64,000 bases of DNA from Synechococcus elongatus PCC 11801 (GTDB taxonomy: Bacteria > Cyanobacteriota > Cyanobacteriia > Synechococcales > Synechococcaceae): positions 1,674,001 through 1,738,000 of the forward strand of contig NZ_CP030139.2 of assembly GCF_003846445.2 (NCBI RefSeq), written 5' to 3'. The notes beneath the pieces are model-generated. The model made no database searches. It was not told the DNA's origin and saw only the letters and a program-made list of their open reading frames with translations. How positions within the stretch are numbered: position 1 is the stretch's first letter; the number at the start of each line of letters is the position of its first letter. Positions 1 through 64,000 of the stretch are shown one piece after another. The position numbers and the translations under genes are program-made.

Positions 1-376
1 CCATCACTCCTGTCAGGACATTGACGCGGATGAAGGCTGCACCAGTGCAACTCGCAATCGCCAAAGCACTGTGGGCATCGTTGCGCAGAACGTTCAGCCC
101 CAAAGGAACGGTGACGAGGTTTTGCAGTCGCTCCACAATCAGCGTCATTGCACTGACAACGGCGGGATCGACGTGGTTTTTCGGAAAAGGTGCGTCGAAA
201 AAGTTCTCAACAATAATGCCGTTCACACCGCCGGCAGCGAGGGCTGTTGCTTCCTGTTCAGCACGCTCAATCACAGCGCGCAGATTGCCGCCCCAGCGGG
301 CTGCCGTAGGCAGCGGTTGCAGGTGCACCACGCCAATGACGGGGGTTGTGGTTCCGAAAATACGATGCAAATCCAC
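1..376 (-). CDS. btpA: BtpA family photosystem I biogenesis protein (3' part beyond window)
   Basis: The minus strand is open from a GTG at 374-376 to the window edge, giving 125 codons. An in-frame TGA lies eight codons upstream of the GTG, and that stretch offers no ATG. The translation begins MDLHRIFGTTTPVIGVVHL and continues with GGVNGIIVENFFDAPF and GLNVLRNDA, the conserved N-terminal blocks of BtpA/SgcQ-type TIM-barrel proteins. In cyanobacteria BtpA is a thylakoid-associated factor needed to accumulate photosystem I reaction-centre proteins; that role is family knowledge. It is transcribed divergently from rimO across about 180 bp that holds a HIP1 octamer at 523-530. The C-terminal half is outside the window, so completeness cannot be judged. 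Confidence 0.85.
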   Translation of the reverse strand, partial: MDLHRIFGTTTPVIGVVHLQPLPTAARWGGNLRAVIERAEQEATALAAGGVNGIIVENFFDAPFPKNHVDPAVVSAMTLIVERLQNLVTVPLGLNVLRNDAHSALAIASCTGAAFIRVNVLTGVM

Positions 377-558
377 GTCAGAATCGAGTTGCTGCCATCA
401 ATCGCGGGTCTGTAACAAGCATCATACTCTTTGGATGGAACGCCACTACTTCAGAGTCCAGAGTGGTGCGATAGGATCGACAAGCTATTCGACTTTCAGT
501 TGTCGCTTGATCTGCACTGAAAGCGATCGCCTTTCCTTCATTCCGTTTGCGCGCTGCC

Positions 559-1917
559 ATGACGGCCAAACCAACGATCGCGTTCTCGCACCTCGGGTGT
601 GAGAAAAACCGCATCGACACTGAACACATGATTGGTTTGCTCGCTGAGGCAGGCTACGGCATCGATGCCAATGAAGAGCTGGCCGATGTGGTGGTGGTCA
701 ACACCTGCAGCTTCATTCAAGCGGCGCGGGAAGAATCGGTGCGCACGCTGGTGGAACTGGCGGAGTCGGGCAAGAAAATTGTGATCGCGGGCTGTCTCGC
801 CCAGCATTTTCAGGATCAGCTTTTGGCTGAGCTGCCAGAAGCGATCGCCTTGGTAGGAACGGGCGATTATCACCGCATTGTTGACGTCCTGCAGCGCACG
901 GAGAGTGGCGAGCGCGTCAACGCCATTTCTCAAGAACCTAGCTTCATTGCGGACGAAAATCTACCGCGCTATCGCACCACGACGTCAGCCGTCGCCTATC
1001 TGCGGGTCGCGGAAGGCTGCGACTACCGCTGCGCTTTTTGCATCATTCCGCACCTGCGGGGCAAGCAGCGATCGCGATCGATTGAATCGATCGTGGCCGA
1101 AGCGCATCAACTGGCCTCTGAGGGTGTGCAGGAGCTGGTGCTGATCTCGCAAATCACCACCAACTATGGCCTCGATCGCTACGGCAAACCGATGCTGGCG
1201 GAACTGCTGCGCCAACTTGGTCAAGTCGATGTGCCGTGGATTCGCATTCACTACGCTTATCCAACAGGCCTGACGCCAGACGTCATTGCCGCGATCCGCG
1301 AAACGCACAACGTGCTGCCCTATCTCGATCTGCCGTTGCAGCATTCCCATCCCGAGATTCTCAAGGCGATGAATCGGCCTTGGCAGGGCAACGTCAACGA
1401 TCGCATCATCGAGCAACTGAAAGAAGCCTTGCCAGATGCGGTGTTGCGAACCACCTTCATCGCTGGCTTCCCCGGTGAAACGGAAGCCCATTTCCGTCAC
1501 CTTCAGCAGTTCATCGAGCGTCACGAGTTTGATCACGTCGGTGTCTTTGCCTTCTCGCCGGAAGATGGAACGGCTGCGATCGATCTGCCGAATCCTGTAC
1601 CGGATGAAGTTAAGGAAGCGCGCCGTGATGCCTTGATGGCAACGCAGCAACCGATCGCAGAACGTCGTAATCGTGCTCAGATTGGTCGTTTGGTTGATGT
1701 CTTAATCGAGCAAGAACAACCGAGCACCGGTCTCAAAATTGGGCGATCGGCACGCTTTGCCCCCGAAGTCGATGGCATGGTCTACGTCCAAGGCGAAGCC
1801 GCCCTCGGCAGCTTGGTCACTGTGCGGATCACGGACGCCGATATCTACGACCTGCACGGCGAAGTTGCCAGCGCTGCGGATCTGTTCCAAGCCAGTCGTC
1901 AGCCGAGTCTTACTTAG
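559..1917 (+). CDS. rimO: Ribosomal protein uS12 methylthiotransferase RimO
   Basis: Radical-SAM enzyme that adds a methylthio group to the conserved Asp of ribosomal protein uS12. From the ATG at 559 the product has 452 residues, normal for the family. The N-terminal UPF0004 domain shows its three cluster cysteines at 14, 50 and 79 ([22 protein letters not shown]). The radical-SAM CX3CX2C motif is Cys154, Cys158 and Cys161 ([10 protein letters not shown]), followed by [12 protein letters not shown]. The last 60 or so residues fit a TRAM domain. A TTG at 547 in frame would add four residues, but the ATG matches the usual [14 protein letters not shown] start. The next gene starts 5 bp after the stop, so the two are probably cotranscribed. 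MiaB is the main alternative; the [11 protein letters not shown] block favours RimO. Confidence 0.95.
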
Positions 1918-1922
1918 GTCTC

Positions 1923-2417
1923 ATGCGACGATTTCAGCGATCGACGGTTATCGAAGCACCGCGGGAATTGGTGTGGGCTTTCCACGAACAGCCTGATGTT
2001 TTGCAGCAGTTGACGCCGCCTTGGTTGCCGGTGGAGATTGTGCGACGGGAAGGCGGGCTGGGGCCTGGAGCTGTTTCGGAGTTTCGGCTCTGGTTAGGTC
2101 CGGTGCCGATTCGTTGGGTTGCCACCCATGGTGATGACTACGAGCCAGGGCGCTGCTTTTGCGATCGCCAAAGCCAAGGTCCCTTTACGGAATGGCTGCA
2201 TCGTCATGTCTTCAGCCGCGAGGGCGATCGCACCCGTCTGATTGATGAGGTGGAATACGCACTGCCCGGCGGTTGGCTGGCAGAGTTGAGTGTTGGTCCA
2301 GTGGTCGATGCACAGCTGGAACGCCTATTTGCCTATCGCCAACAGGTCACGAAGCAGTGGTGCGAAAGCCGCAGCGAAGCGGTTCAAGCATCGGAATTGC
2401 CCCAGCAAAAAAGCTGA
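1923..2417 (+). CDS. SRPBCC-fold (cyclase/dehydrase-like) ligand-binding protein
   Basis: 164-residue soluble protein. The opening RRFQRSTVIEAPRELVWAFH and the pattern of short strands ending in a long C-terminal helix (QLERLFAYRQQVTKQW) fit the START/SRPBCC superfamily, in particular the cell-division-inhibitor-like or polyketide-cyclase-like group common in cyanobacteria. These folds bind hydrophobic ligands in a deep pocket; no catalytic residue can be named. It lies 5 bp behind rimO on the same strand, and its stop codon sits inside the left arm of the terminator hairpin at 2407-2443, so it is the last gene of the rimO unit. The true function is unknown. Confidence 0.7.
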   Translation: MRRFQRSTVIEAPRELVWAFHEQPDVLQQLTPPWLPVEIVRREGGLGPGAVSEFRLWLGPVPIRWVATHGDDYEPGRCFCDRQSQGPFTEWLHRHVFSREGDRTRLIDEVEYALPGGWLAELSVGPVVDAQLERLFAYRQQVTKQWCESRSEAVQASELPQQKS

Positions 2418-2443
2418 GCTTTTCACCAAAGCCCAGCTTTTTT
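2407..2443. terminator. Bidirectional intrinsic terminator between the SRPBCC gene and infA paralogue
   Basis: AAAAAAGCTGAG (2407-2418) pairs with CCCAGCTTTTTT (2432-2443) with one G-T mismatch position and a 13-nt loop. It carries a run of T on one side and A on the other, so it can stop transcription from both convergent genes. Confidence 0.8.
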
Positions 2444-2521
2444 GCAAGATTGATTCGGTTCCTTCAAAGATGCAGTCTCGCCGCAAGGTTTGCTAGAACG
2501 AGTGCTGCATCCAACGATTGA

Positions 2522-2734
2522 TTACTTACGGTGACGGAAGGTAATCCGACCGCGACCCAAATCATAGGGGCTGACTTCAACAGTCACTTTGTCGCCCGCC
2601 AAGACCTTAATTTTGTTCTTGGTCAATTTGCCAGCAGCTCGGCACAGGCACTGGTGTCCTGGGGGCTGATCGAGGACTACTAAATAAAAACCGTTGCCCT
2701 GTTCGCGTTCAACGACGCCAGACGTCTCAATCAT
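2522..2734 (-). CDS. infA: Translation initiation factor IF-1 paralogue
   Basis: S1/OB-fold protein of 70 residues starting MIETSGVVEREQGNGFYLVV. It ends with the IF-1 signature KIKVLAGDKVTVEVSPYDL followed by GRGRITFRHRK. IF-1 binds the ribosomal A site during initiation. Compared with the usual cyanobacterial IF-1 (MSKQDLIEMEGTV..., from memory), this copy lacks the short N-terminal leader and has an unusual middle, LDQPPGHQCLCRAAGKLTKN, with two cysteines and no HISGK block. The ribosomal-protein-operon copy is not in this window, so I infer that this is a second, divergent IF-1. An in-frame ATG 21 bp upstream exists, but the chosen start fits the OB-fold. The HAD hydrolase gene lies upstream on the same strand. 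Confidence 0.8.
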   Translation of the reverse strand: MIETSGVVEREQGNGFYLVVLDQPPGHQCLCRAAGKLTKNKIKVLAGDKVTVEVSPYDLGRGRITFRHRK

Positions 2735-2806
2735 GCAAGCTCTGTGGACTTCCAATTGTCCACTCTAGCAGTCTGACCGGACGGGCGATCGCCTTTTGCT
2801 GTAGCG

Positions 2807-3460
2807 TCAAGGCTCGCGCTTCAGCCAAATTGGCTGGAGACCTGCTGCTTGCGCGCCTCGCACATCCTCTCGGAAACTGTCGCCAATGTGCCAAGCCTGA
2901 TGGGGCTGGCACTGTTGTTGTGCCAAAGCAGTCGCGAAGACAAGGCGATCGGGTTTGGCAGCTCCGACCTCTGGCGAAATCGTGACGCTGCTGAAATAAG
3001 GGGCTAAACCAAGGCTATCGAGGACGGGATAAATGCGGCTATCGAAGTTGGAGATGATTCCTAAAGCCACGCCGCGATCGCGCCAATAGTCCAACAGCGG
3101 CCAGACATCGTCGTAGACAAACCACGGCTCTGGCCCTTGAAAATAGCGATAGAGGGCGTGGAAAAAGTCGGCAAACGTCTGATCAGAAAATTGCTCTAAA
3201 TCTCCCGATCGCTCAAATGTGCGCCGTGCGATTGCTTGCCACCACTCATACTCCAAGGCAGGAACTTGCGCCGGTGGTGCCTCAGGAAACGCGAGTGGCG
3301 GTGCTTCTTGAAACGCTGCATAAAACGCGTCATTCAAGCGCCGTGCATTGGCATCGACGCCAAACTCTAGTGCTAGCTGACGATAGGCCAAACCGACACT
3401 GCCCTTCACGCCAAAGAGTGTCCCCACCGCATCAAAGAAAATGACCTGAGGATCAGCCAT
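2807..3460 (-). CDS. HAD-superfamily hydrolase (HDHD3-like)
   Basis: 217-residue HAD phosphatase-like protein. Motif I is FFDAVGTLFG (residues 8-17): the nucleophile Asp is present, but the usual second Asp (DxD) is Val. Motif II is GIISNFDSR, motif III the Lys of AAKPD, and motif IV HIGDSFREDVRGA. The cap region of about 80 residues with WWQAIARRTF fits the HAD-IA/HDHD3 group, where DAVGT is frequent. Loss of the acid/base Asp makes efficient phosphatase turnover doubtful, and the substrate cannot be predicted. It stops 72 bp before the IF-1 paralogue on the same strand and starts 9 bp after the type 2 NADH dehydrogenase ends, so the three genes may share a transcript. Confidence 0.8.
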   Translation of the reverse strand: MADPQVIFFDAVGTLFGVKGSVGLAYRQLALEFGVDANARRLNDAFYAAFQEAPPLAFPEAPPAQVPALEYEWWQAIARRTFERSGDLEQFSDQTFADFFHALYRYFQGPEPWFVYDDVWPLLDYWRDRGVALGIISNFDSRIYPVLDSLGLAPYFSSVTISPEVGAAKPDRLVFATALAQQQCQPHQAWHIGDSFREDVRGAQAAGLQPIWLKREP

Positions 3461-3469
3461 AACCAGCCA

Positions 3470-4666
3470 TTAAGAGTGCAGCAGCGAGTCGAAGGGTTGG
3501 AGCAGCCAATTCAGACCCACCCGACATTGTTGCGTTGGAGTGGGCATCCGGTAAAGGTAGGCGAGGCGTCGCGCGACAGCAGCCAGTGGGCCTTCTAACG
3601 TCAGTCCCAACCCCGTTAGGGTCGCATTGCCAGAACCCAATGCCAGCATCTCTCCCAGCGCTTGGTACTGGAAGTCAGCCAAGGACTGATCTCGCCGTTG
3701 GGCAACCAAGTTGGCAGCCAGACAGCTGGCTTGTTGAAATGCCGCTTGAGCGGTAGCTGGAATCGCTTTGCCATCGACAGTGGGCAATTCTGCTAAATCC
3801 CCGAGCGCAAACAGGTTGTCGTAGCCGTTGATTTGTAGCGTCAGCTGAGTTTGCAGTTGACCCCGAGCATTTTTAGGTAAATCCAGAGCAGCCACCGCTG
3901 CAGGCACGCGGTTCCCCACAGTCCACAAGACCAGATCGATATTGCTGAGTCGTTCCGTTTGATCGCCGCGTTGCAGCACGATCGCATCGGCTTCCACAGC
4001 AGCCACGCCTGTTTTCAAATCCAAAAGAATCTGGCGCTGCTGTAAAGCTCGTTCTGCGGCTTCACGGTTAAATTCCGGCGAGTTGCGCAGGATGTCTTCA
4101 CCTAACTCAATCAGGCGAATCCAGGCACGATCGCCCAAGCGATCAGCTAGCTTGCAAGCCAGCTCAACCCCACTGGGACCCGCTCCAACCACCGCAATGC
4201 GGACTTGGCGATCGGGCTGACGCTCCAACTCGCTCAACCGGGCATTGAGGGCGATCGCATCCTCTAAGCTGCGGAACGGCAGCGCATGGGTTTCTGCTCC
4301 AGGAGCAAGATCACGAGGCGTTTCACCACCCAAAGCCAATACCAACTGGCCAAACTCAAAGACTTGTCCCGATTCCAGAACGACGCGCTGTTGCTGGAGA
4401 TCGACTTCGCTCACTACGCCGCGATGGAATTGGATCGGCGTATTCGCCAGCAGATCGCGATAGCGGGGGGCGACTTCCCAGGCCTGCAGCTCGCCTGTGA
4501 TCAGTTCGTAGAGCAGCGGTAAAAAGACAAAGCGATCGCTGCGATCGATCAGGTGAATGGCGGGACGCGTGACACCTTGCCAAGACTGTTGGGCGAGCGC
4601 CAGTGCTGTGTAGAGTCCGCCAAATCCACCGCCGAGAATACAGATTGCTGAGTTGGCGCTGACCAT
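3470..4666 (-). CDS. Type 2 NAD(P)H dehydrogenase (NDH-2, FAD-dependent)
   Basis: 398-residue flavoprotein that would pass electrons from NAD(P)H to quinone without pumping protons. The N-terminal FAD-binding Rossmann motif is ICILGGGFGGLYTALALAQ, and the second nucleotide-binding fold is VRIAVVGAGPSGVELACKL. The FAD-contacting DNLFALGDLAEL motif lies in the last third. The start chosen is the ATG read from 4664-4666 (MVSANSAIC); an upstream in-frame ATG would add a basic, low-complexity 36-residue extension that the family lacks. No transmembrane helix is obvious, so membrane contact would be peripheral. Cyanobacterial NDH-2 enzymes (Ndb) are often proposed to sense or poise redox state; which Ndb type this is cannot be decided here. 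Confidence 0.9.
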   Translation of the reverse strand: MVSANSAICILGGGFGGLYTALALAQQSWQGVTRPAIHLIDRSDRFVFLPLLYELITGELQAWEVAPRYRDLLANTPIQFHRGVVSEVDLQQQRVVLESGQVFEFGQLVLALGGETPRDLAPGAETHALPFRSLEDAIALNARLSELERQPDRQVRIAVVGAGPSGVELACKLADRLGDRAWIRLIELGEDILRNSPEFNREAAERALQQRQILLDLKTGVAAVEADAIVLQRGDQTERLSNIDLVLWTVGNRVPAAVAALDLPKNARGQLQTQLTLQINGYDNLFALGDLAELPTVDGKAIPATAQAAFQQASCLAANLVAQRRDQSLADFQYQALGEMLALGSGNATLTGLGLTLEGPLAAVARRLAYLYRMPTPTQQCRVGLNWLLQPFDSLLHS

Positions 4667-4885
4667 GATGCGCGGTGCCACTGTAAGGTTTTGTCTCTTC
4701 TGCAGGATAACGATTTGCCGCGATCGCCGCCGGTCTCGTGGCTGACGTTGTGGAAGGCTCAGGGATTGCTGCAACTAACGGTTGCCTGAGCAATATTCAG
4801 GGCGATCCAAAGAGTTCCTGCAGTTTGCGGATGGTTCTAAAAAGGGAATGTCAAACTGAGGATATTCCTGCTCCCTTTTACTTCT

Positions 4886-5146
4886 ATGGCCAAGCACACC
4901 CAGGCCCACATGTCGCGCCGCGTCAGCAAATTTAAGCCCGGCGGACTGAGCACGATGACGCGCAAGCAGATGGAATATTACATGGGTGCCAAGCTGCTGG
5001 AATTGGGCGTTGAACCGAAGTCGGCGATCTATCGCTGGGAAACGACCGAGGAAGGCAACGACGCCATTTACACCTACAGTGCCTATTGGGGTGAGTCGCG
5101 GCAGCAGATTGAACAGGGTCTTGAACCCGCTGCACCGACGGCCTAG
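4886..5146 (+). CDS. Small conserved cyanobacterial protein, function unknown
   Basis: 86 residues, [20 protein letters not shown] at the N terminus, then [19 protein letters not shown] and a [20 protein letters not shown] stretch. It is basic at the front and acidic at the back, with no signal peptide or membrane segment. I do not recognise a named domain. No good Shine-Dalgarno sequence precedes the ATG at 4886; a second ATG at 4910 is possible. It lies 41 bp upstream of cysH on the same strand and could be cotranscribed with it. The 219 bp before it, shared with the divergent NDH-2 gene, contain an imperfect inverted repeat (GCTCAG 4757-4762 with CTGAGC 4786-4791, and GCAAC/GTTGC inside). 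Confidence 0.7.
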
Positions 5147-5187
5147 CTCTAGCTCTTCATTCTGTTGCGATCGCTCAAACGAATTCC

Positions 5188-5886
5188 ATGCCTGCTTTGT
5201 TGCCCAACCTGACCGAAATCAATGCTCAGCTTGCTGATCAAGAAGCCACGCAGATCATTCAGTGGGCAGCAACTGAATTTGGCTCAGGGCTGGTTCTCAG
5301 CACAAGTTTTGGCATTCAGTCGGCGGTGATGCTGCACTTGGCTACTCAGGTGCAGCCGGATATTCCGGTGATTTGGATCGACACGGGTTATCTTCCTGCA
5401 GAGACTTATCAGTTTGCGGCAGAGCTGACGGAACGGCTCAAGCTGAATCTCAAGGTCTATCAATCCGAAATTAGTCCGGCGCGGATGGAAGCGCTCTATG
5501 GGCGGTTGTGGGAGAGCGAGTCGGTTGAGGATTTCAACCGCTATGACCAGCTACGCAAGGTAGAGCCGATGAATCGCGCCTTGCGGGAATTGGGTGCAAC
5601 GGCTTGGTTATCGGGCGTACGGCGGCAGCAAACGGCTCATCGCCAGTCGATGCAAATTGTCGACTTCAAGGATGATCGCTATGCAATTCGGCCGATTCTC
5701 GGCTGGCACTCCCGCGACATTTATCAATATCTGACTGCTCACGATCTGCCCTACCATCCGCTCTTTGATCAGGGCTACGTCACCGTTGGCGACTGGCATT
5801 CCAGCCGTCCTCTGCAGGCGGACGACAGTGATGAGCGCAGCACTCGTTTCAGGGGCTTAAAGCAAGAGTGCGGCCTGCACTTGTAA
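5188..5886 (+). CDS. cysH: Phosphoadenylyl-sulfate (PAPS) reductase
   Basis: Reduces PAPS to sulfite with thioredoxin in assimilatory sulfate reduction (cytoplasm). The 232-residue product shows the PP-loop-like [15 protein letters not shown], the VIWIDTGYL strand, the [11 protein letters not shown] basic patch and the C-terminal catalytic ECGLH box (residues 227-231). The Cys pairs that bind a 4Fe-4S cluster in APS reductases are absent, which points to the PAPS-using type. The C terminus ends right after the catalytic box, as in the short enterobacterial-type enzyme. It converges on the O-methyltransferase gene with only 12 bp between stops and no clear terminator. cysE at 13.6 kb serves the same pathway further down. 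Confidence 0.95.
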
Positions 5887-5898
5887 CCTGCGATCGCC

Positions 5899-6555
5899 TC
5901 AGTTGCAGGGTCGGATCAAAGCAATACCGTCCCCAAGCGGTAGCAAGCTGACTTGCAACGTGGGATCAGCAGCGATCGCAGCATTGAAGTCGCGCAGAGC
6001 TTGAGTGCGGCGATCGCCATCGTCAGGATCAGCGACGCGACCAGACCACAACACGTTATCCACCGCGATCAATCCCTTGGGAGCGAGGAGCGATCGCGCG
6101 GCTTGGAAATAGTCAGATGTAGCGCGTTTGTCGGCATCAATCCAAATGAAATCGAAGCGATCGCCCTGCTGTTGCAACTGCTGGAGAGCCGGACGAATTT
6201 CGCCTTGCTGTAGTTGAATACGATCGCTCAATCCCACTGATTCCCAGTACTGTCGGGCTAAATCCGTGGTGGCGCGATCGCGATCGAGGGTCAAAATCGA
6301 GCTGGTTTGTGGCAGAGCGATCGCCATTGCCAGGGTGCTGTAGCCCAGGCCTGTTCCCAGTTCCAAGACCCGCTGATAGCCCCCAATTTGCATGAGCAAG
6401 GCTAAAAATTGCGATTGGGTCGGCGTAATCCCCAACTTTGCGGCAGCATGAGTCGCGGTTTGTTCCCGCCAAGTCTGCAGCAGCGCGGGTTCAGGAGTCG
6501 TCATGGCCTGCAGATAGTCCGCGATCGCCGCCGTGACAAAGACTTGTTGCCCCAT
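5899..6555 (-). CDS. Class I SAM-dependent O-methyltransferase (catechol/caffeoyl-CoA type)
   Basis: 218-residue methyltransferase. SAM-binding motif I is VLELGTGLGYSTLAMA, the acidic residue after strand 2 is in LTLDRD, and the metal-binding motifs are FIWIDADKR and AVDNVLWSGRV, which define the Mg-dependent O-methyltransferase family 3. The start MGQQVFVTAAIADYL (ATG read from 6553-6555) matches family lengths. A longer open frame to 6930 exists, but its 125 extra residues are the antisense of the lipoprotein gene and are rejected. Likely substrates are vicinal-diol aromatics, but nothing in the context names one. It is divergent from the lipoprotein gene, the start codons being 57 bp apart. 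Confidence 0.88.
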   Translation of the reverse strand: MGQQVFVTAAIADYLQAMTTPEPALLQTWREQTATHAAAKLGITPTQSQFLALLMQIGGYQRVLELGTGLGYSTLAMAIALPQTSSILTLDRDRATTDLARQYWESVGLSDRIQLQQGEIRPALQQLQQQGDRFDFIWIDADKRATSDYFQAARSLLAPKGLIAVDNVLWSGRVADPDDGDRRTQALRDFNAAIAADPTLQVSLLPLGDGIALIRPCN

Positions 6556-6612
6556 GAAATCGGGTGGAATGCCGTTCCGTACAATAACGGCTGTTGTGAA
6601 CGGGCGATCGCG

Positions 6613-7017
6613 GTGCGCTGGCTGGCTGTTGTCCTTGTTGTCTTGCTCTCGGCCTGTACTGCCTTTGGCCTGCCCGATCGCGCGGTGATTCGCGCCGGTC
6701 TGACGCTGCAACTTCAGCAAACCGAAACCCAGCTCAGTGATCAGCTCCGGCTGGCGACACCAATCATTCGGGTGCGAAAACTCAAAATCCGCGATCGCCA
6801 ACCCCTCGAAATTGGTGGTCGTCCTGCCTTTCGGGTACTGGGTCAAGCCGATTGGCAACTGCAGCAATCGGGTCAAAAACAACAGATCAAAGCCCAGCCC
6901 TTTGAGCTGTATCTGCAACGTCAGCCCCAAGCTCGTACTTGGCGGCTCGCCATTCCTCAGCCGTCATCCCAGAGCGATCGCCAAGAGTGGTCAACCTACG
7001 CCATTCCCTTAGCTTGA
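6613..7017 (+). CDS. Small predicted lipoprotein, function unknown
   Basis: Starting at the GTG at 6613, the product has 134 residues with a short signal peptide and a lipobox: VRWLAVVLVVLLSACTAFG, Cys15 being the lipidated residue. The mature part is mostly beta-forming and basic (RVRKLKIRDRQPLEIGGRPA, YLQRQPQARTWRLAI). I do not recognise a family; the layout resembles small cyanobacterial lipoproteins without assigned function. The open frame extends upstream to 6409, but that stretch is antisense to the methyltransferase and lacks a signal peptide. The gene stands alone, followed by a 207-bp gap before por. Confidence 0.65.
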   Translation: MRWLAVVLVVLLSACTAFGLPDRAVIRAGLTLQLQQTETQLSDQLRLATPIIRVRKLKIRDRQPLEIGGRPAFRVLGQADWQLQQSGQKQQIKAQPFELYLQRQPQARTWRLAIPQPSSQSDRQEWSTYAIPLA

Positions 7018-7092
7018 AGCGGTTGGCGAGCGATCGCTGGTCATCAATCAGTTCTGAGAATCGCTTGCCTGATCTCTGAGAGCAAAAGCTGA

Positions 7093-8190
<1,098 letters not shown>

Positions 8191-8207
8191 ATCCGTATTT
8201 CGGTCAG

Positions 8208-8243
8208 CAGGGTGGGAGACGTAATGCCTTCCACCCTGTTTTT
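8208..8243 (+). terminator. Intrinsic terminator of por
   Basis: CAGGGTGGGAG (8208-8218) pairs with CTTCCACCCTG (8228-8238) across a 9-nt loop and is followed directly by TTTTT. It lies between the convergent por and lysS genes. Confidence 0.88.
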
Positions 8244-8261
8244 GTCTCTGATGAATACGGC

Positions 8262-9776
8262 CTAACTGTCCGCAGCTTCAGTTGTCACTTCGGGGCGCAG
8301 CAACGGGAAGGCAATCACATCACGGATGCTGGGGCTATCGGTCAGCAACATCACCAGGCGATCGATACCAATCCCAAGACCACCCGTCGGCGGCATTCCA
8401 TGCTCCAGCGCCAGCAAGAAGTCTTCGTCAACATCGTTGGCTTCGACATTACCTGCGGCTTTATCGGCGGCTTGGGCTTCCAAGCGCTGCCGTTGATCGA
8501 CCGGATCGGTTAACTCCGAGAAGCTGTTGGCAGTTTCACGCCCGACGATGAATAGCTCAAAGCGCTCCACGAGACCAGGCTTGCTGCGGTGCGGCTTCGC
8601 CAGCGGCGAAATTTCCACGGGATAGTCGATCACAAACGTCGGCTGAATCAGTGTTGCTTCCACCTTCTCTTCGAAGCAGTGGTTGAGCAGCTTGCCGAGG
8701 CTGGGGCAATCCTCCGGTACTGGAATGCCTGCTGCTTTCACCGCTGCGATTCCCGCTTCCAGATCCGGCAGTGCCTCAAAGTCGATACCCGTCGCTGCCA
8801 ACACGAGTTCAGCCATGGTTGCCCGTTTCCACGGCGGCGCCAGATCGATGGTTTGACCTTGGTAGGGCACTTGCAGCGACCCCACTACCTGCTCAGCGAC
8901 TTGGGCGATCAGGGTTTCCGTCAAGCGCATCATGTCCTCGTAGTCGGCATAGGCCTGATAGACCTCGATCGAGGTGAACTCGGGGTTATGGCGGGTCGAA
9001 ATGCCTTCGTTGCGGAAGATGCGCCCCAGTTCAAACACTTTCTCGAAGCCACCCACAATCAAGCGTTTGAGGTGCAACTCGGTCGCAATCCGCAGATAAA
9101 GGTCGAGTTCCAGCGTGTTGTGGTAAGTGATGAAAGGCCGAGCTTCCGCGCCACCCGCTTCCGCTTGCAGAACCGGCGTTTCGATTTCAATGAAGCCTTG
9201 GTCTTCGAGGTAGCGCCGAATTGCAGCAGTAATTTTGGCGCGGCGCCGAAACGTCTCCCGCACTTCCGGATTGACGATCAGGTCCACGTAGCGCTGGCGG
9301 TAGCGCTTCTCCACATCCGTCAGTCCGTGCCACTTATCGGGCAGTGGTTGGAGGGACTTGGTGAGAATGGCGTACTGATTGACTGCGATCGAGAGTTCGC
9401 CTTTCTCGGTGCGGCGAATGCTGCCTTTGACGCCGAGAATATCGCCCACATCCGTCAGGGCTTTGAGATGGCTGAAGGCTTCGGGGTCGGTCGCCGCCAT
9501 CGATTCGCTCAGTCGTTGCTTTTCTAGGTAGAGCTGAATCTGACCGCTCTCATCCTGCAACGTAAAAAAGGCGAGCTTGCCAAAGACACGACGGGCCATA
9601 ATTCGACCCGCGATCGCCACCTCAACATCGACTTCTTCCCCAGCCGGCAAGTCAGCATAGAGCGATTGGAGTTGCGCGGCGCTGTGGCTACAATCCCAGC
9701 GATAGGCATAGGGCTCAAAGCCGAGCTCACGCAGTTGCAGAGCTTTTTCGAGGCGAGTGGCGCGCAAGTCAGACAT
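8262..9776 (-). CDS. lysS: Lysyl-tRNA synthetase, class II
   Basis: Charges tRNA-Lys. The 504-residue product has an N-terminal OB-fold anticodon-binding domain ([20 protein letters not shown]) and a class II catalytic core. Motif 1 is in [17 protein letters not shown], motif 2 is [20 protein letters not shown], and motif 3 is [20 protein letters not shown]. Length and order match bacterial LysS. The start is the ATG read from 9774-9776. rpaB lies upstream on the same strand with 69 bp between them, so readthrough is possible. A long opposite-strand open frame over 8589-9527 is a coding shadow. Confidence 0.97.
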
Positions 9777-9845
9777 GGAGGACGAAACCGGCGATCGGAC
9801 AGCAGTACCGTTCCATCATCCGTGATTTACTAACCGGCGATCGCC

Positions 9846-10613
9846 TTAAGCACCGGCGGCTTCGGGTAAATCTTTGAGGCGCTGCGAGGTGTAGCCCGTT
9901 CCGCGGACCGTGATGATCAGCTCAGGATTGCGCGGATCAGATTCGAGCTTCGATCGCAAACGAGCGACATAGACATCCACAACCCGCAGATCAGCATTGC
10001 GACGGGGTGGATAGCCCCAGAGTTCTTCGAGAATTTCGGCGCGGGGAACAACACGACCGGGCTGGCGGAACAGCAGTTCCAGCAAGCTGAATTCGGTATA
10101 GGTCAAGGGCACTCGCTCGCCCCGCTGAAAGACTTGGCGGCGATTGGTATCAATTTCCACATCGCTGATGCGGATGACCCCGGGCGATGACGGCGCAGAC
10201 AGGGCACTTGGGGAGTCGTCGAGCCGACGCAGAATGGTGGCGATCCGAGCTTCCAACTCCTTGGGGGAAAAGGGCTTCGGTAAGTAGTCGTCGGCCCCTA
10301 AGTCCAAGCCGGTGATGCGATCAGCAATATCGCCCAAGGCGGACAGCATGATGATCGGGACATCCGAAAGCTTGCGCAACTCACGGCAAACCCCGTAGCC
10401 ATCGAGCTTGGGCAGCATCACATCGAGGACGATTAAATCGGGGGCTTCCTGCTCGAACATCGCCAAAGCTTCATGGCCATCACTGGCGACCACCACCTGA
10501 TAGCCGGCCATCGATAGACGCATGGTGAGGATGCGGCGCACCGCAGCTTCGTCATCCACAACTAAAATTTTTTCCTTCGGCGTCGAAGGCTCAACTGCTT
10601 TAAGCGATCGCAT
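9846..10613 (-). CDS. rpaB: OmpR-family response regulator RpaB (Ycf27)
   Basis: Essential DNA-binding response regulator of cyanobacteria that controls high-light, photosystem and sigma-factor genes, working with the kinase NblS (family knowledge). The product has 255 residues. The receiver has the acidic pair Asp20-Asp21 (ILVVDDE), the phosphoacceptor Asp64 (IVLDVMLPKLDGYGV) and Lys113 (DYLPKPFSPKELEARI). The C-terminal winged helix has LTYTEFSLLELLF, AEILEELWGYPPRR, RVVDVYVARLRSKLE and the last-strand VRGTGYTSQ. The near-perfect Ycf27 match in these motifs distinguishes it from RpaA and PhoB. A candidate RpaB-binding site lies in its own upstream region at 10645-10662. The cognate kinase is not in this window. 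Confidence 0.93.
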   Translation of the reverse strand: MRSLKAVEPSTPKEKILVVDDEAAVRRILTMRLSMAGYQVVVASDGHEALAMFEQEAPDLIVLDVMLPKLDGYGVCRELRKLSDVPIIMLSALGDIADRITGLDLGADDYLPKPFSPKELEARIATILRRLDDSPSALSAPSSPGVIRISDVEIDTNRRQVFQRGERVPLTYTEFSLLELLFRQPGRVVPRAEILEELWGYPPRRNADLRVVDVYVARLRSKLESDPRNPELIITVRGTGYTSQRLKDLPEAAGA

Positions 10614-10644
10614 GAGGATGCCGTTTTATGACAAAAGATTTATT

Positions 10645-10662
10645 TATGTGATCAACTGTAAC
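10645..10662 (-). promoter_or_regulatory. Candidate HLR1-like RpaB site upstream of rpaB
   Basis: On the minus strand, 32-49 bp before the rpaB start codon, GTTACAGT is followed after two bases by ATCACATA. The HLR1 consensus is two direct (G/T)TTACA(T/A)(T/A) repeats. The first half is a good match; the second matches at about six of eight positions. Autoregulation by RpaB is an inference. Confidence 0.4.
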
Positions 10663-10709
10663 AAGCTCTGTGGCGATCGCCTGAAATCCTTAAGGAAGCT
10701 GCCCAATTG

Positions 10710-11975
10710 CTAGCGGCTGCTGTTCCAAGCTGCTGCCGCATCAGCCACTGCTTGCTCGACGGTTTTGCGTTCCAGCATCGCCGCCTGCAGGTTTTCATAA
10801 ATCAGACGCTGCAACTCCTTCATCTCTGCAGCCGCTGGGACAAGGACTTGTGCGGTGTCCATTTGGGCGGCACTGATCGATCGCGCTTGAGTGAGGGTTG
10901 AACTGATATCACCGCGATCGCGGAGCTGTTGGCGATAGTCCTTGAGCGAAGCGGTCGTGGAAGGCAAGACATTCGCTGCCTTGGCAAAACTGAGCTGGTT
11001 GGCGCTGTCGGTGACGTAGAGCGCGAATTTAAGGCCAACCTCGCGATCGCTCGCATCTTGAGGGACAACGACATTCATCACCGCCACATTGCGCTTGCCC
11101 GTTTTGCCAGTAAGTTGAGGGGCCGGTCCCGAGACTGCTGCGATCGCAGGTGCATTGGTGGCGATCGCATTCAGAAACTCCGGACCAGTCTGTAGCAGTG
11201 CAATCTCACCGGATTGATAGAGTTCGACGGCGCGGCGGTGGCCTTGGGTCAGGCTTTCCTGCGGTAGCAAGCCCTGTTGATAAAGATCGACCCAGTAGCG
11301 GAAGGCAGCAATCCCTTCGGGTGTATTGAAAGCAGCTTTGCCTTGGTCATCGACCAGCTTCACGCCCATCTGTACCATCGACTCCAGCACTTCACCGGAA
11401 TCCTCAGGCACGAAGGTGACGAAAAAGGCGTACTTGCCGGTGCGATCGCGAATTTGTTTTGCTGCGATCGCTAGTTCTGCATAGGTCGCCGGTGGCTTCT
11501 GCAAACCTGCCTGCTGCATCAAATTGCGGTTGAAGATCGTGATCCGTGTCGTCAGGTACCAAGGCAACCCAAATGCTTGCCCCTGCAAACTGCTGGCCTG
11601 CCAAATATTGGGCAGATAGCGATTGCGCTGCTCCGGCGTCACCGCTTGGTTGAGATCGAGCAGTGCACCTCGTGCAGCCAGTTGCGAGGCAAAGACGGGA
11701 TTGAGATTCACCACATCTGGCGCAGTACCAGCAGAAACCGCCGTCAGGATTTTGCTCTCCATCGCTGACCAAGGAATATCCACCCAGCGCACCCGTGCAC
11801 CAGGATTTTCCTGCTCAAAGCGATCGATTAATTCGTTGAAAAAGGGCGTGAACTTCGGCTGTAGCTGCATCGTCCAGAAGACGATTTCACCATCGCTCTG
11901 ACTGCTACGGGCACAGCCCAATAACAGGCCAACCAAAATCACTGCAAGACAGCAGCGACGCCAAGAGCGAATCAT
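10710..11975 (-). CDS. ABC transporter extracellular solute-binding lipoprotein (family 1, sugar type)
   Basis: 421-residue periplasmic binding protein tethered by lipid. The signal peptide ends in lipobox LLLGC with Cys21. The mature protein shows family 1 (UgpB/MalE-like) features: GEIVFWTMQLQPKFTPFFNE, FEQENPGARVRWVDIPWSA, GTAPDVVNLNP, AFGLPWYLTTRITIFNRNL and the C-terminal LQAAMLERKTVEQAVADA. Such proteins deliver sugars or glycerol-3-phosphate, or the osmolyte glucosylglycerol, to an inner-membrane ABC permease. No permease or ATPase gene is adjacent, so it is an orphan here and the ligand is unknown. It lies upstream of rpaB on the same strand with 96 bp between, but that gap has its own regulatory signals. 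Confidence 0.88.
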   Translation of the reverse strand: MIRSWRRCCLAVILVGLLLGCARSSQSDGEIVFWTMQLQPKFTPFFNELIDRFEQENPGARVRWVDIPWSAMESKILTAVSAGTAPDVVNLNPVFASQLAARGALLDLNQAVTPEQRNRYLPNIWQASSLQGQAFGLPWYLTTRITIFNRNLMQQAGLQKPPATYAELAIAAKQIRDRTGKYAFFVTFVPEDSGEVLESMVQMGVKLVDDQGKAAFNTPEGIAAFRYWVDLYQQGLLPQESLTQGHRRAVELYQSGEIALLQTGPEFLNAIATNAPAIAAVSGPAPQLTGKTGKRNVAVMNVVVPQDASDREVGLKFALYVTDSANQLSFAKAANVLPSTTASLKDYRQQLRDRGDISSTLTQARSISAAQMDTAQVLVPAAAEMKELQRLIYENLQAAMLERKTVEQAVADAAAAWNSSR

Positions 11976-12028
11976 GCAGAACAGTCCTCAAGCAAATGGG
12001 ATGGGCGATCGCGATTCGACTTTTCAGG

Positions 12029-12913
12029 CTAGCCTGTGGCGCGTGGCTCTGGCGCAGTTTGGCGCAGGACATCCAGAAAGGCAAACACCGATGGCACCTG
12101 CATCGCACTCGCTAAGATTGCAGCGCCAATCACCCGCTCCAGCGGAATTGGGAGGGGGTGAGCAGCCACCTCTGGTGGGATTGGCACTGCTGCCAACCGT
12201 GGCAAAATCGCTGCTCCTAACCCTTGAGCCACCATGCTGACAATCGTGGAATCCTCTTTGATCTCGTAAGCCACCTTGAGCTCTTGGTGCGCTGTTGCCC
12301 AATGCTGTCGCACCGCTGTGGTGCATTCCGCATAGTTATAGAGGATGAACTCATAGCGCGAGAGCTGTGCCCAGGTCAGCGGTTGGCCGGACGGATGGGC
12401 ATGACTGGGCAAGAGCACGACATATTCATCGCGGGTAATTTCCCATGTATCAAACTCTTCTGATCGGGGCAGCGGCACCAGACCGATATCGACTTTGCCT
12501 TCTCGCAAAGCCTGCTCGACACCTTGGGGGTCAGTTTCGATGATGCTGACGCTAACGCCGGGGCATCGCTGCCGAAACAGCGCCAGCCGAGACGGTAGCA
12601 CGTGGGTGGCAGCACTGCGAAACGAGGCAATCCGTAGATGGCCGCCCTGCAAACCTTTTTCAAGATTGACTTCATGCACCATGCTGTCGTGCAGTTGCAG
12701 CATTCGCTGGGCTAGTTGCACAACTCGCTCCCCAACCCGAGTGGGACGCGCTCCAAACCGCCCCCGCGACAGCAGCACTACGCCAAGTTCATCTTCCAGC
12801 GCAGCGATCGCCCGACTGACGGCTGGCTGCGAGAGATCGAGTTGCAGGGCAGCCGCCGAGAAATTCCCTGTCTCTACGACTGCGGCCAGAATCTGCAGTT
12901 GCGTAATGTTCAT
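12029..12913 (-). CDS. LysR-type transcriptional regulator
   Basis: 294 residues with the N-terminal helix-turn-helix of the LysR family (LQILAAVVETGNFSAAALQL and SQPAVSRAIAALEDELGVVL) and a periplasmic-binding-like effector domain (GHLRIASFRSAATHVLPSRL, VDIGLVPLPRSEEFD, MVAQGLGAAILPRLAAVPIP). LysR regulators bind T-N11-A type sites and often control the divergent neighbour. Here the divergent gene is the cupin-like protein at 13026, 112 bp away, which I infer to be its target. The domain is closest in feel to CysB/CynR-like members, but the effector cannot be read from sequence. It is not one of the carbon-responsive LysR genes CmpR or NdhR by context. Confidence 0.9.
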   Translation of the reverse strand: MNITQLQILAAVVETGNFSAAALQLDLSQPAVSRAIAALEDELGVVLLSRGRFGARPTRVGERVVQLAQRMLQLHDSMVHEVNLEKGLQGGHLRIASFRSAATHVLPSRLALFRQRCPGVSVSIIETDPQGVEQALREGKVDIGLVPLPRSEEFDTWEITRDEYVVLLPSHAHPSGQPLTWAQLSRYEFILYNYAECTTAVRQHWATAHQELKVAYEIKEDSTIVSMVAQGLGAAILPRLAAVPIPPEVAAHPLPIPLERVIGAAILASAMQVPSVFAFLDVLRQTAPEPRATG

Positions 12914-13025
12914 AACGACAATCTATGCATTTTGCGAATGGATAGCCTGTTGCAGCCGTTTTGATTCCCTGAGATCGGCCTTCTAAGGTGCTGTTTATCC
13001 ACCCAGGGGCCTTGAGATTACCGTT
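12914..13025. promoter_or_regulatory. Divergent promoter region between the LysR gene and the cupin-like gene
   Basis: 112 bp shared by two divergent starts. It contains a T/A-rich stretch (CAATCTATGCATTTTGCGAAT, centred near 12925) of the kind used by LysR regulators, close to the regulator's own start. No single operator can be assigned with confidence. Confidence 0.4.
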
Positions 13026-13550
13026 ATGTATGAACTAATCAGCTACGAAAGATTCCGCGACACACCCAGCGTTCGCTTCTTTGATGTCACGGTACCCGAG
13101 TCCAATATTCGTGACTTAGTCTTCCATGAAGGACCCGCTGTCAGTCCCAATAACGACGAGCAAGGCAACTGGCAGTTTTATCTCCATCCCAACCAAGAAG
13201 ACAATCTCTTGGCGCTGACCGGCGGCCGGACTTTCTTTTTAGTCAACTTTGCGTGGGAACAGCCGTTTCACGTGGTGCGCCTCGAAGCGGGCAAAGAAAT
13301 CCTGCGCTTACCACCGGGCACCTTCCATCGCTCTGTGTCCGATCCCGATGGTTCTCTGGTCTTGAACCAAGGTGTGCGGACGGCCCAAGCTAGCATCAGC
13401 AGCGAATTTCGGGTCTACAACAGTGCTGAAATTCCTCGCTTGCAGCGCTTGCTCGCCCAAGTTCAGCAACCTGTGGAAACCGCCCCTGCGATCGCGCCTC
13501 GGGCTGAAGTGACCGAGCTGCACAACCATTCCCAATACTTAGCCGCCTAG
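13026..13550 (+). CDS. Cupin-like conserved cyanobacterial protein
   Basis: 174 residues. The centre has a double-stranded beta-helix look: WQFYLHPNQEDNLLALTGGR, FFLVNFAWEQPFHVVRLEAG and KEILRLPPGTFHRSV, with histidines where cupins bind metal. The C terminus (about 35 residues, PVETAPAIAPRAEVTELHNH) looks disordered. Comparable single-domain cupins include sugar epimerase-like and dioxygenase-like proteins; I cannot name a reaction. Divergent from the LysR gene, so it is probably the regulated partner. No signal peptide is visible. Confidence 0.6.
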   Translation: MYELISYERFRDTPSVRFFDVTVPESNIRDLVFHEGPAVSPNNDEQGNWQFYLHPNQEDNLLALTGGRTFFLVNFAWEQPFHVVRLEAGKEILRLPPGTFHRSVSDPDGSLVLNQGVRTAQASISSEFRVYNSAEIPRLQRLLAQVQQPVETAPAIAPRAEVTELHNHSQYLAA

Positions 13551-13610
13551 ACCAACAGTCCAGAACAGGCTATGTCAGCATAGAGGGAATTGTTTATCCT
13601 GCTGCCACCC

Positions 13611-14336
13611 GTGTTTAAAACGCTGGCTGCCGATTTCCGAATTATTTTCGAACGGGATCCTGCTGCCCGCAACGGGCTGGAAGTCCTGCTGTGTTACCCC
13701 GGATTTCAGGCGCTGGTCTGCCATCGGGTGGCCCACTGGCTCTATCAGCAGCGTTTGCCGGTGATTCCGCGTCTCCTGTCGCATCTCAGTCGCTTGCTGA
13801 CTGGGGTGGAAATTCACCCTGGTGCTCGCCTCGGTCAAGGCATTTTCATCGACCACGGCATGGGCGTGGTGATTGGCGAAACGGCGATCGTCGGCGACTA
13901 CTGCCTGATCTATCAGGGTGTGACCCTTGGCGGCACAGGCAAACAGAGTGGTAAACGTCACCCAACGCTGGCTAATAACGTTGTGGTCGGTGCGGGAGCC
14001 AAGGTGCTCGGCAATATCCAAATTGGTGAGAACGTCCGCATCGGTGCCGGTTCTGTGGTGCTGCGAGATGTCCCCTCGGATTGCACGGTGGTCGGTATTC
14101 CTGGACGGGTGATCTATCGGTCTGGCGTGCGCGTCGATCCGCTGGATCACAGCCAAATGCCCGACTCGGAAGCGCGCGTGATTCGGATGCTGCTCGATCG
14201 CATCGAAGCCTTGGAAGACCGGCTCGAAGGCCTCGATCTCAACCCATCTGAGCATGGGGAACTCACACCCGTGGGCGATCGCTGCCAACTGCGCGATCGC
14301 GCGATCGAAGAGTTTTTGGACGGCGCGGGCATCTAA
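13611..14336 (+). CDS. cysE: Serine O-acetyltransferase
   Basis: Makes O-acetylserine from serine and acetyl-CoA, the carbon skeleton for cysteine synthesis. The N-terminal helical part reads FKTLAADFRIIFERDPAARN and LLCYPGFQALVCHRVAHWLY. The left-handed beta-helix of hexapeptide repeats follows: GVEIHPGARLGQGIFIDHG, GVVIGETAIVGDYCLIYQGV and VVVGAGAKVLGNIQIGENVR. The active-site His is within FIDHGMG. I chose the GTG at 13611, which gives the usual short start; a TTG at 13590 with a GAGG just before it would add seven residues. The tail after the helix is long (about 80 residues) and acidic, as in several cyanobacterial CysE proteins. Length 241. Confidence 0.93.
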   Translation: MFKTLAADFRIIFERDPAARNGLEVLLCYPGFQALVCHRVAHWLYQQRLPVIPRLLSHLSRLLTGVEIHPGARLGQGIFIDHGMGVVIGETAIVGDYCLIYQGVTLGGTGKQSGKRHPTLANNVVVGAGAKVLGNIQIGENVRIGAGSVVLRDVPSDCTVVGIPGRVIYRSGVRVDPLDHSQMPDSEARVIRMLLDRIEALEDRLEGLDLNPSEHGELTPVGDRCQLRDRAIEEFLDGAGI

Positions 14337-14357
14337 GCCCGAGTCAACTCAACTCCG

Positions 14358-15275
14358 TTAGGATTCCTGCGTGGCAGGTGTTTTAGGGAGTTGGGGCGAT
14401 TGCAGGCTGCGGAAGTAGAGGCCACCCACACTAATCCAAAAGACAACGTAGGCGATCGCTGGAATCAAAAAGAAGCGATCGCTGTAGCCCGCAATCAGCT
14501 TGAGGAACAGTCCTGGGAATTGGCGATCGGGCAAGAGCGCTTGCAGATCCCAAAGTTGCGGCCCCAACAAGCAGGACGCCGTGCTCTGGCAAAGCCCCCA
14601 GCGACCCTGACTGAGTTGCTCTAGCAGCCCTAAACCGGCATCGAGTTTACGAAGTGCCGTCAGCAGCAACCCGCCCGTGATCATGAGCAGCAGCACACCC
14701 ATTACCTGAAAGAAGCGACGCAGATTGAGTCGGATGCTGCCCCGAAAAATGGCCCAGCCCAAGAGGCCAGCGCCACTGAGACCCGTTATTGCCCCCAGAC
14801 TGGGCAGCCAACCCCGTTGCCCTTGGGTCAGCAGGAAGATCACCGTCTCGAAGCCCTCGCGCAGGACCGCAGCAAAGACAATGCCAAAAACCGCACGATC
14901 ACTACCGGCTTGAATTGCCTGCCGCACCCCTTGCTCCACCTCGGACTTCAGCGATCGCGATTGCCGAGTCATCCAAATCAGCATCCAACTGAGCAAACCA
15001 ACCGCGATCGCACAGAGCAAGGCTTCTAGGAGTAAGCGCAGCGCCGGTGCGTAGTAAAACTGAGCGGCACTCAGGGTGCCTAAGGCGTTGCCCAGCAGCA
15101 GCCCCAGCAACAAACTGGCGAGCAACCCCGCCAGTAGCCCGAGATAAACCCAGCGATTCAAGTCGCGGCGATCGGCTTTGGCCAAGCAGGCTAAGACAAT
15201 GCCCACCACGAGCGCCGCTTCAAATCCCTCGCGCAGGGTGATCAAAAAGCTTGGCAGCGCAGTCGTCCAGTTCAT
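14358..15275 (-). CDS. FTR1-family high-affinity iron permease
   Basis: 305-residue polytopic membrane protein with seven or so hydrophobic segments. The two diagnostic REGFE iron-binding motifs are present: LITLREGFEAALVVG (residues 12-26) and AAVLREGFETVIFLL. It should move ferric or ferrous iron across the cytoplasmic membrane, as in FTR1/EfeU proteins. The EfeO and EfeB partner genes are not adjacent. A periplasmic-looking loop between the last two helices has a Cys pair (LCQSTASCLLG). Start is the ATG read from 15273-15275 (MNWTTALPSFL). It is convergent with cysE, stops 21 bp apart, and sits downstream of the PilP-like gene on the same strand. Confidence 0.9.
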   Translation of the reverse strand: MNWTTALPSFLITLREGFEAALVVGIVLACLAKADRRDLNRWVYLGLLAGLLASLLLGLLLGNALGTLSAAQFYYAPALRLLLEALLCAIAVGLLSWMLIWMTRQSRSLKSEVEQGVRQAIQAGSDRAVFGIVFAAVLREGFETVIFLLTQGQRGWLPSLGAITGLSGAGLLGWAIFRGSIRLNLRRFFQVMGVLLLMITGGLLLTALRKLDAGLGLLEQLSQGRWGLCQSTASCLLGPQLWDLQALLPDRQFPGLFLKLIAGYSDRFFLIPAIAYVVFWISVGGLYFRSLQSPQLPKTPATQES

Positions 15276-15355
15276 GGCTTGCAAGAGGCAGCACAGACAG
15301 CGATCGCAGGGTAACACTCCCGCCCGATCGCTCGAGGTGTTCGCAAAACGCAGCC

Positions 15356-16216
15356 CTAGAACGAACCGCCAATCGGAATTGTCTGCTGACTACCACCGCG
15401 TCCCAGCGTCACACTTTGGCTGGTGATCTGCTTGACGACGTAGCCATCGCCGAGGCTCTGACCCACGCTGACCTGTTGGCTAGCGCCGTTGATTGTGAAC
15501 AGGGCAGTCGAGCGATCGCCGAGGTCAATGACGCCGTTCAGGGTGCGACCTGCTGCCACAGGAGCAGTGCTGGGTGGTGTCGGGGGTGGACTCACAGAGT
15601 TACCGCCCCCAGTGCTGACCGGCGGGGCCGGTAATAGCGGTGGCGGAGGTGGGAGCGTACCTACAGAAGTCGGCGCGACCGTTAAGGGGGCAGGCGGAGG
15701 CAAAGTCCCTGTCACACCACTGGGCGGGGGTGGGGGCAAGAGACCAGCCAAGGACGGTACAGAGGCAGCAGGATTGGCAGCTGTCGCCGTTTCCGAGGTG
15801 GGATCAGCGTCCAGTAAATCCAAGCTGCGACTGAGGTAAGTAGCAAACTCTTGATTTTCACCTGAGGCCACTTGAGCCGTTTGTTGTTGCCACTGCCGCA
15901 GATTCCAAAAACTCAAGCCGGCGGCTACTAAGAGGGCAAACGCAGCAAAGGCTAACCGCCAGCGATCGCGACTCGCGTCTTCTTCAGGCTGAGTCATCAC
16001 CGTCGCAGGCGGGACAGGCGGCGGCGCATAGACCACCAATGTCGGGCTGGCTGTGCGTGAAGTCAGCCAGAGATTACGCTGCTCACTGTTCAAGCCCAGC
16101 CGTTCAAAAACCGCATCGATCGTCTGATCGACCGTCGCCTCCAAATCGGTTGGCAGCACCGGTACGGCAGTGACCGTTTTGGCCTCTGTTGGTTCTGTCG
16201 GCTGCCCAGCAGTCAT
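15356..16216 (-). CDS. Bitopic membrane protein with Pro-rich linker and PilP/GspC-like C-terminal domain
   Basis: 286 residues in four parts. The N-terminal cytoplasmic part of about 95 residues has a helical block (ATVDQTIDAVFERLGLNSEQ). One transmembrane helix follows (LAFAAFALLVAAGLSFWNLR). Then comes a long Pro/Ala/Gly linker (PSLAGLLPPPPPSGVTGTLP, GTLPPPPPLLPAPPVSTGGG). A compact C-terminal beta domain of about 60 residues ends it: GVIDLGDRSTALFTINGA, VSVGQSLGDGYVVKQITS and SVTLGRGGSQQTIPIG. This order matches PilP and GspC homology-region proteins, which link inner-membrane pilus or secretion components to the secretin. pilMNOQ at 32.7 kb lacks a pilP gene, so a PilP role is attractive but inferred. 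It follows mnmG by 23 bp and may be cotranscribed. Confidence 0.65.
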   Translation of the reverse strand: MTAGQPTEPTEAKTVTAVPVLPTDLEATVDQTIDAVFERLGLNSEQRNLWLTSRTASPTLVVYAPPPVPPATVMTQPEEDASRDRWRLAFAAFALLVAAGLSFWNLRQWQQQTAQVASGENQEFATYLSRSLDLLDADPTSETATAANPAASVPSLAGLLPPPPPSGVTGTLPPPAPLTVAPTSVGTLPPPPPLLPAPPVSTGGGNSVSPPPTPPSTAPVAAGRTLNGVIDLGDRSTALFTINGASQQVSVGQSLGDGYVVKQITSQSVTLGRGGSQQTIPIGGSF

Positions 16217-16239
16217 GGCACTCTGCAATCAAGTCGGCC

Positions 16240-18147
16240 TTATCGTACCAAGGCAGTCTCAACTTGGCTGCGTTGACGCTCTTGAACCTCTAACCAAATC
16301 AGCAGCGCGTTGATATCGGCAGGATTGACGCCGCCAATCCGACTGGCCTGTCCCAAGGTCAGTGGCCGGAATCGCGCTAGTTTTTCCCGTGCCTCTAAAC
16401 GCATCGAGGTAATAGCGTTGTAGTCCAGATCGACTGGCAGCGCCCGTTGGCTCTGGCGCACCACTTGATCCACTTGGGCTTGCTGGCGTTGTAGGTAACC
16501 GGCGTACTTGATCGCAATTTCAGCCCCTTCTTTTTCAGCGATCGCCAAACTTGGATCCCCGAGTCCGTGCGCTTCTAAATCGGCGTAGTGGAAGTTGGGG
16601 CGGCGTAACAGCTCTGCCAGCGTGGCTGAACCTTTGATAGGGGCTTGAGTTTGCTGCGCGATCGCCTGTCCCACGGGGTCATGCTCTTTAACCCGCTGTT
16701 GATTGAGGCGGGTTTTCTCCGCTGCAATCCGAGCTTGTTTTTGCTCAAACAGCGCCCAGCGGCGATCGTCGATCAGGCCAATTTCGCGACCCAGTGGCGT
16801 CATGCGCTGATCGGCATTGTCTGCCCGCAGCAGCAGCCGATATTCACTGCGGCTGGTCAGCACTCGATAGGGTTCGCGCAGATCCTTTGTGCAAAGGTCA
16901 TCGATCAAGGTACCGATGTAGCTGCCTTCCCGTGGGAAGACGATCGCATCCTGATTGCGCACAAAGCGAGCAGCATTAATCCCCGCCACAATGCCTTGAG
17001 CAGCCGCTTCCTCATAGCCTGTGGTGCCGTTGAGTTGACCCGCGCTGAACAGTCCTTCGACCCGCCGCGTCATCAAGGTCGGCAGGCACTGAGTCGCCGG
17101 CAAGTAGTCATACTCAACCGCGTAGGCAGGGCGCAGCATCACGCAGTCTTCTAGCCCCGGCAGCGTTTGCAGCAACGCTAGCTGCAAATCCTCTGGCAGT
17201 CCGGTCGAGAAGCCTTGGATGTACAGCTCGGGAATATCGCGGCCTTCCGGCTCAATAAAGATTTGGTGGGATTCTTTATCGGCAAAACGAACAATTTTGT
17301 CTTCGATGCTGGGGCAATAGCGCGGCCCTTTGGCATCGATATAGCCACCATAAACCGGTGTCAGGTGCAGGTTGTCGCGGATTAATTTGTGAGTTTCAGC
17401 AGTCGTACGAGTCAAATAGCAGGGCAGTTGCTCACGCTCCACCCACGCTTCGGGATCGAAGCTGAACCAGCGAACTTCTGCATCCCCTGGTTGGGGTTCC
17501 AAGCGGCTGTAGTCCACCGATCGCTTATCGACGCGGGCAGGCGTTCCCGTTTTGAGGCGATCGGTTTCAAAGCCCAGTCGCTGCAGTGTTTCTGTCAGGC
17601 CAACCGCAGCAAATTCACCAGCCCGACCGGCAGGCATCGACTTGTTGCCAACCCAAATGCAGCCCCCGAGGAAAGTGCCCGTGGTCAGAATCACTGCCTT
17701 AGCACGGAATGTAGAGCCAAAGTAGGTTTCTACACCTTGGACTTCGTCATTTGACCCAATCAGCAGATCCGTGACCATGCCTTCGCGTAGGCGCAGGTTT
17801 GGTTGCTGCTCCAACACCTGCTTGATCACTGCCGCGTATTCGCGCTTGTCGGTTTGCGCCCGTAACGCCCAAACAGCCGGTCCCCGCGAGGCATTCAGCA
17901 CCCGCTTTTGCAGATAGGTGCGATCGGCCATTTTGCCGATTTCGCCGCCTAAGGCATCGACTTCATGGGCGAGTTGCGATTTGGCTGGCCCACCCACCGC
18001 TGGGTTGCAGGGTTGCCAGCCAATGCGATCGAGGTTGAGGGTCAGCAATAGGGTTTGACAGCCCAGCCGTGCCGCTGCCAAGGCTGCCTCACAACCAGCA
18101 TGGCCCGCGCCAATAACAATGACGTCGAATTCTTCAGAGTGGGGCAC
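16240..18147 (-). CDS. mnmG: tRNA uridine-5-carboxymethylaminomethyl modification enzyme MnmG (GidA)
   Basis: FAD enzyme that, with MnmE, modifies the wobble uridine of several tRNAs. The 635-residue product is full length. The FAD-binding motif is [20 protein letters not shown]. GidA signatures are present: [58 protein letters not shown] and [20 protein letters not shown]. The C-terminal helical part has [20 protein letters not shown]. Start is the ATG read from 18145-18147. MnmE is not in the window. The PilP-like gene follows 23 bp downstream. Confidence 0.97.
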
Positions 18148-18193
18148 GCGATCGCAATAGAAGTCAGCTTTCTCATTCTAAGAAAGCAGTTCG

Positions 18194-19000
18194 CTAAACC
18201 TCTGCAGATGCAGACTCCAAGCCAACCTGATCGGAATAGGCGACCGCGATCGCGCAAAGCGTCACAGGAATCGTGACCAGCAGGCCCACACAGCAAGCGA
18301 GAAAACCAAGGACATTGATGGCACTGAGCAAAACTAGAAAGCCAAAGGCAGACCACCAACGCGGGGCAATGACTTGACGGCTCAGCTCCAACGCATTGAA
18401 CACACTAATCTGGCGATCGAGGACGATCGGGGTCACGAACAAATAGCTCACGCCGATATAGGTCGCAGCCGCGATCGCCAGCAAAACACCCACGATCGCA
18501 ATGCCCACCAATCCTTCTACTGGCGTTCCAGCTTGATTGAGCAAAAAGGCGACTGCCCCGAACACGAGCGCGATCACGAAGACGACGATAAAGATAATGA
18601 AGCCGATTAAAAAGCTGGTCAGGACCAAGGGCCAAAAGCGCCGAAAGCCCTTGAAGAAATCACTGAACTCCGGGGTTTGGTGCTGAAGCTGCAGGAGGGC
18701 AGCAACCATAGGTCCTGCACCCAAGGGCGTTCCCACCAGCCAGGAGATCAGATTGAAGGGCAGATCAACCAGTTGAGGCACCCACTCTGGGCACTCATCC
18801 ACTGAGGCCACGATCGTTAAACAAGCAGCGATCTGGAGCAGGCTTGAGGCCATGCCCAAAATGAAACCAAAGGCAAACAGCACCAGACCAAAAGGCACAT
18901 AGAGCTGCCAGTTCTGGCGAAACAGCTGCCAGCCTCGCTCAAGGTACAGACTCGGCTCAAATGGGCGATCGCGGCCAACGGGAAGTGGGGAGACCATCAC
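18194..19000 (-). CDS. Polytopic membrane protein, function unknown
   Basis: 268 residues with five or six hydrophobic helices (VPFGLVLFAFGFILGMASSL, LTSFLIGFIIFIVVFVIALV, GIAIVGVLLAIAAATYIGVS, FGFLVLLSAINVLGFLACCV). The N-terminal cytoplasmic stretch has FEPSLYLERGWQLFRQNWQL, a pattern seen in membrane proteins of the DUF975/YciC-like type, where a W/F-rich amphipathic helix precedes the first segment. A motif near the C-terminal end, NALELSRQVIAPRWWSAFGF, is also typical of that group. I do not recognise a reaction. A second ATG one codon downstream is an equally good start. It begins 90 bp downstream of the response regulator stop on the same strand. Confidence 0.65.
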   Translation of the reverse strand: MMVSPLPVGRDRPFEPSLYLERGWQLFRQNWQLYVPFGLVLFAFGFILGMASSLLQIAACLTIVASVDECPEWVPQLVDLPFNLISWLVGTPLGAGPMVAALLQLQHQTPEFSDFFKGFRRFWPLVLTSFLIGFIIFIVVFVIALVFGAVAFLLNQAGTPVEGLVGIAIVGVLLAIAAATYIGVSYLFVTPIVLDRQISVFNALELSRQVIAPRWWSAFGFLVLLSAINVLGFLACCVGLLVTIPVTLCAIAVAYSDQVGLESASAEV

Positions 19001-19090
19001 CTTTTTCTCTGAGGAAGATTTTTACAGGGTGCCCCAGGTAAGCGGGTTTGGCGATCGTTTATCAATGGGCACTGGTGCCAAAGCAGCGCT

Positions 19091-19798
19091 TCAAGAGACT
19101 GCAAGACGGGTCGGCGCAAGATCCGGGGCAAAGCGATAGCCAACATTACGTACGGTTTGCAGCAGTTGGGGCGCTTGAGGGTTTTGTTCGAGTTTTTTGC
19201 GCAGCGACAGGATGTGTGTATCCACCGTGCGGGGGTTATCGATCGCATTTGGCCAAGCACGCCGCAACAAATCTGAGCGACTGAGGGGCTGGCCTTGCGC
19301 TTGCACCAAGACGTAAAGCAAGCTGAATTCCTGCGGGGTCAGATCGATCGCACGACCACGATGCTCGACGCGGCGCTGCACCAAATCGACAACCAGCTCT
19401 CCAAACTCCAGCCGACTGACGGGCTGAGGGCGCTGACGGCGTAATAGGGCTTGAACCCGTGCCAGAAATTCCTGCAAGCCAAAGGGCTTCTTGAGATAGT
19501 CATCCGCACCGGCTTGTAGCCCAGCCACTACATCCGCTTCACCGGATCGCGCCGAAATCATCAAGATCAAGGCGTCGAAATCTTGGGCCTGTAGCCAACG
19601 ACAATACTCCAGGCCACTACCATCTGGCAGATCAATAGCCAGCACAATCAAGTTTGGACATTGCGATCGCAGCAGTTGACGCGCTTCGCTCAGACCCGCT
19701 GCTAGCGCTACTTCGAGCCCCAACTGACTCAGATGCCAGCGCAACAGCGATCGCAGCTGGGGATTACCTTCAATGACATGGACGATCGCTGCCGTCAC
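19091..19798 (-). CDS. nblR: Atypical OmpR-family response regulator, probably NblR
   Basis: 235 residues from the GTG read at 19796-19798. The C-terminal winged helix is normal (DLTPQEFSLLYVLVQAQGQP, SRSDLLRRAWPNAIDNPRTV, HILSLRKKLEQNPQAPQLLQ, VRNVGYRFAPD). The receiver is not. The acidic pair at the end of strand 1 is replaced by IVHVIEGNP, and the phosphoacceptor position reads VLAIDLPDG with Ala where Asp is expected and an Asp two residues on. The Lys is kept in ADDYLKKPFG. This matches what I recall of S. elongatus NblR, which controls phycobilisome degradation during nutrient stress and works without canonical phosphorylation. The symbol rests on memory, not a search. It is monocistronic or leads into the membrane protein gene. 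Confidence 0.75.
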   Translation of the reverse strand: MTAAIVHVIEGNPQLRSLLRWHLSQLGLEVALAAGLSEARQLLRSQCPNLIVLAIDLPDGSGLEYCRWLQAQDFDALILMISARSGEADVVAGLQAGADDYLKKPFGLQEFLARVQALLRRQRPQPVSRLEFGELVVDLVQRRVEHRGRAIDLTPQEFSLLYVLVQAQGQPLSRSDLLRRAWPNAIDNPRTVDTHILSLRKKLEQNPQAPQLLQTVRNVGYRFAPDLAPTRLAVS

Positions 19799-20060
19799 AT
19801 TGATCGATCCCTTGTGAATCGTCAAATTACAGTAACAAGTTCGCACTCGTTGCTTCTGTATTCGCCTTTACGGGCTAGTTTCCAGAAATGGCTTGTCTTC
19901 TTAGGAACCGCGATCGCGGTCGAAGCTGTCTATGATCGAGAAGCAATCTTTAACCTCTTCTTCCAAATCTGAGCCCCTAGTCTTTGGCAAGCTCAAGAAA
20001 AGATGAGAGGCCCGACCACTCAAGGTTCGCTACTCCATTGACGGTGCAGAGAGGAGCACA

Positions 20061-20312
20061 ATGTTGCAGGATACAGATACCGTTCGCCACTATCAGCGAC
20101 TGACCGATGCCATGGTGCAGCTGTGGGAACGCGGTTATCGACCTGATGACATTCGCCTCTACATCGAAGGCTATCTGGCAGCGCTGCGGCAAAACGGCAG
20201 CCTTGAAGCTTTTTGGCTGCACCGGCTCGAAGAACAAGTGATTCGCTTCCTCTACGATCCCTCAAACTTTGAGGTCTATCCGTATCCGCAGGCGCAGCGC
20301 GATCGCTACTAG
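20061..20312 (+). CDS. Small conserved cyanobacterial protein (DUF6761-like)
   Basis: 83 residues, entirely soluble and helical: RHYQRLTDAMVQLWERGYRP, DIRLYIEGYLAALRQNGS and AFWLHRLEEQVIRFLYDPSN. I associate this with a cyanobacteria-specific family of unknown function, tentatively DUF6761. A strong Shine-Dalgarno, GAGAGGAG, sits a few bases before the ATG at 20061, and a perfect terminator follows at 20331-20353, so this is a well-defined, probably well-expressed single gene. Conserved aromatic and charged positions suggest a protein-protein interaction role, but nothing more can be claimed. Confidence 0.8.
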   Translation: MLQDTDTVRHYQRLTDAMVQLWERGYRPDDIRLYIEGYLAALRQNGSLEAFWLHRLEEQVIRFLYDPSNFEVYPYPQAQRDRY

Positions 20313-20330
20313 GGCAAACTCAATTCTGAT

Positions 20331-20353
20331 AAGGGGCGCAAGCCCCTTGTTTT
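20331..20353 (+). terminator. Intrinsic terminator of the DUF6761-like gene
   Basis: AAGGGGC (20331-20337) and GCCCCTT (20342-20348) form a perfect 7-bp stem with a GCAA tetraloop, followed by GTTTTG. Confidence 0.85.
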
Positions 20354-20385
20354 GTCGGGGGCGATCACTGCCGCTGGTCACTAGG

Positions 20386-20874
20386 TTATTTCTGGGATGC
20401 TGCAGTATCTGGCATCTTCGAAGAATGATGGTGAACAATCAGCCACTTCCCATCGTCTTGACGTTCGTAGATGTAGGTGTAGCGTGCTTGCACTGTCTGA
20501 GGTTTGCCATCCGCACCCGTCAGGCTGAAGGTATAGGTGCCGACATCAAAAGCGATATTGCAACCCAGCTTGACAGTCCGCTGATTGATCTGACCTTGAG
20601 GACGTAGCTTCAAGAACTCAACAAAATACGCCTGAATTGTCTCTGGACTCGTCTTCGGTTCGTTAGCAACGGTTGCCAAGAGAACGGCATTGGGAGCGTA
20701 GTTGCGGGCAACAGCAGCAGGATCAAGGGTTGCTAGCGATTGGTTCCAGCGATCAAACAGCGCGGTGACGTCAGTAGTACTAACCGGTGCGCAGGTCAAT
20801 GGACTGGCCGGCGGATTGGCCCACGCTGGGGTCACGGTGCCCGCAACAACCAAAGCGGTGAGAAGCCATTTCAT
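20386..20874 (-). CDS. Secreted SnoaL/DUF4440-like (NTF2-fold) protein
   Basis: 162 residues. A clear Sec signal peptide, MKWLLTALVVAGTVTPAWA, ends at an AWA cleavage motif. The mature domain has the NTF2-like layout seen in SgcJ/EcaC and calmodulin-kinase-association-like proteins: TALFDRWNQSLATLDPAAVA and YAPNAVLLATVANEPKTSPE, then QAYFVEFLKLRPQGQINQRT, and finally QARYTYIYERQDDGKWLIVH with HHHSSKMP. The paired strands carrying HHHSS are typical of this fold. Proteins of this type may bind small ligands or calcium, but none is proven here. It should be periplasmic or secreted. Convergent with the DUF6761-like gene. Confidence 0.75.
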   Translation of the reverse strand: MKWLLTALVVAGTVTPAWANPPASPLTCAPVSTTDVTALFDRWNQSLATLDPAAVARNYAPNAVLLATVANEPKTSPETIQAYFVEFLKLRPQGQINQRTVKLGCNIAFDVGTYTFSLTGADGKPQTVQARYTYIYERQDDGKWLIVHHHSSKMPDTAASQK

Positions 20875-21038
20875 GGGCGATCGCTTTCCAAGTTCAATCT
20901 AGTCAGACAGCCCTATCTTGGGCGAGGCATGAACACTCCGCTGAACATTCTTAATGTTTTGCAGAAAAACTCAGCATCTCTGAAGAGCATCAACTCAGCC
21001 CGCGATAATGCGAAAGCAACGCTTCAGTCTGAGCTGAG

Positions 21039-21737
21039 ATGGATCGACAGCAACAACTTCGCAGCCTGCAGGGTGGTCTAATTGTTTCCTGTCAGGCGCC
21101 CGCTGATTCACCCCTGCATCAGCCGGAGATCATTGCTGCGATCGCCGCTGCAGCAGTGCAGAGAGGAGCCATCGGCATTCGCTTGGATACACCCGAACAT
21201 GTGCGAGCCGTCCGCGATCGTCTACCCGACACGCCGATCATTGGCCTGTGGAAGCGCACCTTTCCTGAGAGTCCGGTCTACATCACGCCACGCTACGCCG
21301 AAGCCGAAGCGATCGCAGCTGCCGGAGCTGACATCATTGCCTTGGACTGCACTCTGCGCCCCCGTCCGGACGGCGAAGATTTCCGCCAAATCATTCCACG
21401 CATTCAGCAGGAACTGGGCCGCCTCGTGATGGCGGATGTTGACACAATGGAAGCAGCGATCGCGGCTGCCGAAGCCGGAGCCGATCTCATTGGCACGACG
21501 CTCTATGGATATACGGAAGCAACACAGGGACAAACACCGCCGGGCTGGGATTTACTAGCGGCAGCTGTCCAGCAACTTCCGAACACACCCATGATCTGCG
21601 AGGGCGGAATTGCCAGTGCTCAAGCGGCCCGCCAAGCCTGTGATCGCGGTGCCTTTGCGGTAGTGGTTGGAACAGCAATTACAGGCATTGATTTACAGGT
21701 ACAGGCGTATGTGGCTGCGCTCAATGCAAGGCTCTAA
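21039..21737 (+). CDS. nanE: N-acetylmannosamine-6-phosphate 2-epimerase
   Basis: TIM-barrel epimerase that interconverts ManNAc-6-P and GlcNAc-6-P. The 232-residue product has the family blocks GGLIVSCQAPADSPLHQPEI, GAIGIRLDTPEHVRAVRDRL, PIIGLWKRTFPESPVYITPR, ADIIALDCTLRPRPDGEDFR, VMADVDTMEAAIAAAEAGAD, IGTTLYGYTE and MICEGGIASAQAARQA, ending in FAVVVGTAITG. The Lys of GLWKR and the Glu of CEGGI are the expected catalytic residues. No sialic-acid lyase or ManNAc kinase gene is near, so a role in amino-sugar recycling or cell-surface sugar synthesis is more likely than sialic acid catabolism. metK follows after 96 bp. Confidence 0.92.
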   Translation: MDRQQQLRSLQGGLIVSCQAPADSPLHQPEIIAAIAAAAVQRGAIGIRLDTPEHVRAVRDRLPDTPIIGLWKRTFPESPVYITPRYAEAEAIAAAGADIIALDCTLRPRPDGEDFRQIIPRIQQELGRLVMADVDTMEAAIAAAEAGADLIGTTLYGYTEATQGQTPPGWDLLAAAVQQLPNTPMICEGGIASAQAARQACDRGAFAVVVGTAITGIDLQVQAYVAALNARL

Positions 21738-21833
21738 ATTGTCGCTCAGATGATCCTCAAGGGGGGCAGCCCCGCGCTAGACTGCTTTAGCCCTTGGTTG
21801 TTGGGCAAGCTTTTTCGGTAAGAGGATCCGTCG
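21738..21833 (+). promoter_or_regulatory. Structured 5' leader of metK with sequestered ribosome-binding site
   Basis: GATCCTC (21752-21758) is a perfect complement of GAGGATC (21822-21828), which contains the metK Shine-Dalgarno. Inside this closing stem, AAGGG (21759-21763) can pair with CCCTT (21791-21795), and GCAG (21766-21769) with CTGC (21782-21785). The fold would hide the SD. It matches no SAM riboswitch class I know. Regulation is inferred. Confidence 0.45.
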
Positions 21834-24367
<2,534 letters not shown>

Positions 24368-24440
24368 CTGGCTTTGAATCGCAAGCTAAAGAGAACCTGA
24401 ATAGTCCCTCTGACTCAGCCCTAGTACTTGCACTCTGAAG

Positions 24441-24462
24441 TGAACAGTTGTGTCACTGTTCA
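24441..24462. promoter_or_regulatory. Perfect 8-bp inverted repeat upstream of the agmatine deiminase gene
   Basis: TGAACAGT, six bases, ACTGTTCA: a perfect dyad 28 bp before the start codon at 24490. There is no T run, so it looks more like an operator or mRNA hairpin than a terminator. The binding protein is unknown. Confidence 0.5.
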
Positions 24463-24489
24463 GGCAAATTAAAGAGGCGATCGCGGCGC

Positions 24490-25878
24490 ATGAATCAGAA
24501 GTTGAGCCGGTTCCTCAAATACTCTTGGGGCTATGTTTTGATGGCTTGTTCGCTCGCGATCGCACTAGTGTTCAGCAACCCTGTTAAAGCAAAGTTACCA
24601 CTAGGCGATCGCCCAACTTGGGGAAATGCTGTCACAGAAACTAGCCCTGCTTACCGGCAAGCACTCAGCCAAGCAAAGACGTTTCGGATGCCGGCTGAGT
24701 TTGAACCGATCGCCTCAATCTGGATGGCTTATCCAACCTATGAAAATCGGGAGGGTTATCCATCTCAGGTAGTGCAGGAAGCGATGGTCAAAGCGATCGC
24801 ACCAACAGTCAAAATTGATTTTCTATTGAATGAATCTGAAGAAGAAGCGATCGTGAATGGTTGGCTCAAAACAGCAGGGATTCCAGCTAGCCAAGTTCGC
24901 TATCACGTGGTTCCTCACGAGGACCTTTGGATTCGCGATATGGGCCCGATTTTTGCAGTGAATACGAATCAAACTCAAGTTGTTGATTTTGGCTTCAATG
25001 CTTGGAGTTATCTTGCTGCCACTGATCCAGTAGCGATGACTGATGAACAGGTCGATCGCAAGGTGGCTGGCGATCTTGATTTGCCCATTCTTCGCTCGAG
25101 CTTAATTAGTGAGGGCGGCAATCGAGAATTTAATGGCAAAGGCACATTGATGCTGACAGAAGCGGTCGAGCTACAGCGCAATCCTGGTCTAACTAAACAA
25201 GAGATTGAGACGGAACTAAAACGGGTCTTTAATCTTAAAAAAGTGATTTGGCTGAAGGAAGGTGTCATCGATGACGAACTGTCCTATCGTGGTAAGTTGC
25301 CAGATGGGAGTCTGACAGTATTAGCGACCGGTGGCCATATTGATGAATATGCGCGTTTCGTTGATCCCAATACGATTTTATTGGCGGAAGTAACTGCAGA
25401 AGAACGAGCGACTGATCCCCTGGCTGCAATCAACTATCAGCGGCTGGAGGAGAATTTGAAAATTCTGCAAGCTGCGACCGATCAGGATGGAAAGCCCTTT
25501 CGAATCGTTCGGATTCCTGCGGCTAAGCCCATTCACGTGACCATGACTCAAAAAGATTCCATCTTTCAGGCTCTGCAAGAACTCACGTTTGAAGATAGCA
25601 CCGTGATTCAAGATGATGATCAGATCAAAACAATTTTGGCCGCTAGCTATCTGAACTTTGTCATCGCCAATGATGTTGTGATTATTCCTAGCTACTGGCA
25701 GCCGGGTCGTGATTTGGAATATCAGCAAAAAGACCAAGCTGCTCTAGCTGTCTTTGAGTCAGTCTTTCCTAACAAGAAGATCGTGATGATCAACCCAGAA
25801 AACATCAACGCCGGTGGTGGCGGCATGCATTGCATCGTTCAGCAGCAAGCTGTCGTTGATGAAGCGATCACTAAATAA
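24490..25878 (+). CDS. Agmatine deiminase (peptidyl-arginine deiminase family) with signal peptide
   Basis: Hydrolyses agmatine to N-carbamoylputrescine, part of arginine-to-polyamine metabolism. From the ATG at 24490 the product has 462 residues. Family motifs: FEPIASIWMAYPTYENREGY, VVPHEDLWIRDMGPIF (with the acidic substrate contacts), EGGNREFNGKGT, ATGGHIDEYARFVDPNTILL and the C-terminal catalytic GGGGMHC, Cys448. Unlike most agmatine deiminases it begins with an export signal: basic MNQKLSRFLKYSWGY, a hydrophobic core ACSLAIALVF and an AxA-like VKA site near residue 34. A LMAC sequence in the core is a weak lipobox alternative. It is probably periplasmic or thylakoid-lumenal, which is odd for a polyamine-pathway enzyme. 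Confidence 0.87.
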   Translation: MNQKLSRFLKYSWGYVLMACSLAIALVFSNPVKAKLPLGDRPTWGNAVTETSPAYRQALSQAKTFRMPAEFEPIASIWMAYPTYENREGYPSQVVQEAMVKAIAPTVKIDFLLNESEEEAIVNGWLKTAGIPASQVRYHVVPHEDLWIRDMGPIFAVNTNQTQVVDFGFNAWSYLAATDPVAMTDEQVDRKVAGDLDLPILRSSLISEGGNREFNGKGTLMLTEAVELQRNPGLTKQEIETELKRVFNLKKVIWLKEGVIDDELSYRGKLPDGSLTVLATGGHIDEYARFVDPNTILLAEVTAEERATDPLAAINYQRLEENLKILQAATDQDGKPFRIVRIPAAKPIHVTMTQKDSIFQALQELTFEDSTVIQDDDQIKTILAASYLNFVIANDVVIIPSYWQPGRDLEYQQKDQAALAVFESVFPNKKIVMINPENINAGGGGMHCIVQQQAVVDEAITK

Positions 25879-25941
25879 TCAACCAACGTCTAGCTAGCAA
25901 AGCAGTTAGCAGAAGCTAGCGATCGCTACTGGATTAAAAAA

Positions 25942-26028
25942 CGGAGAGGGTGGGATTCGAACCCACGTCGGCTGTTACCCCGAACCTCATTTCGAGTGAG
26001 GCGCATTCGACCACTCTGCCACCTCTCC
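25942..26028 (-). tRNA. tRNA-Ser, anticodon CGA
   Basis: The minus strand folds into a class II tRNA. The acceptor stem GGAGAGG pairs with CCTCTCC, discriminator G. The anticodon arm CCTCA-CTCGAAA-TGAGG holds anticodon CGA (plus-strand 25992-25994, reading TCG). There is a long variable arm with TCGG/CCGA and a T arm GTGGG-TTCGAAT-CCCAC. It reads codon UCG. CCA is not encoded; a run of T follows on the minus strand and may end transcription. Confidence 0.97.
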
Positions 26029-26065
26029 AGGTGTTTAGCCATCTTACAACCCAACCTCGACGGAA

Positions 26066-28240
26066 TCAAAGCAATCCCGGGCGAGAAGTTTGAGCGATCG
26101 CGGATTGTAGGGAGCCATTGGGAGTCCAGCGCCAGGCTTGATGGCGAGTGCGGCCATCGGGTTGTCGCGTGCTGGCGTCACTGGATTGCAGACTGGTGGG
26201 AGCCGTACTGCCACTGATCCATCCTTTGATTTGAATTGACGGTAGCCAGCCCCGAGGGAGGCGATCGCTTTCTGACCAGAGCCAAGCTTGGGAGGGTAAT
26301 GGAGGCAGATCGCGCAGGCTCCAACGATCGCTACCGCGTTGAAACAGCCAGAGCCACTGCTCGCCCTGCCAGCTCAGTTGCCAGAGATTCGGCGTACGGC
26401 TGAGCCACTGTAATTTCAGGTTGGGCCACTGAATTGCTTGTCCCGGTTGCAGACTTTGCGAACTGAAAATTTGGCGAATCGGCCATTGATCCTGAACGGT
26501 ACAGCGATCGCTGAGCTGCAGGACCCAGTCCAGTTGATTGATGCCCTGTTGTTCTAGGTAAGGCTGGAGATCCCAACGTAAGCTGCGATCGCTGGCTCCA
26601 CAGACCAAGCCCACCTGACCGCGATCGCGCACAACAGCGAGCGGCCCATCACTGCTCAAAAACAGAATTTCCTGCTGGGTCGCTGCTTGGGCCAGTCCTG
26701 GCAGCAAGACGATCGCAATCAACGCCACTGCCAGCGATCGCCAACGGCGGCGCAGTCGGGGCCAAGTCAGCAGCAGCGCATAGCTGAGATAGCAGAGCAG
26801 CACGACGACCATCGCAATCTGTCCAGTTGCCCAAGTTGCTCCGGGTAGATTGGCGATCGCACTCACGATGCTGATCAGGAGCCAGAGTGGTGCACCAAGC
26901 AGCCAAGCTGCAACACTCCCAAGGGGCAGCCAAACCAGCGAGAGTAGACCAGCCCAAACGCCACCAATCCCCAAAATTGCTAAGAGTGGTGTCACCAGCA
27001 CATTGGCCGGAATTGCGTAGGGAGAGAGGGTGCCAAAGGCGTGCAGTTGCAGCGGTAGCGTCCAGATTGTGGCAGCTAGTGGCACGGCAATCAGGACCGC
27101 CAGTCGAGGCGGTAGCCAGTCCAAGCGATCGGTAATCGGTTGCACACTGACGACTAGCCCCAAGGTTGCCAAAAAGCTGAACTGAAAGCCTAGGTCTTCA
27201 ATCCAGAGCGGTTGCCAGAGCAGCAGCGCAGTTGCCACCAAAAGCAGGGTCGGGAGCGTCTGGGGCGATCGCTGGCGTAGCAGTGCCCAGAGCTGGACTT
27301 CGCCCATCAGGAACGCCCGCAACAGCGATGCAGAACTGCCCGCAATACCCAGAAAACTAATCAGGGTGAGAGTGCCGATCGCGGCTTGCCAACGAGGCGA
27401 GAGGCTACGGCAGCAAGCTAGGGTCAACCCCAGCAGCAAGGCAACCTGAAAGCCGGAGGCAGCCGTCGCATGGGCCAAGCCACAGCGCAGGAAATCTTCG
27501 GGGAGCGTCCCCGGGAGTCGGGCTAAGCCATTGCCAAAGCTCAGGGCGGCTAGGGCTGAACCTTGATCGGAACCTAAGCCTTGTCGGAAGGCAGCCAAGA
27601 TGCGGCGACGCACCGGCTCGAGGCTCCAGAGCGGCGGATTGTCTTCCTTGAGTAGTTGTCCTCGAAATTCACTGAAAATTGATTGGCGCTGCAGGTAGCG
27701 CTGGCGATCGAAACCAGCAGGATTGCGTGGCGCTTGCAGCGATCGCAGCTCTCCTTCGAGAACAACTGTTTGCCCGGGCTGTAGCCCCTCTGCCACGGCA
27801 GTTAAGCGAACTGCGACCTGCCCTTGAAGTCCCTGACTTGGAGGGAGTTTCAGGGCTGTTTCAGAAGGATTGGGCGACCAAGTTTGGGCCGTCAGTGTGA
27901 AGGATTGGCCTTGGGCTTGCAGGCGGGGGCGATCGCTGATAGTTCCGACTAAAACGCCTGACCCTTGATCAGCCCAGCGGCTGATGTCTGTTGCACTCGG
28001 TGTCGGTAAGCGTAGGTAAAACCAAAAGCCGGCGGCGTAAAGCGCGATCGCCGCCCAAAGCCAGATGCGGAACGAGAACCGTCGCTGCCCCGATCGCGGT
28101 AAAAGCGGATAGCCTGCGATCGCGATTGCTGCCCAGACTAGGCCGGCAAAGACCCAGCCAACCGGCAATGGTGACTGACTGGCGAGGAAGAAACCCGCGA
28201 TCGCGAAAGCACAGCAGAGATAGACTGCCGTGGGCGCCAT
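26066..28240 (-). CDS. comEC: DNA uptake channel ComEC/Rec2
   Basis: Inner-membrane channel that takes up single-stranded DNA in natural transformation, for which S. elongatus is known. 724 residues from the ATG read at 28238-28240. Order: N-terminal hydrophobic segments, a DUF4131-like soluble part (GVLVGTISDRPRLQAQGQSF, VRLTAVAEGLQPGQTVVLEG), the competence domain with many helices (CGLAHATAASGFQVALLLGL, GIAGSSASLLRAFLMGEVQL), then a C-terminal beta-lactamase-like remnant of about 200 residues. In that remnant the HxHxDH metal site is missing; the equivalent strand reads LDWVLQLSDRCTVQDQ. It lies downstream of glyQ on the same strand, 65 bp away. Confidence 0.93.
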   Translation of the reverse strand: MAPTAVYLCCAFAIAGFFLASQSPLPVGWVFAGLVWAAIAIAGYPLLPRSGQRRFSFRIWLWAAIALYAAGFWFYLRLPTPSATDISRWADQGSGVLVGTISDRPRLQAQGQSFTLTAQTWSPNPSETALKLPPSQGLQGQVAVRLTAVAEGLQPGQTVVLEGELRSLQAPRNPAGFDRQRYLQRQSIFSEFRGQLLKEDNPPLWSLEPVRRRILAAFRQGLGSDQGSALAALSFGNGLARLPGTLPEDFLRCGLAHATAASGFQVALLLGLTLACCRSLSPRWQAAIGTLTLISFLGIAGSSASLLRAFLMGEVQLWALLRQRSPQTLPTLLLVATALLLWQPLWIEDLGFQFSFLATLGLVVSVQPITDRLDWLPPRLAVLIAVPLAATIWTLPLQLHAFGTLSPYAIPANVLVTPLLAILGIGGVWAGLLSLVWLPLGSVAAWLLGAPLWLLISIVSAIANLPGATWATGQIAMVVVLLCYLSYALLLTWPRLRRRWRSLAVALIAIVLLPGLAQAATQQEILFLSSDGPLAVVRDRGQVGLVCGASDRSLRWDLQPYLEQQGINQLDWVLQLSDRCTVQDQWPIRQIFSSQSLQPGQAIQWPNLKLQWLSRTPNLWQLSWQGEQWLWLFQRGSDRWSLRDLPPLPSQAWLWSESDRLPRGWLPSIQIKGWISGSTAPTSLQSSDASTRQPDGRTRHQAWRWTPNGSLQSAIAQTSRPGLL

Positions 28241-28305
28241 GAATCCATCCACAAACGCTGTTGCTTAGGAAGCCCAGTCCAGTGCAAAGAGTTGCGATCG
28301 CCTGC

Positions 28306-29184
28306 CTATGCGGTGACTTTTTGCAGCAGGGGGAAGCCCAACTGTTCCCGCTGCTCAAGGTACTGCTTGGCCACTTGTCGGGCCATGTTACGAATCCGGC
28401 CGATGTAGCGGGTGCGCTCGGTCACGGAGATCAGACCGCGAGCATCCAGCAGGTTAAAGCTGTGGGAGCACTTGAGCACGTAGTCCAAGCTCGGTTGCAC
28501 CAGCCCCTTCTCAATCAGTTGGGTCGCTTCTTGCTCATAGAGCCCAAACAACTGGAACAGGAGTTCTGGGGTCGAGGCTTCGAAATTATAGGTGCATTGC
28601 TCGATCTCACCCTGGAGATGGACATCGCCATAGCTGAGGTGATCAGTCCACTGGATTTCGGTGAAGGCTTCGACGTTTTGCAAATACATTGCCAGCCGTT
28701 CCAGCCCGTAGGTGATCTCGATCGATACAGGCCGACAGTCGATGCCACCACACTGCTGGAAGTAGGTGAACTGAGTCACCTCCATACCATCCAGCCAAAC
28801 TTCCCAGCCAACCCCCCAGGCCCCGAGCGTTGGCGACTCCCAGTTGTCTTCGACAAAGCGAATATCGTGCTCTTCAGGGTGAATGCCCAAGGCCCGCAGC
28901 GAATCCAAATAGGTCTCTTGAATGCCTTCCGGCGACGGCTTGATCAGCACTTGGTACTGGTAGTAGTGCTGATAGCGGTTGGGGTTTTCACCATAGCGGC
29001 CATCGGTGGGACGACGACAGGGCTCCACATAAGCTACAGCCCATGGTTCTGGCCCGATCGCTCGCAGAAAGGTATGCGGATTCATCGTCCCAGCCCCTTT
29101 TTCGGTGTCGTAGGGCTGGGCAATCAGGCAACCGCGATCGGCCCAAAATTGGTTGAGCGTGGCAATGACGGATTGAAAGTTCAC
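28306..29184 (-). CDS. glyQ: Glycyl-tRNA synthetase alpha subunit
   Basis: Catalytic subunit of the bacterial alpha2beta2 glycyl-tRNA synthetase. 292 residues with family sequences [80 protein letters not shown] and [20 protein letters not shown], ending with [13 protein letters not shown]. The class II motifs are present. glyS (beta) is not adjacent, as is common in cyanobacteria. Start is the ATG read from 29182-29184. A long opposite-strand open frame over it (28261-29316) is a shadow. Confidence 0.97.
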
Positions 29185-29286
29185 GCCGTCCTCTATTCGC
29201 TGGGTGAAGTGCTACAGCTTTTCACCGTAGCAGGGTTGCTTGCCATTTCTGGTCCTAAGGATGGTGCTACCTGTTCAGGTAGGTCA

Positions 29287-30237
29287 TTAGTAGCCATCCC
29301 AAGGACTGACCTCTAGGCTGCCACCATTAGGGCTGGGCTCGAAGACAACGCGCAGATCTGCTAAAGGCTGGCGATCGCCGGCTGGCAAGGGTTTCAGCAG
29401 GGACGCTAAGGGTGTTTGCTGAATGTTCGCTTGGCTATCTTCCGTGCGGTAGCCCACGATTTGTCCCGTTGCAGTCGCGCTGACGCGGTACTCCTCGGTG
29501 CGGCTGGGTTCGTACTGCGGGTTGTTATCCCAAGCGGTAGCGATCGCCGCACGACTGGCACGAACTGCTGCCTCTAAAGCGGCTGTGTCCGTAATTTCAG
29601 GACTGTCGGCCGGGGGCGTTGTCGTTGCTGGTGGATTGTTGTTTGGGGTCTCTGCGGTCTGTTCTGTCTGCGGCAGGTTTTCTTTGGGCGGCTTGATTTC
29701 AGGAATCGGCAACGCAAAGAAGGCTGCCGCCGCGATCGCGAGCCCTGCCAAACCCATAGCGGGCGCTGCAGCCCTTTGCGGCAAGGGCACTAACGGCGGG
29801 ACATGACGACGGGGCAGCGGGGCGAAGCTGACCTGCAGATCGGGCAGAGCTAAGGGGTCAGCTACCAACTGATCAATCGCATCCAGTAGATCAAACAGCT
29901 GCAGGCTGTTGAGCTCTAAAACGACCTGTCCACCGTTCTCCGTACTGATCAGTTGATGGCGATCGCGAGCGAGTGATCGCAACTGCACGAGCTCACGGCT
30001 GATAGCACTTTGCGGCCGCGGCAAACCGCTGATCATGCCTTGGGCATAGGCACTGACAACCGCTGTCAGTTGGACCAAGAAATCTTTTCCCCCACGCAAA
30101 GCAGGTTGAAGACCGGGAAAGCCACATTCCACCCGCGTCACAATCGTCAAACACTGACTATTGCCTAAGCTGGCGTCCGAGAGACCTTGCACCAGCAAAC
30201 TGCAATTGGGCAATTGATAGAGCCGCTGAAGTTGCAT
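29287..30237 (-). CDS. DUF4335-type cyanobacterial protein with one membrane helix
   Basis: 316 residues. The N-terminal domain begins QLQRLYQLPNCSLLVQGLSD and continues QCLTIVTRVECGFPGLQPAL, FLVQLTAVVSAYAQGMISG and VVLELNSLQLFDLLDAIDQL, which I associate with DUF4335. Then a basic/proline stretch (PRRHVPPLVPLPQRA), one transmembrane helix (AMGLAGLAIAAAAFFALPIP), a Thr/Pro/Asn-rich linker, and a C-terminal domain ending DLRVVFEPSPNGGSLEVSPW. It stops short of glyQ by 102 bp and starts 6 bp downstream of the DUF3038 gene. The two families are usually found together in cyanobacteria (from memory), so they likely act as a pair. Function unknown. Confidence 0.75.
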   Translation of the reverse strand: MQLQRLYQLPNCSLLVQGLSDASLGNSQCLTIVTRVECGFPGLQPALRGGKDFLVQLTAVVSAYAQGMISGLPRPQSAISRELVQLRSLARDRHQLISTENGGQVVLELNSLQLFDLLDAIDQLVADPLALPDLQVSFAPLPRRHVPPLVPLPQRAAAPAMGLAGLAIAAAAFFALPIPEIKPPKENLPQTEQTAETPNNNPPATTTPPADSPEITDTAALEAAVRASRAAIATAWDNNPQYEPSRTEEYRVSATATGQIVGYRTEDSQANIQQTPLASLLKPLPAGDRQPLADLRVVFEPSPNGGSLEVSPWDGY

Positions 30238-30243
30238 CGCTGG

Positions 30244-30876
30244 CTAGACCTCTCCGTCGAATAAGCTGGCCCACAGACGCTTGGCGCCTGCAACACCGGT
30301 ACAGAACAGCAGTTGCTCTATCAAGCTCAGGGCCAATTGGTCGAAGCCATCACCCTCGGCCAAACTAATCACTGCCGCTCGTTTGGGATTCATTCGAGCT
30401 TTGAAGTGGGATCGGAAGCGATCGAGGTAGAAGGCAATTAACGGATCGCTCCGGTAGTCACCGCCTTGCTGATCAATCTGACTGCGAGTCAGCAGGATTT
30501 GGCGAATCGGCACCGTTAGACGCTGGGCCAAGTTGCTGATTAAGACAGCGATCGCCTGCGTCTCGGCCTGACTGAGAGACTGACGCTGCGTCAGGCGACG
30601 AAGAGGATTCGTGCTGCGCAGCCGCCAAACCTGAACGCGATCGCGCAGAACAGACTCTAGTCCCAGTTCACGGCTCACCCAGAGAATCGCTTCGGGTGCC
30701 CCCAGATCGAGCGCTTCGAGGGCGAGGAGCAAAAGGTCGAGGTGCTGCCGGGCTCGACGGGGGCAGTCTTCGGGGATCCCTGTGAGGGTGGGCAGCTGGA
30801 GCAAGGCGGCAGGCAAACTTGCTTCGGCTGGTACAGGTGTTGGAGAAATACTGGCAGAGGCGTTCATGCAATCCAT
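30244..30876 (-). CDS. DUF3038-type cyanobacterial protein
   Basis: 210 residues from the ATG read at 30874-30876 (MDCMNASAS); a second ATG three codons later is also possible, and an upstream one would add 29 residues of unlike composition. The protein is soluble and helical: CPRRARQHLDLLLLALEALD, EAILWVSRELGLESVLRDRV, VWRLRSTNPLRRLTQRQSLS and PLIAFYLDRFRSHFKARMNP, with LALSLIEQLLFCTGVAGAKR near the end. This pattern fits DUF3038. It is the first gene of the DUF3038-DUF4335 pair. It is divergent from apt with about 160 bp between starts. No function is known to me. Confidence 0.75.
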   Translation of the reverse strand: MDCMNASASISPTPVPAEASLPAALLQLPTLTGIPEDCPRRARQHLDLLLLALEALDLGAPEAILWVSRELGLESVLRDRVQVWRLRSTNPLRRLTQRQSLSQAETQAIAVLISNLAQRLTVPIRQILLTRSQIDQQGGDYRSDPLIAFYLDRFRSHFKARMNPKRAAVISLAEGDGFDQLALSLIEQLLFCTGVAGAKRLWASLFDGEV

Positions 30877-31037
30877 CGAGCCTTGAGCGCCCGCACCGCG
30901 ATCGCTCTTCGCTGCCGATGGTACCAGCACCAGAAACGGGTTTGCGGGCAGACAGTGTTTCAATTTAACACTTCTAGGGTTGCCATCCCGCGAGTAGCAA
31001 ATGCCACAATGCTGGGGAATGTTGGCGCCACCTCTGC

Positions 31038-31553
31038 ATGGATCTCAAAACCCTGATTCGGGAAATTCCAGATTTTCCTAAGCCCGGCATCCTATTCCGC
31101 GACTACACAACAGTTCTCAAAGATCCTCAAGGCTGGCGCTACAGCATCGATCGCCTGACGGAACTGATTGAGCCATTGCAACCCACAGCGATCGTCGGTA
31201 TTGAGTCACGGGGCTTTATTCTCGGCGCACCTCTGGCCTACCAACTAGGCCTGGGTTTTGTACCGGTTCGCAAACCCGGCAAGTTACCCGCTGATACCCA
31301 CAGCGTTGAGTACGAGCTGGAATACGGCAGCGATTGCCTTGAAATTCACCAAGATGCTTTGGTTCCCGGTGAACGGGTTGTCGTCGTTGATGACTTGATC
31401 GCCACCGGAGGAACAGCAGGTGCAACGGCTAGTTTGATCGATCGCTGCGGCGCGACCCTGGCAGGCTTCGCCTTTGTGATCGAACTCGAAGGACTGAATG
31501 GCCGCGATCGCCTACCCGATGTGCCAATCATTAGCCTCGTCAGCTACGACTAA
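31038..31553 (+). CDS. apt: Adenine phosphoribosyltransferase
   Basis: Salvages adenine to AMP with PRPP. 171 residues with family blocks [60 protein letters not shown] and [10 protein letters not shown], and the PRPP-binding motif [20 protein letters not shown]. The C terminus has [17 protein letters not shown]. The ATG at 31038 gives the usual length. The permease gene begins 3 bp after its stop, so the two are almost certainly cotranscribed. Confidence 0.96.
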
Positions 31554-31556
31554 CGC

Positions 31557-32552
31557 ATGGGTCGCCGCGCTACGGTCCGGTTTCTGCTGCAACGGCTCCT
31601 CCAAGCCCTGCTGACGCTGCTGTTGGCTTCATTCCTCAGTTTTTGCCTGATTCAGCTAGCCCCTGGCGACTACCTCAGTAACCTGCAACAAAATCCGCAG
31701 CTTTCCGCCGAACGCATCGAAGAACTCCGCCAGCAATTTGGTCTCGATCGTCCTTGGCTGGAGCAATATGGACGCTGGCTTTGGCAGGTAGTGCGCTACG
31801 GCAACTTTGGCAGCAGCTTTGTCTATCAGCGACCCGTGGCTGACCTGCTCTGGGAGCGCGTGCCCAACACCCTGTTATTGGCGATCTGCTCACTGATCAC
31901 CACTTGGGCAATCGCGCTGCCTTTGGGGATTCAGGCTGCTGTTGCTCAAAATCAGCGGAGCGATCGCATTCTCCAACTGGTCAGCTACCTCGGCCAAGGC
32001 ACCCCTAGCTTTATCACGGCACTGCTGCTCCTGTTTCTGGCGCAGTTCCTCTCGCCATTCTTGCCAATCGGCGGAATGACCAGTCTCAATTTTGAAGACT
32101 TGTCGCCACTACAGAAAGTCGCAGACCTTGGCCGCCATCTGATCCTGCCGGTGACGGCCCTCACGCTCTCGGGGTTTGCCAGTCTGCAGCGCATTAGTCG
32201 GGGCGAGATGCTGGACGTTTTGCGTCAAGACTATATCCGCACTGCCCGCGCCAAAGGTTTGCCTGAACAGCGGGTCATCTATGTCCACGCACTCCGCAAT
32301 GCGATCAATCCCTTGATCACGCTGTTGGGTTTCGAGTTCGCCACGCTGTTAAGTGGTGCCTTTATTGCCGAGTACTTTTTCAATTGGCCAGGCTTGGGGC
32401 GACTCATTCTGCAAGCCGTCTTCGCGCAGGATCTCTACCTTGTGATGGCCAGTCTGATGATGGGTGCCGTCATGCTGATTCTGGGCAATCTGCTGGCGGA
32501 TCTCCTCCTGCGCTGGGTCGATCCCCGCATCCGTCTTGAGGACTTGAATTAA
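31557..32552 (+). CDS. DppB/OppB-type ABC transporter permease
   Basis: 331-residue inner-membrane permease with six helices. N-terminal RFLLQRLLQALLTLLLASFL and FCLIQLAPGDYLSNLQQNPQ match the OppB/DppB/GsiC family. The extracytoplasmic loop has FGSSFVYQRPVADLLWERVP. The EAA motif that docks the ATPase reads DYIRTARAKGLPEQRVIYVH, and the C terminus has EYFFNWPGLGRLILQAVFAQ. It would import oligopeptides or nickel-like complexes with a DppC partner, two ATPases and a binding protein. None of these is adjacent; it sits alone 3 bp behind apt. Cyanobacterial Opp-type systems are often scattered, which would explain this. Confidence 0.92.
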   Translation: MGRRATVRFLLQRLLQALLTLLLASFLSFCLIQLAPGDYLSNLQQNPQLSAERIEELRQQFGLDRPWLEQYGRWLWQVVRYGNFGSSFVYQRPVADLLWERVPNTLLLAICSLITTWAIALPLGIQAAVAQNQRSDRILQLVSYLGQGTPSFITALLLLFLAQFLSPFLPIGGMTSLNFEDLSPLQKVADLGRHLILPVTALTLSGFASLQRISRGEMLDVLRQDYIRTARAKGLPEQRVIYVHALRNAINPLITLLGFEFATLLSGAFIAEYFFNWPGLGRLILQAVFAQDLYLVMASLMMGAVMLILGNLLADLLLRWVDPRIRLEDLN

Positions 32553-32706
32553 AGATCTCAGACAGTGGGTTGGGCGCGATCGCGGCCCCTTGACTTGATG
32601 ACTTGAGGTATCAGGGAAAGCGATCGCTCAGGCGCCTAGTTTTTTAGCAAACCATTGGCTACCATTCAGGTGCTTTGACTCTCTGTGCACAAAAAAGGCG
32701 CCTCTC

Positions 32707-33786
32707 GTGGTCGGCATATTTTCTAAGTTTCTTGGTGGGGATAAATCTCGCCTTGGGGTGGAGATCACCCCAGAGCGGATCAACCTTGCCCATATCGGCC
32801 GCAAGGGGAACCGGTTGCTGCTGCAGGATTTTGTTTCGGTCGACTTGCCCGATGGTTTGTTCCAAGACGGGCGAGTCATTGACAGCTTTAGCTTGTCCGA
32901 TTTACTCCGCACTGCTATCAGTGACAACCGCATTAAAACCAAAAAGGTTTCTACGGCAGTCCCCGGGCGTGAGGTGATCACGCGGCTGCTGCCGATGCCA
33001 GCTGAGCTGGATGATGCGGAGTTGCACGAGACATTGCTCAATCAAGAAGCAGCGCTGTTTCTGCCCTTCCCCCGTGAAGAAGCTGATATTGACTACCTCA
33101 AACTGGATTACTTCCTCGATATTGATGAGGTCGAAAAGCTGCATGTCTTGCTGGTGGCGACCCGGCGACAAGTTACCGACACCTATCTCGATCTCTTTGC
33201 CCAAGCGGGTCTAACGCCCGACATCGTGGAAGTTGGGAGCTTCGCACTCATTCGCACCATTCGCGAATCCCTGCGGCAGTACGGTCTTCAAGAAGCCGTC
33301 ATCCTCCTTAATATCGAATATGACCTCACCGAGATTGTGATCATCGTTGGCGGGGTGCCTCGCTTCAGCCGCACAATCGCCATGGGAACCCAGCAATGGC
33401 AACGTGCGGCCGCCCAAGCAGGTCTTGAAAATATCGGCCGCGGCCTTGATTTTCTACAGGGACAAGCACTCTCGCTACTCGAGCCGCCAGCCGATCTCCT
33501 CTCGCAAGGTCTAGTGCGATCGGCGGCTGATCTCTGCGACGAAGTGCGGCGATCGGCAGACTTCTATCTCAGTCAAGAAAGTGATATTGAAGTCGCCAAG
33601 CTCTACGTAGCCGGCCCCGGTTCTGCCTTGCCAACTTTGCCTGAGTTCTTAGGGCAACGCCTGGGTCTGCCGGTGGAGCTCGTTGATCCGGTGGAAGGAC
33701 TGGGGCTGGAAGTGCCCGACACGCTCTACTTGCCCAACCGTGCTGACGTGGGTGTGGTACTTGGTTTGGCCACGCGAGGAGTGTAG
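32707..33786 (+). CDS. pilM: Type IV pilus assembly protein PilM
   Basis: Actin-like cytoplasmic ATPase-fold protein that binds the N terminus of PilN and docks the pilus platform. 359 residues from a GTG at 32707 (MVGIFSKFLGGDKSRLGVEI). FtsA/PilM-like segments are INLAHIGRKGNRLLLQDFV, STAVPGREVITRLLPMPAEL, NQEAALFLPFPREEADIDYL, VILLNIEYDLTEIVIIVGGV and the C-terminal KLYVAGPGSALPTLPEFLGQ. First gene of pilMNOQ, which supplies pili for motility and competence; pilN follows after 2 bp. The 154-bp upstream gap should hold the operon promoter. Confidence 0.93.
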   Translation: MVGIFSKFLGGDKSRLGVEITPERINLAHIGRKGNRLLLQDFVSVDLPDGLFQDGRVIDSFSLSDLLRTAISDNRIKTKKVSTAVPGREVITRLLPMPAELDDAELHETLLNQEAALFLPFPREEADIDYLKLDYFLDIDEVEKLHVLLVATRRQVTDTYLDLFAQAGLTPDIVEVGSFALIRTIRESLRQYGLQEAVILLNIEYDLTEIVIIVGGVPRFSRTIAMGTQQWQRAAAQAGLENIGRGLDFLQGQALSLLEPPADLLSQGLVRSAADLCDEVRRSADFYLSQESDIEVAKLYVAGPGSALPTLPEFLGQRLGLPVELVDPVEGLGLEVPDTLYLPNRADVGVVLGLATRGV

Positions 33787-33788
33787 GG

Positions 33789-34511
33789 ATGTACAGCTTA
33801 GATATTAATTTCCTGAAAGAGCGGGTCGCCGCAACCGCGCCGCCCATCACCACCTTTGGAGCTGCTGCAACAGTAACAGCCAGTCCCTCCGAGCGACTCC
33901 CTCTTTGGATTGGAGTGGGGGTAGGCTTGCTTCTACCAGCTCTAGCGCTAGCGGTCACAGCCTTGGTGAACAACCGTGTCTCTAGCCTGACCGCAGAAAA
34001 AACCAATCTCGAACAGCAAGTTCAGCTCGGGCAGTCGGCTGAAGCCCGTCTCAAAAGCATTCAGACGGAGATTCAGCAAATTAATGCGGATACTGAGTCT
34101 CTAATTCAAGTCTTTCCGCAGGTCAAATCGTGGTCAGCAATCCTCACGGACCTGAGCCGGCGCACACCCGTGGTTTTGCAAATCAACAAGATTGAACAGG
34201 CTGGCAAGAAAGTGACTTTGCTTGGCAGTTCCTCAAGCTTTGATGCCGTCAATGATCTGCTGCTGACACTGCAACGGTCCCGCTTTTTCACAGCGGCTAG
34301 TCTCCGCATTGAGGAGGCCAAGCTGGGGCCAGCGCCCACTGAAAATGAAGGGGAGAATAGCGTCAAAGTCTCGAATGTGAGCTATCGCATCGTGGGTGAG
34401 CTCAGCGATGTACCGACGACGGATCTCTTGCAAAATCTCCGTCAGCTTGACGCTCAAGGACTGGCTGATCGCCTGCAAGGACTGTTGAACCAAGGGGTAC
34501 TGAAGCCATGA
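33789..34511 (+). CDS. pilN: Type IV pilus inner-membrane protein PilN
   Basis: 240 residues. A short cytoplasmic N terminus, YSLDINFLKERVAA, contains the PilM-binding motif (a variant of INLLPWR). One membrane helix follows after about 40 residues (LWIGVGVGLLLPALALAVTA), then a periplasmic coiled coil (TNLEQQVQLGQSAEARLKSI) and a ferredoxin-like domain (RTPVVLQINKIEQAGKKVTL). This is standard PilN architecture. Its stop overlaps the pilO start by four bases (ATGA, 34508-34511), so translation is coupled. The linker before the helix is longer than in proteobacterial PilN. Confidence 0.88.
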   Translation: MYSLDINFLKERVAATAPPITTFGAAATVTASPSERLPLWIGVGVGLLLPALALAVTALVNNRVSSLTAEKTNLEQQVQLGQSAEARLKSIQTEIQQINADTESLIQVFPQVKSWSAILTDLSRRTPVVLQINKIEQAGKKVTLLGSSSSFDAVNDLLLTLQRSRFFTAASLRIEEAKLGPAPTENEGENSVKVSNVSYRIVGELSDVPTTDLLQNLRQLDAQGLADRLQGLLNQGVLKP

Positions 34512-35320
34512 CTGTGTCTCTCAATAAATTTCCGGAAGATAACCGAGGTGTTGTCGAGAATATTGCTCCGGCTTACCCAACCCTGTTTGGTCTAACCGTT
34601 ACGCCCGTTGTTGGCGGCATCTTGGCGGCAGTCACCGGTCTATTTGCAGCTAGCTGGATTTACTTGAATCTTGTGCAACCTGCCCAGCAGCAGGCCAATC
34701 AGCTCGCTCAAGAAGTCGACGATCTTCGTAACCGCGCCGAACAGCAGGCAGCTAGTCTGCGGCAGATTGGGCTGCAACAGCAACAGCTTGCTAATGCCCG
34801 TGCGCAACAACGAGTGGTGCAAAGCTTCTTTGCCTCACCCGCTACCTTGGATACACTACTGCTCGAGATCAATGGTCAGGTCCGCCGAGTGGCTGGACTA
34901 CAGCTCCAGTCCTACTTACCCAAAGAGTCCTCCATCGTGACGGATGGATCCTTTGGGGAAGGCGTCAATAACAAGCTGAAGCAAACCCCTGTCTTTGTGG
35001 AAGTTAGTGGCGGGTTCAATCAGACTGTCGCTCTCCTGCGGGGGCTAGAGCAATTGCAGCCACTGTTATTGGTGCAAGACGTTGTGGTGACGGCGGAGCC
35101 AGTGCCCATTGTGGTCACGCCCAAAGGGCAGATTCTGCCGAGACCTGCACCGAAGCTAACGACGCAGTTCAATGTCGTGGCGTTGAGTCCCTTGACGCCC
35201 GAGGAACAGAAGAAGGCTGAGGAAGCAGCTGCCGCCGCCGCAGGGAATCAACCCAATCAGGGGGGTGGCAATCAGCCAAACCAAGAGTCTGGCAATGCTG
35301 GCAATAACGCCAGCCAGTGA
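34508..35320 (+). CDS. pilO: Type IV pilus inner-membrane protein PilO
   Basis: 270 residues, one N-terminal helix (VVGGILAAVTGLFAASWIYL), a coiled coil rich in Gln and Ala (QQQANQLAQEVDDLRNRAEQ, QIGLQQQQLANARAQQRVVQ), a ferredoxin-like domain (NQTVALLRGLEQLQPLLLVQ, VVVTAEPVPIVVTPKGQIL) and a Gln/Asn/Gly-rich tail (NQPNQGGGNQPNQESGNAGN). PilO pairs with PilN in the periplasm. The low-complexity tail is unusual for PilO and may contact peptidoglycan or the secretin. Translation is coupled to pilN; pilQ begins 63 bp later. Confidence 0.85.
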   Translation: MTVSLNKFPEDNRGVVENIAPAYPTLFGLTVTPVVGGILAAVTGLFAASWIYLNLVQPAQQQANQLAQEVDDLRNRAEQQAASLRQIGLQQQQLANARAQQRVVQSFFASPATLDTLLLEINGQVRRVAGLQLQSYLPKESSIVTDGSFGEGVNNKLKQTPVFVEVSGGFNQTVALLRGLEQLQPLLLVQDVVVTAEPVPIVVTPKGQILPRPAPKLTTQFNVVALSPLTPEEQKKAEEAAAAAAGNQPNQGGGNQPNQESGNAGNNASQ

Positions 35321-35383
35321 GGAAGATTGCCTGTTGAGGGCGATCGCGAGTGAATTTACGGTGTGGGTGTGAGGGTTCGAACA

Positions 35384-37717
35384 ATGCAAGTTTGGAAAAT
35401 CTTAGGGAGTGGGGTGGTTCTAGGAACTGCCGCGATCGCGGGGCAGCCAGCACCTCTCTTGGCGCAAACAGCACCAACGATTGCAGCCAATCCGGCAGCA
35501 ACAGAGGTCAACCGTGTCACGGTGACGCCGACAGCAACCGGCATTAGCCTTTCGTTGAGTACGACAGGCACGCAAGCGCCTCAAGCTTTCTCAACTAATC
35601 TCGATAAGGTTTGGGTGACCGACCTGATTGGCGCCCGCCTCAATTTGCCAGAGGGAAAAAGCTTCTCGCAGCCCAGCCCAGCGCCCGGCATTGCCTCGAT
35701 CGCAGTCTCTCAAGTCAGTGAAAACGGCGTTCGTATTGTCGTTACAGGCAGCGATCGCCCGCCGCTCGTGACCAATAGCAGTCGGAATGGCGGCAGCTTG
35801 CAGTTTGAGCTCAGTACGCAAGCATCAGCAGCTCCAGTACTCAGTCCCAGTGCTCCACCCATTGGTTCAGCACCACGGCCCAGCTTACGTCCTCCTGCGC
35901 CTCCTCAACGAACCGCACAGGCTACATCACCTGCTCCAATACCGGTGAGTCCTGCTCTACAGCCCCCAGGCCAACCATTAGATCCTCGACAACAGCTCCA
36001 GCCAACCCCTTCTCCACTTCCAGGTCAGCTTCCACCGCTCCAACCCCGTGCAGTCGCACCACCCTTGGGTGATATTGCGATTTCCAACACTGTTCCTCAA
36101 GGCACAGCAATCACATTCCCTAATGCGCGGCCAGTTCCACGGATTGCGCTGCGGAATGCCTCAGCTCGTGAAGTGCTCAGCATCATTGCCCAGTCTGCAG
36201 GATTGAATCTGGTTTACCTCGATAGTGGAGAACCCAGTGCTACAGGGAATCCTCTAGCAACACCTAGCACAAATCCTTCAGGTGGCAACTCAGCATCAAG
36301 TAATGAGCCACGAGTGAGTGTTGACCTGCAAAATATTGATGCCCAGTCAGCTTTTAACTACGTTCTGCAAATTGCGGGACTGCAAGCGAGTCGTCAAAAT
36401 AATGTGATTTTGGTGGGTAGACGCCTTCCACCTGGAGCTGGTGGACTAGTTTCACGCACTTTTCGTCTTAATCAAGCTGTTGCACAGAACGTTGCTGGCT
36501 ATCTAACAACTCTGGGTGCAAACTCTGTCGTTTCCTTCACTAAGAAAGTTTGTGTACAAGCAGGGACTAGTGATGTAGCGCCCGTTCCTGGAGGCACACC
36601 CGGTCAAATTCAAACTCTCAGCCAAGGAACAGCTCAATGCTTTGATGAACCTGAAATTAAGGAGCTCAAAGTTCCGGGTACGCCAGCAGGCCCACTCCCT
36701 CTCAAGAACATTTCGATTACAGCTGATATTCGGACGAATAGCCTCTCGATTGTAGGCGACCCTCAGTCAGTGAACTTTGCCACTAGCTTAATTCAACAGC
36801 TCGATTTACGGAAACGGCAAGCTTCAGTCAATGTCAAGGTGATTGATCTTGACTTGAATGATTTGAACGCGATCGCATCAAGCTTTTCGTTTGGAGTTGG
36901 AAACACATTAGTGTCTGGCAGCGGTGGTTTAAGAACGACTGTCATTGATAATGCTGGCTCGGTAATTCAGCCACCTAATGACAGTGTCTTTAACCCTAGT
37001 AACCTGCCAGCGGGCATCAACCCAGCCAATCCCTTAGCAGTACTCCCTAATCAGCTGCCCAATTCTTTTCTCGGCGCTATATCAGCATCGATTATTAATA
37101 ACAAAACCAAGCTATTGACAGATCCAACTTTAATCATTCAAGAAGGTGAAAAAAGTGAGGTTAAACTGACCAGCCAAGTTATTCAGAAAATTGAATCAGA
37201 GACAACAACTAATGGTAGTGGACCGCCAACAGTCAGCCGAACGATTGACTTGGCAGATGTGGGCTTGCAGCTGACGATCAACGTCGAGCGTATTGATGAC
37301 AATGGCTTTATTACTCTTACAGTCTTGCCCGCAATTTCTTCTCCACAGGATGTGGTTACCTTTGGTGATCCCAACACGAGCGGCGTCTTAACAACACTGA
37401 TCAAGAAGCGGGAGGTCTCTTCCGGTAAGATTCGTTTGCGAGATGATCAAACCTTAATCCTGTCAGGCATCATCCAAGACGAAGAGCGGGAACGGGTGGC
37501 CAAGATTCCCCTATTAGGTGATATTCCCCTGATTGGATCGCTGTTCCGCACGTCCTACACCGATCGCCAGCGACGAGAAGTGGTGGTCGTGATTACGCCC
37601 AAAATCTTGGCAGATACCGATGCCACCGTCTTTGGCTATGGCTATCAGCCCAGCCCACCCGCTCAGTCAGTGTTAAACAACACGCTGCAGACCCCAACCG
37701 TGGCTCCCTTGCCCTAG
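35384..37717 (+). CDS. pilQ: Type IV pilus secretin PilQ
   Basis: Outer-membrane pore for the pilus. From the ATG at 35384 (SD-like GAGGG nine bases before it) the product has 777 residues; a GTG at 35363 would add seven. Order: signal peptide MQVWKILGSGVVLGTAAIAG ending near LLAQ; an AMIN-type domain (KVWVTDLIGARLNLPEGK); a Pro-rich linker (about residues 150-230); a secretin/TonB short N-terminal domain (NASAREVLSIIAQSAGLNLV); an N1-like domain; and the secretin core ending LLGDIPLIGSLFRTSYTDRQ then REVVVVITPKIL. The long N1-like insert (NSVVSFTKKVCVQAGTSDVA) is distinctive. Codon use in the middle is AT-richer than its neighbours. Last gene of the operon, closed by two hairpins. Confidence 0.94.
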   Translation: MQVWKILGSGVVLGTAAIAGQPAPLLAQTAPTIAANPAATEVNRVTVTPTATGISLSLSTTGTQAPQAFSTNLDKVWVTDLIGARLNLPEGKSFSQPSPAPGIASIAVSQVSENGVRIVVTGSDRPPLVTNSSRNGGSLQFELSTQASAAPVLSPSAPPIGSAPRPSLRPPAPPQRTAQATSPAPIPVSPALQPPGQPLDPRQQLQPTPSPLPGQLPPLQPRAVAPPLGDIAISNTVPQGTAITFPNARPVPRIALRNASAREVLSIIAQSAGLNLVYLDSGEPSATGNPLATPSTNPSGGNSASSNEPRVSVDLQNIDAQSAFNYVLQIAGLQASRQNNVILVGRRLPPGAGGLVSRTFRLNQAVAQNVAGYLTTLGANSVVSFTKKVCVQAGTSDVAPVPGGTPGQIQTLSQGTAQCFDEPEIKELKVPGTPAGPLPLKNISITADIRTNSLSIVGDPQSVNFATSLIQQLDLRKRQASVNVKVIDLDLNDLNAIASSFSFGVGNTLVSGSGGLRTTVIDNAGSVIQPPNDSVFNPSNLPAGINPANPLAVLPNQLPNSFLGAISASIINNKTKLLTDPTLIIQEGEKSEVKLTSQVIQKIESETTTNGSGPPTVSRTIDLADVGLQLTINVERIDDNGFITLTVLPAISSPQDVVTFGDPNTSGVLTTLIKKREVSSGKIRLRDDQTLILSGIIQDEERERVAKIPLLGDIPLIGSLFRTSYTDRQRREVVVVITPKILADTDATVFGYGYQPSPPAQSVLNNTLQTPTVAPLP

Positions 37718-37738
37718 AACAGCTTGTTTAGCTGTTCT
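37716..37738 (+). terminator. First hairpin after pilQ
   Basis: AGAACAGC (37716-37723) and GCTGTTCT (37731-37738) form a perfect 8-bp stem overlapping the pilQ stop. No T run follows, so it may act with the next hairpin or protect the mRNA end. Confidence 0.5.
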
Positions 37739-37749
37739 GACTACTAGCT

Positions 37750-37789
37750 ACTGCTCGTCGCCAACGTCGTGCTTGCGACGAGCAGTTTT
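37750..37789 (+). terminator. Intrinsic terminator of the pilMNOQ operon
   Basis: ACTGCTCGTCGC (37750-37761) and GCGACGAGCAGT (37775-37786) form a perfect 12-bp stem, followed by TTT. It lies between the convergent pilQ and livF genes. Confidence 0.85.
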
Positions 37790-37811
37790 CTATGGCTTCA
37801 ATGACGCTGAA

Positions 37812-38525
37812 TCAGCCGAGATAGGCTTGCTTGACACGGGGATCGGCAAGGAGATCCGCAGCAGGGCCCGAAAAAATCATTTGTCCTGCTTCTAGGACAT
37901 AGCCGCGATTGGCGGTTTGCAGGGCCAAGGTCGCGTTTTGCTCAACCAAGAGAATCGTCATACCTTGCTCACGCAAGCGGCGGATGACCCCAAAAATCTC
38001 TTGGACAATTTGTGGTGCTAACCCCAAGCTTGGTTCATCCAACAGCAGCAGACGGGGGCGACTCATCAAGGCGCGGGCGATCGCTAGCATCTGTTGCTCG
38101 CCACCGCTCAGTGTGCCTGCCAGTTGGTCTTGTCGTTCCCGCAGGCGCGGGAAGCGATCGAATTGCAACTCTAGGTCGGTTTGAATGCCAACGCGATCGC
38201 GCCGACAGTAAGCCCCGAGCTCTAGATTGATCCGCACGCTTTGACGAGCCAAAACACGGCGACCCTCAGGACAGTGCGCCAGCCCCCGTCCCACCAGTTG
38301 CGGCGCTTGCATCTGTCCCAGATCTTGCTGGTTGTAAGAAATCCGGCCTTGTTGAAGTGGCACGAGGCGAGAAATGGCACGCAGGGTCGTCGTCTTCCCC
38401 GCCCCATTCGCCCCGATCAGAGCAACAATCTCGCCCGGAAAGACCTCAAGGGTCAAGTCAGTTAGGGCGGCAACGGCTCCATAGTTCACTGAGACCTGAC
38501 TCAGGTGCAAAAGGGGCTCACTCAT
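37812..38525 (-). CDS. livF: Branched-chain/neutral amino acid ABC transporter ATPase (LivF type)
   Basis: 237-residue ATPase. Walker A is IGANGAGKTTTLRAISRLVP, the ABC signature LSGGEQQMLAIARAL, Walker B RLLLLDEPSLGLAPQIV, and the switch His is replaced by the EQNATLALQTANRGYVLEAG run typical of LivF. It is last in a five-gene unit read livJ-livH-livM-livG-livF on the minus strand. Its start overlaps the end of livG by eight bases, so translation is coupled. In cyanobacteria such systems are the neutral amino acid permease (NatABCDE type) or the urea transporter Urt. Nothing urea-related is near, so an amino acid role is inferred. Confidence 0.92.
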   Translation of the reverse strand: MSEPLLHLSQVSVNYGAVAALTDLTLEVFPGEIVALIGANGAGKTTTLRAISRLVPLQQGRISYNQQDLGQMQAPQLVGRGLAHCPEGRRVLARQSVRINLELGAYCRRDRVGIQTDLELQFDRFPRLRERQDQLAGTLSGGEQQMLAIARALMSRPRLLLLDEPSLGLAPQIVQEIFGVIRRLREQGMTILLVEQNATLALQTANRGYVLEAGQMIFSGPAADLLADPRVKQAYLG

Positions 38526-39279
38526 CGCCTAGATATGCCTCAATTACCGCTGGGTCTTGGCGCACTGTAGCGGGATCCCCCAGCGCGATCAATTGGCCAA
38601 AATCCAATACTGCAATGCGATCGCATAGCCCCATCACCAGTGGCACGTGGTGTTCGATTAACACCACCGTCAGCTGAAACTGGTCGCGAATCATGCGAAT
38701 GCGATCGCTCAGTTCCTGTTTTTCCTTGGGGTTGAGTCCGGCTGCAGGTTCGTCCAACAGCAGGAGTTGCGGTTCTAGCGCTAGGGCTCGAGCAATTTCC
38801 AAGCGGCGGCGATCGCCATAGGCCAAACTGGCGGCGGGCTGATCGGCCTGATCGCTCAATTCCAGGAGTTCCAGGAGTTCTTGCACACGGCGGCGATCGC
38901 CACGGGACTGCCGTTTTGCGCGACTGGCGCCTAGTAGTTCGTCCCAAAGGGTTGTTTTGGCTTGGCGATGCCGAGCCACCAGCACGTTCTCGAAGACGGA
39001 GAGCTGATTGAAGAGCCGTAGGTTTTGGAATGTCCGGGCAATGCCACGGCTCGCAATTTGATCGGGTCGCTGACGATCAAGGCGATCGCCTTGGAAGAAA
39101 ATCTCACCACTACTCAGCGACTGCAGGCCGGTGATCAGGTTGAACAGCGTTGTCTTGCCCGCGCCATTCGGGCCGATCAGACCAAAAATCTCGCCCGCTT
39201 CCACACTCAAGGAAACCTGATTGACTGCGACCAACCCCCCAAAGCGGCGCGTCACTTGTTCCAGCTTTAGCAGGCTCAT
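38518..39279 (-). CDS. livG: Branched-chain/neutral amino acid ABC transporter ATPase (LivG type)
   Basis: 253 residues from the ATG read at 39277-39279. Walker A is [20 protein letters not shown], the insert and Q-loop are [20 protein letters not shown] and [20 protein letters not shown], and the signature-Walker B region is [20 protein letters not shown] then [19 protein letters not shown]. The signature SYGD/LAYGD rather than LSGGQ is typical of LivG. The start overlaps the stop of livM by four bases (ATGA). The longer open frame to 39414 would run into livM and is not used. Confidence 0.92.
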
Positions 39280-40199
39280 GCCGTCCTCCGTCGCCGAGGT
39301 CGGCTGGCACGAGGTTTGATCAGCCCTTGCGGGAAGTAGATGCTGCCCAACACCAGCAACAGCCCAAAGATCAGTAGGCGACCATCTTGCAACAGGCGGC
39401 TTAGCCCCGGCCACAGTCCTGGCACGGAGCCGATCGCCCGCAAAACTTCTGGCAAGGCAGTCAGCACCATTCCCCCTAAAACCGGACCAAAGGCACTCCG
39501 CGATCCGCCAATTAACACGAAAGCGAGGAAGGTAATGCTGGCATCAAAAGTGCCTTGCCGGGGGTTCCAGGTGTTGAGGAAGTGGGCGCTGACAACGCCG
39601 ACGAGACTGGCTAGAACGGCTCCCAAAACAAAGGCGAGGACTTTGTAGCGGGTGGTATTGACCGCGATCGCACTCGCTGCCAGTTCATCTTCACGGATCG
39701 CCGACAGCACCAGTCCGGTGCGCACCTGTTGCAGCCGCCAGCAACCTGCAACGGCGAGCATCAACAGCGGTAAGGCAATCCAGAGGTAGCCGACGGCGGA
39801 GCTGAAGGGTTGGGGGATGCCAAAAATGCCGACCGCTCCGCCCGTAATGGGTAGGTTGAGCGCAACCACCCGCACGATCTCGACCAGCGCGATCGTGGCG
39901 ATCGCCAGATAAATGCCGCGCAACCGTAGCACCGGATAGCCCACCAGCAGCGCCAGAATTGCTGCCGCGATCGCAGCTAAGCCCATTTCCAGCAGCAGGG
40001 CCCAAACGCTGTAGTCAGGGCTCGCTGTCAACCCCTTGGTAGAGAGGATCGCAGCCAGATAGCCTCCCAGAGCATAGAAAGCCGGTGAAGCCAAAGACAG
40101 CTGCCCAGCCATCAACGGCAGATAGACCGAGAGCCCCAGCGTCGCGCCCAGCAGCATCGACACCAGCAAAAATCCGTAGGTGGCGACCAAATTGCCCAT
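39276..40199 (-). CDS. livM: Branched-chain/neutral amino acid ABC transporter permease (LivM type)
   Basis: 307-residue permease with about nine hydrophobic segments. Family motifs: SLASPAFYALGGYLAAILST, GYPVLRLRGIYLAIATIALV, and the ATPase-contact loop with AIREDELAASAIAVNTTRYK. The C terminus is ALPEVLRAIGSVPGLWPGLS then LGSIYFPQGLIKPRASRPRR, basic and cytoplasmic. Start is the ATG read from 40197-40199; livH ends three bases upstream. It pairs with LivH to form the transmembrane channel. Confidence 0.92.
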   Translation of the reverse strand: MGNLVATYGFLLVSMLLGATLGLSVYLPLMAGQLSLASPAFYALGGYLAAILSTKGLTASPDYSVWALLLEMGLAAIAAAILALLVGYPVLRLRGIYLAIATIALVEIVRVVALNLPITGGAVGIFGIPQPFSSAVGYLWIALPLLMLAVAGCWRLQQVRTGLVLSAIREDELAASAIAVNTTRYKVLAFVLGAVLASLVGVVSAHFLNTWNPRQGTFDASITFLAFVLIGGSRSAFGPVLGGMVLTALPEVLRAIGSVPGLWPGLSRLLQDGRLLIFGLLLVLGSIYFPQGLIKPRASRPRRRRTA

Positions 40200-40202
40200 G
40201 GT

Positions 40203-41144
40203 CTAGACCTTCTCCATCCGTGCCCGGCTGAACAACCCCTGCGGACGAATCAACAGGATGGCAAACAACAGTGCAAAGGCAACGGCATCGCGATAGCCCG
40301 ACCACTGCGGGGGCACCCAGGCCTCGGCCAAGCCCAAAACCAGTCCCCCCGCAATCGTGCCGGGAATATTGCCTAGCCCACCCAAGACCATCACACTCAG
40401 CCCCTTCAACCCGTAGGCAATGCCGAAGTACGGGCCAGTGATGCTGACGCTGGTGCCGACCAGCGCACCCGCCAAGCCACCGAGGACGCCACTCAGGAAA
40501 AAGGTAAAGCGAATGTAGCGCTCGGGGTCGATCCCTAGCAGGCTCGCCGTGGTGGCATCTTCTGCAACCGCCTTCAGAGCATGACCGATCCGCGTGCCGT
40601 TGATCAGCCAAGTCAGCAGGCTGAACATGGCGATCGCGACACCAAAGAGGATGATTTGCACTGTTCGGATTTGGATCGGGCGATCGCTGCTGCCGAAGTT
40701 AATTGCGCTGGGTAAGTCGCCGTAAATATTGCTGGGGAAGGTGTAAATTTCAGCCCCCACCAAGATTTGAATCAGATTGACGACAAATACTGCTGCACCA
40801 AGGCTAGAAATGAGAGTCAGTAGGGAGTCGGCTTGGCGTTTCCGGAGTGGACGAAAAGCCACTTGTTCGATCAGCAGACTGGCACCACCCGCCAACAAGC
40901 TGCCCAAGATTAAAGCCAGGGCAAACGGCAAACTGAAGGGCAGCGCTACATTGGCGAGCAGACCGTTGAAACTAAACCGGCCACCTGCCAAGGCGTAGGT
41001 CAAATAGGCGCCCAACGTAAAAACAGCACCATGGGCAAAATTAATCACGCCGAGGATCGAGAAGACCAGCGTGTAACCGAGGGCGAAGAGGGCATAGACT
41101 CCTCCGATCGCCAGGCCGTTGATCAGCGGTTGTAACCAATCCAT
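40203..41144 (-). CDS. livH: Branched-chain/neutral amino acid ABC transporter permease (LivH type)
   Basis: 313-residue permease with eight or so helices. LivH motifs: QPLINGLAIGGVYALFALGY, LGVINFAHGAVFTLGAYLTY, GHALKAVAEDATTASLLGID (the EAA-like loop that contacts the ATPase) and GLAEAWVPPQWSGYRDAVAF. The C terminus reads ILLIRPQGLFSRARMEKV. Its start codon (41142-41144) overlaps the stop of livJ by one base, so the five genes are one tightly packed operon. Confidence 0.93.
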   Translation of the reverse strand: MDWLQPLINGLAIGGVYALFALGYTLVFSILGVINFAHGAVFTLGAYLTYALAGGRFSFNGLLANVALPFSLPFALALILGSLLAGGASLLIEQVAFRPLRKRQADSLLTLISSLGAAVFVVNLIQILVGAEIYTFPSNIYGDLPSAINFGSSDRPIQIRTVQIILFGVAIAMFSLLTWLINGTRIGHALKAVAEDATTASLLGIDPERYIRFTFFLSGVLGGLAGALVGTSVSITGPYFGIAYGLKGLSVMVLGGLGNIPGTIAGGLVLGLAEAWVPPQWSGYRDAVAFALLFAILLIRPQGLFSRARMEKV

Positions 41145-42343
41145 TAGGGCAGCAGCTCAAAGTCGCCTTGGCCATCGGGCTTCATCCGAATCCGCGCCAC
41201 GTAGAACTGCTCTTGGTTGACCTCGCCCCCAGGCGTAAAAGATAGGCGCCCCAAGGGTGTCTCATAGGTGCCGCTGAGCATGGCTTGCAGGAGCACTTTT
41301 CGCCGTTCGGGTAAGGGCAGGTTCACCACTGGTTGCTGTTGGTTAACGCGGTTGAGGGATTCCGCAATCACTTGCACCGCCGAGAAAATCTGGGCACTGA
41401 ACTGCGAGGGCTGCTTACCAAACTGGGCTTCGTAGCGCTGGCGAAAGTCTTTGTTAACGGGACTATCAAAGTTGGGGCTGTAGGTCTGGGCCACGATGAT
41501 GCCATCGCAACGCTGCTGACAGACGGGAAAAACGTTCGGCGTATTGAAGCCGTTGCCACCGACAATCAAGCCGCTGTAACCCAGCTCTCGTAGTTGGCGT
41601 ACCAGGTTGCCGCCATCCGCTGCGAGGGACGAGAGCACGATGATGTCTGGTTTTTGCTGGAGTGCCTGACTAATCAGCCCTTGGAAATCGCTATCGCTGA
41701 CTTGGTAGCGCTGCACCAATGCGAGGTTCAGGCCAGCATCCTTGACCGCTTTTTGGAAAACTTCTGTCTCCGATCGCGAGTAGGCATCGTCTTGGGCGTA
41801 GACGACCACCACCCGTTGTGCTTGGGGATTGAGCTTGCGGGCTGCCGCGATCGCCTGGGGGGCCACCACTGAAGCGGGAGCTGAAAGGCGCACGATAAAG
41901 TTGCCGAGCTCCGGAATGCCCTTGGCCGTATTCGAGGCGGCAAGGACCGGAACGCCCGCCCGCTCTGCGATCGGATCGGCTCCAAATGCCTGCTGCGACA
42001 GGGTTGGGCCAATGATCGCCACGACTTCATTGACGTTGATCAGAGTCTGGAAGGCATTGATCGCGCTGGCTTCGTCGCTGCCGCTGTCCTGCACCCGAAA
42101 GTCAATTGGAACACCGGTTGCGGGGCGTTCAAACACTGCTTTAGCGATTTGCAGACCGGCCAGTTGCTCCTGACCAAACAGAGAGGCATTGCCGGTTTGG
42201 GCGATCGCCAGACCCAAGGGTTGGGCACCTGCGACTGGCGGTGCGCTGCTCTCTTGGCAGGCTGTCGCCAGTCCCAACACCACGGCTGCCAGCCCCAACG
42301 TCCGGGACAGGGCAGAGTGGAATGGCGATCGCAGCACGGGCAT
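41144..42343 (-). CDS. livJ: Branched-chain/neutral amino acid-binding lipoprotein (LivJ type)
   Basis: 399 residues from the ATG read at 42341-42343. The signal peptide ends in lipobox LATAC with Cys29. The mature protein is a Leu/Ile/Val-binding type I periplasmic binding protein: GLAIAQTGNASLFGQEQLAG, EVVAIIGPTLSQQAFGADPI, VVVVYAQDDAYSRSETEVFQ, DIIVLSSLAADGGNLVRQLR, and VGGNGFNTPNVFPVCQQRCD. A Cys pair in the last block may form a disulfide. It is first in the operon and defines ligand specificity; the ligand is not readable by eye. An upstream ATG would add 22 residues before the signal peptide and is rejected. The ndk stop is 29 bp upstream. Confidence 0.91.
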   Translation of the reverse strand: MPVLRSPFHSALSRTLGLAAVVLGLATACQESSAPPVAGAQPLGLAIAQTGNASLFGQEQLAGLQIAKAVFERPATGVPIDFRVQDSGSDEASAINAFQTLINVNEVVAIIGPTLSQQAFGADPIAERAGVPVLAASNTAKGIPELGNFIVRLSAPASVVAPQAIAAARKLNPQAQRVVVVYAQDDAYSRSETEVFQKAVKDAGLNLALVQRYQVSDSDFQGLISQALQQKPDIIVLSSLAADGGNLVRQLRELGYSGLIVGGNGFNTPNVFPVCQQRCDGIIVAQTYSPNFDSPVNKDFRQRYEAQFGKQPSQFSAQIFSAVQVIAESLNRVNQQQPVVNLPLPERRKVLLQAMLSGTYETPLGRLSFTPGGEVNQEQFYVARIRMKPDGQGDFELLP

Positions 42344-42372
42344 GGCAATGTCTCTCTGAGGGGATGCAGTGC

Positions 42373-42825
42373 TTATTCGTAGAGCCAGGGTTGAATCGTG
42401 GGAGTCCACTCGGTCAGCTCTTCGGAGCTGAACCAGAGCGCAATTTCCCGTTGCGCCGTCTCGATCGCATCCGAGCCGTGGATGATGTTGCGGCCAATGT
42501 TGACGCCAAAGTCACCGCGAATCGTACCCGGTTCCGCCGTCAGCGGATTGGTCGCACCGATCAATTTACGGGCTGCAGCCACAACGCCGTCTCCCTCCAA
42601 GACGATCGCCACGATCGGGCCGGAAGTGATGAACTCAACAAGGCCATTGAAGAAGGGGCGCTCGCGGTGAACATCATAGTGCTGCTCAGCCAGCTCACGG
42701 CTGGGCTTGAGCTGCTTGAGGCCCACTAATTTAAACCCTTTTTGCTCGAAGCGGCTGATGATCGTACCCACCAGGCCCCGCTGAACGCCATCGGGTTTGA
42801 TGGCAATAAACGTGCGTTCCACAGA
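42373..42825 (-). CDS. ndk: Nucleoside diphosphate kinase
   Basis: Transfers the terminal phosphate between nucleoside tri- and diphosphates through a phosphohistidine. 150 residues from [20 protein letters not shown], with [60 protein letters not shown] (the catalytic His is in IIHGSD) and [14 protein letters not shown]. An upstream ATG adds six residues and is less likely. It is 29 bp upstream of livJ on the same strand. A terminator for the flotillin operon sits just before its start. Confidence 0.97.
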
Positions 42826-42841
42826 CATTGGGATAGTCCTC

Positions 42842-42870
42842 AAAAAGAGGCAAGCCGAACGGGCTTGCCT
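42842..42870 (-). terminator. Intrinsic terminator of the NfeD-flotillin operon
   Basis: On the minus strand AGGCAAGCC (42870-42862) pairs with GGCTTGCCT (42856-42848) around a 5-nt loop, followed by CTTTTTG. It lies between the flotillin-like gene at 42933 and ndk. Confidence 0.8.
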
Positions 42871-42932
42871 TCCTATGGTTTGGGATCACTGGGATTCTTG
42901 ACAAGCGATCGCGGTCACATCCCTACGGTCAA

Positions 42933-44174
42933 TCACTTTGTTGATGGTGGTGTGGATTGACCAGGAAGTGATTTGGCGAGGTCAATACCGGTGGTCTGCT
43001 TCAGTTTTTCGAGCAGACTGGCAATCTGGGTTGCGGTGCCTTCGCCTTCGCCAATCACCGTAATCGACTCGACATCAATATCCGGTACGGTGCCCGATAG
43101 GGTGGAGAGCAGAGACTCCAGCTTCTGCAAGAGGAAGATGTCGCGTGCATTGCCTCCTGCTGACTTCCAGGCTTCTGCCAGTCGCTTAGTGCCCTCAGCT
43201 TGGGCTTTCCCGTCCTCGACAATCCGAGCAGCAGAACCCCGCGCTTCGGCGATCGCCCGTTTGCAGGCAGCTTCCGCCGGGGCAATCACATCCGCTTGGA
43301 GTTGCTGTTGCACCTGTTTGATCCGTTCCTGCTGGACGGGTAGTTCTGCTTGGCTACGGGCAACTTCAGTCGCAATGTCCGCTTCCGCTTCCGCCACGAC
43401 GGCTTCACGCCGCGTCAGGGCATCTTGAATGCGGCGTTCGGCTTCGGCTTGGGCGATCGCCACGTCGCGATCAATCCGCCGGAGCGCCGTGATCTTGTCA
43501 TTCTCTGCTGTCTGAATGGCCGAGGCGGCTTGGGCTTCCGCTTCCGCAATGCGGGCATCCCGCTGCAGATCAGCTCGCTGCTTGCGGCCGCTGGCTGAGA
43601 GATAGCCCACTTCATCGGAAATGTTCTGGACTTGCAGCGTATCCAAAACAAGGCCGAGCTGTTCGAGATCGTCCTCTGCTTCTTCCAGCAGACTTTTCGC
43701 AAAAGCGATTTTGTCTTCGTTGATCTGCTCTGGGGTCAGACTCGCCAGCACGCCGCGCAAATTGCCTTCCAAGGTTTCCTTGGCCATTTGCTCAATTTCC
43801 TTGCGGCTCTTGCCCAAAAGGCGCTCGATCGCGTTGTGAATCGTCGGTTCTTCGCCAGCAATTTTGATGTTGGCGACCCCTTCTACGGTCAGGGGAATGC
43901 CGCCCTTGGAATAGGCGTTGGAGACGCGCAGCTCGATGATCATGTTGGTCAGATCCATGCGCAGCGCCTTCTCTAGCAAGGGCACTCGCAGGCTACTACC
44001 ACCTTTGACTAAGCGATAGCCCACTCGGCGGCCATCGCTGCTGCGGCGACTACTACCCGCAAAAATCAGAATTTCACTGGGTTGGCAGATGTAGTAGAGG
44101 TTGCGCAATACCAAGCTGCCAGCCCCGGCGCCAGCCCCAAGCACAACCAGCAGCGCAAAAATTGTTTCAAACAT
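42933..44174 (-). CDS. Flotillin-like SPFH/band-7 protein (B)
   Basis: 413 residues. A single N-terminal membrane segment (FETIFALLVVLGAGAGAGSL) is followed by the SPFH domain (RNLYYICQPSEILIFAGSSR, GGIPLTVEGVANIKIAGEEP, LLGKSRKEIEQMAKETLEGN, RGVLASLTPEQINEDKIAFA) and a flotillin coiled coil rich in Glu-Ala (RDARIAEAEAQAASAIQTAE, AVVAEAEADIATEVARSQAE). The C-terminal part has LLQKLESLLSTLSGTVPDID. Flotillins organise membrane microdomains. It starts inside the stop codon of the preceding flotillin gene (1-base overlap at 44174), so the two are translationally coupled and probably form hetero-oligomers. Confidence 0.88.
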   Translation of the reverse strand: MFETIFALLVVLGAGAGAGSLVLRNLYYICQPSEILIFAGSSRRSSDGRRVGYRLVKGGSSLRVPLLEKALRMDLTNMIIELRVSNAYSKGGIPLTVEGVANIKIAGEEPTIHNAIERLLGKSRKEIEQMAKETLEGNLRGVLASLTPEQINEDKIAFAKSLLEEAEDDLEQLGLVLDTLQVQNISDEVGYLSASGRKQRADLQRDARIAEAEAQAASAIQTAENDKITALRRIDRDVAIAQAEAERRIQDALTRREAVVAEAEADIATEVARSQAELPVQQERIKQVQQQLQADVIAPAEAACKRAIAEARGSAARIVEDGKAQAEGTKRLAEAWKSAGGNARDIFLLQKLESLLSTLSGTVPDIDVESITVIGEGEGTATQIASLLEKLKQTTGIDLAKSLPGQSTPPSTK

Positions 44175-45514
44175 CAGACTTCACCTCCGGGACGACGGCT
44201 TAAGGTTCCAATCACATCCAGTCCCAACGTGTCATCCACCCGCTGGAGGAACTGCTGCACAATTTCGGGGTAGGCGTTAATGAGTCGTGCCAAGGCTTGA
44301 CCATCCCCACCATCGACCACACGGACATGGTTGAGATGCAGGCGTCCAGGGATTTGGGCCGCCTCCTTAAGCACCATCTCAATTTGCTGAATTAAGAACA
44401 GCTCAGCCGCTTCCGGTCCGGCCGATCGCCAAACCTGACTGAGCAAATCACTCACCTCAGCGGCAGCTTTGGCATTCTCTGCCAGGGTAGCTGCGGCCCC
44501 CCGCGCTTGCAGGGTTTTCGCGACTCGTTGGGCTTCTGCTGGCAAGACCTCATCCGCTTCCAGTCGCAGTTTTTCCAGCTCAGCCCGCAGCGCTTGTAGT
44601 CGTTGTTCAGCCTTGGCACGGGCTTCCTTGGCTGCGGCAGTTGTCCGCTCTTCTTCGGACCGGACTTGCTGATCAAGTTGGGCTTTAATCTTGCGCAGCT
44701 CGTTTTGCCGTTGCTGCACCACAGTCGCGGCTTGGGCGCGGGCGACCTCGGCTTGCTGTTGAGCATCGGCTTCGCGGCGATCGGCCTCCCCCAAAGCCTC
44801 GGCCTCGGCAATCTCCGCATCCCGTGTGATCTGGGCAATCCGCCGACGCCCAATTGACTTGAGGTAGTCTACGTCGTCGGCCACGCTTTGGATCTTGAGC
44901 GTGTCTAACCGCAGCCCCAATTTCGAGAGATCGTGGCTGACATCTTCGGCAATCCGCTCGGCAAAGCGCAGTCGATCCTCATTCACTTCCTCGGGGGTGA
45001 GGGTGGCGACCACGCCCCGCAGGTTGCCTTCGAGGGTTTCACGAGCGACACGGGCAATCTCGGACCGATTGCGATCGAGGAACCGCTCGATCGCGTTGCC
45101 GACCAAGCGGGGATCGGTAGAGACTTTGACGTTGGCGATCGCTTGGATGTTGATCGGGGTGCCGCCCTTGGCGTAGGCATTGGTGACCTCTACGGGCACC
45201 GGCATGGTGGTCACATCCATTCGTTTGACGGTTTCGATCACCGGAATCGTCAGCGTCCGTCCACCAAAGAGTACGCGATAGCCCACCAGTTCCCCTTTGG
45301 GATTGCGATGCTTACGCCCCGACACAATCAAGATTTCGTTGGGGTTACAGATGCGAAGGCAGGATTTGATGATGACGAATAGGACGAGAAAGCCAACGAT
45401 CCCAAAGCCAAGGGTGCCGCCAACCCAATCACCCTGTTGTGTGGCATCGCTGGTGGGGGGCTGCGACTCAACTTGCGCTAACACCAGCGGGGAATGATCT
45501 GGAAGCAGAGACAT
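44174..45514 (-). CDS. Flotillin-like SPFH/band-7 protein (A)
   Basis: 446 residues from the ATG read at 45512-45514 (MSLLPDHSPLVLAQ); an ATG seven codons upstream is also possible. One membrane helix (LGFGIVGFLVLFVIIKSCLR), an SPFH domain (ICNPNEILIVSGRKHRNPKG, GYRVLFGGRTLTIPVIETVK, RNRSEIARVARETLEGNLRG, VVATLTPEEVNEDRLRFAER), then a long Glu/Ala/Arg/Gln coiled coil (AEALGEADRREADAQQQAEV, EERTTAAAKEARAKAEQRLQ). It is clearly related to protein B but with a longer coiled coil, suggesting a duplication. Middle gene of the NfeD-A-B operon; 40 bp behind the NfeD-like gene. Confidence 0.88.
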   Translation of the reverse strand: MSLLPDHSPLVLAQVESQPPTSDATQQGDWVGGTLGFGIVGFLVLFVIIKSCLRICNPNEILIVSGRKHRNPKGELVGYRVLFGGRTLTIPVIETVKRMDVTTMPVPVEVTNAYAKGGTPINIQAIANVKVSTDPRLVGNAIERFLDRNRSEIARVARETLEGNLRGVVATLTPEEVNEDRLRFAERIAEDVSHDLSKLGLRLDTLKIQSVADDVDYLKSIGRRRIAQITRDAEIAEAEALGEADRREADAQQQAEVARAQAATVVQQRQNELRKIKAQLDQQVRSEEERTTAAAKEARAKAEQRLQALRAELEKLRLEADEVLPAEAQRVAKTLQARGAAATLAENAKAAAEVSDLLSQVWRSAGPEAAELFLIQQIEMVLKEAAQIPGRLHLNHVRVVDGGDGQALARLINAYPEIVQQFLQRVDDTLGLDVIGTLSRRPGGEV

Positions 45515-45554
45515 TCGGACTCTCCTAGGAGACAACCTCTTAGACAGCAGCAGT

Positions 45555-46175
45555 TCAAGATTGCAGGTCTAATTCCTTACGACCGATGACCCACAGTCGT
45601 TGCCCTTCCGATCGCAACACCACGACTTCATCACCTCGCTGAAAGTCCAGTGGGGAATCGGTACAGGCACTCAGCTCAATCACACTGTTTTTGACTTCCA
45701 GCTGCACCTTGCCACGGCTTTGGGCATTGAAGGGCAAAACGACAATGCCACGAGCCCCCACAAGATCAGTGCTTCGCACCAAGCTGTCTACTTGGCGATT
45801 GCGCAACTGACGCAGGATGCCGGCCATGCTAGTGCCTAGCAGCAATCCCATGGCGATCGCGAGGCCAATTTGCAACAGCGACGGCAAGCCGGGACTGAGC
45901 CAGCCCAGCAGCAACCCTGTCATACCAAAGAAGCAAAGCCCAAAGGTCCAGAACTTGAAGCTGAAGATCGGCAGCCACAGTCGTCGGGATGAGCTCGGTG
46001 GCTCAGGGAGATCGACATCAGGAGCGACCTCAGGGCTAACCTCAGCTTCGACCTCCAGATCGGAATCAAAATCAGAGTCGAAATCGGGGCTAAAGTCGTG
46101 GTCAAGTCCGCCAACGGCAGCGAGTACTACAAAGATGCCGCCGAATAAAAAACAGAACCAATAGACGCTGATCAT
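45555..46175 (-). CDS. NfeD-like membrane protein with OB-fold C terminus
   Basis: 206 residues from the ATG read at 46173-46175. Helix 1 is ISVYWFCFLFGGIFVVLAAV. An acidic extracytoplasmic or cytoplasmic segment follows with repeats of Asp, Phe and Ser (DHDFSPDFDSDFDSDLEVEA). Two more helices (FWTFGLCFFGMTGLLLGWLS, LLQIGLAIAMGLLLGTSMAG) precede an OB-like beta domain (STDLVGARGIVVLPFNAQSR, GKVQLEVKNSVIELSACTDS, RGDEVVVLRSEGQRLWVIGR). NfeD/YuaF-type proteins work with flotillins, and the two flotillin genes follow directly. First gene of the operon, divergent from DAHP synthase. The acidic repeat is unusual and may bind cations. Confidence 0.8.
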   Translation of the reverse strand: MISVYWFCFLFGGIFVVLAAVGGLDHDFSPDFDSDFDSDLEVEAEVSPEVAPDVDLPEPPSSSRRLWLPIFSFKFWTFGLCFFGMTGLLLGWLSPGLPSLLQIGLAIAMGLLLGTSMAGILRQLRNRQVDSLVRSTDLVGARGIVVLPFNAQSRGKVQLEVKNSVIELSACTDSPLDFQRGDEVVVLRSEGQRLWVIGRKELDLQS

Positions 46176-46413
46176 CCGAGAGCCAGCTGGATACGCCCCT
46201 ATTAAGCACCACAGGGTACAGGCGGGCAATAAATGCAAGACGGCCCTTAATGTTTTGCAGTCTTCTACTCATGACTAGCTGATTGAGACTGAGGCGATCG
46301 CCTGTTTTTTTAAGCTCAGTCACGTTTCCCAGCGAGGATCCCGCTGCTTTGATCGGCGGCGCTAAGATGGGAAGGCGTTGCGGCGGCCGCAGCGCTTGCT
46401 TTCTCAGCCGCCC

Positions 46414-47478
46414 ATGAAACAGACTTCCGATCTCCACGTCGTCGAGACGCGTTCCTTGATCAGCCCTGCGGAAATTCACCAGAAACTGCCCATTTCCGAG
46501 GCAGCAGCAGATTTGGTGGCTTCTACCCGCGATCGCATCCGTAGCATTTTGCGCAATGGCGATCGCCGCCTGCTGGTGATTGTTGGGCCTTGCTCGATCC
46601 ACGACGTTGATGCCGCTTACGACTACGGCAAAAAACTTCTACCGCTGCGTGAAGAGCTTGCTGACGAGCTGGAAATCGTGATGCGGGTCTATTTTGAAAA
46701 ACCCCGCACAACCGTCGGCTGGAAAGGGTTGATCAACGATCCCCATCTGGACGGCAGCTACGACATCAACACCGGCATCCAACGAGCGCGCAAGCTATTG
46801 CTGGGCTTGGCTGATATGGGCTTGCCTGCTGCAACAGAATTGCTTGACCCGATCATTCCGCAGTACATCGCCGATGTGATTGCTTGGACGGCGATCGGTG
46901 CCCGCACCACGGAAAGCCAAACCCACCGCGAAATGGCTTCGGGATTATCGATGCCGATCGGCTTCAAAAACGGCACTGATGGTAGCTTCCATATCGCGGC
47001 TAACGCGATGCTCTCGGCCAGCCAGCCCCACCATTTCCTGGGGATCAACCATGAGGGACTGGCCAGTATCGTCTCAACAACCGGTAATCCCGACGGTCAT
47101 CTGGTGTTGCGTGGCGGCAGTAAAGGTCCTAACTATGCCGCAGCCGACATTGAGCAGGCAGCCTATCAACTCGCCAGTATGGGTCTGCACTCGCGGGTGA
47201 TGGTGGACTGCAGCCATGGCAACTCCAATAAGGACTATCGCCGTCAGTCGGTGGTGCTTGCGGATTTAGCCGAACAGGTCGCTGAGGGCTCTCGTCATCT
47301 AATGGGTGTGATGATCGAAAGCCATCTGGTGGAAGGCAATCAGCCAATCCCTGCTGACTTATCGCAGTTACGCTACGGTCAAAGCATCACCGATCCCTGT
47401 GTGGACTTCCCCACCACCGAGAAGATGCTGCGCGATTTGGCTCGGGCTCAACGCGGCTTAGTCCCGTCTTTGGCTTAG
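46414..47478 (+). CDS. aroG: 3-deoxy-7-phosphoheptulonate (DAHP) synthase, class I
   Basis: First step of the shikimate pathway: PEP plus erythrose-4-phosphate to DAHP. 354 residues from the ATG at 46414. AroG/F/H family blocks: LLVIVGPCSIHDVDAAYDYG, IVMRVYFEKPRTTVGWKGLI, ATELLDPIIPQYIADVIAWT, GARTTESQTHREMASGLSMP, GFKNGTDGSFHIAANAML, VLRGGSKGPNYAAADIEQAA, MVDCSHGNSNKDYRRQS and SHLVEGNQPI. The metal and substrate residues (Cys of GPCSI, His of DCSHGN) are present. Feedback type (Phe, Tyr or Trp) cannot be assigned by eye. Its stop overlaps the stop of the convergent kinase gene by three bases. Confidence 0.96.
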   Translation: MKQTSDLHVVETRSLISPAEIHQKLPISEAAADLVASTRDRIRSILRNGDRRLLVIVGPCSIHDVDAAYDYGKKLLPLREELADELEIVMRVYFEKPRTTVGWKGLINDPHLDGSYDINTGIQRARKLLLGLADMGLPAATELLDPIIPQYIADVIAWTAIGARTTESQTHREMASGLSMPIGFKNGTDGSFHIAANAMLSASQPHHFLGINHEGLASIVSTTGNPDGHLVLRGGSKGPNYAAADIEQAAYQLASMGLHSRVMVDCSHGNSNKDYRRQSVVLADLAEQVAEGSRHLMGVMIESHLVEGNQPIPADLSQLRYGQSITDPCVDFPTTEKMLRDLARAQRGLVPSLA

Positions 47479-48788
47479 CCAGCACCGCTCAAAATTCGCT
47501 GAATCGTCACCAGATCGTGGCGATCGCCAATATTCCCCGGAAAGCTGACAATCGGCAGACTGGGGAATTTTTGATGGCAAGTCGGTAACTGCACCAGATT
47601 AACGCCGGTACGAATTTGCCCGCGCAGCTCCACGATCGCGGCATCCAAGTTCACCAAAATCGTGTTGGTTGTGATCCCGCCCTTACAGATCAGATAGCCA
47701 ATTTCTGTCGGCAAGGCGCGAACTCGATCGGCAAGAAAATCTGCGATCGCTCGGCTCAGTTGCTGTTGCTGTTCTGGACTTGCACAGGCGTGAAATTGTC
47801 GCTCCGTGAAAATCACGGGCGTTTGACCTTGCTTCAAAGCTTGCTGAATCTGGCGATCGAGATCTGCTGCGAGCTGGGTGCGATTGCGCTCATCAGAACT
47901 GAGAAAGGGAGCAATTGAAACAGCGATCGCAACACTCTGGGGCTGTCTCAATAAGGCTTCCAGTTGCCCTGTACTGATCGTTGTCCACGACCCAACAATC
48001 ACCACCCCGACTCGTTTCTGTGGGTTTAGCTGACCGAATTGCTGGGGCGCGATCGGTTGGGGCGGTAGCTCTGCTAATGCACTAAGCAAACTGGCAGCAC
48101 TACGACAGAGGTAGTGTCCCTGATTAAGAACAGCAAGCTTGAGTCGATTAGCAAATTGTTGAAGCTGATTGGGTGTTTCTGCATCAACAACAAACCAGCG
48201 ATCGCTCGACTCGGATTCAGCCACAAAAGCGGTTTCCAGATTGTCGGCAGTCAAAACCGGAATGCGATCGCTTAACTGGGGATCACCAGCTTGCTCCGCC
48301 AGAAACGCGGGGAGATAGCTAGTTTCGTAGCCAAACAACGGATCACGGGCAAATTCCGTTGCATGCAGCGGGCGATCGCCGGTTGGAGTTTGCAGAAAAT
48401 GCCATCCCTGCCGCGTAATACGGCCACCTTCCAAAAAAGCAGGCACCAGAAATTGCGCTTGGAATGGGCCAAGTTCCGCCGCGATCGCCTGGGGTTCCGT
48501 CCAAAAGTGACCGCGCAAGGTCGAGTCGCCACGACTGACAATTAGCCAATGCTGGAGATTAAGCTGAGCGATCGCTTGGCGGAGATTGTGACAGATCTCG
48601 CGTGTGCGGGCTTCTGCTGCCTCAGCACTGAGCGATCGTGTATTCGCCAGAATGAAGCACAAGGGCGATGGATGACCTAAGCCGACCAGAAGTGTCTCGA
48701 CATCCCAGCGCAGCAGCAGGGGGCAACTGTGGACGGTTTGCGATCCCGTGGGATCGTCATCCAAAACAATGATTTTGAGAGCGGACAC
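47475..48788 (-). CDS. Four-carbon acid sugar kinase family protein (DUF1537, OtnK/DenD-like)
   Basis: 437 residues from the GTG read at 48786-48788 (MSALKIIVLDDDPTGSQTVH). The N-terminal domain has the family's DDPTGSQ motif and IVSRGDSTLRGHF. The C-terminal nucleotide-binding part has VGVVIVGSWTTISTGQLEAL, LICKGGITTNTILVNL and VSFPGNIGDRHDLVTIQRIL. Related enzymes phosphorylate erythronate, threonate or 3-oxo-tetronate in sugar-acid catabolism. The usual partners (PdxA2-type dehydrogenase, aldolase) are not here, so the substrate stays open; erythronate salvage is a possible role. It shares its 3' end with DAHP synthase and is divergent from the decayed HDAC gene. Confidence 0.85.
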   Translation of the reverse strand: MSALKIIVLDDDPTGSQTVHSCPLLLRWDVETLLVGLGHPSPLCFILANTRSLSAEAAEARTREICHNLRQAIAQLNLQHWLIVSRGDSTLRGHFWTEPQAIAAELGPFQAQFLVPAFLEGGRITRQGWHFLQTPTGDRPLHATEFARDPLFGYETSYLPAFLAEQAGDPQLSDRIPVLTADNLETAFVAESESSDRWFVVDAETPNQLQQFANRLKLAVLNQGHYLCRSAASLLSALAELPPQPIAPQQFGQLNPQKRVGVVIVGSWTTISTGQLEALLRQPQSVAIAVSIAPFLSSDERNRTQLAADLDRQIQQALKQGQTPVIFTERQFHACASPEQQQQLSRAIADFLADRVRALPTEIGYLICKGGITTNTILVNLDAAIVELRGQIRTGVNLVQLPTCHQKFPSLPIVSFPGNIGDRHDLVTIQRILSGAG

Positions 48789-48847
48789 GATCGCAAACTC
48801 AGGCGCTTTTGTTCTAGCCTCGCATTGATCCCCAGAGCGCCTCGAGC

Positions 48848-49060
48848 GTGAGCCTGCCGATTTTTTACAGCGATCGCTTGCTCGACCTCGACACCGGCAC
48901 GGGTCATCCCGAGCGTCCCGAACGACTGACCACAACCGTGGTGCATCTGCGATCGCCGGGTGGGAGTGTCAAAATGAAGAAATGTTGCGTTTCTGATCGC
49001 TCCAGCAGTTATGGCGGATCCCATTACCAAGTTTGCCTATCAGACCTTCCAGCAGAGTAA
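48848..49060 (+). pseudogene. N-terminal fragment of a histone deacetylase/acetoin utilization-family protein
   Basis: From a GTG at 48848 the first 35 or so codons read SLPIFYSDRLLDLDTGTGHP then ERPERLTTTVVHLRS. This is the N terminus of the HDAC-like family (slr0245-type cyanobacterial members): the YSD, TGxGHPERPERL block is diagnostic. After about 48955 the frame goes on with unrelated sequence and stops at 49060, overlapping the start of the methyltransferase. More than 250 residues, including the catalytic zinc-binding histidines and aspartates, are missing. I read this as a gene remnant left by a deletion that joined it to the methyltransferase upstream region. Whether the short frame is translated is unknown. 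Confidence 0.7.
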
Positions 49061-50066
49061 GAGTCTGTTGGGGCTGACTCACAAGAATCTCAGTACGCAA
49101 CTGATGCGGCTCATCGCCCCGACTGAAGGGGAACGGGAAGGGCTCTCACCTGAATTGATGAGCCAGCTCCAGGCATCGATGCAGGTGCTCTTGGATGAAG
49201 ACTACGCGGATGCTGAGGCAGGGGTTTATCCGCTGGCGCAACTGTTTGATACCCCTTGGCAAGATATTGTTCAGCAGTATCCGCGCCTTTGGCTGGACAT
49301 GCCCTCCACGTGGCAGCGGGCTCGGGAAAAGCGCTATCAAGACTTTGAACCAACGGTTGAAACCGATCGCTATCCCAGCTATTACGTTCAAAACTTTCAC
49401 CACCAGACGGGTGGCTATCTGACCGAAGACTCGGCAGAACTCTACGATCTGCAGGTCGAAATTCTCTTTAACGGCACCGCTGATCCAATGCGGCGGCGGA
49501 TTTTACGCCCCCTCAAGCAGGGTCTACAGGCTTTAGCTCGTCCTGAAAAAGATCTGCGGGTGCTGGATGTGGCTTGCGGCACAGGTCGCACCCTGCGTCA
49601 TCTGCGATCGGCCTTGCCCAGCGCCAATCTCTATGGCACCGATCTCTCGCTAGCCTATCTCCGCAAAGCAAACCAATTGCTGTCGGAACGTCCGGGGGAA
49701 CTGCCACAACTGCTGCAAGCCAATGCAGAAGAACTGCCCTATCAAGATGGTTTCTTCCAAGGGGTGACCTCGGTCTTCCTATTCCATGAGTTGCCGCCGC
49801 AAGCTCGCCAAAACGTGATCAATGAATGCTTCCGCGTATTGGAAGCGGGTGGCACGGTAGTCCTGAATGACTCGATTCAAGCGATCGATTCACCGCAGTT
49901 CCGGCCACTGATGGATGGCTTCTATCAGATGTTCCACGAGCCCTACTACCGCCACTATATGGAGGATGATCTCTGCGATCGCCTCAGCCAAGCAGGGTTT
50001 GTCGATATCCAAACCAGCAATCACTTCATGAGCAAAATCTGGGTGGCTCGCAAACCGATCGCCTAA
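49011..50066 (+). CDS. SAM-dependent methyltransferase, UbiE/class I type
   Basis: 351 residues. The N-terminal 170 or so residues (DPITKFAYQTFQQSKSLLGL, LSPELMSQLQASMQVLLDED, PSYYVQNFHHQTGGYLTEDS) are not a domain I can name. The C-terminal half is a class I methyltransferase: motif I LRVLDVACGTGRTLRHL, acidic loop LYGTDLSLAYLRKANQLL, motif II/III QANAEELPYQDGFFQGVTSV and HELPPQARQNVINECFRVLE followed by GGTVVLNDS. Substrate unknown; the N-terminal domain is probably specific for it. Its upstream region is the decayed HDAC gene. A long HIP1-based hairpin follows at 50080-50116. Confidence 0.85.
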   Translation: MADPITKFAYQTFQQSKSLLGLTHKNLSTQLMRLIAPTEGEREGLSPELMSQLQASMQVLLDEDYADAEAGVYPLAQLFDTPWQDIVQQYPRLWLDMPSTWQRAREKRYQDFEPTVETDRYPSYYVQNFHHQTGGYLTEDSAELYDLQVEILFNGTADPMRRRILRPLKQGLQALARPEKDLRVLDVACGTGRTLRHLRSALPSANLYGTDLSLAYLRKANQLLSERPGELPQLLQANAEELPYQDGFFQGVTSVFLFHELPPQARQNVINECFRVLEAGGTVVLNDSIQAIDSPQFRPLMDGFYQMFHEPYYRHYMEDDLCDRLSQAGFVDIQTSNHFMSKIWVARKPIA

Positions 50067-50079
50067 AACAGTCCCTCAG

Positions 50080-50116
50080 CAGGCGCGATCGCTTCAAACG
50101 GGCGAGCGATCGCCTG
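50080..50116 (+). terminator. HIP1-pair hairpin after the methyltransferase gene
   Basis: CAGGCGCGATCGCT (50080-50093) pairs with AGCGATCGCCTG (50105-50116), 12 bp with a 2-base bulge and an 11-nt loop. There is no T run, so factor-independent termination is uncertain. Confidence 0.4.
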
Positions 50117-50408
50117 CGATCGTGCCTTTAAGTGGTGGCCTCTCGGCTTCTAGTGCTATGCAGCGATCACCAAAAATGGTCTGGAGAGTTGGCTCGCTCA
50201 TTGCCTTCCAAGCCCTGCCACCTTGTCAGAAACCGTTCAATTCACTCCTGTTGAGTAACTTCTGGCAAAACATAACTCTCTGATCAATCACTGGCTGTAG
50301 CATTGCCTCTCAAAATAAATTCCTGCTGCCAGTAACTTCTTTAAACTTTTCAAAAAACTCAATGACAACCCATCCTGCTCAGGTTGTTCAACAAAAATAG
50401 TTCAGTCA

Positions 50409-50429
50409 GTGATTGTTATCAACAATCAC
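50409..50429. promoter_or_regulatory. Perfect 9-bp dyad (operator-like) upstream of the slipin gene
   Basis: GTGATTGTT, three bases (ATC), AACAATCAC, centred 76 bp before the start codon and upstream of a TATAAT-like box near 50463. It has the size and symmetry of a dimeric-repressor or activator site; the regulator is unknown. Confidence 0.55.
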
Positions 50430-50494
50430 GCAACAGAAGCAGCCAATACTCTCAAATCTCAGCATAATAAGGCCAACTCGATTGGATAGCTGAG

Positions 50495-51292
50495 ATGGAA
50501 TACTTAATAATTCTGGCTGTACTTATCCTCTCTTTTTTGGCATCAGGCTTAAAAATTGATCGCGAATATCAACGAGGCATCATCTATCGGCTAGGGAGAG
50601 TTCGCCGATTACGAGGACCGGGCTTGTATTGGATTATTCCTATTGCTGAACAAAAAGTACAAGTTGACTTACGCTTGAGAACAGTCAACATTGAGCCGCA
50701 AGAAACTGTTACTGCTGATAGTGTCACGATTCGAGTGAATGCGGTTCTCTACTACCGCATGATTGATCCAGTCAAAGCCATCAATTCAGTGGAAAGCTAT
50801 CGAGATGCTGTCTATCAAATTGCCTTAACCACCTTACGGAATGTGATTGGTCAGAATTTACTCGATGACGTTCTACAAAACCGCGATCGCATCAACTTCA
50901 ATGTTCAGCAGATTGTTGATGAAGTGACTGAACCGTGGGGAATTGTGATCGAGCGAGTGGAAATGAAAGATGTTGAAATTCCGCTTAGTATGCAACGAGC
51001 TATGGCCAAAGAAGCGGAAGCCGTGCGTGAAAAACGGGCTCGACGCATTAAAGCTGAGGCAGAACTCGAGGCATCTGAGAAATTGACGGCTGCATCTCGG
51101 ATGATTAGCGAAAGTCCTGCTGCTTTAGAATTACGACGCTTACAAATGCTGGCAGAAATTGGCACTGAAAACAACACGACAACTGTGTTGATGCTGCCTT
51201 CTGACTTCCCTATTTTAGCCAATCGATTGGCCGAGTCTTTGGGGCAATTGTCAGCTCCTTCAGCATCAACTGATCGCACAGCCAAAGAGTGA
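50495..51292 (+). CDS. Slipin (stomatin-like SPFH protein)
   Basis: 265 residues. One N-terminal hydrophobic segment (YLIILAVLILSFLASGL), then a stomatin-type SPFH domain: REYQRGIIYRLGRVRRLRGP, GLYWIIPIAEQKVQVDLRLR, TVNIEPQETVTADSVTIRVN, AVLYYRMIDPVKAINSVESY, and ALTTLRNVIGQNLLDDVLQN. A short Ala/Glu coiled coil (RAMAKEAEAVREKRARRIKA) and an SPFH tail (LRRLQMLAEIGTENNTTTVL) follow. Slipins form membrane rings and often pair with NfeD or proteases. No NfeD is adjacent, but an NfeD-flotillin operon lies 4 kb away. Its codons are AT-richer than those of neighbours. It converges on the PH-domain gene. Confidence 0.9.
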   Translation: MEYLIILAVLILSFLASGLKIDREYQRGIIYRLGRVRRLRGPGLYWIIPIAEQKVQVDLRLRTVNIEPQETVTADSVTIRVNAVLYYRMIDPVKAINSVESYRDAVYQIALTTLRNVIGQNLLDDVLQNRDRINFNVQQIVDEVTEPWGIVIERVEMKDVEIPLSMQRAMAKEAEAVREKRARRIKAEAELEASEKLTAASRMISESPAALELRRLQMLAEIGTENNTTTVLMLPSDFPILANRLAESLGQLSAPSASTDRTAKE

Positions 51293-51301
51293 AAATCTCT
51301 T

Positions 51302-51673
51302 TCAACTGAGAAGCATTGTATTGAGGGCTGCGATCGCTGAATCAATCTGGCTTGTTGGTCGCAGAATCCGAATTCTTAAGGCACCTAAAGCTGAAACATA
51401 GATCTTAATTTCGGAGTCGAGATCAATCGTCCCAGCAGTTTCATAGGAAAACGCTTGGATACGTGAAATAGGGATGGAGAGATACTCCTGTTTCTTGCCA
51501 GTGATGCCTTGCTTATCAATGAGCAGAATTCGTCGAGTTGTAAAGAAGAGAAGATCACGAGTGCCTTTATAAGCACAGTAGATCATCTCCCCATCGACAA
51601 AAACGCCAGCTCGGACTGAACAGGACTGGGGATCAACAGGGGCTAAGCCGAGCGCTGATTTAAATTCCTGCAT
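51302..51673 (-). CDS. Bacterial PH-domain protein (bPH_1-like)
   Basis: 123-residue single-domain protein. The strands GVFVDGEMIYCAYKGTRDLL, FFTTRRILLIDKQGITGKKQ and EYLSIPISRIQAFSYETAGT, followed by DLDSEIKIYVSALGALRIRI and a C-terminal helix (SQIDSAIAALNTMLL), have the pattern of the bacterial PH-like domain (PF08000, YvbH/YdjM-like). The LLFFTTRRILLID block is characteristic. Such domains are structural and may bind membrane proteins. It converges on the slipin gene with stops 10 bp apart. Function unknown. Confidence 0.78.
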   Translation of the reverse strand: MQEFKSALGLAPVDPQSCSVRAGVFVDGEMIYCAYKGTRDLLFFTTRRILLIDKQGITGKKQEYLSIPISRIQAFSYETAGTIDLDSEIKIYVSALGALRIRILRPTSQIDSAIAALNTMLLS

Positions 51674-51768
51674 CTCGTTATCTCACATCACTAGGTTCTT
51701 CACTGGCACCGTATTATTTTTCTGGTCAGCGCGATCGCCCTTGAAGATGAATCGATATTTGGGCAAAG

Positions 51769-52275
51769 TTATTGTTTGATATCTTTCGATGATAATGGCC
51801 GTTTCATTAAGAATGAAATGCCTCCTACACGATTTTTGATTTCACTGTTAGGGATTTTCCCAAAACCAAAACGCTCATACAGGGCGATCGCTGGATTCTC
51901 GGCACGCACGCTCAAGCTAATAGCAGGGAATTGGTCTGTAGCCAGTTCAATGAGATGGCTCAGAAGTTGAGTGCCGACTCCTTGCTGACGATAATCCGGT
52001 AGCACCGCCATCGCCAACTCTGGAGTTTGATTGTCAAGATAACTCAAACCTCGTTCTTGCTCTGAACAAAGACGAAGCCAAGCAACCCCGATTGCTTGTT
52101 CCTCGAGCATCGCAACTATTCCGCAGTCACCGCTACGCCCAAACTGCTCAACATACTTCCTGAGAAGTGGTTGTTCTTTAACGGCTTCAACTGAGGGTTC
52201 CTGGGCTGCATAACGCAGCATCTCCCAGAGAATCGGTTGATCAGTTGTTGTCAGCAATCTGAATTGAATGGGCAT
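51769..52275 (-). CDS. GNAT-family N-acetyltransferase
   Basis: 168 residues from MPIQFRLLTTTDQPILWEML (ATG read at 52273-52275); an ATG two codons upstream is an alternative. GNAT motif A, which binds acetyl-CoA pyrophosphate, is LAMAVLPDYRQQGVGTQLLS, with the Q/RxxGxG/A core. Motif B reads AISLSVRAENPAIALYERFG followed by FGKIPNSEIKNRV. The N-terminal half differs from common members. The acceptor is unknown; related proteins acetylate small amines or protein N termini. Followed on the far side by the PH-domain gene on the same strand, 95 bp away. Confidence 0.85.
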   Translation of the reverse strand: MPIQFRLLTTTDQPILWEMLRYAAQEPSVEAVKEQPLLRKYVEQFGRSGDCGIVAMLEEQAIGVAWLRLCSEQERGLSYLDNQTPELAMAVLPDYRQQGVGTQLLSHLIELATDQFPAISLSVRAENPAIALYERFGFGKIPNSEIKNRVGGISFLMKRPLSSKDIKQ

Positions 52276-52335
52276 GAACAACGAGGGACGAGATACCGAC
52301 TAATTTGTTGCTTAGGTGGGTGAAACTGTTTTAAG

Positions 52336-53370
52336 TTAAGCAATTGTCGGTGCCGAAGGTTGGCGTAACCAATCCTGTAAAACTTGACTGGGCGGTTGAC
52401 CATGGGGCCAAGCAAAGGCATGGCGGAAAGATGCTGTTTGACAGGCTTGTAGCTGCTGAAAATCAATGACATCTGCGGTCAGCAGTGCTTCGTACTCCGC
52501 CGGTAAACGGACATTATGTAAGCCGGCATTATCGGTGCAGATGACGATATCAACGCCTGCTTCAAAACAGCGATCGAAGACCGTCCGCAATGCACTAATT
52601 TCGGTCAATGTGCCGGTCTGAATATAAGTGGTTGGGCAAACTTCCAAGCATTGTCCTCGTGCTGCCAACTCCGGTAGTAACTCTGGATAGTGCAACGGAA
52701 TTTGGATGCCGTGACCAATTCGCATCAAATAGGGCAATAGATCCGGATAGCAGCCATCACGAGTTTCAAATAAATGTCCGGTCGTCTTCAGACCTAGTTC
52801 CCGCGCCCAGTTAAAAAGCTCAATGAACTCTGGCAACCGCTCTGCATAGGCGCGATCGCCCCCTGCTACATCGATCGCGCAGACAGTTGGCGCAAACTCT
52901 GCTGCCAACTGCACCATCGTCCGGTTCACTTCATAGGGCAGATGCGTATGCAAACAGAGAATTTGCGGCATTAAGAGCGGATAGCCCGGCACTTGGCTGG
53001 CTTCTGCTACGCAGTGAATCACCTCAGGCATCAGAGCGATGCGATCGGCCTGACTGAGATGGGCGGGTGTCCTTAGGTAAGGTGTGTAGCGCAACTCCAG
53101 ATAAGCCAAATTCTCAAAGGTGTAGGCGCCGCGTACCAACCGCTGAATGAAATAAGGCAGTGTTTCTGCCGACTGCGTCGATTCAACCAGCTTGTGAATT
53201 TCCAGATATTCCGCCAGTGACGCCTTGGGAGCCGTGTAGAACTCTTCGAAGTCGCTGTAATCCGTGAAGCGATCGAGCAGATCCGATTGCGATCGCTGCA
53301 AATAGCGCCAGAGGATTCGAGGGACGACGGCGCCTCCCAAGTGGCGATGTAAATCTGCAAATAACGCCAT
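52336..53370 (-). CDS. Adenosine deaminase-like protein
   Basis: 344 residues from MALFADLHRHLGGAVVPRIL (ATG read at 53368-53370). Amidohydrolase-fold signatures of the adenosine deaminase family: HRHLGG near the N terminus (two metal-binding histidines, where the family usually has HxHLDG or HLNG); TGHLFETRDG with the His-x-x-Glu pair of the HAGE motif; RIGHGIQIPL; and VDIVICTDNAGLHNVRLPAE where the usual TDDP is TDNA. The metal ligands look kept, but the second Asp is lost and the substrate loops differ, so adenosine may not be the substrate. Related family members act on other adenine derivatives. Divergent from purA. Confidence 0.78.
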   Translation of the reverse strand: MALFADLHRHLGGAVVPRILWRYLQRSQSDLLDRFTDYSDFEEFYTAPKASLAEYLEIHKLVESTQSAETLPYFIQRLVRGAYTFENLAYLELRYTPYLRTPAHLSQADRIALMPEVIHCVAEASQVPGYPLLMPQILCLHTHLPYEVNRTMVQLAAEFAPTVCAIDVAGGDRAYAERLPEFIELFNWARELGLKTTGHLFETRDGCYPDLLPYLMRIGHGIQIPLHYPELLPELAARGQCLEVCPTTYIQTGTLTEISALRTVFDRCFEAGVDIVICTDNAGLHNVRLPAEYEALLTADVIDFQQLQACQTASFRHAFAWPHGQPPSQVLQDWLRQPSAPTIA

Positions 53371-53555
53371 AATCCTCCTCCAAACTGAGGGGCGGCGATC
53401 GCCCAATTGTTAAGCTTTGTGAGTCATTCAAGCCTAACGCAGCCTTACTCCAGCGTCGTTCTCGATACGTTTCATTGAAAGACGCGGTTTGACAGGCGTT
53501 GAATTGGCGTCGGATAATCCCCTTTTGTGCAAATTTCGAGCGCAGTCGAAAGACC

Positions 53556-54890
53556 TTGGCGAACGTAGTCGTAATCGGGGCCCAGTGGGGCGACGAGGGC
53601 AAAGGCAAAATCACTGACCTGCTCAGCCGGTCAGCAGATGTCGTTGTCCGCTATCAGGGGGGCGTCAACGCGGGTCATACCGTGGTGGTGGGCGAGCAAA
53701 CCCTGAAGCTGCACCTGATCCCCTCGGGCATTCTCTACCCCGATACCCAGTGCATCATCGGCTCTGGCACTGTCATTGATCCGAAGATCTTGCTGGGCGA
53801 GGTCGACATGTTGGAGCAGCTCGGGATCCCGACGGATCACCTGCTGATCTCCCAGACGGCGCATGTGACGATGCCCTACCATCGCTTGATCGATGCGGCA
53901 TCCGAGCAGCAGCGGGGCAGTCACAAAATCGGCACGACGGGACGTGGGATTGGCCCCACCTACGCTGACAAATCAGAGCGGACAGGCATTCGCGTCTTGG
54001 ATCTCATGGATCCAGAAGGTCTGCGCGAGCAACTGACTTGGACGATCGCCCAGAAAAACATCATTCTCGACAAGCTCTACGGGTTGCCGCCCTTGGATGC
54101 CGAGAGCGTGATCGAAGAATATTCGGGCTACGCCGAGCGGCTGCGTCCTCACGTTGTCGATAGCTCATTGACGATCGACGAAGCGTGGCGCAAACGCAAA
54201 AACATTCTGTTTGAAGGTGCCCAAGGCACTCTGCTCGACCTGGATCACGGCACTTATCCCTACGTCACCTCTTCGAATCCAGTGGCGGGTGGTGCTTGTA
54301 TTGGCGCGGGTGTTGGCCCCACGATCATCGACCGTGTGATCGGCGTGGCGAAAGCCTATACGACCCGCGTTGGTGAAGGGCCTTTCCCGACTGAACTCCA
54401 TGGAGACGTCGGTGAACTGCTCTGTCAGCGGGGCGCAGAATTTGGCACGACCACGGGTCGCCGTCGTCGCTGCGGTTGGTTTGACGCGGTGATCGGTCGC
54501 TATGCCGTTCGGATTAATGGCATCGACTGCTTGGCGATCACCAAGCTCGATGTACTAGATGATCTCGACGAAATCAAAGTCTGCGTTGCCTACGACATCG
54601 ATGGCGAGCGTTGCGACCATTTCCCTAGCAGTGCCCGCAGCTTTGCTAACTGCCAGCCGATCTACAAAACCGTGCCGGGCTGGAAGCAATCAACGTCGCA
54701 CTGCCGCAGCCTAGACGATCTGCCCAAAGCTGCTTTGGACTATCTCAAGTTCTTGGCGGAATTGATGGAAGTGCCGATCGCGATCGTCTCGCTGGGTGCA
54801 AGCCGCGACCAGACGATCATCGTTGAAGATCCGATCCATGGGCCGAAGCGCGCTTTGCTCTACGCCAGTGGCGAAGCTAGCGCCCAATAA
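53556..54890 (+). CDS. purA: Adenylosuccinate synthetase
   Basis: Joins IMP and Asp with GTP hydrolysis in AMP synthesis. 444 residues from a TTG at 53556, giving the standard start [20 protein letters not shown]. Other signatures: [99 protein letters not shown] and [27 protein letters not shown] is the GTP loop. An in-frame ATG 57 bp upstream would add an atypical leader. It is divergent from the adenosine deaminase-like gene, and ridA follows after 72 bp. Confidence 0.96.
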
Positions 54891-54916
54891 GCGATCGCTT
54901 TCCAATGCAGCAAAAC

Positions 54917-54940
54917 GACAAGGGGCGATCGCTCCTTGTC
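54917..54940. promoter_or_regulatory. Perfect 7-bp dyad with HIP1 in the loop, upstream of ridA
   Basis: GACAAGG (54917-54923), a 10-base loop containing GCGATCGC, and CCTTGTC (54934-54940). It lies between purA and ridA, 22 bp before the chosen ridA start. It may be a weak terminator or mRNA hairpin; there is no T run. Confidence 0.4.
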
Positions 54941-54962
54941 AGAAATTAATGTGAGCAAAACC

Positions 54963-55331
54963 ATGACTCGCCAAAATATTTCCTCCGGTTCCTCGTGGGA
55001 ACCAGTGCTGGGCTATTCCCGTGCTGTCAAAGTCGGGCCCTACGTCCATGTCTCCGGCACCACGTCTAGCACGCCGGATGATGCCTACGGGCAAACCAAG
55101 GCAGCGCTGCAGACGATCGAACAAGCCCTTGCTGAAGCCGGTGCAAAACTTTCCGATGTCGTGCGGACGCGAATCTATGTCACCGACATTTCGCGTTGGG
55201 AAGAAATTGGCAAGGCCCACGGCGAGGTCTTTGGAGAGATTCGCCCTGCGATGGCCATGGTGGAAGTCAGCAAACTGATCGCACCGGAACTGCTTGTTGA
55301 AATTGAGGCGGACGCCTACATCGGCGAATAG
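54963..55331 (+). CDS. ridA: RidA-family enamine/imine deaminase
   Basis: Hydrolyses reactive enamine intermediates from PLP enzymes. 122 residues from [20 protein letters not shown]; family motifs [60 protein letters not shown] and [20 protein letters not shown] with [11 protein letters not shown]. The conserved catalytic Arg is within [10 protein letters not shown], or in EIRPAM. An upstream TTG at 54936 would put the start inside the dyad and is not favoured. It is the last gene of the purA unit, closed by the terminator at 55348-55390. Confidence 0.92.
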
Positions 55332-55347
55332 CTTCATCAACGAGTGC

Positions 55348-55390
55348 AACACCCTTAGGCTCCATGCAGCAGTGGACTGAGGGTGTTTTT
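55348..55390 (+). terminator. Intrinsic terminator of ridA
   Basis: AACACCCT (55348-55355) and AGGGTGTT (55380-55387) form a perfect 8-bp stem with a 24-nt loop that holds further pairing, followed by TTT. Confidence 0.75.
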
Positions 55391-55400
55391 GTGTTGTCCT

Positions 55401-55529
55401 TTAGCTCACTGGCGTTGCGGATTCAGTCGGCAGCACTGCCAGGAAACTGAGCGGGCGATTCATGGTGGTGGAAAAGCCAAGGATGCCGCGATCGCGGTGC
55501 TCATAAATCAACTGGCGATCGCAAAGCAT
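55401..55529 (-). CDS. Possible 42-residue small protein downstream of ycf39
   Basis: A short frame runs from an ATG read at 55527-55529 to TAA at 55401-55403. It starts MLCDRQLIYEHRDRGILGFS and ends LAVLPTESATPVS. A GAGG lies 7 bases before the ATG, and it sits 51 bp behind ycf39 on the same strand. It has no signal peptide and no family that I recognise. HIP1-containing DNA often leaves short open frames, so this is low confidence; conservation in relatives would settle it. Confidence 0.3.
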   Translation of the reverse strand: MLCDRQLIYEHRDRGILGFSTTMNRPLSFLAVLPTESATPVS

Positions 55530-55580
55530 GAGAACACCTCACTGCATTCTCGAAAGTTTGCTACAGGGAAATGCTCGAGG

Positions 55581-56543
55581 TTAAAACGGGAGTTTTTTCT
55601 TTTTGTTCTTCTTCTGGTCGAACTCCAGTTCCTTGAGGCGACGCAGCATCACCGAGAAGTAGTCGTTGAGATAGCTTTCCAGATCCGTAATTTCGGCAGG
55701 ATCAATGCCAAATGCAGCGTAGGTTGCTGCCATATCTGCTGTGAACGGACGCCCACTGGCCATCACTTCGCTAAATGCCAAGCGATCGGCAATGTTCCAG
55801 CCCCATTGGAAAAAGCGAAAGAAGCGTTTCATCAGGCGGACAGTGGCCAGCGGCAAACGGGCGATTTTCGTTTCCTTGCCACTGATCCGTTCGCAAAGTT
55901 GGATGATTTCCAATCCATTCCAAGCTTTTGGCCCAACCACAGGTAGGGTCTGCTTCTCTGTTGCAGGAGTTGTCAGGGCTGCCACTGCAAACCGCGCAAT
56001 ATCCAAAGTACTGAGATAGGCGATCGGGTCAGAGTCTTGCGTCACAAAGGTTGTCCGCCCTTCTAAGACGGGGATCGCAAACTCCGCGATCAAACCCTGC
56101 ATAAAGCCCGCCAGGCGCAGAATTGTGTAGTTGAGACCCGACTGTTTCAGAAATTCTTCAACGCAGTACTTGATGTCCATCAACGGAACATCGCGATGCT
56201 TTTCCGCATCAATGATCGAGCAGAAGATAAAGCGTTGAACACCCGCATTCGCAGCCGCTTGGATCAAATTGACCTTGCCTTGCCAATCCACGTCGTAGCA
56301 GCTCAGAGAGTCTGTCGAGCGTGTGGTGGCCGCATCAATAACTGCTTCGATCCCTTCAAGCGCGAAAGAGAGTGTCTCTGGCTGGGTGAGGTCTCCGCGC
56401 ACCAAGTCACAACCCCACTCCCGCAGGAAGTTTCCCCGCTTCGGGCTACGAACTAAACAACGAACCCGGTGACCTTCGTCGAGGGCTCGGCGGGCAATCT
56501 GCCGACCGAGAGTACCCGTAGCGCCAACAACGAGGACATCCAT
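55581..56543 (-). CDS. ycf39: Ycf39, NAD(P)-binding photosystem II assembly factor
   Basis: 320-residue atypical short-chain dehydrogenase (NmrA-like). N-terminal nucleotide-binding motif is DVLVVGATGTLGRQIARRAL, followed by RVRCLVRSPKRGNFLREWGC, DLVRGDLTQPETLSFALEGI, VIDAATTRSTDSLSCYDVDW and FIFCSIIDAEKHRDVPLMDI, then KYCVEEFLKQSGLNYTILRL. This is the Ycf39/HCF244 pattern. In cyanobacteria Ycf39 helps deliver chlorophyll to the D1 protein together with high-light-inducible proteins (family knowledge). The C terminus is a Lys-rich stretch (FDQKKNKKKKLPF) that may contact membrane lipids. It lies downstream of petM on the same strand, with a terminator between. Confidence 0.9.
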   Translation of the reverse strand: MDVLVVGATGTLGRQIARRALDEGHRVRCLVRSPKRGNFLREWGCDLVRGDLTQPETLSFALEGIEAVIDAATTRSTDSLSCYDVDWQGKVNLIQAAANAGVQRFIFCSIIDAEKHRDVPLMDIKYCVEEFLKQSGLNYTILRLAGFMQGLIAEFAIPVLEGRTTFVTQDSDPIAYLSTLDIARFAVAALTTPATEKQTLPVVGPKAWNGLEIIQLCERISGKETKIARLPLATVRLMKRFFRFFQWGWNIADRLAFSEVMASGRPFTADMAATYAAFGIDPAEITDLESYLNDYFSVMLRRLKELEFDQKKNKKKKLPF

Positions 56544-56609
56544 GGGAGCAGTACAGGATTGTTAACAGTTCTTAAGATGTTATCAGAATTGCGATCGCGC
56601 CAACATAGC

Positions 56610-56635
56610 AAAAAGCCCCTCTGTTCAGGAGGGGC
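56610..56635 (-). terminator. Intrinsic terminator of petM
   Basis: On the minus strand GCCCCTC (56635-56629) pairs with GAGGGGC (56621-56615), 7-nt loop, followed by TTTTT (56614-56610). Confidence 0.85.
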
Positions 56636-56660
56636 CAACCTCAGCAACTGAGATGGGGAC

Positions 56661-56774
56661 TTATTTTTCGACTTTTTGGACGCCCTGAACTTTCAGCAGG
56701 AAAGCGCCGAGTGCCAAGCCCAGAGGCACCAACACGATGAAGAGAAACGCGGTTCCAAAAATTTCTCCGGCCAT
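56661..56774 (-). CDS. petM: Cytochrome b6-f complex small subunit PetM
   Basis: 37-residue single-helix protein, MAGEIFGTAFLFIVLVPLGL followed by ALGAFLLKVQGVQKVEK. The ATG is read at 56772-56774 and TAA at 56661-56663. The order, a short polar start, a helix with LVPLGLALGAFLLK and the KVQG end, matches PetM of marine and freshwater Synechococcus (subunit VII of the b6-f complex, in the thylakoid membrane). It is too short for usual length cut-offs, so it is easily missed. A terminator at 56610-56635 follows directly. The sulfurtransferase gene is divergent, its start 79 bp away. Confidence 0.88.
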   Translation of the reverse strand: MAGEIFGTAFLFIVLVPLGLALGAFLLKVQGVQKVEK

Positions 56775-56852
56775 GCTGACCCCTGCTCCTTAAAGTGATG
56801 CTGCGCAATCAATCTCAGGGTATTCTATGCCAGTTTCTGCCCTCAACCGCCC

Positions 56853-57695
56853 ATGTCTTCGCCGTTAGTCTCTGCTGAGTGGTTGCAAGCGAATCTAGAT
56901 GACCCGACCCTTCGCATCATTGATTGTCGCTTTAACCTAATGCGTCCTCAACAGGGCCGCGAGCAGTATCAGCAAGGCCATGTACCGGGAGCAGTCTATC
57001 TAGATTTAGATGCTGATCTCTCAGCACCCAAGGGCGATCGCGGTGGACGGCATCCCTTGCCCGCGATTGAGGCGTTAGCGGCGCGGTTAGGGGCGATCGG
57101 GATTGGCTCTGATCCTGCCACTTTAGTTGTGGCTTACGACGATAGTTTTTCAGCGTTTGCCAGTCGGCTCTGGTGGCTGCTGCGCTATCTCGGCCATGAA
57201 CAGGTTGCAGTTTTGGATGGTGGGTTAGCCGCTTGGCAGGCAATTGGCGGCAAATTGGTGACAGAGACTCCTACGATCGCACCGGCCATCTTTCGACCAC
57301 GCCCTCAGTCGGCTTGGGTCGTTGATTCAGCAGGCGTCAAAGTAGCGCAAGCCAGCGGTCACATCCTGATCGATTCCCGCGAAGGAGAGCGCTACCGCGG
57401 AGAGCGGGAGCCAATCGATCCGGTCGCGGGACACATTCCTGGGGCACAGCTTGCCGTTTGGAAAGAAGCACTGGACGATCGCGGCTACTGGCGGTCGCCG
57501 AGCGAACAGCAGCAGCGCTGGCAGCATTTGCCCACTGACGCTAATCCGATTATTTACTGTGGCTCCGGTGTGACAGCCTGCGTCAACTTACTCTCATGGG
57601 AACTGGCAGGGCGATCGCCCGCGCAACTCTATGCCGGTAGTTGGAGCGATTGGTGTAGCGATCCTGAGAACGCGATCGCTACGGGAGCGGAGTAG
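56853..57695 (+). CDS. sseA: Tandem-rhodanese sulfurtransferase (thiosulfate/3-mercaptopyruvate type)
   Basis: 280 residues in two rhodanese domains. Domain 1: LVSAEWLQANLDDPTLRIID, GREQYQQGHVPGAVYLDLDA and VVAYDDSFSAFASRLWWLLR. Domain 2: VKVAQASGHILIDSREGERY, GHIPGAQLAVWKEALDDRG and the catalytic loop CGSGVTA at residues 236-242. The CGSGVTA loop is typical of 3-mercaptopyruvate sulfurtransferases, while rhodaneses have CRKGVTA, so the donor is probably mercaptopyruvate. Cytoplasmic; no signal peptide. Its 3' end overlaps that of exbD (57679-57695), an opposite-strand overlap of 17 bases. Confidence 0.92.
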   Translation: MSSPLVSAEWLQANLDDPTLRIIDCRFNLMRPQQGREQYQQGHVPGAVYLDLDADLSAPKGDRGGRHPLPAIEALAARLGAIGIGSDPATLVVAYDDSFSAFASRLWWLLRYLGHEQVAVLDGGLAAWQAIGGKLVTETPTIAPAIFRPRPQSAWVVDSAGVKVAQASGHILIDSREGERYRGEREPIDPVAGHIPGAQLAVWKEALDDRGYWRSPSEQQQRWQHLPTDANPIIYCGSGVTACVNLLSWELAGRSPAQLYAGSWSDWCSDPENAIATGAE

Positions 57696-58125
57696 GGGCT
57701 GTTTGGGGAGATTGCTGCAAACCCGCTGGATCAGTGGCAAGGGCAACGCGATCACCGCCCACAGCCCGCATCGCATCCAAGACCGTCACAATGTCACGGT
57801 AAGCAGCACTGCCATCGGCGTAGAGCAACATTGAGCCCGTGGGGTTGGTGCGGTTAAAACCAACAAGTACTAGCCGCAACTGTTCCGGTGTCACTGGCTG
57901 CGAATCCACGTAGGGTTGCCCAGTGGCATCCAAGCTCACCAAGAGCGTCTGCCGTTCTTGGAGACGGCTGGTACTTGATTGCGGCAGCGTAATGTCGAGA
58001 GCGGACTGCCGAGTCAGTTGCAGCGTCGCCAGAATGAAGAAAATCAAGATGCAAAAAACCACGTCGATCAGCGGCAGCATCTCGATCCGTGCTTCAGACT
58101 CCGCATTTTCAGCCGGAATTTTCAT
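57679..58125 (-). CDS. exbD: ExbD/TolR-family biopolymer transport protein
   Basis: 148 residues: a short cytoplasmic start (KIPAENAESEARIEMLPL), one membrane helix with the functional Asp (LIDVVFCILIFFILATLQLT), and a periplasmic domain (TLLVSLDATGQPYVDSQPVT, GSMLLYADGSAAYRDIVTVL, RAVGGDRVALATDP). With ExbB it forms a proton-driven motor in the inner membrane. It starts 35 bp after exbB. No TonB gene is next to it, so TonB must be elsewhere or the pair powers another system. A 17-base 3' overlap with the sulfurtransferase gene exists. Confidence 0.92.
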   Translation of the reverse strand: MKIPAENAESEARIEMLPLIDVVFCILIFFILATLQLTRQSALDITLPQSSTSRLQERQTLLVSLDATGQPYVDSQPVTPEQLRLVLVGFNRTNPTGSMLLYADGSAAYRDIVTVLDAMRAVGGDRVALATDPAGLQQSPQTAPTPLP

Positions 58126-58160
58126 GGGTTTCGCCCTTTAAACAATGACCTCAATCAGGC

Positions 58161-58811
58161 TTAGCGCAGGGACTGGGTAGGGAGGCCGCGCCGTGCCCAA
58201 TCTTGCCGATACATCAGTTCGAGTTGGTTACCAGCCCGCCGGAAGATTTTCATCTGCTGGAAGATCAATCCTTGAAAGACGCGATAAGCCGCTAGCGCCG
58301 CGATCGCCACAATCAAGCCCGTTGCAGTGGTAATCAACGCTTCACCAATGCCCGCACTCACCCCAGCGGTCGAGGCAGTGCCCAAGTCGCCAATTCGGAG
58401 ATTACCCAGCGTTTGAATCAAGCCTAAAACGGTGCCAAGCAAACCCAATAGCGGCGAAATCGCAATAACAGCTTCGAGAAGTTTGTCCCCTCGCCGCATG
58501 TTCGCTAGCTCTTCTTCCGCAGCTGCTTCCAGCGCCAAGCGAAATAGTTCGGGATCGGGCTGCTGCAATTGCAAGGGTGCAGCGAGAAAGCGACCAATCG
58601 GCGATCTTTTCGCTCGACTGGCGACTTCTGCAGCTAAATCCCAGTCTTGATCCGCCGCTTCCAAAATGCGGTGAACGATTTGGCTCTCCTGATCGAGCAT
58701 CTTGTACCAAAACCAAGCCCGCTCAAAGATGGTGCCCAGCGCCAAAATCGACAGGCCGGTCAACGGCAGCATCGCAAGGCCGCCCTTTTGAAATAGCGTC
58801 AGGATGTTCAC
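58161..58811 (-). CDS. exbB: ExbB/TolQ/MotA-family proton channel protein
   Basis: 216 residues with three membrane helices: [20 protein letters not shown] at the N terminus, [20 protein letters not shown] and [20 protein letters not shown] (the last two with the conserved MotA/TolQ/ExbB motif). A cytoplasmic domain lies between the first and second helix. It forms the proton channel with ExbD, which follows. trm1 ends about 40 bp upstream on the same strand. Confidence 0.93.
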
Positions 58812-58849
58812 AAGCGAGGCAGGAGATAGGGGATCATTTGACGATCAAC

Positions 58850-59998
58850 CTAGCACGCAGATTCACTGCTGTTTGCATTGTCGATTACGAGCGATCGCGC
58901 CAGTTTTAGGCAGGTCTGCCACGGAGCATCAGTCTTAAAGGATTGGGGTTGGCAGTGACTACTGGCTGCAGCAAAGCCCGCTGTTTGCAGCGCTTGAATC
59001 AGGCACGATCGTGCTGGAGGATCCTGCCGGCCGCGCCGCCCAATTTCCCCCAAGGTGTAGCAGTAGGGCGGGAGAGTCGCTTCAGCTTGGAATTGCTGGA
59101 GTAAATCTGCGATCGCAGTCCAGTTCCAAGCAATCGCTTGTTGTTGCAGTGCTTGTAGATAGGCAACCTCATGCAAGGGGCCAATCCAAAGCGGACCAGT
59201 CAACGCTAGAGGCTGTCCGTCCTCTGGACACTGCAAAGCAACAGGACTGAGTTGCCGCCACGGTCGCACTTGGTACTGGCCGCAGTGGTGGCAATAGCCC
59301 AGCCAACCCTGTTGATTGACTTTGCCACTCGTGGGCAAGAGGCGAATCAGTACGCGAAAGGCCTGCCCTGAGTAATAGGAAAACAGGGGCTGAATCCCAA
59401 AGCCCCGCTGCCAAGCCTGATGCTGCAACGCGGCAATCAGCAGGCGGAGTCCCTGCTCGGGGATGCTGGGGTGGCTACGCGCCCAAACGCCGTAAGCCCG
59501 GAAGGCAAGATCGCGATCGTGACCGCTGAGCGATCGCCCGTCGGTGGCAGTGAAATAGAGGCAACCGCCAACTTTGACTGCATCCCAAGCACTGGCCAGA
59601 TGTTCGCTGGCTGTTCCGAAGGCGTCGACATCAACAAAGTCGTAGAACTGCTGCTGGGCGAAGGCTTCGGCAAAGAGACGACGGGCGGAATCGCAGCGCA
59701 GGTCGAGGCGATCGCCCGCGATCGCAGTTAGATTCTGCTGGAGCAATGGTTGCAACTCTGGGTCGGCATCGCTAACCACCAGGCGATCGACGTTGGCTTC
59801 TAAGGCATAGCGCAGACTGCGCACCCCACAGCCCGCCATCGTTTCCAATAAGTTGAGCGATCCCAAACGCTGCCGCTCGATCGCAGCCGCCAAAACACCC
59901 AAATCCCGTGCTGGTCGGGCTTGCGATCGAAAAAAAGCAGTTCCCTGCTGAAATCGAGCAGCACCCTCTTGCTGCCAGTTTGCCGTTGCTGTGTCCAT
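58850..59998 (-). CDS. trm1: tRNA (guanine26-N2)-dimethyltransferase Trm1
   Basis: 382 residues. Trm1 family blocks: EGAARFQQGTAFFRSQARPA, LNLLETMAGCGVRSLRYALE (SAM motif I), FYDFVDVDAFGTASEHLASA (catalytic DPFG-like motif) and GCLYFTATDGRSL. A zinc-ribbon-like stretch has CHHCGQY but only one cysteine in its second half (LQCPEDG). Trm1 dimethylates G26 of tRNAs. It is common in archaea and eukaryotes but rare in bacteria, where Aquifex and cyanobacteria are the main holders, so this is a genuine cyanobacterial trait. The change in the zinc site is odd. It may be cotranscribed with the large membrane protein gene, 33 bp upstream. Confidence 0.9.
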   Translation of the reverse strand: MDTATANWQQEGAARFQQGTAFFRSQARPARDLGVLAAAIERQRLGSLNLLETMAGCGVRSLRYALEANVDRLVVSDADPELQPLLQQNLTAIAGDRLDLRCDSARRLFAEAFAQQQFYDFVDVDAFGTASEHLASAWDAVKVGGCLYFTATDGRSLSGHDRDLAFRAYGVWARSHPSIPEQGLRLLIAALQHQAWQRGFGIQPLFSYYSGQAFRVLIRLLPTSGKVNQQGWLGYCHHCGQYQVRPWRQLSPVALQCPEDGQPLALTGPLWIGPLHEVAYLQALQQQAIAWNWTAIADLLQQFQAEATLPPYCYTLGEIGRRGRQDPPARSCLIQALQTAGFAAASSHCQPQSFKTDAPWQTCLKLARSLVIDNANSSESAC

Positions 59999-60031
59999 CT
60001 CTGGATCAAAGCATGGGGCGATCGCGGCCTG

Positions 60032-63000
60032 CTATTCCCAAGAGGTGAGCCGCTCTTTCAGGGATTGTGTGGTTTTGGTGATTTGCAAGCGATGTTGCTC
60101 GAAGTTGGCGGCCAGACTAATCAGGACAATGCCAATCACTAACCCCGCCACCCATTTAGCAAAGGCATCACTCGTCATCCAAAGAATCAGGTGATAAGCC
60201 CCAGTCAACACAAACGTGCTGGTGCCGACGTAGAGCAGGGCACGAATTTGAAGGCCCAACCCCAACAGCACCGTCAGGATACTGACCAAAATCGGCGTGA
60301 AACCGGTCTCGCGGTAGAACAGCAGAGCTGTCAGACAGATCAGACTGCTACCAAGGATGCGGATGAAATGGCGGAGCGATCGCGCCTGAGGTTCCACAAG
60401 AGCGGGATCCACTTGCGCGATATAGAGGATGGACAGACCCAGGTGCATCGCTGGAATCAGGGGTTCACTGATCACCAAGTCCGTTGAGAGCTTCCCGAAA
60501 ATCCAATTGACGACCAGCAAGCTGATGTAAGTCCAGCGGATCGCATCGTAGAAAAGTGCCACCCGAACGTAAAACAGGCCAACAGCAATCAAGCCCAGAT
60601 AGGTACTGTTGAGAGCGTCGGTCAGCAAAGCCACAATCGGCAGGCAAACAGCAACTCGCTGCCAAGGAGCCGCCTGCCAGCCAAAGCGCGCCCAAGGGAA
60701 TTGCAGCATCGCTAGGCTCAGCAGCGCAATCAAAAGAACACGGATGGGATCCAGCACCGCTAGCTCAGGCCAAAGCAAACGGAGTTGTACGGCACTACCG
60801 ATCGCTTCTAGGCAACCGACGTAGACCCAGAGCTGACTCCAGCGGCTGGGCGATCGCTCGGGAGAGCACCGGGCTTGCAACCAGGCATAACTGGCCAACA
60901 GAAGACAAACGGCCAGACTCAGCACTGACCCTGTCGGTTGTGAAAAGAGCAAGACAGGCAGCGTCAACACTTGGATGAAGCCCGCCAGTCCCCAATGCAA
61001 ATGGGCTGCAAGCCGCCAGTTTGTGAGCGGGATAGCGTAGAAGCTGGCGGCCGATCGCGATCGCCACACAACAAGGCTGCGATAGACCGCCGCGGTCGCA
61101 ATGCCCAAGAGTGACAGCAGGAGCAGACCATCGATCGGATTCCCACCTTGGCTTTGCAGCAGGGCGTAGAGCAGAAGCTCGTAGAGTCCGCAGGAAATCA
61201 ACAAAAAGCCCAGTAGCCGCAGCAGCCCCAAGCCCCAGTGATTGGCTTGCCGTTGGATCACTTGGCGATGCTGGGTGAAGACCACCGCTGCCGCCAGCAA
61301 TTCCGTGGTGCCGCTATAGGCGTTGAAGAGCCCAAGTCGCCAAACTAGCCCCAAGCCGACTCCCAACAGAGGCAACCAACGCACCCATTCCAGTCGACTA
61401 AAGCGAGACGGCAGGACAGGCATCAGTCCAATACCCACCCCAGCCAGCAGCAGGTTGGCGATCGCGAGGGACCAAGCGACCTCAGAGCCAGAGCTGACCA
61501 AGGACTGCACCGTAGCAGCGATCGCCCATTGCGTCGTGACCGCCCAGAGAACCACAGCTACGGAAGTCGGTCGTCGCCAGTAGCGAGCGATCGTGACTGC
61601 ACTCAAGATCCAAAAAGCCGTACTCGCCGCTGCAGAGGTTGCAGTCGCCACCAGACTAAATCGCCCCAGCACGTAAAGCGGGAAGTAGCTGACCAGCAGG
61701 GTGATCGCGATTGCTAGTCCCCAGCCAGCGGCAGCGCGACTGTAAATGCGCCCTAAAAGATTACGGAGACGCTGAAATTGAGTCCGCAGGAGCCAGAGAA
61801 CGCCAACGGTGAGCGCCCCAACCGTCCACCAGTGCTGGGCGATCGGCCAGCGCAGCAAGATTACCCCTTCTAGGCAAAGCAGTAAGCCCCCGTGATAGAC
61901 CGCCTGCGGCAGCACAGGGAGAAATCTGACATTAGCGATCTGAATCAGGCTGGCCAGCAAGAATGCCAGCTGGAGCACCCGTAAAGGGTTGGTTGCCTCC
62001 AGCGTGATGACCGCCGCCAGCAGACAGCCCAAGCCCAGCAAGAGACTGCTAGTCAACGCCAGCCGTCGTCGTCGCGATCGCGGTTTTGCGAAGTGTCCTG
62101 CTAGGCCCGTCCAGCCCAGCGGCAAGAGGAACCAAAGCAGGGCGATCGCCAACGGCGTCTCAAAGTTGAGGCCCAACAGCAGGGCACTACTGACAGACAG
62201 CAGCAGCGCCCCAGCTTGAAATTGCCGCCACCAGTGCTGATGGTGCGCAGAGCGGGGCCGCCAAACCATCAGCCCCAACTGGCTCAGGGCAATCGCTCCA
62301 GTAAACACGCCCCAAGGCAAGAGGGTTGACCAATTAGCGAGTGTGCTAGCCCAAAAGACGATCGCAATCAGTCCCGTCCAATAGGTCAGGGTCAGCAGGC
62401 GCGGTCGCCATTGCGGGCGACTACCGTAGGTGAATCCGGCCAGTAGCAGGGCATCCGTCGTCCAAACCAGCGATCGCAGCCAAGGGTCAAACAGGCTGAG
62501 CAACGCCAGCACCACGCCCAGCCCCAAGGCCAGTTGTTCAGCAATTCGGGAAAGACGGGGCTGTTGCCAACGCCACCCTAAGCCCAGCGAGATTCCCAGC
62601 CAGATCAATACGTAGGGCAGCAGCGTCAGGCTGTAGACCGTGAGGGAAACTTCGGGATCTTGCGCGACAGTTACCACAAACCCCTGTCGCCAAGTCTCAG
62701 GGATGACAGGTTCGAGCAGCAGACAGCCCAGCAGGCCAATGCCAAACAGCGCAATGAGCGTCCAACTGCGACGGGTTGCTTGCAGGCGTTGAACCAGACA
62801 GAGTCCTGCGATCGCTGTTACACCCAAAGCCTGCCAGGCATCCCAGCCGATGGTGACCCACCAAGCCAGCAGAATCAGTCCTGCCCCCAGCCACTCCAAA
62901 CTGTCTTTGCCCAGTCCTGCTCGCCTAGGTTCGCTCCAGAGCAACCAGCCCAGCAGAGCGATCGCAATGCCCAAGCTGGCGATCGGTACCGATTCCGCCG

Positions 63001-63838
63001 CGATCGCCCTCAACAGAATCACGCCAAGGGCAAATAGACTCCAGACTTGCCCCGACCGCGATAATCCCTCACTACTATTGCCGGCCCGGTTTGGTAGTAA
63101 GCCTAGGCAGAGCAGCACAGCACCATAAACCGCCACCTGTGCAGGCCAGATCGTTTGCCAGCCCAACTGACAGAGCAACAGGCCGATCAGACACCAGAAC
63201 AGTTGGGGTGCGTAGTGGCTCTGACGATAGGTGCGCTGGGCGATCGCCAGCAGAATCCCAGCGGCGAGAATGGCTAGTGCGATGGAAAGTAGGGCAAGCC
63301 CTGGGCCTTCACTCCGAATGACCAAGCCATCGATCGCCCAGAAGTTGAAAGGCAAGAGGAGCAACGCAACGGCTTCGAGACTGGTTGCCGTCAGGGTGAG
63401 ATTGGCCTGCCGCACCGCCCAGCGACTGCAACCCCAAAACAAAAGAGTGTAGCTCCACAGCACCAGATATTGGGCGATCGCGGGAAAGTAAGTCCACTGG
63501 GTTGCGACTAGAACCCCAGACGAGAGCACAACCAGAAAAACACCAAGGAAAAGGATCCAGCGCACGCTTAGCTCATCAGCAAAGCTGACCCAGATCCGTT
63601 GCCAGCGCGAGGGTGGCTTGGGTTGGCGAACAGGGGCAACTGGCTGACGTGCTCGAGCTGGAGCAATCGCGGCTGGAGCGACGACTGCAGGTGCCGGGAG
63701 GGGACTGCTGAGGTAGCGTCGCGCCACCTGTAAGACCTGATCAGGTTCAATTAACTGGAGCTGGAGCAGCGCTTCTAAACCCTCCAGAACCCGAGGGTCA
63801 TCCGGATCAACGCGAAGATCCAACGGAAGGGGCAGCAT
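60032..63838 (-). CDS. Large polytopic membrane protein (DUF2157-like N terminus), function unknown
   Basis: 1268 residues from the ATG read at 63836-63838 (MLPLPLDLRVDPDDPRVLEG); an ATG ten codons upstream is less likely. A short soluble start (LEALLQLQLIEPDQVLQVAR) resembles the helical DUF2157-type leader. A Pro/Ala-rich basic linker (PAPAVVAPAAIAPARARQPV) follows, and then some 35 to 40 hydrophobic segments fill the rest, such as WILFLGVFLVVLSSGVLVAT and LLSLALAILAAGILLAIAQ-like stretches. No transporter or enzyme motif stands out. It reads as a repeat-built membrane protein, perhaps from internal duplication. Upstream of it, 63839-64000 shows no gene I can support. Confidence 0.8.
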   Translation of the reverse strand: MLPLPLDLRVDPDDPRVLEGLEALLQLQLIEPDQVLQVARRYLSSPLPAPAVVAPAAIAPARARQPVAPVRQPKPPSRWQRIWVSFADELSVRWILFLGVFLVVLSSGVLVATQWTYFPAIAQYLVLWSYTLLFWGCSRWAVRQANLTLTATSLEAVALLLLPFNFWAIDGLVIRSEGPGLALLSIALAILAAGILLAIAQRTYRQSHYAPQLFWCLIGLLLCQLGWQTIWPAQVAVYGAVLLCLGLLPNRAGNSSEGLSRSGQVWSLFALGVILLRAIAAESVPIASLGIAIALLGWLLWSEPRRAGLGKDSLEWLGAGLILLAWWVTIGWDAWQALGVTAIAGLCLVQRLQATRRSWTLIALFGIGLLGCLLLEPVIPETWRQGFVVTVAQDPEVSLTVYSLTLLPYVLIWLGISLGLGWRWQQPRLSRIAEQLALGLGVVLALLSLFDPWLRSLVWTTDALLLAGFTYGSRPQWRPRLLTLTYWTGLIAIVFWASTLANWSTLLPWGVFTGAIALSQLGLMVWRPRSAHHQHWWRQFQAGALLLSVSSALLLGLNFETPLAIALLWFLLPLGWTGLAGHFAKPRSRRRRLALTSSLLLGLGCLLAAVITLEATNPLRVLQLAFLLASLIQIANVRFLPVLPQAVYHGGLLLCLEGVILLRWPIAQHWWTVGALTVGVLWLLRTQFQRLRNLLGRIYSRAAAGWGLAIAITLLVSYFPLYVLGRFSLVATATSAAASTAFWILSAVTIARYWRRPTSVAVVLWAVTTQWAIAATVQSLVSSGSEVAWSLAIANLLLAGVGIGLMPVLPSRFSRLEWVRWLPLLGVGLGLVWRLGLFNAYSGTTELLAAAVVFTQHRQVIQRQANHWGLGLLRLLGFLLISCGLYELLLYALLQSQGGNPIDGLLLLSLLGIATAAVYRSLVVWRSRSAASFYAIPLTNWRLAAHLHWGLAGFIQVLTLPVLLFSQPTGSVLSLAVCLLLASYAWLQARCSPERSPSRWSQLWVYVGCLEAIGSAVQLRLLWPELAVLDPIRVLLIALLSLAMLQFPWARFGWQAAPWQRVAVCLPIVALLTDALNSTYLGLIAVGLFYVRVALFYDAIRWTYISLLVVNWIFGKLSTDLVISEPLIPAMHLGLSILYIAQVDPALVEPQARSLRHFIRILGSSLICLTALLFYRETGFTPILVSILTVLLGLGLQIRALLYVGTSTFVLTGAYHLILWMTSDAFAKWVAGLVIGIVLISLAANFEQHRLQITKTTQSLKERLTSWE

Positions 63839-64000
63839 AGGAAGGCGATCGCAACGGATTGCCCACATAATTGACAGCCGTTTTGATTTGTGGCGGCTGC
63901 CTTAGGAAGGATTTACAAACGTCCAGTCTGAATTGCAGCAAAGAGCGCAGCCCGCGATCGCTCACTGGCTATGCCAAGATCAGGCCAAGCAGGAGACCCC

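Follow-up and report, generated by a model that had tools for sequence, protein, structure and literature searches.

A predicted Sec-exported protein of the agmatine deiminase fold in Synechococcus elongatus PCC 11801, within a scattered bacterial subfamily

The closest described relatives of the protein analysed here are the agmatine deiminases (AguA/AIH; 2jer, 3h7k and 6nic), with which it has in common the pentein fold (predicted here), the Asp/His/Asp/Cys catalytic set and the channel tryptophans. In the plant AIH (MtAIH), as given in the available text of PMC6447857, Asp94, His224 and Asp226, beside Cys366, hold the guanidine group; Trp91 and Trp125 give the channel its shape, and the amine is in contact with Asp220 and, via water, with Asp89. 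In some bacteria, AguA-AguB and AguA-AguY clusters were suggested in 2025 to serve the catabolism of exogenously acquired agmatine (PMC12283126, accessible text): agmatine is converted to N-carbamoylputrescine, which is then hydrolysed, and the clusters sometimes hold a polyamine-binding protein for agmatine uptake. Some relatives of the present protein would likewise use these two conversions, with the difference that deimination would precede import.

Exported members of the family are already known. Agu2A' of Pseudomonas aeruginosa, encoded in the agu2ABCA' operon, has been reported among experimentally identified Tat substrates (PMC6085387, available part, which cites Williams et al. 2010). 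Like the present protein, it belongs to the agmatine deiminase family and carries an export signal (the Agu2A'-type copy at our locus L085 has identical leader letters). Its leader is of the Tat type, unlike the predicted Sec leader described below; it lies beside AguB and an extracellular solute-binding protein, with no NhaC-type gene among 9 annotated features, and has 6 core cysteines. PPAD of Porphyromonas gingivalis shares the fold, the catalytic residues and (as predicted here) export, and differs in its Ig-like and C-terminal domains, its carboxylate-binding arginines and its C-terminal-arginine peptide substrates (PMC4893104, available text). For cyanobacteria, Schriek et al. 2007 (PMC2242806) listed syc1643_d and syc1703_c of S. 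elongatus PCC 6301 in their Table 5, both as agmatine deiminases; the terms 'signal peptide' and 'periplasm' occur nowhere in the main text of that paper. A literature search, mostly outside subscription papers, found no description of a Sec/lipoprotein subfamily or of NhaC-linked clusters such as those reported below.

The window, i.e. the whole stretch of DNA that was analysed, comprises 64,000 nucleotides of S. elongatus PCC 11801. The ORF at 24490-25878 (+) is complete, with its ATG at 24490 and a TAA at 25876-25878, and encodes 462 amino acids. The following parts were mapped:

24490..25878 (+): agmatine deiminase-like protein, predicted to be exported (ORF with ATG and TAA, domain match)
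24490..24591 (+): predicted Sec signal peptide, residues 1-34, with a basic n-region, a hydrophobic core at about residues 15-29 and putative cleavage at VKA/K (sequence, hydropathy and shuffles, kept in the genus relative L019)
24592..24687 (+): mature N-terminal segment, residues 35-66, ahead of the domain and under strong coding constraint (dN/dS 0.051 for residues 36-66)
24685..25848 (+): PAD_porph (PF04371) catalytic domain, residues 66-453 (Pfam, AlphaFold2 model, structural matches)
24937..24939 (+): Asp150, the guanidine-binding Asp of WxRDxGP (57/57 subfamily and 19/19 comparison rows; role by analogy to MtAIH Asp94)
25111..25113 (+): Glu208 of EGGNRE, invariant in 57/57 subfamily and 19/19 comparison rows, which we take to have an active-site role
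25276..25326 (+): residues 263-279, an insertion found only in the subfamily and preceding the catalytic His (17-22 residues long in 57 subfamily rows vs 1 in 19 comparison rows)
25336..25344 (+): His283 and Asp285, the catalytic His-x-Asp (invariant in 76/76 rows)
25519..25644 (+): enlarged linker, residues 344-385, near the lid region (35-48 residues in the subfamily vs 10-31 in comparison rows)
25831..25833 (+): Cys448, catalytic nucleophile and sole cysteine of the mature protein (family position, alignment, cysteine count)

The match to PF04371 reached 264.4 bits (cut-off 25) and covered profile positions 1-320 of 321, and the protein ends 9 residues past the catalytic domain. The motif GGGGMHC was found at residues 442-448, which places Cys448 at the catalytic position of the family, and the Asp, His, Asp, Cys set of AguA is present as D150, H283, D285 and C448; a sequence-only reading of this gene had called the catalytic protein complete, which is borne out. 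Asp150, Glu208, His283, Asp285 and Cys448 were invariant in all 76 aligned rows (57 subfamily and 19 comparison). In the same profile searches, matches to CPSF100_C and Cas6 were both below their own cut-offs. The AlphaFold2 model had a mean pLDDT of 88.3, with residues 1-47 below 50 and 378/462 residues at 90 or higher. When the predicted structure was compared by VIA-align, the first eight entries, which are known or putative agmatine deiminases, had Z scores of 44.6-46.0 and PPAD had about 34-35; a shared fold does not prove the substrate.

The leader proposed in that reading (basic segment, hydrophobic core and VKA site) is present in all its parts: the net charge of residues 1-14 is +3, the first acidic residue is residue 40, and V32-K33-A34 lies ahead of the putative cleavage point. 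The best 12-residue hydropathy mean was 2.78, a value matched in 25 of 20,000 shuffles of residues 1-66, and ranked 5th among the 54 ATG ORFs of at least 150 amino acids in the window. There is no RR in residues 1-34 counted from the ATG; an alternative upstream TTG start would add RRSRR. The gene was compared codon by codon with L019, its 90%-identical relative from G386, the other genome of the genus in the set analysed (458 codons, no gap needed). dN/dS was 0.279 for residues 1-35, 0.051 for residues 36-66 and 0.051 for residues 67-458, and the hydrophobicity of the leader is kept in L019. Coding constraint therefore starts well before Met67, which adjoins the start of the domain, and a start at Met67 was rejected; a start downstream of the leader, named beforehand as an outcome that would speak against export, is disfavoured. 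A fast-evolving leader that keeps its hydrophobicity, followed by core-like constraint, fits what is expected of a translated, cleaved signal peptide and is left unexplained by a start at Met67.

Relatives were gathered from genome contigs with the peptide patterns EGGNRE[FV]N and EAVE[LM]QRN: 122 stretches were matched and 60 loci were confirmed. Since members were gathered by these two patterns, conservation within the pattern stretches is partly due to selection; Arg212 was kept in 12/12 rows that match the second pattern only, and Glu227 in 42/42 rows that match the first only. In a maximum-likelihood tree of 76 rows, 57 subfamily rows were split from 19 comparison rows with a support of 100/100; the program used for the tree warned of long branches and of uneven composition. 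The partial or unscored L052, L053, L073 and L076 were left out of the 57-row alignment. The comparison rows are a convenience set (including L001, the leaderless paralogue from the window genome, and Agu2A- and Agu2A'-type proteins) and do not stand for canonical AguA as such; they lack the subfamily insertions and have 4 to 11 core cysteines, and the Enterococcus faecalis (E. faecalis) AguA row is leaderless. The window protein lies within the clade, carries the 17-22-residue insertion and has a hydrophobic leader, and belongs to what we name here the exported EGGNRE subfamily.

A hydrophobic leader was called in 54/61 subfamily rows (59 of the 60 loci, without the broken frame L081, plus the window protein and L019), which answers the suggestion that homologues be checked for the same leader. 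A lipobox was found in 40 rows with a permissive pattern that is loose and missed likely cases too. Among the seven rows with no called leader, L052, L053 and L073 were unscorable, and L055, L075, L077 and L078 look complete. The statement that agmatine deiminases are normally cytoplasmic needs qualifying: Agu2A' is a reported Tat substrate (PMC6085387, available part), and most of the subfamily members gathered here carry a leader.

Core cysteines averaged 2.46 in the 57 subfamily rows vs 6.53 in the 19 comparison rows; the rows are related, so that cysteine counts, like the neighbour counts below, are not independent samples and the comparison does not amount to a formal test. The four complete leaderless rows have 7, 7, 12 and 9, whereas the other 53 subfamily rows have a mean of 1.98 and a maximum of 6; the window protein and L019 have one each, the nucleophile. 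Such a distribution would suit Sec export into surroundings in which free thiols are a disadvantage. The relation is not a simple rule: L005, L018, the Agu2A'-type protein and a Phyllobacterium protein, which are the four comparison rows with a leader, have 4 to 6 core cysteines.

L005 and L018, from other cyanobacteria, have RR-containing, Tat-like leaders followed by a Cys, and they group with the Agu2A'-type and Phyllobacterium proteins (100/100). Their leaders and their placement on the comparison side indicate that export occurs there too. The window protein lies outside this Agu2A' clade (100/100), and export shared by descent with Agu2A' was dropped as an explanation, the tree placing Agu2A' on the other side of the split.

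With respect to substrate, the AguA models TIGR03380 and NF010070 scored the window protein at 204.1 (cut-off 381.8) and 206.5 (cut-off 483), so that neither threshold was reached. L001 (225.5 and 232.3), the Agu2A'-type protein of L085 (245.6 and 249.9) and the other controls (L005, L018 and the Agu2A-type protein of L085) also fell under the cut-offs. Because L001 and the L085 proteins fail as well, the test is strict and the missed cut-offs are weak evidence against AguA; for the same reason they were ruled out as a mark of the subfamily.

By alignment placement, the window protein keeps the guanidine-binding set, both channel tryptophans (residues 147 and 172) and the equivalent of Asp89 (residue 145). 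At this Asp89 position, two residues ahead of the first channel Trp, 48/57 subfamily rows have D or E, and 51/57 have W at the place of the second channel Trp. The position of MtAIH Asp220, placed by alignment just before TNGH, is Ala279 in the window protein, behind the insertion; it is T, A, S, G or I across the subfamily, and comparison rows vary there too. The enlarged linker overlaps, by alignment, the region of the gate-keeping loop described for the plant AIH (PMC6447857, available text). With the guanidine set kept and Asp220 not, agmatine is plausible as the substrate but is not settled from the pocket. The name 'agmatine deiminase' accordingly stands for the fold and the catalytic residues; the protein belongs to a separate subfamily, and the case for agmatine itself draws on gene context in other bacteria.

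Across the 60 subfamily loci, the neighbours included NhaC-like genes (19), PF00144 hydrolases (16, of which 6 are weak with E 1e-11 to 1e-17), class III aminotransferases (12, one being the GABA type of L069 and one lying in the short locus L076), AsnC-type regulators (9), carbamoylases (9), aldehyde dehydrogenases (8, with 1 weak in L042) and AguB-like genes (7); family assignments of neighbours were made on examples. A Pfam tally of 72 of the 88 neighbour ORFs, from 45/60 loci, gave 10/72 for class III aminotransferases and 7/72 for PF00144. In 7 of the 8 loci titled Acidobacteria/Acidobacteriota, the deiminase is followed by an NhaC-type gene (PF03553), with an AguB-like gene after it in 6; the contig of L026 ends before the place of the AguB-like gene, and L034 lacks both. 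Eleven Bacteroidota/Balneolota loci (L036, L039, L041, L057, L058, L059, L061, L065, L067, L068 and L072, some on contigs that end early) have an NhaC-type gene downstream (11), a strong PF00144 hydrolase (10), a class III aminotransferase upstream (10) and, mostly in the opposite direction, a carbamoylase (9), an AsnC-type regulator (8) and an aldehyde dehydrogenase (7). L069 carries an NhaC-type gene, a GABA transaminase-like gene, the deiminase and an AguB-like gene. Outside these three recurrent arrangements, none of the amine genes looked for was found, and 41/60 loci showed no NhaC-like gene. Eight NhaC-bearing genomes had 1 to 5 reported PF03553 matches each, so that adjacency in 19 loci, related as these are, is unlikely to be due to chance.

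Five of the seven AguB-like proteins were scanned and scored 295-313 bits, under the curated cut-off of 410. Solved relatives of the carbamoylase include N-carbamoyl-beta-alanine and N-carbamoyl-amino-acid amidohydrolases, and those of the aminotransferase include polyamine:pyruvate and putrescine transaminases, behind a 4-aminobutyrate transaminase; both enzymes fit a ureido-amine product. The gene sets fit N-carbamoylputrescine as the product, followed either by hydrolysis to putrescine or by transamination, oxidation and decarbamoylation to GABA, and the NhaC-type proteins would import N-carbamoylputrescine.

Several explanations of where the protein acts were weighed. That it is cytoplasmic, its leader untranslated (start near Met67) or non-functional, is barely credible: the family domain does begin beside Met67 and the paralogue L001 is leaderless, but residues 36-66 are constrained like the core, the leader character is kept in the genus relative and cysteines are few. 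An enzyme anchored in the membrane, with the leader uncleaved or Cys20 lipidated and the catalytic domain tethered on the external side of the membrane, is unlikely. Many relatives look like lipoproteins, and L024, from the clade of the window protein, has a lipobox with the same LMAC. In the window protein, however, Cys20 is preceded by LMA and the hydrophobic stretch SLAIALVFS comes next, which weakens a lipoprotein reading; a good VKA/K site follows, and no lipobox occurs in L023, which is the closest row from another genus. The lipid modification at Cys20 that had been proposed is thus not favoured. Export of the window protein, as originally suggested, is well supported by the leader kept in L019, the constraint upstream of the domain, the leaders of the subfamily and the scarcity of cysteines; cleavage at VKA/K would leave the enzyme in an extracytoplasmic compartment.

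For an exported enzyme, the choice of substrate has its own alternatives. It is rather unlikely that the substrate is another small guanidino compound (free arginine, guanidinobutyrate or a related one), with the amine end of the site remodelled by the insertions. The differing amine-contact residue and the two insertions unique to the subfamily speak for it, as do peptidase neighbours in place of amine genes in some loci (C69 in 2/60, DUF885 in 2/60 and an M14 peptidase beside the L036 deiminase); yet the most elaborate conserved neighbourhoods, with AguB-like genes or with aminotransferase, aldehyde dehydrogenase and carbamoylase genes, fit a product that bears both a free amine and a carbamoyl group. 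The shared Pfam family name, export and the few peptidase neighbours would also suit a peptidylarginine deiminase like PPAD, citrullinating extracellular peptides or proteins. This is very unlikely: the positions of Arg152 and Arg154 (published peptide in the available text of PMC4893104, motif-aligned) are Ala171 and Ser173, with Arg at neither in 57/57 rows, the 9 residues after the catalytic domain leave no room for Ig-like or C-terminal domains, and the structural match of the model is weaker (Z about 35 vs about 45 for agmatine deiminases). Peptide citrullination was rejected as the main reading for lack of these arginines and of space for the extra domains. We consider it probable, with some reserve, that the product of the window gene is a guanidine deiminase with the agmatine deiminase fold, exported via Sec and most likely acting on external or periplasmic agmatine.

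The window genome holds a second PAD_porph protein, L001, which is leaderless, is encoded 99 kb away and scores higher in the Pfam genome search (393.5 vs 261.4 bits). In G386 the two genes lie at 1.774 Mb (+) and 1.840 Mb (-), an order and strand that fit syc1643_d and syc1703_c. Judged from position, strand and locus numbers, the S. elongatus orthologue of the exported copy is probably Synpcc7942_2461/syc1643_d. In a draw of 386 genomes from the phylum, 15 matched at E 1e-20 or better, with identities of 32-41% apart from the window genome; in a draw of 388 from the class, 3 matched at E 1e-40, namely two genus members and G540 (61% identical), whose single PAD_porph gene is the exported form. 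The 60 loci of the two-motif scan are mostly from Bacteroidota and Acidobacteriota; L023 comes from a Synechococcales MAG and L081 from Fischerella, and other phyla contribute a few. By sequence, the subfamily is scattered across bacteria. No relative was found in the viral contigs scanned, and plasmid tblastn returned 68 records, with at most 31.3% identity among the 60 matches listed.

Individual loci showed further features. In the Synechococcales MAG, a small multidrug resistance gene (PF00893, L023:4083-4406) lies directly upstream of the exported deiminase. The leader-bearing copy on the Fischerella PCC 73103 contig (L081) departs from the family sequence soon after EGGNREFNGKG, lacks the catalytic Cys motif and is apparently truncated. 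The leaderless member of Vibrio ostreicida (L055) lies between a C69 peptidase and a second, divergent PAD_porph gene, and L071 has, at about 4031-5800, a 589-aa open frame with a lipobox, extra N-terminal sequence and then the deiminase domain.

In the window, the flanking genes (named by sight) are an FGGY-type kinase, metK, tRNA-Ser and a ComEC-like gene, and no polyamine gene was evident among these neighbours. Promoter-like sites were at chance level (2 vs 1.7), and terminator-like sites were somewhat above it (4 vs 1.9, sd 1.3). In G386 (L092 7483-10428), about 2.9 kb with two ORFs (436 and 362 aa) separate the deiminase from the ComEC-like gene; the counterpart in the window (25879-26066) holds only the tRNA-Ser (25941-26029, -) and is a possible insertion site. 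A 162-aa ORF at 20386-20874 (-) also starts with a signal-peptide-like leader (...TPAWA).

After cleavage at VKA/K, the enzyme would work in the periplasm or another extracytoplasmic space, where Asp150, His283, Asp285 and Cys448 would hydrolyse a guanidino group, most likely that of agmatine, to give N-carbamoylputrescine and ammonia. In some relatives this would form an outside-in catabolism of agmatine, with the enzyme outside the inner membrane, the NhaC-type transporter as candidate importer of N-carbamoylputrescine, and then either an AguB-like amidase, giving putrescine, or an aminotransferase, an aldehyde dehydrogenase and a carbamoylase, giving GABA. These clusters are distant (~40% identity), and a function carried over from them to the window protein would be a transfer across that distance. 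A search for PF03553 gave no match in the window genome, G386 or G540; the window genome and G386 each encode, away from this gene, a single AguB-like protein scoring 294 bits, plus weaker matches, and those of G540 are weak only. The window organism has leaderless AguA-like and AguB-like proteins apart from this enzyme and lacks an NhaC-type gene, so that it more likely uses the enzyme to gain ammonia from extracellular agmatine or to remove it; as a guess from what is absent, this may be its role.

As a tentative proposal, for which we claim somewhat less than an even case, the Sec-exported subfamily would define an outside-in pathway in which agmatine is deiminated outside the inner membrane and N-carbamoylputrescine is imported via NhaC-family proteins and converted to putrescine (by AguB-like enzymes) or, through 4-ureidobutyrate, to GABA; a few cyanobacteria, including the S. 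elongatus group, would have acquired the exported enzyme alone, for taking ammonia from extracellular agmatine or disarming it. If this is true, one of the two genes that have been listed since 2007 as agmatine deiminases of the model cyanobacterium S. elongatus acts outside the cytoplasm, and it would therefore be wrong to regard the pair as redundant in making putrescine. The clusters of its relatives would point to a route for the use of extracellular agmatine, with NhaC-family proteins as candidate importers of N-carbamoylputrescine.
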